A stretch of 34,299 bases of DNA from Methylococcaceae bacterium (lineage in GTDB: Bacteria > Pseudomonadota > Gammaproteobacteria > Methylococcales > Methylomonadaceae), in NCBI GenBank assembly GCA_021736705.1, contig JAIPFI010000011.1:1-34299 (forward strand), written 5' to 3'. This document shows, piece after piece, positions 1-34,299 of this stretch. The position numbers were made by a program, and so were the translations under genes. Below the pieces are notes generated by a model. The model searched no databases, was not told the origin of the DNA, and was given only the letters and a program-made list of their open reading frames with translations. Numbering within the stretch: position 1 is the stretch's first letter; the number at the start of each line of letters is the position of its first letter.

Positions 1-509
1 GCAATCGGCATATCATAATGAATGCCATGCAACTTAGCTTGTCCATGTATAGTTAATGGAGCTCTTCCCTGATCAGCACTTTCAATCACGGCACCCATTT
101 GACTTAAAGGATCAATAACTCGCTTCATCGGGCGACCTGATAAAGACTCATCACCAGTCAATACGGCATCAAATTTCTGTCCTGCTAATAAGCCGCAGAG
201 CAAACGCATCGAAGTACCAGAATTTCCTAGATACAAAGGCTCTTTAGGCGCTTGCAAACCATCTAAGCCAACACCATGAATAGTCACCTGACCATTAACA
301 GGCCCTTCAATTTTAACGCCCATTGCTTGAAAAGAGCGTAAGGTTGCTAAGGCATCTTCACCCTCTAAAAAACCAGAGACATGAGTAACGCCTTCAGCCA
401 AAGAGCCCAGCATAATAGAGCGATGAGAAATGGATTTATCACCCGGCACACGCGCTTCTCCGCGCACAAAACCGCCCGGCTGAACGGTAAAAGTAATCGA
501 TTGAGTCAT
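1..509 (-). CDS. aroA: 3-phosphoshikimate 1-carboxyvinyltransferase (EPSP synthase), N-terminal part
   Basis: Not in the ORF track because it runs off the window edge. Reading the minus strand from the ATG at 509 gives about 169 residues that I recognise as the start of EPSP synthase. This cytoplasmic shikimate-pathway enzyme joins shikimate-3-phosphate to phosphoenolpyruvate. The phosphate-binding motif GDKSISHR lies near residues 23-30, LGNSGTSMRLL near 94-104 and SGRPMKR near 124-130. The start lies one base after the tyrA stop, so the two are surely co-transcribed. The C-terminal three fifths are outside the window. Confidence is high from the motifs and the operon position. Confidence 0.95.
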   Translation of the reverse strand, partial: MTQSITFTVQPGGFVRGEARVPGDKSISHRSIMLGSLAEGVTHVSGFLEGEDALATLRSFQAMGVKIEGPVNGQVTIHGVGLDGLQAPKEPLYLGNSGTSMRLLCGLLAGQKFDAVLTGDESLSGRPMKRVIDPLSQMGAVIESADQGRAPLTIHGQAKLHGIHYDMPI

Positions 510-510
510 A

Positions 511-1383
511 TTATTGGTATTGATCTAAAAAACGTTGGCGCGCATTTCTGGCGTATGTGAAAGTATCGTACAATTCTTGAGTTTTATCCTGTTCAAGCAT
601 CTGATTAATACCTTGCAATTCAGCACATAGCTCTTGAATCAAAGGTATTATCTGCGCTTTATTAGCCATACAAATATCTAGCCACATAGTTGGATCGCTA
701 GATGCTATACGGGTAAAATCTTTAAAACCGCCTGCAGCATATTTAAAAATATCAACGGTTTCATCTTTTTTGCCTAATAAATCGACTAAAGAAAAAGCCA
801 AAATATGCGGTAAGTGACTGGTTGCGGCTAATACGGCATCATGCTGCTCTACACTCATCAGTGAAACATCGCAGCCAATTGCTTGCCAAAATTTTTCCGC
901 TACAAATAAAAAAGCACGATCTGTTTGCTCGTCAGGCGTTAAAATCACACGCCTATCTTGAAATAAATCATCTAAAGCCGCATCTACACCACTGTTTTCT
1001 GCCCCTGCAATCGGGTGCGCGGGAATAAAATTTGCGGGAATAAAGCCGAATACGTCATGCAACGCTGCAATGACATTACCTTTAGTGCTACCAGCATCCA
1101 TATACAGTGCTTTATCAGACCAATAAGGCGCTAACTGCTTAAAAATAGCAGGCATCGCTCCGACAGGCGTAGCAATCACGACACAATCTGCATCCATAAG
1201 CGCCTCAGCCAAATGAAAACTATAGCTATCAATCACCTTTAATTCTTTAGCACGCAATAGATTTGCACTGTCTTGCTCGCGACCATAAGCACTAATCTCT
1301 TTGCACAGATTATGCTTTCTTGCAGCACGCGCAATTGAGCCACCAATCAGCCCTACGCCAATAATGCAAAGCTTGTTAAACAT
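511..1383 (-). CDS. tyrA: Prephenate dehydrogenase
   Basis: A monofunctional TyrA of 290 residues that oxidatively decarboxylates prephenate to 4-hydroxyphenylpyruvate for tyrosine synthesis. An N-terminal Rossmann NAD(P) site GVGLIGGS is at about residues 10-17. The helical C-terminal domain carries SHLPHILAFSL, a conserved substrate-site histidine segment. There is no fused chorismate mutase, unlike the enterobacterial T-protein; here the mutase is fused to PheA instead. Its ATG overlaps the end of hisC by 8 bases and its stop is 1 base before aroA, so translation is likely coupled. The length is normal. Confidence 0.95.
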   Translation of the reverse strand: MFNKLCIIGVGLIGGSIARAARKHNLCKEISAYGREQDSANLLRAKELKVIDSYSFHLAEALMDADCVVIATPVGAMPAIFKQLAPYWSDKALYMDAGSTKGNVIAALHDVFGFIPANFIPAHPIAGAENSGVDAALDDLFQDRRVILTPDEQTDRAFLFVAEKFWQAIGCDVSLMSVEQHDAVLAATSHLPHILAFSLVDLLGKKDETVDIFKYAAGGFKDFTRIASSDPTMWLDICMANKAQIIPLIQELCAELQGINQMLEQDKTQELYDTFTYARNARQRFLDQYQ

Positions 1384-2479
1384 CAGCTAAAACAGCCTTC
1401 AAAGCACGAATAAAAAATTCATTTTGCGCTTGTGTGCCGATACTAATACGCAAATGATGAGGCATTTCATAGTTAGCGACAGGACGCACAATCACACCTT
1501 TATGCAATAGAGCCGTATTAATTGCACTCGCATCACGCTTTAAGTCAACCGAAATAAAATTACCTACCGACTCAATCCACGGCAATTCAAGTTCAGTAAA
1601 AGCCTCTTTTAATTGCTGCATTCCCGCATTATTAAGCGCAACAGTTTGCTGTAAATATTCAACATCAGTTAAAGCAACTTCTGCAGCTGCTAAGGCTAAA
1701 GCGTTATTATTAAACGGCTGACGTACACGATTAAGAATATCCGCCATTGCAGGACAAGATAAACTGTAGCCTATGCGCAAGCCTGCCAAACCATAGGCTT
1801 TAGAAAATGTGCGTGTAATCACTAGATTGGGATATTGTACTAACCAAGCAATTGAGCTGGGATAATCATCTTTAGAAACATATTCAAAATAAGCCTCATC
1901 CAAAACCACAATAACCTGCTCTGGCACAGCCGCCAGAAACATACTTAAAGCCTGCTCAGTCAAATAAGTTCCGGTGGGATTATTTGGGTTAGCAACAAAG
2001 ATTAAACGTGTTTTTTCAGTAATCGCTGCAAGCATCCCCGATAAATCATGGCCGTAATCAATCGCAGGTACTACCTTAGCTGTTGCTCCAGCGGCTTGCG
2101 TGACAATAGGATAAACAGCAAACGCATGTTGCGAAAAAATCACTTCTGAATCTGTAGTCAAAAAAGCCCGCGCTAATAATTCTAAAATTTCATTAGAACC
2201 ATTACCTAAAGTAATTTGATTACTGTTTAGCTTATATTTTTCAGATAATGCCGATTTTAAAGCAAAAGCATTGCCATCTGGATAAAGTGATAAATCTGCT
2301 AAATTGGCTTGTATGGCAGCAATCACTTTAGCACTAGGACCTAAAGGATTTTCATTGGAAGCTAGCTTAACAATTTCGGTCAACCCTAATTCCCGCTGTA
2401 ACTCAGAAACAGGCTTGCCGCCTTGGTAAGGAACTAATTTTTGTACGCCAGAAGTGGCTAATGCGCTGATGCTCTGCAT
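1376..2479 (-). CDS. hisC: Histidinol-phosphate/aromatic aminotransferase (HisC2-type)
   Basis: A PLP-dependent fold-type I aminotransferase. The ORF track starts at a GTG (2524), but the sequence that looks like the family begins at an ATG at 2479 (MQSISALATSGV), giving about 367 residues, so I use that start. The PLP lysine region is SKAYGLAGLRIGY, and NPNNPTGTY and the DEAYFEY motif are intact. Between pheA and tyrA such enzymes commonly transaminate phenylpyruvate and 4-hydroxyphenylpyruvate as well as, or instead of, histidinol phosphate. Which substrate dominates cannot be read from sequence. Its end overlaps tyrA by 8 bases. Confidence 0.9.
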   Translation of the reverse strand: MQSISALATSGVQKLVPYQGGKPVSELQRELGLTEIVKLASNENPLGPSAKVIAAIQANLADLSLYPDGNAFALKSALSEKYKLNSNQITLGNGSNEILELLARAFLTTDSEVIFSQHAFAVYPIVTQAAGATAKVVPAIDYGHDLSGMLAAITEKTRLIFVANPNNPTGTYLTEQALSMFLAAVPEQVIVVLDEAYFEYVSKDDYPSSIAWLVQYPNLVITRTFSKAYGLAGLRIGYSLSCPAMADILNRVRQPFNNNALALAAAEVALTDVEYLQQTVALNNAGMQQLKEAFTELELPWIESVGNFISVDLKRDASAINTALLHKGVIVRPVANYEMPHHLRISIGTQAQNEFFIRALKAVLADV

Positions 2480-2557
2480 ATATTTATCGGTATTGTTTTG
2501 AAAAAAGGATAGATAAAAATCCACCCTGGATATTCACTGTTATCAATGGATTTTAAG

Positions 2558-3643
2558 CTATAAAACAGCCTTAGGGTAAGAACCTAAAACCTTAATCATC
2601 GTGACATGAGACTGCAATTCATCTAAGGCCAAAACAACATTAGCATCAGATTGATGACCATCGATATCGATAAAAAACAGATAATCCCATAACCCCTGAC
2701 GCGATGGTCGAGATTCAATCTTAGTCAGACCAATATTATGCTTAGCAAAAGGCTCTAAAATGCTATACAAAGCCCCCGAGTGATTTTTTGTAGAAATCAA
2801 TAATGAGGTTTTATCTTTTCCTGTCGAATTAGCGCTCAACTTACCGACAATAACAAAGCGCGTAGTATTATCTAACTCGTCTTCAATATTAGCCGCTAAT
2901 AAGTTTATATTATAGATTTCAGCAGCCAATTCACCGGCAATTGCCGCCGCACCTTGTTGCGACGATGCGATTCTAGCAGCCTGGGCATTACTATTGACTT
3001 CCGTACAACGGACATTCGGTAAATTTTTTTCCAGCCACTTACGACACTGCGCTAAAGATTGCCGATGTGAAAAAACCTCAGTGATTTCACTTAAATCTAC
3101 AGCATTAGACAGTAGATTATGATTAATTCTAATCGCAACTTCACCGCAAATTTGCAAAGGAGACATCACAAAACGATCTAAAGTATGCGTCACCATACCT
3201 TCGGTGGAGTTTTCGATGGGCACCACGCCAAACTGACAATGGCCATTTTCTACTGCTTTGAAAATAGCGTCAATCGTAGGCACAGCCTCAGCCTTAACCG
3301 CCTGACCAAAATGTTTAAAGGCAGCTTGCTGGGTAAATGTGCCTTCTGGCCCTAAATAAGCCACTTGCAATGGTTTTTCTAAAGCCAAGCAAGCCGACAT
3401 TAACTCACGAAAAAATCGCGCCGCCGTATCATCACTTAATGGACCCGGATTTAATTCTTGAATACGCCTAAGCACTAACGCCTCTCGATCAGGACGATAA
3501 AAACAAGTCTCCTCACCTGCGGCTATCTTAGTTTTTGCAACTTCTTCAGCTAGCGCGGCGCGCTGGTTAATTAACTGCAATATCTCCTGATCAATTGCAT
3601 CAATCTGATCTCTTAATTCAGAAAGGGGGATTACGTTACTCAT
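2558..3643 (-). CDS. pheA: Bifunctional chorismate mutase/prephenate dehydratase (P-protein)
   Basis: The 361 residues fall into three parts. An AroQ chorismate mutase helix domain occupies about 1-90 (LRDQIDAIDQEILQLINQRA). A prephenate dehydratase domain follows from about 92 (VAYLGPEGTFTQQAA), ending with the catalytic TRF motif in NTTRFVIVG. A C-terminal ACT regulatory domain holds the ESRPSRQGLWDYLFF motif. It converts chorismate through prephenate to phenylpyruvate. The ACT ESRP motif is the known phenylalanine-binding signature, so allosteric feedback is expected. It lies 18 bases after serC and about 80 before the hisC start used here, in the same transcription unit. Confidence 0.95.
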   Translation of the reverse strand: MSNVIPLSELRDQIDAIDQEILQLINQRAALAEEVAKTKIAAGEETCFYRPDREALVLRRIQELNPGPLSDDTAARFFRELMSACLALEKPLQVAYLGPEGTFTQQAAFKHFGQAVKAEAVPTIDAIFKAVENGHCQFGVVPIENSTEGMVTHTLDRFVMSPLQICGEVAIRINHNLLSNAVDLSEITEVFSHRQSLAQCRKWLEKNLPNVRCTEVNSNAQAARIASSQQGAAAIAGELAAEIYNINLLAANIEDELDNTTRFVIVGKLSANSTGKDKTSLLISTKNHSGALYSILEPFAKHNIGLTKIESRPSRQGLWDYLFFIDIDGHQSDANVVLALDELQSHVTMIKVLGSYPKAVL

Positions 3644-3661
3644 AGCGTCAATAAAGTAATT

Positions 3662-4741
3662 TTAGTGAGTTCGTTCAAATTCAGCCATAAACTGAACTAA
3701 AGCCTCCACGCCTGATTCAGGCATGGCATTATAAAGACTCGCGCGCATTCCGCCTAATAAGCGGTGTCCTTTTAACGCCAAAAACCCCTGCTCTTGAGCC
3801 GCTTTAAGAAAAACAGACTCCAGTCCTTTGTCAGCAAGAATAAAAGGGACATTCATTCGCGATCTATCCGCAATAGCAACTGGATTGCTATACAAATCAG
3901 AACGATCTATAGCCGCATATAAGTTTTGTGCTTTGCGCTGATTGACCTGTTCGATACCTGCAATGCCGCCTTGTGCCTTTAACCATTGCAATACCAAGCC
4001 TACTAAATACCAACTGTAAGTTGCCGGGGTATTAAGCATTGATTCATGTTCAACTTGTTGCTGATAATTAAAAACATCAGGCAAACCCGATTGCGCTTTA
4101 CCGATTAAATCTTCTCGAACAATCACAACCGTTACACCAGCAGGCCCCATATTTTTCTGAGAACCAGCATAAATCAAACCAAATTTACTGACATCAATCT
4201 GGCGCGATAAAATATTAGACGACATATCAGCCACTAAAGGCAAATTTCCGACCTCTGGAACATTCGCGAATTCAAGGCCATGAATGGTTTCATTTGGCGT
4301 GTAATGCAAATAAGCCGCCTGTTGATCTATATTCCACGTCGAACTATTAGGAATCGCAGTGAAATTATTCGCTTCGGCACTGGCAGAAACGACAACATCA
4401 CAATAACTTTTAGCAACTTCAAGCGCTTTGCCAGACCATGCCCCCGTATTGACATAACAAGCTTTGGTTTTATCACCTAAGATATTCGCCGGAATAAATG
4501 AAAACTGCGCAGTAGCACCACCCTGTAAAAACAATAACTTGTAATTATCAGGAATTGCCATTAACTCTCTTAAGTCATTATGTAAAGTCTCAGCAATACC
4601 CATAAACTCAGCACCGCGATGACTCATTTCCATCACTGACATACCTGAGCCTTGCCAATCGAGCATTTCAGCTTGCGCTTGCTTTAATACAGACTCAGGC
4701 AGCATAGAAGGACCTGCACTAAAGTTATAAACTTTACTCAT
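3662..4741 (-). CDS. serC: Phosphoserine aminotransferase
   Basis: A PLP enzyme of serine synthesis (3-phosphohydroxypyruvate to phosphoserine) that also serves pyridoxine synthesis. The 359-residue protein starts with the family signature YNFSAGPSMLP. The PLP lysine sits in YAGSQKNMGPAGV, and the C-terminal GGMRASLYNAMP is typical. The start codon shares one base with the gyrA stop (TAATG), which points to translational coupling. The order gyrA-serC-pheA-hisC-tyrA-aroA matches that known from pseudomonads and related gammaproteobacteria. Confidence 0.96.
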   Translation of the reverse strand: MSKVYNFSAGPSMLPESVLKQAQAEMLDWQGSGMSVMEMSHRGAEFMGIAETLHNDLRELMAIPDNYKLLFLQGGATAQFSFIPANILGDKTKACYVNTGAWSGKALEVAKSYCDVVVSASAEANNFTAIPNSSTWNIDQQAAYLHYTPNETIHGLEFANVPEVGNLPLVADMSSNILSRQIDVSKFGLIYAGSQKNMGPAGVTVVIVREDLIGKAQSGLPDVFNYQQQVEHESMLNTPATYSWYLVGLVLQWLKAQGGIAGIEQVNQRKAQNLYAAIDRSDLYSNPVAIADRSRMNVPFILADKGLESVFLKAAQEQGFLALKGHRLLGGMRASLYNAMPESGVEALVQFMAEFERTH

Positions 4742-7395
4742 TACTCAGTCTCACCTGATTCATCATTCAGATCATTTAATTGCTGATCAATTGCATCTGC
4801 AACAGTGTCTAATTCTTGAATTTCTGTATCAATACTAGAAATATCCTGTTCTGACCCAACTTCATCATCTGCTAAACCATCAATTTTATCAACACCCACT
4901 AATTTTTCATTAGCGTCTAAACGAATGACTTTAACACCCTGAGTATTACGACCCACGATTGAAATCTCATTAACTCGGGTACGCACTAACACGCCGCCGT
5001 CAGTGATTAACATAATTTCATCATTCTCGGAAACCAAAACCGCACCGACAACATCGCCATTGCGTTCAGACGTTTGCATAGCAATCATGCCCTGTCCACC
5101 ACGTTTATGACGTGTAAATTCCTCTAATTTAGTGCGCTTACCATAACCATTTTCAGTCACGTTAAGTACTGTGCCTTCCGAAGACGTAATCATAGAAATA
5201 ATCTTTTGTCCCTCACCAAGGCGCATACCACGAACACCCGTTGCCGTGCGCCCCATTGAGCGAACATCGGTTTCACAAAAGCAGTTTGCTTTACCGTTAC
5301 TACTAAATAACAAGATATTCTGCTCGCCATCTGTTACAGCAACGCCAACCAAGCTGTCGCCCTCACGTAAATCAATAGCAATCTTGCCGTTTGATCTTTG
5401 GCGTTCGAATTCTTTTAACGGTGTCTTCTTAACGGTTCCGGCTTCAGTTGCCATAAACACAAATTGATTTTCACTAAATTCGCGTACCGTCAACATGGCA
5501 CTGATTTGCTCGTCTTTTTCTAAAGGCAATAAATTAATAAACGGTTTACCGCGCGAAGCACGGCTGGCAATCGGCAATTGATAAACTTTTAACCAGTACA
5601 CTTTTCCAGCTGAAGAAAAACACATAATTGTGTCATGTGTATTAGCAACGACTAATTTTTCCACAAAATCTTCTTCTTTGGTTGCCGTCGCCGATTTACC
5701 ACGACCACCACGACGCTGTGCCTGATAGTCTTCAAGGCGCTGCGTTTTTACATAGCCTTCATGCGACATGGTAACAACCACATCTTCTTCGGTAATAAAA
5801 TCTTCTTCAGATAAGCTTAGAAGGTCTCTAACAATTTCAGTACGACGTTCATCAGCATATTCTTCTTTAATAGCTTCCAATTCTTCACGAATCACTTCCA
5901 TTAAGCGGATTGCACTGCCTAAAATCTCCAAATAACCATCAATTAACTCTAATAATTGCTTGTATTCATTGACGATTTTTTCTTGCTCTAAACCCGTTAA
6001 GCGATGTAAACGTAAATCTAAAATTGCCGAAGCTTGCGCTTCAGAAAGACGATACTCAGAACCATGAATGCCAAAAATCAACTCCAAACCATCAGGTCTC
6101 GAACGACTTTCATCTGCATGTTCTAGTAAAGCAGCCACTAATCCAGCATCCCAAGTCCTAGATAAAAGCCCAACTTTAGCTTCCGCCGGATTTGCAGCCG
6201 CCTTAATTAAAGCAATCATCTCATCAATATTGGACATGGCTACAGCCAAACCTTCCAATACATGTGCGCGCTCACGGGCTTTGCGTAATAAATAAATAGT
6301 ACGACGCGTTACCACTTCGCGACGATGATTAACAAACGCATGCAGAATTTCTTTTAAATTCATACATTTTGGTCGGCCATCTAAAATGGCCACCATATTA
6401 ATACCAAACACCGTTTTCATCTGTGTTTGTTTATATAAGTTATTTAGAACAACTTCAGGTACTTCACCACGGCGTAGTTCAATAACCATACGCATACCGT
6501 CTTTATCAGACTCATCACGTAAACCTGAAATGCCTTCAATTTTAGTTTCTTTAACTAACTCAGCAATTTTCTCTAATAAACGCGCTTTATTCACCTGGTA
6601 AGGCAATTCAGTAACAATAATAGCTTGCCTGCTACCGTCTTTAAAATCTTCTACATGACTACGCGCACGAATATGCGCGCGCCCTCGACCCGTCATATAA
6701 GCATCATAAATCCCAGAAACCCCATTAATAATCCCTGCAGTTGGAAAATCAGGTCCTGGAATATATTCCATTAAATCTCTAATGCTAACATCTGGATTAT
6801 CAATCAATGCTAAACAAGCCCCAATAACTTCACCTAAATTATGTGGCGGAATATTAGTGGCCATACCCACAGCAATACCAGAAGAGCCATTGACCAATAA
6901 AGCAGGTACTCTTGCCGGCAAAACAACTGGCTCTGATTCTGAATCATCATAGTTAGACGCGAAATTGACTGTTTCCTTATCTAAATCAGCCAACATTTCA
7001 TGTGCAATTTTTGACATACGCACTTCGGTATAACGCATCGCGGCAGGCGAATCACCATCGACTGAACCAAAGTTTCCTTGACCATCAACCAACATATAAC
7101 GCAAAGAAAAAGGCTGCGCCATACGTACAATAGTATCGTAAACTGCGGTATCACCATGTGGATGATATTTACCGATCACGTCCCCGACGACACGAGCAGA
7201 TTTTTTATAAGGTTTATTCCAGTCATTACCCAATACACTCATCGCATATAAAACGCGGCGGTGAACTGGCTTTAAACCATCTCTAACATCAGGAAGTGCG
7301 CGCCCTACAATAACGCTCATCGCATAATCTAGGTACGACTTCTGCATCTCGTCTTCGATAGTAACTACGGTAATTTCTTTGGCAAATTCTGACAT
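4741..7395 (-). CDS. gyrA: DNA gyrase subunit A
   Basis: The 884-residue breakage-reunion subunit of the type II topoisomerase that introduces negative supercoils. The active tyrosine is Y122 (AAMRYTEV), and numbering matches E. coli exactly in this part. The quinolone-resistance region reads [10 protein letters not shown]: position 83 is Thr instead of the enterobacterial Ser, while Asp87 is kept. The GyrA box QRRGGRGK needed for DNA wrapping is present at the start of the beta-pinwheel C-terminal domain. The protein ends in an acidic tail (NDESGETE). It is the first gene of the operon and is preceded by a likely promoter. Confidence 0.98.
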
Positions 7396-7499
7396 TAGTC
7401 CATCTATATAAAAAAGCTGATAATTCGATTTATCGGCAAATGTTTCTTAAATAATCCAATCTTTTACAAGCAGATTAGCATGAATTGCAACAACCGCTC

Positions 7500-7505
7500 A
7501 TTATA
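7500..7505 (-). promoter_or_regulatory. Candidate -10 box of the gyrA promoter
   Basis: On the minus strand, the 139-base gap upstream of gyrA contains a perfect TATAAT hexamer about 105 bases before the gyrA ATG. No convincing -35 hexamer sits at 17 bases, so it may be a weak or activator-dependent promoter. Motif inspection only. Confidence 0.4.
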
Positions 7506-7534
7506 GCAAATTAAGTCGCCTTAGGAGCTTAAAA

Positions 7535-8413
7535 TTAATAAAACTTCTTTCCGGACACCAGCAGCTCAAAAAATTGCCTTACATCTTCTTGTGCTTGCAA
7601 TAACAAGGAGGAAAACTGCTTCTGATCTAAGCCAATTACAGATCTGCGTTCAAAAGGGATTGCTTCCCATAATTCGCCAACCGAATCTTGGTCATACACC
7701 AATGCTACACAGAAAATAGATGCTATATGCAGTATTTGGGCATCTAAGCGGTGAGCTAAAGCCAATTCAGGCGTTAATTGATAAGCAATCGCCTCATATA
7801 AAGAATCCGGCAAAGCCCAAGACTTGACTAATTCCCCCCCTACATCAGCAAAAGTAAACCCCATCATTTCTTGTTCAATAACAGGCACTAATTCTGCTTT
7901 ATAATCAGCCAACTTAAGTACTTTTGAAGATAAATCAGGAAGCTTCTGATACAGAACTAAGCTGCCAATATTATGCAATAATCCAGCTAAAAACAGGCGT
8001 TCCGCATGTAAAACTGAACTTTTCTTAGCAAGCAATTTAGCGATCACGCCGCACTGAACGCTTTGCATCCAAAAATCGGTCATATTCACAAGTTCGCTAG
8101 GTATGTTATTAAAAACATCGATTACAGAAGTGGCTAAAACTAAATTTTGTAAATCTTTAATACCAATAATAGCAACAGCTCTACTAATCGTATCAATGCG
8201 CGATTGAAAGCCATAAAAAGAACTATTGACCAACTTAAGCAAGCGCATACTCAGAGCTGGGTCTTTAGCAATAACCTGACCGATCTCAAGTGCTGTAAAC
8301 CTTGGGTCATTAACCATTTTTTCTATTTGATGATAAATATCCGGCAAAGAAAACAAAGTGATACTGCCCTGCACTAAAGATTCAGCAGTCAATGCTATCT
8401 TGCTATCCGTCAT
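7535..8413 (-). CDS. HDOD-domain signalling protein
   Basis: A single HDOD domain fills most of the 292 residues: LFSLPDIYHQIEKMVNDP, the IAKDPALSMRLLKLVNSSFYG segment near residues 48-70, and IGSLVLYQKLPD further on. HDOD domains are degenerate HD-phosphohydrolase-like modules that occur in bacterial signalling proteins and usually lack catalysis; I see no full HD metal site. There is no fused output domain, and the cellular role cannot be assigned. Its ATG overlaps the stop of the upstream transglycosylase (ATGA), so the two are translated together. Confidence 0.85.
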   Translation of the reverse strand: MTDSKIALTAESLVQGSITLFSLPDIYHQIEKMVNDPRFTALEIGQVIAKDPALSMRLLKLVNSSFYGFQSRIDTISRAVAIIGIKDLQNLVLATSVIDVFNNIPSELVNMTDFWMQSVQCGVIAKLLAKKSSVLHAERLFLAGLLHNIGSLVLYQKLPDLSSKVLKLADYKAELVPVIEQEMMGFTFADVGGELVKSWALPDSLYEAIAYQLTPELALAHRLDAQILHIASIFCVALVYDQDSVGELWEAIPFERRSVIGLDQKQFSSLLLQAQEDVRQFFELLVSGKKFY

Positions 8414-8985
8414 GATTTTTTATTATAAAGACTTAAAACTTGCTTTACATAGTTTTGCGTTTCAGGATACGGTGGAATTTGGTTGTGGTATTTTTTAACA
8501 GTATTTTCCCCTGCGTTATACGCAGCGATAGACAACTTCAAATTGCCATCAAATAAACCGATTAAATATTTTAGGTAGCGCGTCCCAGCAAAAATGTTTT
8601 GTGTAGGATCTTTACGGTCATCAGCTCCATATTGACGAGCTGTTTCAGGCATTAACTGCATCAAACCGACAGCACCCGCACTTGAAATTGCTTTCGCATC
8701 ATAAGCAGATTCAGATTGAATAACCGCATGCACCAAATTTGGGTCTAAACCATGCTTTTCTGCAGCAGCAGCAATGATAGATGTATATTGCTTTTTGTTT
8801 TTTTCTAAATGTTTAAAAGCTGCCACATAACCCTTAGGCTTGCTACGAATAATTCGTTTATAGCTTTTATTCGGTGGCTTATCGGTGTAATAAACACCGC
8901 CATCGGGGGCTGTATATTTATAAATATCTGCAGATACAGTAGTAACCCCCAATAATAACCCAAAAAAAACAAATAAAAGCTTCAT
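8410..8985 (-). CDS. Secreted lytic transglycosylase with DUF4124 and SLT domains
   Basis: The track ORF starts at 9036 inside the upstream gene. The ATG at 8985 gives a clear signal peptide (MKLLFVFFGLLLGVTTVSA), so about 191 residues are real. A short DUF4124-type segment follows (DIYKYTAPDGGVYYTDKPP). Then comes a Slt/MltE-like C-terminal domain with the catalytic Glu in QSESAYDAKAISS, followed by GAVGLMQLMP and AAYNAGE. It should cleave the peptidoglycan glycan strand in the periplasm. The start lies 4 bases after the MutS-like gene and the end overlaps the HDOD gene by 4 bases. Confidence 0.92.
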   Translation of the reverse strand: MKLLFVFFGLLLGVTTVSADIYKYTAPDGGVYYTDKPPNKSYKRIIRSKPKGYVAAFKHLEKNKKQYTSIIAAAAEKHGLDPNLVHAVIQSESAYDAKAISSAGAVGLMQLMPETARQYGADDRKDPTQNIFAGTRYLKYLIGLFDGNLKLSIAAYNAGENTVKKYHNQIPPYPETQNYVKQVLSLYNKKS

Positions 8986-8989
8986 TTTA

Positions 8990-10561
8990 TTAATTACCAG
9001 CCAAATAACCAGCAATATCCTCCTTAGAAAAACCAATTTTCTTTGCTACACGATGCGCATGACTAACCCTTGAAATCCCTGGAATTAACTTATGCGTTGA
9101 ATCCTCATCAATAAACTCAACCTGTAAAGCCACGCCTTTGTGTTCTGCAAGAAAATGATCGACCAACTGATGGTTATGAGTAATTAAAATCGTATTATTA
9201 CCTTTTTGATAAAAACCATTGAGCACATTCGCTGAAGTTTCCATTTTTTCTTCGAAGGTTGTCCCTTCCGATAACTCATCTAAAACAACAAGGCTTTTTG
9301 CCGTGCTCGCTAAAAATATATCTTTAGTACGCTTTAATTCTGTGCCAAAACGCCCTTCACCATCATCTAACTGACTAATTTCGGGGACTTGATAAAATAT
9401 TCTATCTGCTACCGTCAATCTCGCTTGTGCCGCAGGTACATAACTACCAATCTGCGCCAATAATTGAATCTGCGTTAAGGTTTTACAAAATGCGGTTTTA
9501 CCACCGCTATTAGGGCCAGTAATTAAAACTAATTTTTCAGTATCTATATTAAAATCATTGCCCACATAAGTTGCATCAGCTTTACTTAATACTGGATTTT
9601 TGGCATTTTTTAAACTGATTTTATGATGCTCAGCGCTAATCAACTCAGGTAGGACGAAGGAATCGACGCTAAATTCTGAATATTGCACCAAGGATAACAA
9701 TTCATCTACCTTCCCTAAAGCATCTAACACCTTAGCTACGTCATCCGATTGTCTATACTCTTCACGTAAAGGCTTAATACAGCTATCCCGATCAAAGCCA
9801 CCAATCAGAGGAAAATAAACTAAAGCGAGCGGTGCAAGAAAAATAGCGAACATTGGAGAAAAACTAAGTAAGCCAATCGGTACAAATAAATTAACCACGA
9901 TTAAAATAGCAAACACAAGAGCAATCAATAATGGCTTAAAAATATGCGGCTTAAAAATAATCGCAGGGCTTAGGCTCTTTCTATCTATTTTGCTCTGTAT
10001 CCCCTTTTCAGTAATATACGCAGGGCCAGACATTAATGAATAGGCACGCGTTTTAGTAAAGGCTTTAACTTCATTAACTAACGCATCAATATAATTACTT
10101 TTCGGTTTCTCAAGCGCCAATAGACCAGCAACAAAGCCCAATATAAAACGAGTTCCGCGTCTATATTGCGTATAACCATAGCCTTCAATTTCTGCATTAT
10201 CCCTAGCCGTTCCACCTGAGCCTAAAAATTTAGCAAATAATAGCTGATAAAAAGGTTTCTCATCTTTTTTAGCATTCGCCACTAAACGCACTAAAATTGC
10301 TTTCAGTTCAGGATTGGCTTGTATTTCTTTAAGAGCTTCTTGCTTATCCGCAATCGCTTGCAAATTATCCAAGGGCTGCGCTAAAGAGCGATACAAAACC
10401 GCTTGGCCAATCGTTGTTTGGGCATAGTTGATCGTATCGAAAACACTATCAACTTCAATGCTTTTAAATGCGCCGGCATCAAGCACGCCTTCGCCTGTTT
10501 TTGCTGGCTTACTAATCCGAACTTCAGGCCACTGTTCATTCCACGCTTTTAAAATAGTCAT
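8990..10561 (-). CDS. Membrane-anchored MutS-family ATPase
   Basis: The 523-residue protein carries a MutS C-terminal ATPase domain: Walker A GPNSGGKT at about 349-356, the Walker B-type segment VVLDELSEGT, and a late ILITHNHQLVDHF switch histidine. It lacks the mismatch-binding N-terminal domain of true MutS. About 200 residues upstream of the ATPase it has two hydrophobic stretches (about 208-228 and 234-253) separated by a short loop, which look like a membrane hairpin. It is therefore not the mismatch repair sensor. Proteins with this layout are usually annotated simply as MutS-related, with no known function. It starts one base after the small membrane protein gene. Confidence 0.8.
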   Translation of the reverse strand: MTILKAWNEQWPEVRISKPAKTGEGVLDAGAFKSIEVDSVFDTINYAQTTIGQAVLYRSLAQPLDNLQAIADKQEALKEIQANPELKAILVRLVANAKKDEKPFYQLLFAKFLGSGGTARDNAEIEGYGYTQYRRGTRFILGFVAGLLALEKPKSNYIDALVNEVKAFTKTRAYSLMSGPAYITEKGIQSKIDRKSLSPAIIFKPHIFKPLLIALVFAILIVVNLFVPIGLLSFSPMFAIFLAPLALVYFPLIGGFDRDSCIKPLREEYRQSDDVAKVLDALGKVDELLSLVQYSEFSVDSFVLPELISAEHHKISLKNAKNPVLSKADATYVGNDFNIDTEKLVLITGPNSGGKTAFCKTLTQIQLLAQIGSYVPAAQARLTVADRIFYQVPEISQLDDGEGRFGTELKRTKDIFLASTAKSLVVLDELSEGTTFEEKMETSANVLNGFYQKGNNTILITHNHQLVDHFLAEHKGVALQVEFIDEDSTHKLIPGISRVSHAHRVAKKIGFSKEDIAGYLAGN

Positions 10562-10562
10562 A

Positions 10563-10763
10563 TTATTTTTTCTTCTTCTTATTTTTATCTAATAGACCAA
10601 AAACAATAATGGCTGAAACCACTATTCCCGACATTATAATATTTTGCTGCGTAGCTCCTAATAAGTAAGCCACTCCACAGCCAATTCCCATACCTACACC
10701 GGTAAAAGCCAAGCTGCGCATTAAGCGACAAAAAGCACAATTATCAGGATCATAAGCACGCAT
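10563..10763 (-). CDS. Small two-helix membrane protein with an N-terminal CxxC
   Basis: I do not recognise this 66-residue protein. It begins MRAYDPDNCAFCRLMRSL, so one CxxC pair lies before two predicted transmembrane helices (about 18-37 and 41-58). It ends in a lysine run (DKNKKKKK) that would lie in the cytoplasm by the positive-inside rule. It is packed between hemH (2-base gap) and the MutS-like ATPase (1-base gap), which supports it as a real co-translated gene. Because its neighbour also has a membrane hairpin, a partnership is possible but unproven. Confidence 0.7.
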   Translation of the reverse strand: MRAYDPDNCAFCRLMRSLAFTGVGMGIGCGVAYLLGATQQNIIMSGIVVSAIIVFGLLDKNKKKKK

Positions 10764-10765
10764 AA

Positions 10766-11740
10766 TTAGTTTGCCTTATTTTCTATTAAATCGACCATAA
10801 GCTGCACATTTGCTTCCGAATCATTTAAACAGGAAATATAACGATACTGCTCACCACCTGCTGCAAAAAAAATCTCTTTATTAGTCATATTAATTTCCTC
10901 TAAAGTTTCTAAGCAATCAATCGCAAAACCTGGACAAATAATATCGATATTTTTAAAGCCTTCTTCAGGCAGTGCCATTAAGGTTTCTACGCAATAAGGC
11001 TGCAACCATTTCGCCTTACCAAAGCGCGATTGAAAAACCACTCGCCATTTATCGTCCTGCAAATTAAGCTTTTGAGCAATCAATTCTGCCGTTTTAAGGC
11101 ATTGATAATAATAAGGGTCGCCTTTTTTAGTTAAAACATCTGGCAACCCATGAAAGGACATTAATAATAACTCACCAGCACTCTGCTCTGACCAAGCCTG
11201 CTGTATAGAATCGGCAATCGAAGTAATATATAAAGGGTGCTGATGATAATCACTGACAAAATGTAATTCAGGAATATAACGCCATTGCATTAATTCGGCT
11301 GCTACTGCATCAAATACACTTGCAGTAGTGGTTGAAGAATATTGTGGATATAAAGGCACAATAGTGATTTGATCACACTGTGCCTTTTGTAATTTATGCA
11401 GTTGCGTTGTCAGTGATGGCGGACCATAACTCATTGCCATAGCAACAGTAACATCAGCGTCTTTCTGATAATGCATAGACACTTTATCAGTTAAATCCTG
11501 CGTTAAATAAGTGAGCGGTGAACCTCTCTCTGTCCACACTTCAGCATAGGCAGCTTTAGACTTTCGTGGCCTAAAAGGCAGCACAAAAAAGTTTAAAATA
11601 ACCCACCAAAGCAAGCGTGGTAAATTAACAACTCGTGGATCACCCAAAAACTGCCGCAAAAATTTGCGCACTGCTCTGACAGTTAGCTTCTCCGGCGAAC
11701 CTAAATTAACAATTAAAATCCCTTTTTTCTTTGCCACCAC
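10766..11740 (-). CDS. hemH: Ferrochelatase
   Basis: Inserts Fe2+ into protoporphyrin IX, the last step of heme synthesis. The 324-residue protein shows GILIVNLGSP at the N terminus, PLYPQYSSTTTASVF, the metal-site histidine in SFHGLPD, and the acidic segment CLETLEEI near the C terminus. Translation starts at one of two adjacent GTG codons (GTGGTG), preceded by an AAGGTGG Shine-Dalgarno-like stretch. It is 13 bases downstream of folE. Length and motifs are normal. Confidence 0.96.
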   Translation of the reverse strand: MVAKKKGILIVNLGSPEKLTVRAVRKFLRQFLGDPRVVNLPRLLWWVILNFFVLPFRPRKSKAAYAEVWTERGSPLTYLTQDLTDKVSMHYQKDADVTVAMAMSYGPPSLTTQLHKLQKAQCDQITIVPLYPQYSSTTTASVFDAVAAELMQWRYIPELHFVSDYHQHPLYITSIADSIQQAWSEQSAGELLLMSFHGLPDVLTKKGDPYYYQCLKTAELIAQKLNLQDDKWRVVFQSRFGKAKWLQPYCVETLMALPEEGFKNIDIICPGFAIDCLETLEEINMTNKEIFFAAGGEQYRYISCLNDSEANVQLMVDLIENKAN

Positions 11741-11753
11741 AAGCCACCTTGAG

Positions 11754-12299
11754 TTAACGGTTAATTAAACTTAAAAATTCTGCTCTAGTACTCATTTCCT
11801 TACGGAAAATACCCGTCATAACGGATGTTGTCATGACCGAATTCTGCTTTTCAACGCCACGCATCATCATGCACATATGCTTCGCTTCAATAACAACTGC
11901 AACACCTTTAGCACCAATCGCCTCATCGACTGCATCCGCAATTTGCTTGGTCAATTTTTCTTGAATTTGTAAACGACGGGCATACATATCAACAATTCTT
12001 GCTAGTTTAGATAAGCCCAATACTTTACCTTGAGGCAAATAAGCAATATGACATTTACCGACAAAAGGCAATAAATGATGTTCGCATAAAGAGTAAAGTT
12101 CAATATCTTTTACAATCACCATATCTTCAGTATCTGCTTCAAAAATAGCGCCATTCAAAACTTCTTCCAAAGTTTTGCTATAGCCATTATTTAAAAACTC
12201 AAAAGCTTTGGCGGCTCTTTTAGGCGTATCAATTAAACCTTCACGCGTTACATCTTCGCCAATTGCTTCAATAATTTTTCTGAAATGCTCTTCCATCAT
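11754..12299 (-). CDS. folE: GTP cyclohydrolase I
   Basis: Converts GTP to 7,8-dihydroneopterin triphosphate for folate. The 181 residues carry the zinc-site signatures [10 protein letters not shown] and [10 protein letters not shown] and the family motif [16 protein letters not shown]. It is a canonical type I enzyme of normal length. It begins with two methionines, so the start may be 12299 or 12296. It lies between dusA (34-base gap) and hemH on the same strand. Confidence 0.96.
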
Positions 12300-12333
12300 T
12301 CGTCTCTAAAATAAAATAGGGGTTAAGTATACA

Positions 12334-13329
12334 TCATCCTTGTACTAATTCTAATGCCTGCAAGACAACATTCTCATTCGCCCCGGCTTTAGGTCCATAG
12401 GTACTTAGGTGTCTACGCCATGCTCTTGCACCTTGAACACTATGAAATAAGCCTAAAATATGCCGAGTTATGCTATGTAATCGCACTCCAGCGGCCAATT
12501 GCTCTTGTATATAAGGCAATAAAGCGAGCACTACCTCTTCACGCGTTTTAACTGGAGTATCTTGCAGGTAAATTAATCTATCAGCTTCCGCTAATAAGTA
12601 AGGATTATGATATGCCTCTCGACCAATCATGACGCCATCTACACTCTGCATTAGCTCAATACTTTGCTCTAATGAAGTAATGCCGCCATTAATAACGATG
12701 TCTAAATGCGGAAAGTCTTGTTTAATCTGCTGTACGACATCATAGCGCAATGGAGGGACATCCCTATTTTGCTTAGGCGATAAGCCCGATAACCAAGCTT
12801 TACGCGCATGCAGAATAAAAGTACGACAACCGCCAGCAGACACTTTACTAATAAAATTGACCAATTCCTCATAGGAATCTTTATCATCAATGCCAATACG
12901 AGATTTCACAGTAACCGGAATATTAACCGCCTCTTGCATTGCTGCAATACATTCTGCGACTAAATCAGGTTCTGCCATTAAACAGGCACCAAAACGCCCA
13001 TTTTGCACACGATCACTTGGGCAACCAACGTTTAAATTCACTTCATCGTAACCATAATTTTCCGCCATCTTGCTACATAGTGCCAAATCGTGTGCCGAGC
13101 TGCCACCTAACTGCAAAGCAAGTGGATGCTCTTGCGGTGAAAAGTCCAGATGCCGTTGCACATCACCATTCATTAAGGCACCAGTCGTCACCATCTCAGT
13201 ATATAAAACAACATGATTTGATAATAAGCGATGAAAGTAGCGGCAATGTCTGTCACTCCAGTCGAGCATGGGGGCAACGCATAAAGCCCTATGCCCTGCA
13301 CGCTGAATATTCTGGGTTTTTGTTGTCAT
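12334..13329 (-). CDS. dusA: tRNA-dihydrouridine(20/20a) synthase
   Basis: FMN-dependent reduction of uridines in the tRNA D-loop. The 331 residues contain CVAPMLDWSDRHCRYFHR at the N terminus, the active cysteine in NVGCPSDRVQNGRFGACLM, SRIGIDD, and INGGITS of the TIM barrel. The RYFHR and GAxLM features are those of DusA and not DusB/C. The segment encoding APMLDWSDRHCRYF is the part of dusA used as an integration site by a known family of integrases (Farrugia and colleagues). An integrase remnant lies just upstream, so this 5' end is probably a rebuilt junction. Confidence 0.95.
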   Translation of the reverse strand: MTTKTQNIQRAGHRALCVAPMLDWSDRHCRYFHRLLSNHVVLYTEMVTTGALMNGDVQRHLDFSPQEHPLALQLGGSSAHDLALCSKMAENYGYDEVNLNVGCPSDRVQNGRFGACLMAEPDLVAECIAAMQEAVNIPVTVKSRIGIDDKDSYEELVNFISKVSAGGCRTFILHARKAWLSGLSPKQNRDVPPLRYDVVQQIKQDFPHLDIVINGGITSLEQSIELMQSVDGVMIGREAYHNPYLLAEADRLIYLQDTPVKTREEVVLALLPYIQEQLAAGVRLHSITRHILGLFHSVQGARAWRRHLSTYGPKAGANENVVLQALELVQG

Positions 13330-13365
13330 AAGTTTGTTTATTTTTATTTATTTTGTCACTATAGT

Positions 13366-13399
13366 TGCACGTTAAATGCACGTTCGTTTTCATCGTGCA
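13366..13399. repeat. TGCACGTT direct repeats plus inverted CGTGCA, arm-site-like
   Basis: TGCACGTT occurs at 13366-13373 and again at 13377-13384, an 11-base period, and CGTGCA in the opposite sense follows at 13394-13399. The cluster lies between the dusA start and the integrase fragment. That is where tyrosine integrases usually have their arm-type binding sites. The repeats are seen directly; their role is inferred. Confidence 0.45.
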
Positions 13400-13419
13400 G
13401 CATCGAGGACAAAAAACAC

Positions 13420-13542
13420 ATGAAGCCGCAAAAAATAAAGAATAAAAATGGCACAACATCATACCGCATATTTATAGCTAACTCGCAAACAGGCAAACGC
13501 GAGAGCAAAACCTTTAGCGCTAGTCTGTCCGACACTAAATAA
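13420..13542 (+). pseudogene. Tyrosine integrase remnant (N-terminal arm-binding domain only)
   Basis: The track ORF from 13291 includes an antisense dusA part. The meaningful portion starts at the ATG at 13420 and encodes about 40 residues: MKPQKIKNKNGTTSYRIF, then TGKRESKTFSASLSDTK. This is the pattern of the small arm-type DNA-binding domain at the N terminus of phage/island integrases (K-NG--SYRV, GKR-SKTF). The core-binding and catalytic R...HxxR...Y domains are absent. It is divergent from dusA at its 5' end, the known insertion place of dusA-specific integrases, so I read it as the relic of an excised or decayed element. Confidence 0.65.
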
Positions 13543-13590
13543 TTTATACAAAGAGTAACTCCCTACAGAAACAACAATAAGGATATGAGA

Positions 13591-14037
13591 ATGAAAATAA
13601 GCACTCCAGCAATCATTTTTCTATTTATTTCACCTGTTTATGCAGAAATGTATAAATGCACTGAAAATGGACAGATAAGTTATCAAGATAAGCAATGCAA
13701 AATAAACGGTAGCGCATTTATTCCAAGCAAAGATATTAGTACCGAGCAACAACAATCGGCAAGAGAAAAACTTAAATCAGATTTAGCCATTAGAAATGAA
13801 GAAAAAAAACAGGCAAAAGAAGCGCAAGATAAGGAGCGTTTGATTCAAGCTCAAGAGGATAAAGCCAATGCCGCCTATAGAAATGCACGAGCGAGCGAAG
13901 AGCAAGCTAAACAATCCGCCCGTCAAGCCGATGCTTTAGAAAAAAGTAATACCTCTAACCACTATACGAGACCTTACTATGTCATAAACCCTAAGCCTAT
14001 TGTAAAACCTAGGCCTACGCCTTTTCTCCGCAAATAA
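13591..14037 (+). CDS. DUF4124-domain secreted protein
   Basis: Two in-frame ATGs are close together. The second (13591) is preceded by AAGGA at good spacing and gives a clean signal peptide (MKISTPAIIFLFISPVYA). The mature protein begins with a DUF4124 module (EMYKCTENGQISYQDKQC) whose two cysteines could form a disulfide. A long Lys/Glu/Ala/Gln-rich, probably coiled-coil stretch follows, and the tail is proline-rich and basic (NPKPIVKPRPTPFLRK). The function is unknown; the family is periplasmic or cell-envelope located. It ends 4 bases from the convergent SPOR gene and lies next to the integrase relic, so it might be cargo. Confidence 0.75.
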   Translation: MKISTPAIIFLFISPVYAEMYKCTENGQISYQDKQCKINGSAFIPSKDISTEQQQSAREKLKSDLAIRNEEKKQAKEAQDKERLIQAQEDKANAAYRNARASEEQAKQSARQADALEKSNTSNHYTRPYYVINPKPIVKPRPTPFLRK

Positions 14038-14041
14038 TAAG

Positions 14042-14950
14042 TTATTCCTGGACTTTAATACATTGACTTTCTTGCTTAAAATACCGCAAAAATTCATCAT
14101 TAAATAAAGAAATATCATCTTTCTGTCCACTTACCTTAACTTCTGTCACCGCTTTAGTTTTATAGTTAGGCATTACTTCCAGCTCTTTTACTCCGTACGT
14201 TAAAAAAGAAGCCTTGGCTTTTTCTGCGTTGCTTTGCGTACTAAATACTCCTAAAGAAATTCTCCACTTAAACACACCATCAGTAATCAACCATAAATCG
14301 TTTATACCTTGCTGTTTGATAGTCGTCTCCCATGTCTTAGCTTCTTGATAAGAATTAGCAGCTAAAGTAAGAACGAAATAACTACTAATATATTGCTGCT
14401 CCTGCCGTACAAGCTTAAATTTAAATATCGCACTTTTATTTGTAGTCACGAACATCTGCTCTGAATATTCACCCTCTTGCAAAGGATAACAGGCAAAGAA
14501 TGTTTCAGTTTGCACTTCAGTATTAGCTGGTTTTGGCTCAGAAAAAACAACGGCTTCAGGCTCGGCAAGCTTTGCTTCTTGCTTTGTAATTTCAGTAATC
14601 TTTTTATTAGAACTATCGACAAATTCTCTTTCTATCGGCAAGGGGGGAGTAGATTTTCTATTTTGCCCTGTTTCGCTCATATTTTCCGGTTCCGTGTTAT
14701 TTAATGGATCAACGGATAGTTCCTGATAATTTTCTTCAGAAACAATAGTTTGATCATCACTTACACTATCAATTTCTAATAAGGCAACTTTTGGCGGGAG
14801 CTCACTGAACAAAAAAATCTGCTTCTGCTTTTCATGATCAGCGTTGCTTTCAGTGTCTATAGAAAAGTAAATTTCAGGCGCGCCTTTTCTCTGTTCCCAA
14901 AAGAAAAAAACAATATTGATCAATAGAATACTTAAAAATAAAAATTTCAC
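14042..14950 (-). CDS. SPOR-domain inner-membrane protein
   Basis: The N terminus is a single membrane anchor (FLFLSILLINIVFFFWEQ, about residues 3-20). It is followed by an acidic, Pro/Glu/Thr-rich linker of about 140 residues. The C-terminal SPOR-like domain has two YxVxLAxxxxxxxA-type halves (SSYFVLTLAANSYQEAKTW and WRISLGVFSTQSNAEKA). SPOR domains bind denuded peptidoglycan at division sites. Its start overlaps the coaX stop by four bases; birA-coaX-SPOR is the order known in pseudomonads. The particular cellular role is unknown. Confidence 0.8.
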   Translation of the reverse strand: MKFLFLSILLINIVFFFWEQRKGAPEIYFSIDTESNADHEKQKQIFLFSELPPKVALLEIDSVSDDQTIVSEENYQELSVDPLNNTEPENMSETGQNRKSTPPLPIEREFVDSSNKKITEITKQEAKLAEPEAVVFSEPKPANTEVQTETFFACYPLQEGEYSEQMFVTTNKSAIFKFKLVRQEQQYISSYFVLTLAANSYQEAKTWETTIKQQGINDLWLITDGVFKWRISLGVFSTQSNAEKAKASFLTYGVKELEVMPNYKTKAVTEVKVSGQKDDISLFNDEFLRYFKQESQCIKVQE

Positions 14951-15687
14951 AGCGGACTTTTCTCGCTACTTAATAAAGCTATCCCTTTAAATACCAATTC
15001 AGTATCAACAACAGCCTCTAACTTTAAAATATCCGCCAAAAACAGCGCATCCCCACCAGTTAAAATTAATTGCGTTGTTTGCGCACATTGCATAAGTCCC
15101 GCCTCAATAAAACCTTTAATAGCATAGAGGCTACCACTATAAATAGCTGCTTGTGTAGAATTAGCCAAACCTTGCTCATGGGGTTCAGTGCAATAGCTCA
15201 AGTCTGCCGTACCTTTATTTAAAGATTGCTTCAGTAAAGTTAGTCCCGGCATAATCAAGCCACCTAAGTGCCACCCGTGCTCGTCAATAACATCCAAAGT
15301 AATCGCGGTACCAAAATCAACAATACAAAGAGGCGCTGAATAATGCTCATACGCTCCCAGCATGGCTAGCCAGCGATCAACACCTAACTTTTCTGGATTA
15401 AGATAGCCATTACTTACTCCACAGGAAAATTTTTCCGAATGGATTTCTTGTATCGGACAATTCGACCATACCAGCCTAATTATATTGATAAGTAACTGCT
15501 TAATTTCAATAGAGCCAACACAAGCAATATAAATACAGTCAGGCATAGCTAGTAACCGCCAAGCAGAGATTAATGTGGCTGAAAAATCATCTTGATGATG
15601 TGCAATAGCAGCAAAAGTATCCAACTTATCAAGTTCCTGTATCGCCCATTTGACACGAGTATTCCCAATATCGATTAATAAGTTCAT
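14947..15687 (-). CDS. coaX: Type III pantothenate kinase
   Basis: First enzyme of coenzyme A synthesis. The 246-residue protein has the ASKHA-fold signatures of type III kinases: LLIDIGNTRVKWA at the N terminus, LGVDRWLAMLGAY in the middle, and the phosphate-binding DFGTAITLDVID, followed by GGLIMPGL. It overlaps birA by 4 bases (ATGA) and the SPOR gene by 4 bases. Length is typical. Confidence 0.94.
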   Translation of the reverse strand: MNLLIDIGNTRVKWAIQELDKLDTFAAIAHHQDDFSATLISAWRLLAMPDCIYIACVGSIEIKQLLINIIRLVWSNCPIQEIHSEKFSCGVSNGYLNPEKLGVDRWLAMLGAYEHYSAPLCIVDFGTAITLDVIDEHGWHLGGLIMPGLTLLKQSLNKGTADLSYCTEPHEQGLANSTQAAIYSGSLYAIKGFIEAGLMQCAQTTQLILTGGDALFLADILKLEAVVDTELVFKGIALLSSEKSPL

Positions 15688-16679
15688 GATCGCCTAAAGC
15701 TGACTTCACCTGAAGCATAGGATTGCACCTTGCCATCTTGAGTTTGCAATAATAACAAACCATCATCACTAATACCTAGCACAGCACCTGCAACGACTTG
15801 TTTGCCGACAAACAAATTAACCGACTGCCCTTGCATACAGTCATAAAGTCGCCATTCATCTCGATACTGGGCAAATGACTGTTCAGTATAATGACTGATG
15901 ACTTGAAAGATTTTTTCAAGCAACGTTGCCAGTAGCTCATTACGTGAAATTTTCATCGAACTGTCTAAGATTTGACTTATATCGACCCAGTCTTGTTCAA
16001 TGCTTGATGCTTCGTCACCTGATAAACGAAGATTTAAACCCAGTCCAATAACAGCGCTACAAGGACCATTGGATTCCCCTGAGACTTCAACCAGAATACC
16101 GCCTAATTTTTTTTGTTGCCAATAAATATCGTTCGGCCACTTCAAGCCAACACCCTGAACCCCATGAGCACTTAAAGCTCTAATAACTGCAACACCAATA
16201 GCTAAGCTTAAGCCTGATAAACTTGCAGGGCCTTCCTGAAATCGCCACAAGACTGAACAATAAATATTACGACCAAAAGGAGAAACCCATTGCCGACCTC
16301 GCCGTCCACGCCCAGACGTCTGCTGTTCGGCAAGACAAACTACTCCAGTAGACTCAGGACTCGTTCTGCTCAAAGCAACTAAATTAGTATTGGTAGAATC
16401 AATTTGATCGTGAATATCAAAGATAGAAATCAACTGCCGTGTGGTAGCCGTCAAATTATCAACAATACAAGATTTATCAAATAACTCTAAAGATGACTTG
16501 AACCGATAACCTTTACCATTAACGGCTAAAATATCAACGCCCTGATCCTCTAATGCATTGATTTGTTTCCAAAGCGCTGAACGACTAAAATTCAATTGAT
16601 CCGCTAATTCTGTGCCCGAATGGAAGTCTCCATCAGCTAAAAGCTGCAATAATGCTTTCTTTTTTTCTGAGAATTGCAC
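15684..16679 (-). CDS. birA: Biotin-[acetyl-CoA-carboxylase] ligase / biotin operon repressor
   Basis: A class II BirA of 331 residues. An N-terminal winged helix-turn-helix (SGTELADQLNFSRSALWKQI, about 17-36) is followed by the ligase domain. That domain has the biotinyl-AMP loop GRGRRGRQW, then KWPNDIYWQQKKLGGILVE, and a small C-terminal cap. It both biotinylates acetyl-CoA carboxylase BCCP and, given the HTH, probably represses biotin genes. It sits at the head of birA-coaX-SPOR, 8 bases after the PilZ gene. Confidence 0.95.
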   Translation of the reverse strand: MQFSEKKKALLQLLADGDFHSGTELADQLNFSRSALWKQINALEDQGVDILAVNGKGYRFKSSLELFDKSCIVDNLTATTRQLISIFDIHDQIDSTNTNLVALSRTSPESTGVVCLAEQQTSGRGRRGRQWVSPFGRNIYCSVLWRFQEGPASLSGLSLAIGVAVIRALSAHGVQGVGLKWPNDIYWQQKKLGGILVEVSGESNGPCSAVIGLGLNLRLSGDEASSIEQDWVDISQILDSSMKISRNELLATLLEKIFQVISHYTEQSFAQYRDEWRLYDCMQGQSVNLFVGKQVVAGAVLGISDDGLLLLQTQDGKVQSYASGEVSFRRS

Positions 16680-16687
16680 GTGTTTTT

Positions 16688-17284
16688 CTAATTTTCTTTA
16701 TGTTTACGAATTTGTTGCATCTGGCGCTTAACAACGTGCTTAATCAACAACTCTCTGTCCTGCTCTTTCATTTCACTAAAAGCAACACCAACCACATAAG
16801 GAAAATCAGACACAGCTTCAGGTTTTTTATGGCTATAAACAGCATTACCATAACTAACAACCACCGCCATACTGGAGGTAAGTAACAATCTGATTTCCAA
16901 AAACTCACCTTCAGCAATCAGTTCTTCACACTCAAACGCAACGCCCGAGGCACTCAAGCTAACATTTCGAGCCTTCTCATTAATAAGATCAGTGCCATCC
17001 ATCAACACAGCGCGAGCAACCAGATTAATTTTACTATCCATTACTTTCAAATAGTCAGCAATATCAGAATTATTACGTTCAATCCGGTTAAATATAATCT
17101 GTGCTTCTTGATTTAAAATATCTAATGCTGCAGCAAGCGAACAATTATTCAGTAATTCACTAGAGGCTTCGGAATATTTTTTGATGGATTCAGGCGCTAC
17201 CTTTTTATAAAAAAGATTGATTTCATCATCAATTCTAAAGAAACGCCTGCGTTCATCCACTTGAAATACGTTTTTTTCGCTCAT
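16688..17284 (-). CDS. PilZ-domain protein next to the flagellar stator genes
   Basis: The track start is a GTG at 17296. The ATG at 17284 is better, being preceded by GTGAG about seven bases upstream, so I take about 198 residues. An RRRFFR motif is at the N terminus and NVSLSASG about 90 residues later. These resemble the RxxxR and (D/N)xSxxG halves of a c-di-GMP-binding PilZ domain, but the spacing is much larger than usual, so a helical insert or a separate N-terminal region may be present. Lying directly after pomAB, a YcgR-like brake role is plausible but inferred. Confidence 0.75.
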   Translation of the reverse strand: MSEKNVFQVDERRRFFRIDDEINLFYKKVAPESIKKYSEASSELLNNCSLAAALDILNQEAQIIFNRIERNNSDIADYLKVMDSKINLVARAVLMDGTDLINEKARNVSLSASGVAFECEELIAEGEFLEIRLLLTSSMAVVVSYGNAVYSHKKPEAVSDFPYVVGVAFSEMKEQDRELLIKHVVKRQMQQIRKHKEN

Positions 17285-17296
17285 AAATATGCTCAC

Positions 17297-18154
17297 TTAT
17301 TTTTCTTGCGCTTGTTTCTGCATTTTCTCAAACTCAATCGTTGGATCGTCCTGCACTAAAATAACTTCTACGCGCCGATTTTTTGCTCTATTTTCATTTG
17401 ATGTATTAGGTACTAAAGGTTCTGAGTCCGCATGCCCCTCAATGATGACTCGTTTTTGATCAAGTTGTTTGTTTTTCAACATAAACTCAGCAACAGTCAC
17501 TGAACGACCCGCAGATAATTCCCAATTAGAACGATACCACTCAGTCGAAATCGGAATATCATCGGTATGACCTGCAACCAGTACTTTACCTTTTGCTGTA
17601 ATCACTGAGTCTGTAATTCTATTCATAACTGGCTCAAAGCCAGACTTCAAAGTAGCAGTTCCAGATCCGAAAGAACCTTTCTCATTAATCCGGATAATAA
17701 TCTTCAAGCCCTGAGTTTCAACCGAAACAAGACCTTTGTTAATATCATCCTTTAATCGCTCTTCGATTTTTTCTGCTTCTACCTGCGTATTTTCTAAAGC
17801 TTGCTCCATAATTTCCTGTTTCATTCTTTCTTTCTCTTCCAGAGAAACATCCAAACGACTTGAGGATTGCGAGGTTGATTGCTTAATTTCTTCTAATAGT
17901 GTTGGATCAGTCGATGCAGGCGAAAAATGCTGAGCAATAATGCTCGTTCCCATCGGAATTTCAGCTGCTTCAATATCGCGCTGTACACCAAATGCATTTT
18001 CCATCGATTCAGCCGTGGCTTTAAATTTAGCGGCATCCATGGTTGCAAAAGACAACAACAAAACAAAAAAACACATCAATAAAGACATTAAATCAGCAAA
18101 GGTCGCTAACCAAAGCGGCGCTCCGACAGGTGGACATTTGGGGCAATCAGCCAT
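17297..18154 (-). CDS. pomB: Flagellar stator protein MotB/PomB-type
   Basis: The 285 residues start with a short cytoplasmic segment containing CPKC, then one membrane helix with the ion-carrying aspartate (Asp21 in LATFADLMSLLMCFFVLLLSF). A Glu/Lys-rich linker/plug region follows. The C-terminal OmpA-like peptidoglycan-binding domain has VLVAGHTDDIP and NRRVEVILV. The helix sequence resembles PomB more than E. coli MotB, which would suggest sodium coupling; that is inference. It follows its MotA partner by 2 bases. Confidence 0.88.
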   Translation of the reverse strand: MADCPKCPPVGAPLWLATFADLMSLLMCFFVLLLSFATMDAAKFKATAESMENAFGVQRDIEAAEIPMGTSIIAQHFSPASTDPTLLEEIKQSTSQSSSRLDVSLEEKERMKQEIMEQALENTQVEAEKIEERLKDDINKGLVSVETQGLKIIIRINEKGSFGSGTATLKSGFEPVMNRITDSVITAKGKVLVAGHTDDIPISTEWYRSNWELSAGRSVTVAEFMLKNKQLDQKRVIIEGHADSEPLVPNTSNENRAKNRRVEVILVQDDPTIEFEKMQKQAQEK

Positions 18155-18156
18155 GA

Positions 18157-18918
18157 TTAATCTCCGCCCTCAACTTTACGTTTTTTCTCAGAAATATAGG
18201 AGCTCAACAAAGTTTCAAGTACTTTAGGATTCATACCTTCCTGTATACCAGAAATAGTCTCTAAAATGAGTTCTTTATTAGTTCGCTCATATAATAATAC
18301 GTAAGCTAATTTATCAACCATAGGTAAAGCAAAACAGTTGGCAACCATAGCGCCGTATAAAGTGGTTAATAACGCAACTGCCATTGCTGGACCGATACTG
18401 GCGGGATCTGACATATTAGCTAACATTTGCACTAATCCTACCAACGTGCCAATCATACCCATCGCTGGTGCTAAATCGCCCACGCCTTTCCACATATCTT
18501 GCCCTGTTTCATTACGACTAACCATTTGGTCAATGTCTTGTTGCAACATTTTCCTAACAAATACTGGGTCATGACCATCAACACAAAAACCTATGCCTTT
18601 TTTAAGAAAAGGATTTGCAATTTCCTCACCCTCCAAAGCAAGCAAACCATTTTTTCTAGCGACATCAGCTAAACGTACTGCATCTGCTATTAATGCAAGC
18701 GGATCTTCTTTTTTATTTAAAAAAGCCTTACCTAAAACACCAAAAGAACGAATAAAATCAGCCAAAGGAATGCGCATTAAGCTCACCCCTAAAGTCCCAC
18801 CAATAACAATCAATAGTGATGGCATATTAACAAACAGCATGACATCACCACCAGTGGCAATAGCCGCAACGATAATTCCAATACCTAATAAAAACCCAAC
18901 TAAAGAAGCAATATCCAC
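18157..18918 (-). CDS. pomA: Flagellar stator protein MotA/PomA-type
   Basis: The 253-residue integral membrane channel subunit has four helices: MDIASLVGFLLGIGIIVAA at the N terminus, then MPSLLIVIGGTLGVSLM. A large cytoplasmic loop follows, with charged residues that contact FliG. The last two helices lie around APAMGMIGTLVGLVQML and GPAMAVALLTTLYGAMVAN. The compact form and sequence match PomA/MotC-like stators. It precedes motB by 2 bases and together with it forms the torque-generating complex. No other flagellar genes are in the window, so the stator pair stands apart from the main flagellar cluster. Confidence 0.9.
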   Translation of the reverse strand: MDIASLVGFLLGIGIIVAAIATGGDVMLFVNMPSLLIVIGGTLGVSLMRIPLADFIRSFGVLGKAFLNKKEDPLALIADAVRLADVARKNGLLALEGEEIANPFLKKGIGFCVDGHDPVFVRKMLQQDIDQMVSRNETGQDMWKGVGDLAPAMGMIGTLVGLVQMLANMSDPASIGPAMAVALLTTLYGAMVANCFALPMVDKLAYVLLYERTNKELILETISGIQEGMNPKVLETLLSSYISEKKRKVEGGD

Positions 18919-19021
18919 TCAAACCCTCACACTTCATAACTAATTTAAAATCAAGTTAAAAGCTATACTCCATAACCCTATAAGAAGCATAGCAGCCTAA
19001 TAACCTGTTAATAGCAAAAAC

Positions 19022-19993
19022 TTACTGGAGCGTAAATTGCTGCCCTAAAGTACGCAATGAATGCGCAAATGAAGCCCCCATTCTTCCTGCCAAACGATCA
19101 ATTAAGCGCTCTTGAATAGTAAAATCAACACGTTTTTTAGCGCCAATAATATCAGTTGCGACACTATCATCAGTACCAAAACCATCTGCCAAACCAATTT
19201 TTACACCTTGCTCTCCAGTCCAAACTAAACCCGAGAAAGTATCTTTATTTTCTATTAATCGATCACCTCGACCATTTTTGACGGCAGTAATAAACTGTTC
19301 ATGAACTTGCGCTAAAAGATCTTCCATGTATTTTTTCTCTTCTCCTTTAGCAGGCGAAAAAGGATCCATTAATGCCTTATGCGCCCCGGCTGTAACCAAT
19401 CTGCGCTCTACTCCCAGCATTTTCATAGTATCAACAAAACCAAAACCGTCCATAATTACGCCAATTGAACCAATCAAACTGGATGGATTAACAAATATTT
19501 TATCCGCAGCAGAAACAATAAAATAACATCCTGAAGCACAAATATCAGAGGCGACAGCGTAAATAGGCAGCTCTGGATTATTAGACTTTATTTTGCGAAT
19601 TTCATCATAAACATAAGATGATTGCACAGGGCTACCACCCGGGCTATTCACATGCAAAATAATACCCTTAGTATCCTCATTCTTTACCGCATTACGTAAA
19701 GATTTAATGATTGATTCGGCATTTGCCTCCTTATCTTCAGCAATAACACCATTGATACTAATAACGGCAGTATGCCCTTCGCCACTACTTTCGCCAAAGC
19801 TTTGGTTAAATGTCGGATACATGCCTATACCTAAAATAACAGCTAGATAAACAAACATTAAGCTTTTAAAAAATATTCCCCAGCGACGCGTGCGCCTTTG
19901 CTCGGTAATAGCGGCAAAAGCTAATTTTTCTATTGCTTCTCGCTCCCAACCACTTGTTTTATTTGTTGGTTCATCCCACTGATTATCACTCAC
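19022..19993 (-). CDS. sppA: SppA-family (S49) signal peptide peptidase
   Basis: The 323-residue short-form SppA has one N-terminal membrane helix (about 41-60, SLMFVYLAVILGIGMYP). The S49 peptidase domain contains VNSPGGSPVQSS, the nucleophilic serine in ICASGCYFIVSAAD, NPSSLIGSIGVIM, and a candidate general-base lysine in AGAHKALMDPFSP. It degrades cleaved signal peptides in the membrane. It lies 101 bases downstream of rluC; in pseudomonads rne, rluC and sppA are also neighbours. Confidence 0.93.
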   Translation of the reverse strand: MSDNQWDEPTNKTSGWEREAIEKLAFAAITEQRRTRRWGIFFKSLMFVYLAVILGIGMYPTFNQSFGESSGEGHTAVISINGVIAEDKEANAESIIKSLRNAVKNEDTKGIILHVNSPGGSPVQSSYVYDEIRKIKSNNPELPIYAVASDICASGCYFIVSAADKIFVNPSSLIGSIGVIMDGFGFVDTMKMLGVERRLVTAGAHKALMDPFSPAKGEEKKYMEDLLAQVHEQFITAVKNGRGDRLIENKDTFSGLVWTGEQGVKIGLADGFGTDDSVATDIIGAKKRVDFTIQERLIDRLAGRMGASFAHSLRTLGQQFTLQ

Positions 19994-20094
19994 ACAAACT
20001 CTCTCTTAATTAAATTTTTTATAACAAAAAACTCGTTCACTTGAATTTTAAAAGCGACAAGCCTATTAAATATTAGCAGATAATTAAAACAAAT

Positions 20095-21054
20095 TTATTT
20101 TTCATTATCTAGCAAGGTTTGCAAATCATCAGGCAATGGCGCAACAACCTTTAGTAACTCGCCACTGACTGGATGAGCAAATTGCAATTTTTGAGCATGT
20201 AAAAACAAGCGTTTATAGCCACGATTTTTAAAGCTTTTGTTAATTTCATTATCTCCATAACGATCATCCGCAATAATCGCATGCCCCAACCATGCTGCAT
20301 GTACTCGAATTTGATGAGTACGACCAGTAAAAGGAGATGCCTCAACTAAGGTCGCATTTTGAAAAAGACTAAGACGCTTGAATAAAGTTTTCGAAGCTTT
20401 GCCTGCGGCACTAACCTTAACCATACGCTCTATACTTTGATTAGTACTTTTTAACAAAGGCTGGTCAACAATGACCTTTTCCTGATCCCAGCGGCCGCCC
20501 AAAAGCGCTAAATAACTCTTTCTAACGCCATCGCCGCGAAAATACTCATGCAAGGTACGTAAAGCGCTACGCTTTTTTGCAATAATTAAACACCCGGAAG
20601 TATCCTTATCTAAACGATGCACTAATTCCAAAAAATGGCTTTCTGGGCGTATTTCACGTAAAGCCTCAATCACACCCGTATTAAGTCCAGAACCACCATG
20701 CACAGCAAATCCTGCTGGCTTATTAATCACTAGAATGGCATTATCTTCAAATAAAACGCCTTCCTCCAAACACTGTTTAAGATATGCCGGCGCTGGTAAT
20801 TGCTCTGTTTCTTCGGCAACGCGAATCGGTGGAATACGCACAATATCACCAATAATTAACTTACGCTTAGCATCACAACGACCTTTATTGATGCGTACCT
20901 CACCTTTACGGATAATGCGATAAATCCGACTTTTAGGCACACCTTTGAGTAATTTCATCAACAGGTTATCTAATCTCTGCCCTTCGTGGGCATCAGTAAT
21001 TTCAATAAACTGTACTTCGAGTATATTTGGGGTATTTTCTATTTTCATCTGCAT
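20095..21054 (-). CDS. rluC: 23S rRNA pseudouridine(955/2504/2580) synthase
   Basis: An N-terminal S4 RNA-binding domain (GQRLDNLLMKLLKGVPKSRIYRIIRKGEVRINKGR) precedes the RluA-type catalytic domain. The active aspartate is in HRLDKDTSGCL, and RTHQIRVHAAWLGH follows. The 319-residue length and its place divergent from rne support RluC rather than RluD. Two in-frame methionines (21054 and 21048) could start it. A 7-bp inverted repeat (21058-21064 with 21078-21084) lies directly upstream and would form a hairpin in the mRNA leader. Confidence 0.93.
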   Translation of the reverse strand: MQMKIENTPNILEVQFIEITDAHEGQRLDNLLMKLLKGVPKSRIYRIIRKGEVRINKGRCDAKRKLIIGDIVRIPPIRVAEETEQLPAPAYLKQCLEEGVLFEDNAILVINKPAGFAVHGGSGLNTGVIEALREIRPESHFLELVHRLDKDTSGCLIIAKKRSALRTLHEYFRGDGVRKSYLALLGGRWDQEKVIVDQPLLKSTNQSIERMVKVSAAGKASKTLFKRLSLFQNATLVEASPFTGRTHQIRVHAAWLGHAIIADDRYGDNEINKSFKNRGYKRLFLHAQKLQFAHPVSGELLKVVAPLPDDLQTLLDNEK

Positions 21055-21732
21055 ATAATAGTAGAATTTGTAGCTTCCTACTATAAGATAATTTCATTCA
21101 CCCCTGTAACAGGTTATAATCGAGAAGTTATAGGTGACACATAAAAAAACTCCCTATAATTAGCTCGTATCAAGCCCTTTATTCATTTGAATAAAGCACT
21201 AAAAGTAGTGAACGAATAAGTCGCTTTTAGTACTGCTGAATGATCACAGAAGCTATAACAATTTTTGGGTTTTTTCGCTCGACCCATGATGAGCGATATT
21301 CGACCTGATAAAGGCTGAACGATACGGTAAGACAGTTTATATAGTCTTTCAATCTAGACTGCAAAACGTTGAAATGAACACCAGTAGAGCAGTAAAACCA
21401 AAGCTCCTGAACATGTATTTTCAACGCAGTATACAAGCAGTCGATTGAAAGCTCTATTGTTAGCTAGATATTATTTCCACACACAATATCTAGTATAGGC
21501 ACGCATGATGATTACTCCCTTTAGACACTGATTTTGACTGTGATACTTAATAAGTGTGTTGTAACAAGTCTTTAAATTACTTGCAAAACAACCTACAAAT
21601 ATCTAAACATAAAAAGAATTTTAGCGGGGATCATTATTTCATGACCATACCAATAGACCAATATACTAACAAGACTAAACAAAGTCATACGTATCTTCCG
21701 CACGGACTAACAGGGTCAAAAAAGGATTACTA
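21055..21732 (+). promoter_or_regulatory. Long rne leader/promoter region with several hairpins
   Basis: This 678-base gap has no convincing gene. TATAAT hexamers at 21115-21120 and 21155-21160 are candidate -10 boxes for rne; the second has GTGACA 15 bases upstream, a short spacing. Downstream are inverted repeats ACTAAAAG/CTTTTAGT (21198-21205 with 21224-21231), TCGCTC/GAGCGA (21275-21280 with 21291-21296) and the perfect CTAGATATT/AATATCTAG (21464-21472 with 21485-21493). A long structured leader through which RNase E autoregulates its own mRNA is established for E. coli rne; a similar role here is inferred from position and structure. Confidence 0.5.
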
Positions 21733-24015
21733 ATGAAAAGAATGCTTATCAACGCTACGCAGCCTGAAGAATTGCGTGTTGCTTTGGTAGATGGTCAAAA
21801 ACTCTATGATTTTGACATTGAACACCCTTCACAAGAACAAAAAAAATCTAATATATATAAAGGCATCATTACTCGTATTGAACCTAGCTTAGAAGCAGCT
21901 TTCGTCAACTACGGAGCTGATAAACACGGATTCTTACCCCTAAAAGAAGTTTCACCAAGCGCTGTAAATTCAGAAGACCAGAACTTAAGCCGCCAAAAAA
22001 TCAAGGACTTATTAAAAGAAGGCCAAGAGGTTATTGTTCAAATTGAAAAAGAAGAACGCGGCAATAAAGGTGCAGCCCTAACGACTTACATTAGTTTAGC
22101 TGGAACCTATCTTGTCTTAATGCCTAATAACCCTAAAGCAGGTGGCATTTCTCGCCGTATCGAAGGCGAGACACGCAATGAACTGCGCGATGCCATGGCT
22201 GGACTAGAAGTCCCCGAAAATATGGGACTGATTGTTCGTACCGCTGGTTGCGGAAAAAGCACAGATGAACTTCAGTGGGATTTAAACTACCTACTACAGT
22301 TATGGGAAGCCATTGATCGCACATCTAAAGAGCAAAACAAACCTTTCCTTATTTTCCAAGAAAGCAACGTCATTATCCGCGCTTTACGCGATCATTTACG
22401 TGCAGATATAGATGAAATCCTTATTGACAAGGAATCCGCATTCAAATTAGTACATAACTTCTTAAAGCAGGTTATGCCGCACTATCTGAGTAAAGCGAAA
22501 TTATATAGCGATAATGTACCACTCTTTAATCGCTATCAAATCGAATCTCAGATCGAAACAGCTTATAGTCGCTCAGTCCCACTACCTTCGGGCGGGGAAC
22601 TCGTTATTGATCACACCGAGGCACTAACTTCTATTGATATTAACTCAGCACGGTCAACCAAAGGTAGCGACATAGAAGAAACCGCCCTTAACACCAATCT
22701 TGAGGCTGCCGATGAAATTGCGCGCCAATTAAGATTGCGTGACCTAGGTGGTTTATTTGTCATTGATTTTATTGACATGCTCTCCAATAAGAATCAGCGA
22801 GCCGTCGAAAATAGAATGCGCGATGCATTAAAAATCGATCGCGCTCGCGTACAAACAAGCCGTATTTCACGATTTGGCTTATTAGAAATGTCGCGCCAAC
22901 GACTTCGCCCATCATTAGGCGATGCAACTCAACTAACTTGCCCGCGCTGTAATGGTCAAGGTGAAATTCGTAATGTTGAATCGGTCGCCTTATCAGTATT
23001 AAGAATACTCGAAGAAGAAGCAATGAAAAGCGGAACTGATAGAGTTATCGCTCATTTACCGATTGAATGTGCAACCTTCTTATTGAATGAAAAACGCCCT
23101 TCTATAGATCAAATTGAATCACGGCTAAAAGTACGCATCATTATCTTACCTAGCAAGCATTTAGAAACGCCTGCATATGATATAGAACGCATTAAGTCAA
23201 AAGACGATGATGGCTCTACAGAAGTAGCAAGTTACAATCAAATTCAAAATGAAACCGTCATCTCGCCTGATTTTGCCAAAGAAGCCGTACCCAAAGCCGA
23301 ACAAGCAGCGCTTAAAGAATTTCTTCACGACGCGCCTGCACCCCCCATACAAAACAAGAAAAATTCAGCCAGCTTGATAAGCCGTTTCTGGAATAAACTT
23401 GTTGGCCCTACGGAAGAAGAAAGCATCGAAAAAGCGGCTTCTGCCACTGATACAAAAACTGACGAAACGCGCACTGAAAGACCGCTGAGTAATCGCAATA
23501 GAAATAATAACCAAAGAAATCGCAATAGAAACAGCAACCGCGACCGTAGTAACAACCCCAACAGTAAGCAACACTCTGATACGATTGCAACTGCAACTGC
23601 AACTACAGCCAAACATCAAGACCAACAGGAACGCAAAGAAGAGCCTGTTATCGAAAATAATGGCACAGATCACTCGGAAGCTAAACCTAGAAATCAACAA
23701 AAAAGAACCAACCGCAGAGGCTACAACAGAAAGCCAAGGGAAAAAACCGAAGGAGCGCAAACTAACGACGCCAACTCTAACAGCTCTACTGAGAATAGAA
23801 ATACCACTCAGAATGAACCCGTTACACAGGAAAAGCGCAATACTAGCACTCAGTCTTACGCGGCAGATTATCAAAAGAGTATAACGACAGCTAAGGCGGA
23901 AACAACAGTCCCTGCTCCAGCAGAAAAAAAAGAAAGTAGCGCAAGCACTCAACCAGCGCAAACTAAAGAAACAAGTGCCAGTGTAGAAGCACTAAAAGCT
24001 AAAGAAAACAATTAA
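21733..24015 (+). CDS. rne: Ribonuclease E
   Basis: The main endoribonuclease of mRNA decay and rRNA/tRNA processing. The 760 residues contain an S1 domain near 39-120 ([21 protein letters not shown]), a 5' sensor/RNase H-like region, and the DNase I-like catalytic site. The metal-binding aspartates are in [11 protein letters not shown] and VIDFIDM, and the Zn-link cysteines in CPRCNGQGE. After about residue 510 the sequence is low-complexity, rich in Asn/Arg/Gln/Lys, with an arginine-rich patch ([14 protein letters not shown]) that probably binds RNA. This tail is shorter than the roughly 500-residue E. coli scaffold. The ATG follows AAGGA at good spacing. Confidence 0.96.
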
Positions 24016-24020
24016 AAATC

Positions 24021-24075
24021 AAGTAAAAAGGGCATAAACAGTATAAACCCTCAATCTATGCTCTTTTTACTTTTT
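24021..24075 (+). terminator. Rho-independent terminator after rne
   Basis: A 16-bp stem with a single G-U pair (AAGTAAAAAGGGCATA at 24021-24036 with TATGCTCTTTTTACTT at 24057-24072) ends in a T run. It lies 5 bases after the rne stop. Confidence 0.85.
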
Positions 24076-24100
24076 AAATCTATTCCCAATAAAACTTATC

Positions 24101-24109
24101 TGCTATGAT
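24101..24109 (+). promoter_or_regulatory. Candidate extended -10 promoter of infA
   Basis: TGCTATGAT matches an extended -10 element (TGn + TATGAT), 39 bases before the infA ATG and just after the rne terminator. No clear -35 is visible. Confidence 0.4.
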
Positions 24110-24147
24110 AAGAAAATTTTTTACATATTTTAGAGAACACAATACAA

Positions 24148-24366
24148 ATGGCAAAAGAAGACCAAATTGAAATGGATGGTACGATTATCGATACCCTTCC
24201 GAATACAATGTTTAGAGTAGAGCTAGAAAATGGGCATGTTATTACTGCACATATTTCTGGAAAAATGCGCAAACATTACATTCGCATCTTGACCGGCGAT
24301 AAAGTAAAAGTAGAAATGACACCTTACGACTTAACTAAAGGTCGCATCACGTTCCGTATGCGCTAA
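24148..24366 (+). CDS. infA: Translation initiation factor IF-1
   Basis: The 72-residue OB-fold protein is essentially canonical: [19 protein letters not shown], then [17 protein letters not shown] and RITFRMR at the end. It occupies the ribosomal A site during initiation. It is its own transcription unit after the rne terminator and is convergent with clpA. infA and clpA/clpS are neighbours in many gammaproteobacteria. Confidence 0.98.
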
Positions 24367-24380
24367 CCGAGAAGGTTAGC
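24362..24380 (+). terminator. Possible weak hairpin at the infA 3' end
   Basis: GCTAACC (24362-24368) and GGTTAGC (24374-24380) form a 7-bp stem with a 5-base loop overlapping the infA stop codon. No T run follows on either strand, so it may only stabilise the 3' end of the convergent transcripts. Confidence 0.35.
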
Positions 24381-24393
24381 ACATACAAAAGCA

Positions 24394-26655
24394 TTAATTT
24401 TTTTCTGGGATACTCAGCTCTTTACTTTCAACAGTAAACGCCAACTCTTTATCCTGAACAATGACATGAACATGACCACCTCGTTCAAGCTTACCAAATA
24501 ATAAATCGTTCGCCAGAGGCTTTTTGATTTTTTCCTGAATCAATCTAGCCATCGGTCTTGCCCCCATTTTAGGGTCACAACCGTTCTCTGCTAACCAGAG
24601 CCTGGCTTCTGTATCCAAACTAAAAGTCACATTTTTTTCCAGCAACAAGGTTTCCAACTCAAAGATAAATTTATCAACCACATTACCCACCACTGAAATA
24701 TCTAGTGGTTTAAACTGAATAATACTATCCAATCGGTTTCTAAATTCTGGAGAAAAAGCCTTCTCAACCACGCGCATACTATCACTAGAATGCTCTTGCT
24801 GAGTAAACCCTATGGAAGCGCGACTACCTTCCTCTGCACCAGCATTAGTGGTCATCACCAAAATAATATTTCTAAAATCAGCTTTGCGCCCATTATTATC
24901 CGTTAATGTGCCATGATCCATCACTTGTAAAAGCAAATTAAATACATCAGGATGCGCTTTTTCCAGCTCATCTAATAAAAGAACGGCATGAGGATGCTTA
25001 GTAACTTGCTCGGTCAATAAACCACCTTGATCATAACCAACATAACCGGGAGGTGCACCAATTAAACGCGAAACCGTATGACGCTCCATATACTCCGACA
25101 TATCAAAACGAATCAGTTCAACACCCAATAATTTAGCAAGTTGTTTGGTTACCTCAGTCTTACCTACACCCGTAGGCCCAGCAAACAAAAAAGAACCAAT
25201 CGTTTTACTAGCATCACGTAAGCCGGCACGAGAAAGCTTAATCGCCGACGATAAAGCAGAAATAGCCTCATCCTGCCCAAATACCAACATCTTTAAATTT
25301 TTCTCAAGATTTTTTAACTTATCTTGATCATTACTAGAAACAGATTTAGCTGGAATTCTAGCAATTTTAGCGACAATTTCCTCAACCTCATGCACATCAA
25401 TCAGCATTTTACGCTCACCTTCAGGCATCATACGCTGCCTAGCTCCCGCCTCATCAATTACATCAATCGCTTTATCAGGTAAAAATCGATCAGTAATATG
25501 GCGTGCAGATAATTCCGCGGCAACACGCAAACTTTCCAAACTATATTTAAGTTCATGATGTTCTTCAAAACGACTTTTTAAGCCCTTTAAAATTAAATAC
25601 GTCTCATCAATCGTTGGCTCAATGACATCAACTTTTTGAAAGCGTCTTGCCAAAGCATGATCCTTTTCAAAAATACCCCGATATTCTTGATAGGTCGTTG
25701 AACCAATACACCGCAAACTACCAGAAGCTAAAGCAGGTTTAATTAAATTAGACGCATCCATCACCCCGCCAGACGCTGAACCAGCACCTATAATAGTATG
25801 AATTTCATCGATAAATAAAATTGCATTAACATCATGTTTCAACTGATTCATTAAAGCTTTAAGCCGCTTTTCAAAATCACCACGATATTTTGTGCCGGCA
25901 ACTAAAGCACCTAAATCTAAAGAATAAATAACGCAATCACGCAAAACTTCAGGAACATCCTCCTCAACAATCTTTTTAGCCAAACCTTCAGCAATCGCTG
26001 TTTTACCAACGCCCGCCTCGCCAACCAATAGAGGATTGTTTTTACGTCGGCGACATAAAACCTGAATGGTTCGTTCTAACTCACTTTCACGACCAATGAG
26101 AGGATCAATTTTCCCCTCCAAAGCCTCTTGATTAAGATTCGTTGTATATTTATCCAGTGGACTTTCGATGGCCTCCTGATCTACAGCGCCAGTAACGCCT
26201 ACCCTTGCCTCTTGAGCGTCATCCGCCTTAGATACACCATGAGATAAATAATTGACTACATCTAAGCGCTGTATATCTTGCTTATTTAATAAATACACCG
26301 CATGTGAATCTTGCTCGCTAAATAATGCGACTAATAAATTAGCGCCATCCACCTCTTTTTTATCAGAAGCCTGAGCATGAAAAACTGCGCGCTGCAAAAC
26401 CCGCTGAAATCCCAGAGTCGGCTGCGTTTCTCGTCGCCCTGTTTCAGTTAATAAGCTAATCGTTTCATCAATAAATTGAGTTAATTCAGCACGCAGAAAC
26501 GGAATATCGCAAGAACATATAGCTAAAACTTGAGCAGCCATTGCATTATCCAATAAGGCTAATAGCAAATGCTCAACAGTGATAAACTCATGTCGTTGCT
26601 CGTGCGCAGAAACGAATGCCAAATTCAATGTTACTTCAAGGTCTTTACTTAACAT
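24394..26655 (-). CDS. clpA: ATP-dependent Clp protease ATP-binding subunit ClpA
   Basis: The AAA+ unfoldase that feeds substrates to ClpP. The 753 residues hold an N-terminal Clp repeat domain ([18 protein letters not shown]). AAA+ module 1 has Walker A GEAGVGKT and Walker [11 protein letters not shown]. Module 2 has [20 protein letters not shown], a ClpP-docking IGF tripeptide ([10 protein letters not shown]), and a sensor-2 GARPMARL. No ClpB-type middle coiled coil is present, so ClpA not ClpB. It follows clpS by 12 bases. Confidence 0.97.
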
Positions 26656-26667
26656 ACTATAAGCTCC

Positions 26668-26991
26668 TTACGCTTCTTCCATCGCACACATTAAAGGGTG
26701 CTGATGCTCACGAGAATAGATATTTACCAGCTCTACTTTGGTTTCCGCTACATCGTGCGAAAACACCCCACAAACGCCTACGCCTTGAGTATGTACATGC
26801 AACATGACCTGCGTGGCCTGCTCTTCAGACATGGCAAAAAAATCAACCAGGACTTCAATCACAAAATCCATTGGCGTAAAGTCATCATTCAGTAAAATTA
26901 CTTTATATAATGGCGGCCTTTTTAATTTAGGCGCAACCTCTTGAACAGCCAAAGCATCATCATTATCTATTGATGGATCAAAGTCACTCAT
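26668..26991 (-). CDS. clpS: ClpA adaptor protein for N-degron substrates
   Basis: The 107-residue adaptor delivers N-end-rule substrates to ClpAP. A flexible acidic N-terminal extension precedes the core [23 protein letters not shown]. The NDD-x-TPMDFV hydrophobic N-degron pocket motif is intact, and the distal [15 protein letters not shown] strand is typical. It is the first gene of clpS-clpA and divergent from nudJ. Confidence 0.97.
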
Positions 26992-27031
26992 TTCTATTTA
27001 CACTTTAAAATTAAATTAATCACACTTAATC

Positions 27032-27049
27032 TTGAGGTCAAATCCTCAA
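27032..27049. promoter_or_regulatory. Palindrome in the clpS-nudJ divergent region
   Basis: TTGAGG and CCTCAA are separated by 6 bases (TCAAAT). The palindrome lies between two divergent start codons, 18 bases upstream of a TATAAT at 27068-27073 that is a likely nudJ -10. On the opposite strand TTGACC within the same motif could be a clpS -35. An operator or a leader hairpin are both possible. Confidence 0.35.
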
Positions 27050-27125
27050 ATTCAATCACTAATAAAGTATAATAGCCTTAAATCAATTAGACTACAGCCC
27101 TTTTTTAAAACTAAGCAGATAAACA

Positions 27126-27581
27126 ATGGTTTGGAAACCCCATGTCACCGTCGCAGCTATTATTGAACGAGATCAACGCTTTCTATTAGTTGAAGAAGAA
27201 ACCCCCAGCGGCATAGCATTCAATCAACCCGCCGGACACTTAGAGCCCGGTGAAAGCCTAATTGATGCCGTAAAACGCGAAGTTAACGAAGAAACCGCCT
27301 GGCAGTTTACTCCCGAATACCTTACCAGCGTCCAACTATGGCGCAAAAATCCTGATTTCCCTAGTTTCATGCGCGTTTGTTTTGTCGGCCAATGCTATGA
27401 CTACAAACCCGAGCAAATATTAGATAAGGACATAATCCGTACACACTGGTTAACTTATGATGAAATTGTAGCTCAAAAAGCGCAATTACGTAGCCCTTTA
27501 GTGTTAACTACAATAGACCAATACTTAGCTGGCGAGCGCCACCCTCTCGCCTTATTAAAAACCTTTTTAGACGTAGAATAA
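27126..27581 (+). CDS. nudJ: Nudix phosphohydrolase, NudJ-like
   Basis: The 151 residues contain a Nudix box [21 protein letters not shown] (shown as a match to Gx5Ex7REUxEE). The usual Gly after EEx is Ala (EETAW), a small departure. E. coli NudJ acts on thiamine and nucleoside pyrophosphates, and nudJ-mnmA adjacency is common. Its stop shares one base with the mnmA start (TAATG), so the two are probably translationally coupled. The substrate here is not determined by sequence. Confidence 0.9.
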
Positions 27582-28672
27582 TGAGCAAAAATATCATCGT
27601 CGGCATGTCCGGCGGAGTCGATTCATCTGTAACCGCCGCACTATTATTAGAACAAGGCCACCAAGTGACCGGCGTATTTATGAAAAACTGGGACGAAGAT
27701 GATGGCACTGAAGAATGCACGGCATTAGAAGATCAAGCCGACGCCCAACAAGTTTGCGACACCCTAGGCATAGAACTAAAAACGGTAAACTTTGCCAGCG
27801 AATATTGGGATGAAGTGTTTGAAGTATTTCTTTCAGAATTTGCCGCAGGCCGCACGCCTAACCCCGATATTTTATGCAATAAACACGTAAAATTTAAAGC
27901 CTTCTTAAATTATGCCACCGAAGACCTAGGGGCTGAATATATAGCCACTGGCCACTATGCGCGCGTTAGTAAAAAAAACGGCGAATTTTATTTACTTAAA
28001 GGCCTAGATCCAAGCAAAGAACAAAGCTATTTTTTATACACTTTAGGTCAAAAAGCTTTAGCCAAAACTTTATTCCCTATTGGCCATTTACATAAAACTG
28101 AGATTAGACAATTGGCCGAAAAATATGGCTTTGCCAATTATCAGAAAAAAGACAGCACCGGTATCTGCTTTATAGGTGAACGTAAATTCAAAGAATTTCT
28201 GCAACGCTATTTACCTACTCAACCAGGAGAAATGCGCACCCCCGAAGGCCAGTACATAGCGCAACATTCTGGCTTAATGTATTACACTTTTGGTCAGCGC
28301 CAAGGTTTAGGTATAGGTGGTGTAAAAGATGCGCCTGATGAGCCATGGTATGTCTTAGATAAAGACTTAGACAACAATATTTTAATTGTAGGTCAAGGGC
28401 ATGATCACCCTTTAATGCTCCATAACGCACTAGAAGCGAATCAATTGGATTGGTGCAGTAATCAGCCACTAACTGAAGTGATTGAATGCTCAGCTAAAAC
28501 GCGCTATCGGCAAGCAGATCAGGCATGTAAAGTGATTCCGCTTCCAGAAAATAGAGTTAAAGTTATTTTTGCACAGCAGCAACGTGCGATTACTCCGGGG
28601 CAATCGGTCGTATTTTATGATAGCGAAGTTTGTTTAGGCGGTGGAATCATTGAAACTAAATATAATATCTGA
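27581..28672 (+). CDS. mnmA: tRNA-uridine 2-sulfurtransferase
   Basis: Makes 2-thiouridine at the wobble position of Lys, Glu and Gln tRNAs using sulfur relayed to its catalytic cysteines. The 363 residues show the PP-loop [23 protein letters not shown] with the first catalytic Cys, and [12 protein letters not shown] with the second. A C-terminal beta-barrel ends at [11 protein letters not shown]. It is complete and of normal length. It marks the end of the conserved chromosome part: the next 5.6 kb are insertion elements and accessory genes. Confidence 0.97.
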
Positions 28673-28722
28673 AAACAGCAGTGTAGGAGTAAATATTCAG
28701 AGACACTTTCCTTAGAGATACA

Positions 28723-28745
28723 GGCTATCAATTTAAGACGGGACA
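28723..28745 (+). repeat. Left terminal inverted repeat of the DDE element
   Basis: Begins GGCTATCAATTTAAGACG and pairs with 30404-30426 with one mismatch over 23 bases. It contains the transposase stop codon (28733-28735). Confidence 0.9.
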
Positions 28746-30363
28746 TTTAGCAATTTCAATGGGTTAGAAAAAACACGTTTACTACTATTTCTAGGCAGCG
28801 GTAACTCGCCCATTTCATTAAGTAACCATGAAAATAAGTCTGGAAACTCGGTATCAAATAAACGCATTGCGGCGGTTGTGCCATCCTCGCGTTTGACTCC
28901 GTAATTATGAATGACCGTTAATGCGTTTAATCGCCTTTCAGTCAACCCTCGTCCATTGTGATACATTTGTGATAAACAGCCATTTCGCCCTTCAACAGCG
29001 GATGAACTGCGCTGAAACTGTCTTGCCATATTTTCGGCTAATGTCAGCCATTGTTGCATCTGACTTATTGATAACTTTTCACTGAAGGGGGCTGCTTTGA
29101 GCTTATCAGACGCGACTTCCCATGCTTTTCTATAGCTTGCCTTTGAGTTGCAATTTTTAGTTTGTTCCATCTTTTGATGCCAATAAACCACGGGTAATAA
29201 TGTTGAAGTCAACCAAAGCTCGGTATCCGTATCAAGCTCTAAGCTTTGCAAGGTTTCGCGTACCCAAAGCCACCAAAAACTAATGGATACGGCGAGTGGT
29301 TGTATCTGATTTCGAAACTTTTTCATCATGCCTTTGTGGTCATTAATCTCTTGCTCTTCCGCTATCTTTTCAAAGGCTTGCGCTCGTAATTCGAGTTGAT
29401 GTTCAACTTTTTCAGCATTGTTAATGCGGCTATCATTGAGCGAAAACGGATGAACCTCATCGCCAATGCCTTGTAGGTTTTCGTGATAGTCCGCTTGCGT
29501 TTTCTTAGCTTTTTCAAGCTCTTTTTCAGCCGTTATTCGCGTTGCTTTAAGATCACTAATTTTCAGCATGGTTGCGGTTTTAGAAACTTTGGACTCTTTA
29601 GTTTTCGCAGCTTGTAGCTGTTTTTCAGCATTTGCCGCACGTCTGCCTATTTTTGCGCCTAACCAGCGACTCATATCTTGTTGAGCATGGAAAAGATCCG
29701 CACCTGAATCGCAGTCAAAACCTGTCACTGCCACTTTTATCAGAGCCTTAGCGCGATCACTAATGGCGTGATTAACTTCAATGCCTAATGACTCTAAACG
29801 TGGCGAGACCTTCTTGTACCAAGTCTCATAGCACCTATCATCACTAATATCTTCCAACAAAAGATAGCCAGAGCGTAAGTCCATTAAAACTAAAATCATA
29901 AAGTTGCCGAAAAAAGTCTCATCCAGCCCCGCCACAACTTTACGCCTTTGTTTCTTCACACTTTTTTCGCATTCTTCCTGAAATAGCGGCAATAAAACTT
30001 CCATTTTATTGATTTGAGTTCGCAAGGCGGCAGGTGATACGCCTACATGAGTATCAATTCGAATCATTTTAAAAAAAAGCGATAAGGTATCCGCACCTAC
30101 ACCTGCCTTCAATCCAAAGACATACAAAGCAGCAAACACCAGCAGTCTTAGCCACGCGCTACCTGCTTCGGTTTCCCACAATGATGACTTAGGATGTTTA
30201 TTCCGCTTCTCTTGTGCTTGAAGGTGACGGTGCGCAGTGCTTTTTGAGCGACCAATAATTGAAGCCAGTTTACGAACAGTTTGTTTGCCTGTTGTTGCGA
30301 TTTCAGTGATAATCGCGTTGCTAGCTGCGCGTATTTTCTGTGTTGTTCTGTTTTTTTTGTCAT
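28733..30363 (-). CDS. DDE transposase (DUF6399-like), apparently expressed through a -1 shift on A8
   Basis: The track shows two ORFs (28733-30181 and 30148-30363). The larger frame stays open upstream to 30398 and encodes a helix-turn-helix (TVRKLASIIGRSKSTAHRHL), but has no ATG, GTG or TTG before it. The only good start, ATG at 30363, lies in the other frame and is followed by ACAAAAAAAACA, so a -1 shift at codons 3-4 gives one protein of about 543 residues. Putative DDE residues are the D in VAGLDETFF, the D in AISDRAKALI and the E in SSAVEGRNG. The EGRNG-HNGRGL tail is what I know from DUF6399-type proteins. Family naming is from memory; the transposase role is well supported by the terminal repeats. 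Confidence 0.75.
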
Positions 30364-30403
30364 TAACTAATGATACAAGAATACAGTGGCTAGCCCTTCA
30401 TTT

Positions 30404-30426
30404 TGTCCCGTCTTAAATTGGTAGCC
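30404..30426 (-). repeat. Right terminal inverted repeat of the DDE element
   Basis: On the minus strand begins GGCTACCAATTTAAGACG; it mirrors 28723-28745 with one difference. Its outer edge joins directly to the IS5-family fragment. Confidence 0.9.
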
Positions 30427-30662
30427 AAAAGTTTCGCACCATCCCGCTCTTGAACCGAAGCCGCTGTAACCACAACAACCATAATTAACCCAAGTGTATC
30501 AACAAGGATATGGCGCTTTCGACCTTGAATTTTCTTCCCGGCATCAAAGCCTTTTATACCTGCTAAAGCAGTTGTTTTAACGCTTTGGCTATCAATAGAA
30601 CCTGCTGTAGGGTGTTTATGACGCCCCGCCTTCTGTCTGACTCTAGCACGTAAATTTTGTTA
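30427..30662 (-). pseudogene. IS5-family transposase fragment
   Basis: Not in the ORF track. The minus strand reads about 77 residues including LRARVRQKAGRHKHPTAGS, DSQSVKTTALAGIKGFDAG and GRKRHILVDTLGLIMVVVV, then TAASVQERDGAKLL. This is the central DDE part of IS5-family transposases (first Asp in IDSQSVKT, the GRKRHILVDT block). The N-terminal part is missing to the right and the C-terminal catalytic part is missing to the left, where the DDE element begins. It is a dead remnant and shows that the region has taken successive insertions. Confidence 0.85.
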
Positions 30663-30696
30663 TTGAATTTATATAGCAAAGTGCCATAATGAGCGC

Positions 30697-30951
30697 ATGT
30701 ATAAAATTCACTATAAAAAGTCAGCCGCCAAAGCTCTGGCTAAATTACCCGTTAAAATCGCAGATCAGTTTATAGATGCGTTTGAGCGGGTGTCGCTTAA
30801 ACAGGACGAGCAACTAGATATTAAGAAACTACAAAATAGAGATGGCTATCGCCTGCGCATAGGTTGGTATCGTGCGTTATATCGCGTGATTGATGAGGTT
30901 TTAGTGATCGAGGTGGTGGCGATTGGTTCAAGAGGAGATATTTACAAATGA
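30697..30951 (+). CDS. RelE/HigB-superfamily mRNA interferase toxin
   Basis: The 84-residue basic protein begins YKIHYKKSAAKALAKLPVKIADQF and continues with LQNRDGYRLRIGWYRALYRV, the RelE/ParE-fold pattern with the arginines that in RelE contact mRNA. The last part (VIEVVAIGSRGDIYK) matches the conserved final strand. The ATG is 7 bases after a CATAAT -10-like motif with TTGAAT 16 bases before it, so the transcript may be almost leaderless. It overlaps the antitoxin by 4 bases (ATGA). Toxin-first order resembles HigBA. Confidence 0.88.
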   Translation: MYKIHYKKSAAKALAKLPVKIADQFIDAFERVSLKQDEQLDIKKLQNRDGYRLRIGWYRALYRVIDEVLVIEVVAIGSRGDIYK

Positions 30952-31307
30952 GTGTGCAATTTATAGAAAACAAGGGCGTGCCTGAGTATGCGGTTATACC
31001 CGTAGATCAGTATCAGTCATTACTGGATAAGGCAGAAGCTTATGATGATGTGGTTGCCTTTGATAAGGTGGTGGCTTGCGCTGAAGAAACGATACCTGCA
31101 CACATGGTGAGTCGGCTGGTTAAGGGTGATAATAAAATAAAAGTCTGGCGTGAGTACCGGCAGATAACCCAGGCTCAGTTAGCAGAACGGGCAGGGGTGG
31201 CGCAGGCTTATATTGGGCAGATTGAAACAGGTCAGCGCGATGGCACAGTTAAGGTTTTGGTGGTGATTGCTGAGGCGTTAGGGATTAGCTTGGATGATTT
31301 GGTGTAG
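30948..31307 (+). CDS. HigA-like antitoxin with Phd-like N terminus and Xre HTH
   Basis: The 119 residues divide in two. The N-terminal segment MSVQFIENKGVPEYAVIPVDQYQ resembles Phd/YefM antitoxins. The C-terminal Cro/C1-type helix-turn-helix is EYRQITQAQLAERAGVAQAY, followed by IGQIETGQRDGTV and ALGISLDDLV. It should neutralise the upstream toxin and repress the shared promoter; that is family knowledge. Overlapping start and stop (ATGA) with the toxin gene supports coupled translation. Confidence 0.87.
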   Translation: MSVQFIENKGVPEYAVIPVDQYQSLLDKAEAYDDVVAFDKVVACAEETIPAHMVSRLVKGDNKIKVWREYRQITQAQLAERAGVAQAYIGQIETGQRDGTVKVLVVIAEALGISLDDLV

Positions 31308-31631
31308 GTGGAGGGCGGGTATTTAGTTCAATTCTTAGGTGCTTTCTTTTTATTTACTTTTCTTTATGTTTTTTGAAAGCAATACTTGGGCTCTTTTGAA
31401 AAATGAATGGGTAACTTATATTTTTCAGTAATTCAATAAGAGTTTATGCATTTACTATAGGAATTCAGAAAGATAAACAATTGGGCGGTCTCTGCGTTTT
31501 TTAAGATAGTTTTCGCCTAAATTATTTAATAGGTAATCAGGTAAAACTAACACATAGTAGAAAAACAAGATGGCAGACAAAAAAATACCTCCGCCAGAGA
31601 AATCAGATAAATACAGGTCAAGATAGTTAAA
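31308..31631. other. Non-coding stretch between the antitoxin and the structured RNA locus
   Basis: No supported gene. A 6-bp inverted repeat GCTTTC/GAAAGC (31341-31346 with 31375-31380) encloses a pyrimidine-rich loop on the plus strand and could terminate the toxin-antitoxin transcript. An 18-codon ATG ORF (31570-31626, MADKKIPPPEKSDKYRSR) is too short to call. One end of the IS110-like element should lie in this stretch, but I cannot place it. Confidence 0.4.
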
Positions 31632-31820
31632 ATTTTGTTGCTAAAGTAGCACTCTATATTAGAGCATCAATGGTGTGCTATTCACATAATAGAAGTCGAT
31701 AAAATCGCTTCATTTATTTTATTAGTGACTTCATGCTTAATATAAAAAGTAAGCTCAGAGTAGACTGTCTAGTTAGTTTACAAGTCATGAGTCATGGGAA
31801 CACTAAATTAGCAACAAAAT
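31632..31820 (-). ncRNA. Candidate structured guide (bridge-type) RNA of the IS110-like element
   Basis: A perfect 13-bp inverted repeat, ATTTTGTTGCTAA (31632-31644) and TTAGCAACAAAAT (31808-31820), closes a 189-base stretch that starts 12 bases after the transposase stop. Four stem-loops can be drawn inside, on the transposase strand. TAGCAC/GTGCTA is at 31647-31652 with 31675-31680. A compound stem is GAAGTC/GACTTC (31692-31697 with 31727-31732) plus ATAAAAT/ATTTTAT (31699-31705 with 31716-31722), leaving a 10-base loop. GCTTA/TAAGC pairs 31735-31739 with 31750-31754, and GACTGT pairs with ACAAGTC with one bulge (31763-31768 with 31780-31786). IS110-family elements encode a bridge RNA in a non-coding end. 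Transcription is unproven. Confidence 0.5.
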
Positions 31821-31832
31821 AAAACAAGTATA

Positions 31833-32819
31833 TTAAGCAAATCGAGCTACATCGAATTCCTTATTATTTCTCAGCATATAATAGACAGTACGCGCGATCT
31901 TATGCGCGATTATATTCTTGGATGCCTTTGAACTGTGTTGCTGCTTGACCTTTTCATTATAAGTACGACCAGACTCAGAGTACCTAATAAAACAAATTGC
32001 CGCGACTTGAAAAGTCTTTCGCAAACGACTATTGCATTTATTTTTACCTTTATCTCCGTAATTTTTTCCTGCCGAGACTCGGCTCGGCGGAACAAAACCG
32101 CAGTACGAACTAAAATTTCCGACTGATTGAAATCGATCAACGTGCTCTATTTCTAATATTAATGCAGAGGCTAACATTTCTCCTACTCCAGGAATTGTTT
32201 GCAACAAGCCCAGTTCACTCTCTCTATAATTTTTTAACTCGCATTGTAAATAAGAATTAAGACTTTTAATTTGCGTCTCGCATAATTCAAGTAATATTTT
32301 TCGCGATTCGGCAAGCATTTGAGTGGACTCTTCCGAAGATCCTACCCCAGATAAAAAATGCTGATGATCAACTGTTTTGCTTTGACGCACTAAATCAGAT
32401 CGAAATTGCTGCAAAGAACAAATCCCCCGATGCAAATCTCTAATTGATCTAAACTGCTGATTACAAATATGAGATTCGGGGAATAAGCCTGCCATTAAAA
32501 GCCTCGCTATTTTCTCAGCATCACCCGCATCAGATTTATTCTTTCTCCGACACTGATTGCCAATAGCCTCAGCATCCCCCAGCATCACATTAAATCCTTG
32601 CTCTTGTAACAAATCAACTAACCAGTACCAGTTATAAGTGGATTCGACGCCAATAATCAAATTCTCCTTATATTGAGCCAAGCATTCCAAGAACACTAAG
32701 CTATCAGTATGTTTAACCTCGACAAGCATGACCACTTGCCCGGTCAATGAGTTAATTACACAAATGGTTGAGCTAGATTTATGGAAATCAATACCGCAAT
32801 AATATTGCGGATTACTCAT
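31833..32819 (-). CDS. IS110-family DEDD transposase/recombinase
   Basis: The track ORF is extended into alpA. The true start is most likely the ATG at 32819, which has GGGAG 6 bases upstream, giving about 328 residues. The RuvC-like DEDD domain shows D in YYCGIDFHK, E in IIGVESTYNW, and DD in KSDAGDAEKIA. A helical segment follows, then the C-terminal Tnp domain with LQTIPGVGEMLASALILEI and VPPSRVSAGKNYGDKGK, whose Ser is the candidate catalytic serine known from the family. The first 8 bases overlap the alpA end. It ends 12 bases before the structured 189-base region. Confidence 0.92.
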   Translation of the reverse strand: MSNPQYYCGIDFHKSSSTICVINSLTGQVVMLVEVKHTDSLVFLECLAQYKENLIIGVESTYNWYWLVDLLQEQGFNVMLGDAEAIGNQCRRKNKSDAGDAEKIARLLMAGLFPESHICNQQFRSIRDLHRGICSLQQFRSDLVRQSKTVDHQHFLSGVGSSEESTQMLAESRKILLELCETQIKSLNSYLQCELKNYRESELGLLQTIPGVGEMLASALILEIEHVDRFQSVGNFSSYCGFVPPSRVSAGKNYGDKGKNKCNSRLRKTFQVAAICFIRYSESGRTYNEKVKQQHSSKASKNIIAHKIARTVYYMLRNNKEFDVARFA

Positions 32820-33015
32820 CGTTAGCTCCCGCTCGCTGAGTGATACCAAAATGCTTATCGACATCCTCTTTATACCAACCAACACAGCGGGCAGACAACG
32901 CAATGCTCTCAGGAAAATTACCTGCCTCAATCAACCTATATACAATTGATCGACTAATACCATAACGACTCACAATATCACTCATACGATAAACTAAAAC
33001 GTGTTCTGAACTCAT
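32812..33015 (-). CDS. AlpA-family DNA-binding protein (excisionase-like)
   Basis: The 67 residues form a compact AlpA/MerR-like winged helix: YRMSDIVSRYGISRSIVYRLIEAGNFPESI, then VGWYKEDVDKHF. AlpA proteins act as transcription regulators or recombination directionality factors of integrative elements. GGAG lies 9 bases before the ATG. The coding end overlaps the IS110-type gene by 8 bases, and that gene's ribosome binding site is inside alpA, so the two are made from one message. It is not a part of the usual single-gene IS110 layout. Confidence 0.88.
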   Translation of the reverse strand: MSSEHVLVYRMSDIVSRYGISRSIVYRLIEAGNFPESIALSARCVGWYKEDVDKHFGITQRAGANDE

Positions 33016-33261
33016 AAGAAAACTCCAATTAAAAAAAGAAAATTAGAACTTAAAAGCTTTACTCGCATAAAAAAAAACATTAATATATTTCTGCAACGAA
33101 ATAAAATTAATTTTTTATACAAAAATATAAAAACTTAAATAAGCTCCATAAAAGCGCATATGAGACCTCGAAGTCTCAGTGCACTTTTTCATTATATCAA
33201 TTTTCATTTTTTTACCAAAATCACCCATTCTCCCTGCCTGAACCCTTAAAATGTAACCCCT
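33016..33261. other. AT-rich region upstream of alpA with a palindrome
   Basis: No gene is visible. It should hold the promoter of alpA-transposase (minus strand) and the other end of the IS110-like element. GCAACGAAATAAAA at 33093-33106 repeats, with one mismatch and in the same orientation, GCAACAAAATAAAA at 31811-31824 on the other side of the two genes. The near-perfect palindrome TGAGAC-CTCGAA-GTCTCA occupies 33161-33178. Confidence 0.45.
33161..33188 (+). terminator. Palindromic hairpin followed by a T run
   Basis: TGAGAC (33161-33166) and GTCTCA (33173-33178) with a 6-base loop, then GCACTTTTT. It looks like a rho-independent terminator on the plus strand, but no plus-strand gene precedes it in the window. 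It could instead be an operator or part of an element end. Confidence 0.4.
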
Positions 33262-33804
33262 TTGTTACTATCTAATTATTGCAGCAAACACTTCAAATAC
33301 CTTGATTTCATCGACTGTGGTGAAACTCAAGAAAAAAATCAGCTTGTCAACTCACCAAAAGATCCACGTACAATCGCGGCTATTGAAAGTCTAGCAACAG
33401 GTATTTTAGACCCTGTCGTTGAGCAATTTGGTGAGCTAAAACTGACTTACGGGCTCTGCGCTAACGATTTATTACTGCAGATCAAAAAGCGCCCTTCTCC
33501 TGGGATTGCGCCGCAACTCGACCAGCATGCAGGCTATGAAGTAAATTCCAAAAACAAGCGCATTTGTCAACGCGATGGATTTGCTTGTGATTTTTATGCG
33601 CTCAATACCGACTCTTTAGCTGTCGCCAAATGGATCGTGATGCACTTGCCATTTGACCGACTGTATTTTTACGGTAAAAATAGACCGATTCATATTAGTA
33701 TTGCCCCTGAAAACAGCTTTGCCATTACGCTTTTAGAGCAATCTCCGACAGAGCGGCGCATACCGAAAAACATTAAAAAAGCGCAGTTTTTGCTGAAAGA
33801 GTAA
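33262..33804 (+). CDS. Peptidase M15/hedgehog-fold-like protein, unassigned
   Basis: The 180-residue frame begins at a TTG with an in-frame stop 12 bases upstream, so no ATG start is possible in front of it and no good ribosome site is seen; the 5' end may be damaged. The segment LLSNYCSKHFKYLDF resembles the opening of M15-like proteins. His89 (DQHAGYEV), Asp110 (GFACDF) and His144 (RPIHISI) have the order of zinc ligands in the Hedgehog/DD-peptidase fold, so a metal-binding domain is possible. It is 5 bases upstream of the methyltransferase fragment, implying a shared operon. Function unknown; the family call is tentative. Confidence 0.55.
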   Translation: MLLSNYCSKHFKYLDFIDCGETQEKNQLVNSPKDPRTIAAIESLATGILDPVVEQFGELKLTYGLCANDLLLQIKKRPSPGIAPQLDQHAGYEVNSKNKRICQRDGFACDFYALNTDSLAVAKWIVMHLPFDRLYFYGKNRPIHISIAPENSFAITLLEQSPTERRIPKNIKKAQFLLKE

Positions 33805-33809
33805 AATCA

Positions 33810-34202
33810 ATGGATGCCACACAATTCAATCAACTGATTAAGTCGGTTAAGCTCGGTAAATTAGTCGGCAATGCCCGCTATCTGCATATCAGTGCCTTTC
33901 ATGAAATACCTTCTGAATTAAAAGACTTTATTATTTTGATTGCTAATGCGTTAAAAATACCTGCAAACGATTGGAATATTATTAAGCTACATACCCAGCA
34001 ATTCCGGCTTTCTTATCTGAATTACCCCCAGTTTTACGAAGACTCTTATCCCCCTTTACATAACAGCATTACCGTTGATTTAGAACATAAAACTCAGAAA
34101 ATAGCGAATTATACGGCTACTGAAAATGCGCCTATTTTGCATCGTAAAGAGCTGTTTATCCAAGGTAAACGCATTAAAAGGACTTTAAAGACAAAGAGAT
34201 AG
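33810..34202 (+). pseudogene. N-terminal fragment of a DNA phosphorothioation-associated methyltransferase-like protein
   Basis: The 130 residues resemble, from memory, the start of the family named DNA phosphorothioation-associated putative methyltransferase. The matching parts are KLGKLVGNARYLHISAF near the N terminus, then LSYLNYPQFYEDSYPPLHNSITVDL and NAPILHRKELF. That family is usually several hundred residues long, so this is only about a quarter of it. It stops at a TAG 32 bases before the start of an ISAs1-type transposase, so truncation by that insertion is the simplest reading. No dndABCDE gene is in the window. Confidence 0.6.
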
Positions 34203-34234
34203 TCACCATAGTATCAATTTTGCCTAGAGTATCT

Positions 34235-34299
34235 ATGAACTATAGTTTAGTTGAGCATTTTTCCCTACTGACTGACCCCAGAATTGAGCGTAAAAAACT
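34235..34299 (+). CDS. ISAs1-family transposase, first 21 codons
   Basis: Runs off the window end. The ATG at 34235 reads MNYSLVEHFSLLTDPRIERK, the characteristic opening of ISAs1-family transposases (HFS-L-DPR-ERK, the DDE_Tnp_1-associated N-terminal domain). The element's left end must lie between about 34180 and 34230, but the terminal repeat cannot be fixed without the other end. Confidence 0.75.
   Translation, partial: MNYSLVEHFSLLTDPRIERKK

What the first reader, a model, noticed from the sequence alone, without database searches (positions are those of the whole stretch)
31632..31820. IR-closed, stem-loop-rich 189-base region behind an IS110-type gene: candidate bridge RNA
A perfect 13-bp inverted repeat encloses a stretch that can fold, in transposase sense, into about four further stems, including a 6 + 7 bp compound stem with a 10-base loop and a 6-bp stem with a long loop. 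It begins 12 bases after the transposase stop. IS110-family recombinases are known to use an element-encoded bridge RNA of comparable size with loops that read donor and target DNA; in IS1111-like members it lies downstream of the gene. A tandem AGTCATG pair (31783-31796) also sits inside. The inverted repeats and stems are seen directly; the guide role is inference.
Basis: partly seen in the sequence, partly recalled or inferred. Interest (0 to 1): 0.82.

Follow-up and report, generated by a model that had tools for sequence, protein, structure and literature searches.

The report
Guide-RNA domain behind an IS1111-type transposase
The 189-base inverted-repeat-closed stretch just behind this IS110/IS1111-type transposase gene most likely makes the part of a small guide RNA that tells the jumping gene where to insert: most of its relatives carry a helix-closed RNA domain at the same place, and in them it matches the DNA flanking each insertion.

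Summary
In detail: a perfect 13-bp inverted repeat starts 12 nt after the transposase stop (chance about 1e-4 at that place). The 'further stems' are not above chance; the fold excess comes from the repeat alone. The transposase is a deep orphan (best relatives about 35% identical) of the IS1111-like group, whose elements have a short left end and a roughly 400-500-nt 3' non-coding region. In most relatives tested (many phyla) a 10-15-bp, strongly covarying helix begins 0-20 nt after the stop and closes an RNA domain. That domain reads the insertion site: about 5 nt equal the host DNA left of the element (65 relatives, 0 of 20,000 permutations as good), and about 8 nt are complementary to element end plus right flank (48 relatives, 0 of 20,000), as published for IS1111 seekRNAs. 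The window has the same architecture and, at a candidate right end (TATGTGTTA, identical to its sister clade), an 8-nt complement in the domain (joint chance 4e-5, post hoc). Covariance models of relatives do not recognise the window, the element's ends are inferred, and transcription is untested. Verdict: a new, divergent member of the IS1111 seekRNA/bridge RNA kind. Unusual: an AlpA-like gene overlaps the transposase start, seen in no other relative examined.

The parts
31833..32819 (-). IS110-family DEDD transposase/recombinase, 328 aa (P0001), IS1111-like subgroup
   Evidence: Pfam DEDD_Tnp_IS110 and Transposase_20, NCBIfam transpos_IS110 above cut-off, IS621 in PDB, conserved D11, E59, D97, D100, S249
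32812..33015 (-). AlpA-like HTH protein, 67 aa, overlapping the transposase start by 8 nt
   Evidence: Pfam Phage_AlpA E 3.8e-11; ORF; no such pair in 128 IS110 relative loci or 29 AlpA loci
31632..31820 (-). candidate guide-RNA domain (first domain of the 3' non-coding region)
   Evidence: closing helix; same position as the covarying, insertion-site-matching domain of relatives
31808..31820 (-). 5' arm of the closing helix, 12 nt after the stop codon
31632..31644 (-). 3' arm of the closing helix
31772..31779 (-). AAACTAAC: candidate right-target guide, complementary to GTTA|GTTT at the candidate right end; lies in CTAACTAG (31769-31776), cf. CTAACTGG of the sister clade
   Evidence: inference
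31666..31674 (-). CCAT|TGAT: weak candidate left-target guide and core (3 of 6 positions match the candidate left flank)
   Evidence: inference, weak
31678..31684 (-). TGAATAG, resembling TTGA[TA]TAG of the sister clade
31548..31556 (-). TATGTGTTA: candidate right end of the element, identical to the sister clade's right end
   Evidence: lies 19 nt from where an IS3-type remnant starts at 31529
33150..33200 (-). candidate left end: TTGATATAATG (33190-33200) followed by a strong hairpin, as in relatives' left ends (TTGATAATCAT/TTGATACTCAT plus hairpin)
   Evidence: hairpin z -3.9; inference

Best explanation
The region is the first domain of the 3' non-coding region of an IS1111-type insertion sequence and encodes the target-reading part of its guide RNA (seekRNA/bridge RNA). 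The RNA would be read through from the transposase gene on the minus strand. The 13-bp repeat is a helix that closes the domain right after the stop codon. Inside, one strand (candidate AAACTAAC) would pair with the element's right end plus right flank, and a second short stretch would match the left flank, so that the transposase-RNA complex finds the insertion site. Shown here: the repeat, its position, and that relatives have a covarying helix-closed domain there which matches their insertion sites. Inferred: that the window's RNA is made, is bound by the transposase, and uses these letters as guides.
For: Helix in relatives: above shuffles in most of 44 loci, with arms of different sequence, 5' arm 0-20 nt after the stop; sister clade 12 of 14 pairs with two-sided changes, 97.9% paired against 28-42% when slid; compact form 14 of 14 outer pairs with two-sided changes; model R2 hits 35 of 45 held-out loci, one hit each, directly after the transposase stop. 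Guides in relatives: left flank matches at -1 to -5 in 92, 77, 71, 63, 48% of cognate against about 28% of non-cognate pairs, 0 of 20,000 permutations, also within strata and with 54 distinct guides, lost on shifting; right-flank complement 6.25 of 10 against 4.20, 0 of 20,000. Same order (top-strand complement first, bottom-strand match second) as published for IS1111 seekRNAs (PMC11187229). Window: helix at +12 (chance 1e-4); right-end motif and 8-nt complement (joint chance 4e-5); transposase nests with IS1111-like relatives.
Against: Covariance models do not recognise the window: R1 best hit is at the right place but E 0.16, R2 none there, R3 none there and a stronger chance hit elsewhere at 15372. 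The left guide match is only 3 of 6. The domain is larger (189 nt) than in relatives (about 70 or 150 nt) and has no demonstrable inner structure. No second copy and no close homologue, so no covariation within its own lineage. The right-end motif was chosen after seeing relatives and window, so its chance value is optimistic; subterminal repeats are at best 6 bp.
Confidence: 0.83

Rival explanations
1. The region is a structured tail of the transposase mRNA or a decayed non-coding region: the helix was inherited but the RNA is no longer a working guide.
For: Inner fold not above chance; covariance models fail; single copy; IS remnants crowd the flank.
Against: The transposase frame is intact with its catalytic residues; a perfect 13-bp helix in decaying AT-rich DNA is unexpected; a guide-like complement to the right end is present.
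Confidence: 0.1
2. The repeats are DNA recombination sites: a short invertible segment worked by a Piv-like DEDD invertase, or the terminal repeats of a miniature transposon.
For: IS110 recombinases are related to the Piv invertase (PMC11187229); the repeats flank 163 bp next to the recombinase gene.
Against: In relatives the arms differ from element to element and from the subterminal repeats, and change in step as RNA pairs; no second copy in the genome; no convincing target duplication by inspection.
Confidence: 0.04
3. Chance inverted repeat without function.
For: A 13-bp perfect repeat within 300 nt turns up somewhere in 20% of shuffled windows.
Against: At this exact place the chance is about 1e-4, and it is the place where relatives carry such a helix.
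Confidence: 0.03

Closest known systems
IS1111-type seekRNA elements (ISEc11, ISKpn4, ISPa11; Siddiquee et al. 2024, PMC11187229)
   Same: Transposase class; RNA-coding region downstream of the gene; guide order (top-strand complement before bottom-strand match); RNA size range (70-170 nt published, 189-nt domain here).
   Different: Orphan transposase, AlpA-like gene in front, larger helix-closed domain, no clear 11-13-bp subterminal repeats found; RNA not shown.
IS110 bridge RNA of IS621 (Durrant et al. 2024, PMC11208160)
   Same: DEDD recombinase family; RNA with loops reading target and donor.
   Different: IS621 encodes its RNA upstream of the gene (left end); here it is downstream.
Sister clade on marine gammaproteobacterial plasmids (L103-L106, L144, L154-L156, L160) and compact clade across many phyla (e.g. 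L010, L035, L042)
   Same: Closing helix right after the stop; CTAACTGG...TTGATTAG-like motifs; right end TATGTGTTA (sister clade); left end TTGATA plus hairpin.
   Different: About 30-34% transposase identity; models built from them do not score the window; no AlpA gene; 400-500-nt non-coding region against about 285 nt here.

Membership tests
IS110 family (DEDD recombinases) | RuvC-like DEDD domain plus PF02371 C-terminal domain with catalytic serine | tested here: met
IS1111 group | long non-coding region downstream of the transposase gene | tested here: met
   285 nt from stop to candidate right end; relatives 400-500 nt
IS1111 group | subterminal inverted repeats of 7-17 bp | tested here: inconclusive
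   only GAAAAA/TTTTTC at the candidate ends; no significant left-right repeat
IS1111 group | transposase groups with IS1111-like members | tested here: met
   tree, 96/92 support with the sister clade inside the 3'-NCR group; long branch noted
IS1111 seekRNA / bridge RNA | structured RNA encoded in the non-coding region | tested here: inconclusive
   closing helix chance 1e-4, interior at chance, models of relatives not matched
IS1111 seekRNA / bridge RNA | guide stretches matching both sides of the insertion site | tested here: inconclusive
   right side 8 nt, left side 3 of 6; ends themselves inferred. In relatives met
IS1111 seekRNA / bridge RNA | RNA co-purifies with the transposase and is needed for movement | not testable with these tools
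   needs experiment
Rfam RNA families | match at gathering score | tested here: not met
   ten relatives also without a match to this domain
Piv-type DNA inversion system | repeats act as DNA recombination sites around an invertible segment | tested here: inconclusive
   arms of relatives behave as RNA pairs; no second orientation could be looked for
Miniature transposon (MITE) | several copies bounded by the same terminal repeats | tested here: not met
   single copy (the draft genome is 86% complete)

The most novel reading that the evidence does not exclude
An RNA-guided IS110-type recombinase that is translationally coupled to, and controlled by, an AlpA-like DNA-binding protein, which could act as a directionality or expression switch on a guide-RNA-directed recombination reaction. 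The AlpA gene overlaps the transposase start and lies inside the candidate element ends.
Probability: 0.2. Interest if true: 0.75.

Novelty: new member of a known kind. Interest (0 to 1): 0.52.

Why it matters
It shows that the tnp-proximal, helix-closed RNA domain of IS1111-like elements can be located from sequence alone, right after the stop codon, and that its guide letters can be read against insertion flanks in dozens of unrelated elements. That makes guide assignment testable element by element, also for an orphan transposase without close homologues. RNA-guided recombinases are of interest as genome-editing tools; an AlpA-coupled one would be a new control arrangement.

Tried and rejected
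Rfam search: no family. Close homologues: none above about 35% in 85,000 species genomes, plasmids, phages, viral contigs or 237 genomes of its own family. Third copy of the repeat arm upstream of AlpA (TTTTATTTCGTTGC): not significant (4 of 60 shuffles). 40-nt block shared with contig C103: real but confined to that block, no wider homology. Empty-site comparison through the neighbouring gene 33262-33804: intergenic DNA not conserved, so no boundary. First attempt at flank matches in seven sister-clade elements found nothing, because the junction base and LE were left out; superseded. Sequence-level homology of the window to relatives' RNA by covariance model: not established. The motif count (chance 1e-4) used degenerate motifs partly seen in the window first, so I give it little weight. 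Structure prediction was not run: it would not bear on the RNA question.

Full report
What is there. The window lies in a 2.84-Mb draft gammaproteobacterial genome (G000:C33; class taken and the relatives found). A 328-aa IS110-family transposase (31833-32819, minus strand) is preceded by a 67-aa AlpA-like gene (32812-33015) whose last codons overlap the transposase start. Twelve nucleotides after the transposase stop begins a perfect 13-bp inverted repeat with arms 31808-31820 and 31632-31644. A repeat of that length whose 5' arm starts within 22 nt of the stop occurs in about 1 of 10,000 shuffles. The RNA fold of the whole region is better than shuffles (z -3.5), but the interior alone is not (z -0.97); so only the helix, not the four inner stems, stands out. 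Rfam has nothing.

Relatives. No homologue above about 35% identity was found in genomes, plasmids, phages or viral contigs. The relatives that exist are IS1111-like: pairwise comparison gives elements of about 1.5 kb with a left end of about 100 nt before the gene and a right end about 400-430 nt after it, with subterminal repeats such as TAGCCGGCC/GGCCGGCTA and ends TGAAAATCAT... and ...ATGGGTG. In a tree the window protein joins a sister clade on marine gammaproteobacterial plasmids (96/92 support, but on a long branch); its catalytic positions D11, E59, D97, D100 and the serine are kept, and IS621 is its nearest solved structure.

The helix is a family feature. In the sister clade RNAalifold, unprompted, predicts one helix, from just after the stop to about 150 nt further on. 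Twelve of its 14 pairs show changes on both sides, 97.9% of cells are paired, and sliding the partner by 1-3 columns drops this to 28-42% (first alignment). In compact relatives a 10-15-bp helix closes about 70 nt; even on a ragged alignment all 14 outer pairs have two-sided changes. A scan anchored on the stop codon finds such helices above shuffles in most of 44 relatives, and in the window (z 4.2). A model of the compact domain hits 35 of 45 loci that were not used to build it, once each, a few nt after the stop, with no other hit in 253 kb. Some of these held-out loci are close relatives of training loci, so 35 is not a count of independent cases.

The domain reads the insertion site. In 65 relatives with a recognisable left end, the nucleotides just 5' of the domain's TGA motif were compared with the host DNA just left of the element. 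They agree at positions -1 to -5 in 92, 77, 71, 63 and 48% of cognate pairs, against about 28% of non-cognate pairs. None of 20,000 permutations did as well, also not within strata of left-end type, nor with one element per distinct guide (54); the signal is lost when the window is shifted by one. In 48 relatives the 10 nt before the domain's TGG hairpin were compared with the reverse complement of the right end plus right flank: 6.25 matches against 4.20 by permutation, 0 of 20,000; several rows there are visibly out of register by one base, so this is a low estimate. A right-flank complement followed by a left-flank match is the order reported for IS1111 seekRNAs (PMC11187229). That paper and PMC11208160 established RNA guidance and the 3' location; what is added here is the position, covariation and flank read-out in these relatives. 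I could not see the published figures, so the domain may already be drawn there.

Back to the window. The architecture fits: helix, CTAACTAG (31769-31776) and TGAATAG (31678-31684) in the order of the sister clade's CTAACTGG and TTGA[TA]TAG. TATGTGTTA at 31548-31556 is identical to the sister clade's right end, and the 8 nt AAACTAAC at 31772-31779 are complementary to its last four bases plus the next four. Both together occur in 4 of 100,000 shuffles, a value that is optimistic because the motif was picked after looking. A left end is suggested at about 33200 by TTGATATAATG followed by a strong hairpin (z -3.9), as in relatives; the best left-guide match to it is only 3 of 6. The candidate right end lies 19 nt from the start of an IS3-type remnant. 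Covariance models of relatives fail on the window: R1 has its best local hit at the right place but at E 0.16; R2 and R3 have none there, and R3 has a stronger hit at 15372 that I take for chance. So sequence-level membership is not shown; position, helix and guide logic carry the argument.

AlpA. Neither 128 loci of IS110 relatives nor 29 AlpA loci from the same bacterial family contain the other gene nearby. The overlap suggests translational coupling. Whether AlpA controls transposition is speculation.

Verdict. Most likely the target-reading domain of an IS1111-type guide RNA in a divergent, single-copy element; a new member of a known kind, with an unusual accessory gene.

Noticed in passing
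window 32812-33015 (-): AlpA-like gene overlapping the start of the IS110 transposase; no such pair in 128 IS110 relatives or 29 AlpA loci.
   Followed up: partly
L010, L035, L042, L060 and many others, first ~70 nt after the transposase stop: Compact helix-closed RNA domain with readable left and right guides across many phyla; no Rfam family.
   Followed up: yes
L103-L106, L144, L154-L156, ~180-490 nt after the stop: A second structured RNA domain in the sister clade, with a loop CTATATGTGTTTG resembling the element's right end TATGTGTTA, perhaps the donor-reading part.
   Followed up: partly
window 31374-31429 and 31478-31529: End remnants of ISL3-type and IS3-type insertion sequences, repeated in genomes of the same genus.
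   Followed up: partly
window 31554-31585 and G000:C103:8142-8172 (L002): A block of about 40 nt overlapping the candidate right end recurs once elsewhere in the genome, between cysM-like and another gene; unexplained.
   Followed up: partly
window 30697-31307 (+): ParE-like toxin gene followed by an overlapping HTH gene, a likely toxin-antitoxin pair.
   Followed up: no
window 33810-34202 (+): Fragment like DNA phosphorothioation-associated methyltransferase (TIGR04096, below cut-off), behind a gene (33262-33804) conserved in the genus.
   Followed up: no
window 28733-30181 (-): Large ORF with DUF6399, next to what looks by eye like a remnant of another transposase around 30400-30660.
   Followed up: no

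What the first reader, a model, noticed from the sequence alone, without database searches (positions are those of the whole stretch)
31833..33015. AlpA-like gene translationally coupled to an IS110-family recombinase
The transposase ATG lies inside the end of an AlpA-family gene, and its GGGAG ribosome site is within the alpA coding sequence. AlpA proteins regulate excision of integrative elements, whereas IS110 elements are normally single-gene. A DEDD, probably RNA-guided recombinase paired with a directionality-factor-like protein would be an unusual arrangement and might control direction or timing of transposition.
Basis: partly seen in the sequence, partly recalled or inferred. Interest (0 to 1): 0.72.

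Follow-up and report, generated by a model that had tools for sequence, protein, structure and literature searches.

The report
AlpA gene inside an RNA-guided IS
A tiny DNA-binding gene (alpA) overlaps the start of an RNA-guided jumping-gene enzyme, and the best reading of the element's ends puts it inside the jumping element, but only one example is known and what the gene does there is untested.

Summary
An intact AlpA-family gene (32812-33015, minus) overlaps by 8 nt (ATGAGTAA) an intact IS110-family DEDD transposase (31833-32819), whose GGGAG site lies inside alpA. The transposase is a long-branch sister of an IS1111-type clade from Vibrio/Alteromonas plasmids. No relative above about 36% identity was found, it is single-copy in its genome, and none of the roughly 120 relatives or 70 randomly drawn IS110 genes examined has an AlpA neighbour, so the pair is not an inherited unit in any data searched. 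Anatomy nevertheless argues against simple juxtaposition. The 3' non-coding region carries IS1111-style guide segments at the positions seen in the sister clade. They identify the right end at about 31550 (shuffle p 0.004 and 0.008). The donor guide and left-tip consensus both pick 33200, upstream of alpA, as best left end; the same rule ranks the true left end first in 7 of 8 sister elements. This makes a ~1.65-kb IS carrying alpA upstream of, and overlapping, the transposase. The left end is not statistically decisive: a weaker site inside the alpA 3' end (32861) would make the pairing accidental. A role for AlpA in direction or timing is speculation. Moderately interesting singleton.

The parts
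31550..33200 (-). Proposed IS1111-type element carrying alpA and the transposase (about 1.65 kb)
   Evidence: Right end from guide/target matches and the sister-clade tip; left end from tip consensus plus donor-guide pairing, rank 1 in the interval but shuffle p about 0.19; the rule is validated in 7 of 8 sisters
33189..33200 (-). Candidate left-end tip TTGATATAATGA (sister consensus TTGATACTCATTG)
   Evidence: Only exact TTGATA in 32815-33290 (minus strand) and best pairing with the donor guide
33149..33188 (-). Hairpin directly inside the left tip (GTGCACTGAGAC-TTCGAG-GTCTCATATGCGC)
   Evidence: Folds within 33101-33200 at -24.4 kcal/mol; whole 5' non-coding region z = -3.5; sister left ends also carry an inverted repeat just inside the tip (sequences)
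33191..33218 (-). Promoter-like site TTGGTA-16-TATAAT, its -10 inside the left tip
   Evidence: 10 of 12 matches, TG before the -10; matches of this kind are not above chance in the region
32812..33015 (-). alpA, AlpA-family helix-turn-helix protein, 67 aa
   Evidence: PF05930 43.1 bits; distant PDB match to AlpA family protein 8c3t, E 0.002
32826..32830 (-). GGGAG ribosome-binding site of the transposase, inside alpA
   Evidence: Sequence
32812..32819 (-). 8-nt gene overlap ATGAGTAA
   Evidence: Sequence
31833..32819 (-). IS110/IS1111-type DEDD transposase, 328 aa
   Evidence: tree
31769..31779 (-). Putative target guide AAACTAACTAG (8 nt complementary to right flank GTTAGTTT), same place as the sister motif CTAACTGG
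   Evidence: p = 0.008
31695..31708 (-). Putative donor (left-end) guide GCGATTTTATCGAC
31678..31694 (-). Putative donor (right-end) guide TTCTATTATGTGAATAG, near copy of the right tip
   Evidence: 11 of 12, p = 0.004
31632..31820 (-). Proposed guide-RNA (bridge/seekRNA) body, closed by an 18-nt imperfect stem
   Evidence: Inverted repeat, fold (z = -1.8); no Rfam match
31551..31562 (-). Right-end tip TTCTACTATGTG, followed by flank GTTAGTTT
   Evidence: Sister right-tip matrix, 12-mer p = 0.012, 17-mer p = 0.044

Best explanation
This is a single, divergent IS1111-type insertion sequence that has taken an alpA gene into its left end, between the left tip and the transposase. Shown: both genes are intact and overlap by 8 nt; the transposase has the catalytic residues; the 3' non-coding region carries segments matching the element's right tip and complementary to its right flank, at the positions seen in sister elements. 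Inferred: an RNA from that region guides the DEDD transposase to sites beginning GTTAG; the left end is at 33200; alpA and the transposase are made from one message, with transposase translation helped by alpA translation. Least certain: AlpA, a small DNA-binding protein that elsewhere regulates excision of integrative elements, may bind the left-end hairpin/promoter and adjust transposase expression or circle formation. It may equally be a passenger without function.
For: Catalytic columns intact. Transposase is sister (97/89 support) of an IS1111-type clade. Right end: tip matrix p = 0.012, donor guide 11 of 12 (p = 0.004), target guide 8 of 8 (p = 0.008), both together in 0 of 3000 shuffles. 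Left end upstream of alpA: only exact TTGATA and best guide pairing in the interval; the same rule ranks the true left end first in 7 of 8 sisters. TT precedes GATA at the left, as in all ten sisters, and TT follows the right tip. In well-delimited relatives the left end mostly lies 72-93 nt upstream of the transposase, a distance that falls in the coding core of alpA here. Joining the flanks on the rival assumption (left end in alpA) does not restore the usual aromatic-hydrophobic AlpA ending.
Against: The left end is not significant on its own: the combined score is matched in 19% of shuffles, and an 11-nt tip matrix prefers 32861 inside alpA (p = 0.15). No subterminal inverted repeat longer than about 6 nt (GAAAAA) joins the proposed ends. 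The end of alpA (VDKHFGITQ) departs from the common VDxW[LI] ending (19 of 25 AlpAs compared have W there), as if the gene were altered from that point on. No second copy and no relative with alpA. The transposase branch is very long (2.33 against a median of 0.37), compatible with decay. The surroundings hold IS relics.
Confidence: 0.5

Rival explanations
1. Accidental pairing: an ordinary IS1111-type element inserted into the 3' end of an alpA gene left over from an integrative element. Its left end is at about 32861, the last ~15 residues of the alpA reading frame are IS sequence, and the overlap is a coincidence.
For: Second-tier site TCGATAAGCATT at 32861 (9 of 11 to sister tips; pairs at 8 consecutive positions with the donor guide). 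AlpA loses its usual W[LI] ending exactly there. No other homologue has alpA. AlpA genes in general sit in integrase islands, one of them in this same genome.
Against: The left leader would be 42 nt and lack the hairpin, against 72-93 nt in most relatives. The base pair at the left would be TC, not the TT seen in all ten sisters and at the right end. No inverted repeat with the right end. Joining the flanks gives no canonical AlpA ending.
Confidence: 0.28
2. Decayed locus: the element is a dead relic among other IS fragments and lost its true left end by deletion, which fused the transposase to an unrelated alpA.
For: Long branch, odd amino-acid make-up, single copy, ISL3-type and IS3-type terminal relics within 180 bp of the right end.
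Against: Both ORFs intact with ribosome sites; catalytic residues kept; guide segments still match the element's own tip and flank.
Confidence: 0.15
3. Domesticated recombinase: AlpA and the DEDD protein form a switch or excision system of a larger island, not an IS.
For: Fixed single copy; AlpA proteins are described as directionality factors elsewhere (literature, e.g. PMC3014918 listed).
Against: Compact element with both ends and guide segments; no larger island or repeated target seen in the flanks; conserved chromosomal flank resumes at 33275.
Confidence: 0.05

Closest known systems
IS1111-type elements of Vibrio/Pseudoalteromonas/Alteromonas plasmids (loci L031-L033, L264-L267), resembling the attC-targeting group that includes ISKpn4 and ISPst6
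   Same: DEDD transposase (30-34% identity, sister in the tree), long 3' non-coding region with guide segments at matching positions, right tip ...TATGTG before GTTAG, left tip TTGATA
   Different: Sisters have no alpA, an ~85-100 nt leader directly before the transposase, a ~480-nt right region (here ~285) and a 7-nt subterminal repeat (TGAGCCT/AGGCTCA); here alpA sits between the left tip and the transposase
IS621 / ISCro4 (IS110 group, solved structures)
   Same: Same recombinase family; C-terminal domain match E 4e-8 and 2e-7
   Different: The IS110 group carries the guide RNA upstream of the transposase; here it is downstream
AlpA-type regulators of integrase islands (PF05930)
   Same: Same helix-turn-helix family, about 44% identity to the nearest
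   Different: Those lie in integrase/replication-type islands; none of the ~30 nearest AlpA loci encodes an IS110 protein

Membership tests
IS110 family | DEDD_Tnp_IS110 and Transposase_20 domains with D/E/D/D and the C-terminal Ser | tested here: met
IS1111 group | Long non-coding region with guide RNA downstream of the transposase | tested here: met
   Guide segments in 31678-31779 match the element's own tip and flank; the RNA itself was not observed
IS1111 group | Subterminal inverted repeats of 7-17 bp (PMC11208160) | tested here: inconclusive
   Only a 6-nt GAAAAA/TTTTTC match between the proposed ends (from the sequences)
IS1111 group | Short left end, one gene only | tested here: not met
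   186 nt plus alpA between the proposed left tip and the transposase
IS1111 group | Guide order: top-strand complement before bottom-strand match (PMC11187229) | tested here: inconclusive
   Top-strand complement found at 31769-31779; no clear bottom-strand match identified
attC-targeting IS1111 group | Insertion in an integron attC site | tested here: not met
   Right flank GTTAGTTT is not a full attC core (GTTRRRY) and no integron cassette is seen; flanks are an IS3 relic and a chromosomal gene
AlpA family | PF05930 match over the gathering score | tested here: met
   43.1 bits against 21
Recombination directionality factor | Biases excision against integration | not testable with these tools
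   Needs experiment

The most novel reading that the evidence does not exclude
The first RNA-guided (IS1111-type) transposon carrying its own AlpA-type DNA-binding regulator, translated in overlap with the transposase and controlling expression, circle formation or the direction of the RNA-guided recombination.
Probability: 0.15. Interest if true: 0.75.

Novelty: new variant of a known kind. Interest (0 to 1): 0.42.

Why it matters
IS110/IS1111 elements are regarded as minimal one-gene systems and are being developed as programmable recombinases. A natural member with a protein regulator inside the element would show a way to control their activity or direction. As it stands there is one sequence only, with a probable but unproven left end.

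Tried and rejected
Inverted repeat 31405-31417/33218-33230 as element ends: the left arm is part of an ISL3-type terminal repeat found elsewhere in the genus, and by a rough estimate about one such match is expected by chance. Empty site from relatives: the gene from 33275 on is conserved, but each relative has different DNA upstream, so no empty site is seen. Apparent repeat at 33185-33229 in another genome: AT-rich chance match. Own-genome match at 31554-31585 (contig C103): intergenic, not a second element. Viral contigs with transposase, profile or AlpA: none. Rfam: none. RNAalifold on the sister right ends gave no convincing consensus, so no covariance model was built. Literature on AlpA with IS110, or IS110 with passenger or accessory genes: no relevant title or abstract.

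Full report
OBSERVATION. The window encodes, on the minus strand, alpA (32812-33015, 67 aa) and a 328-aa transposase (31833-32819). The transposase ATG lies in the last codons of alpA (overlap ATGAGTAA) and GGGAG at 32826-32830 lies within alpA. Both family assignments pass curated cut-offs. The catalytic columns invariant in 14 relatives are present.

RELATIVES. Own genome: one copy. 85k species of genome contigs: best 34% identity. Plasmids: best 33%. Viral contigs: none. 100 relatives, 369 class genomes and the 311 order genomes available: best 36% over a partial match, 35% over the full length. An AlpA profile made from 29 homologues plus the window's own, run over six frames, finds no AlpA within 1.2 kb of any of 102 other transposases, none near 10 more from the class, none in a further set of order and sister loci, and none in 70 IS110 loci drawn from 299 genomes of the phylum (with positive controls). 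Conversely, none of the 30 nearest AlpA loci encodes an IS110 protein; those read in detail look like integrase-type islands, as does the other AlpA of this genome. So the pair is a singleton in everything searched. The homologues are distant, so this cannot show that close relatives lack alpA.

WHICH GROUP. The tree places the transposase as sister (97/89) to an IS1111-type clade on Vibrio, Pseudoalteromonas and Alteromonas plasmids, on a long branch (2.33; the program warns that the place of long branches is unsure). Multi-copy relatives show the IS1111 layout: mostly 72-93 nt before and about 400-480 nt after the transposase, in line with the published description of the group (PMC11208160; PMC11187229).

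ENDS AND GUIDE RNA. Sister elements share a left tip TTGATACTCATTGAGCCT, a right tip AGGCTCATATGTG followed by GTTAG/GTTAT, and conserved blocks between. Several sisters appear to sit in attC-like integron sites (my reading, not tested with an integron tool). In the window the right-tip matrix has its best match at 31557-31562 (12-mer p = 0.012, 17-mer p = 0.044). The intervening RNA contains a near copy of that tip (11 of 12, p = 0.004) and an exact 8-nt complement of the DNA just outside it (p = 0.008); both together occurred in 0 of 3000 shuffles. The target guide sits where sisters have CTAACTGG. I regard the right end at about 31550 as well supported.

For the left end I used the donor guide preceding the right-tip copy (GCGATTTTATCGAC, 31695-31708). 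In sisters, the homologous segment pairs best of about 490 positions with the true left tip in 7 of 8 cases. In the window the best partner, and the only exact TTGATA, is at 33200, upstream of alpA. The score is reached in 19% of shuffles, so this is support, not proof. A hairpin follows this tip, as an inverted repeat does in the sisters, and TT flanks the cut at both ends. The strongest rival is 32861, inside the alpA 3' end. It gains from the loss of the usual AlpA ending there but lacks the hairpin, the TT and a normal leader length, and joining its flanks gives no canonical AlpA ending.

SURROUNDINGS. Just outside the right end lie terminal relics of an IS3-type (31496-31529) and an ISL3-type element (31386-31420), both found with transposase genes in genus relatives. 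At the other side a conserved gene resumes at about 33275.

MECHANISM. Most likely the element works as an RNA-guided IS1111-type transposon, with alpA and the transposase on one message. A regulatory effect of AlpA is plausible by analogy with directionality factors of integrative elements but rests on no test here. A passenger without function, or an accidental insertion, remain live.

VERDICT. Confirmed observation; interpretation partly supported; new variant of a known kind if the left end is right, ordinary juxtaposition if not.

Noticed in passing
window 31386-31420: Terminal-repeat relic of an ISL3-type element (GGGCTCTTTTGAAAAATGAATGGGTAA); copies with a transposase occur in genus relatives.
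   Followed up: partly
window 31496-31529: 34-bp right-end relic of an IS3-type element (97% to copies in several genus relatives), about 20 bp outside the proposed IS1111 right end.
   Followed up: partly
window 28733-30181: Transposase-like 482-aa ORF whose only Pfam match is DUF6399 (214 bits), overlapping a short upstream ORF (30148-30363); perhaps a frame-split transposase.
   Followed up: no
window 30697-31307: ParE-type toxin ORF overlapping a helix-turn-helix antitoxin-like ORF (toxin first).
   Followed up: no
window 33810-34202: Short ORF matching positions 312-428 of a DNA-phosphorothioation-associated methyltransferase model well below its cut-off (69.9 of 150 bits); homologues of the preceding gene (33262-33804) are separate short ORFs in the genus but lie in long ORFs (over 800 aa) in other genera.
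   Followed up: partly
window 34237-34299: The contig ends within a reading frame starting MNYSLVEHFSLLTDPRIERK, which looks like the start of an ISAs1-type transposase (from memory, not tested).
   Followed up: no
window 32794-32810: Hairpin CCGCAATATTATTGCGG begins 9 nt into the transposase gene and could affect its translation start.
   Followed up: no
L181 245-340 and 1304-1400: 97-nt direct repeat (95%) just left of the IS1111-type element, looking like two integron attC-type sites.
   Followed up: no
locus L193 (contig C74 of the same genome): Second AlpA-like gene in a typical integrase island, overlapping by 1 nt a 204-aa ORF.
   Followed up: no
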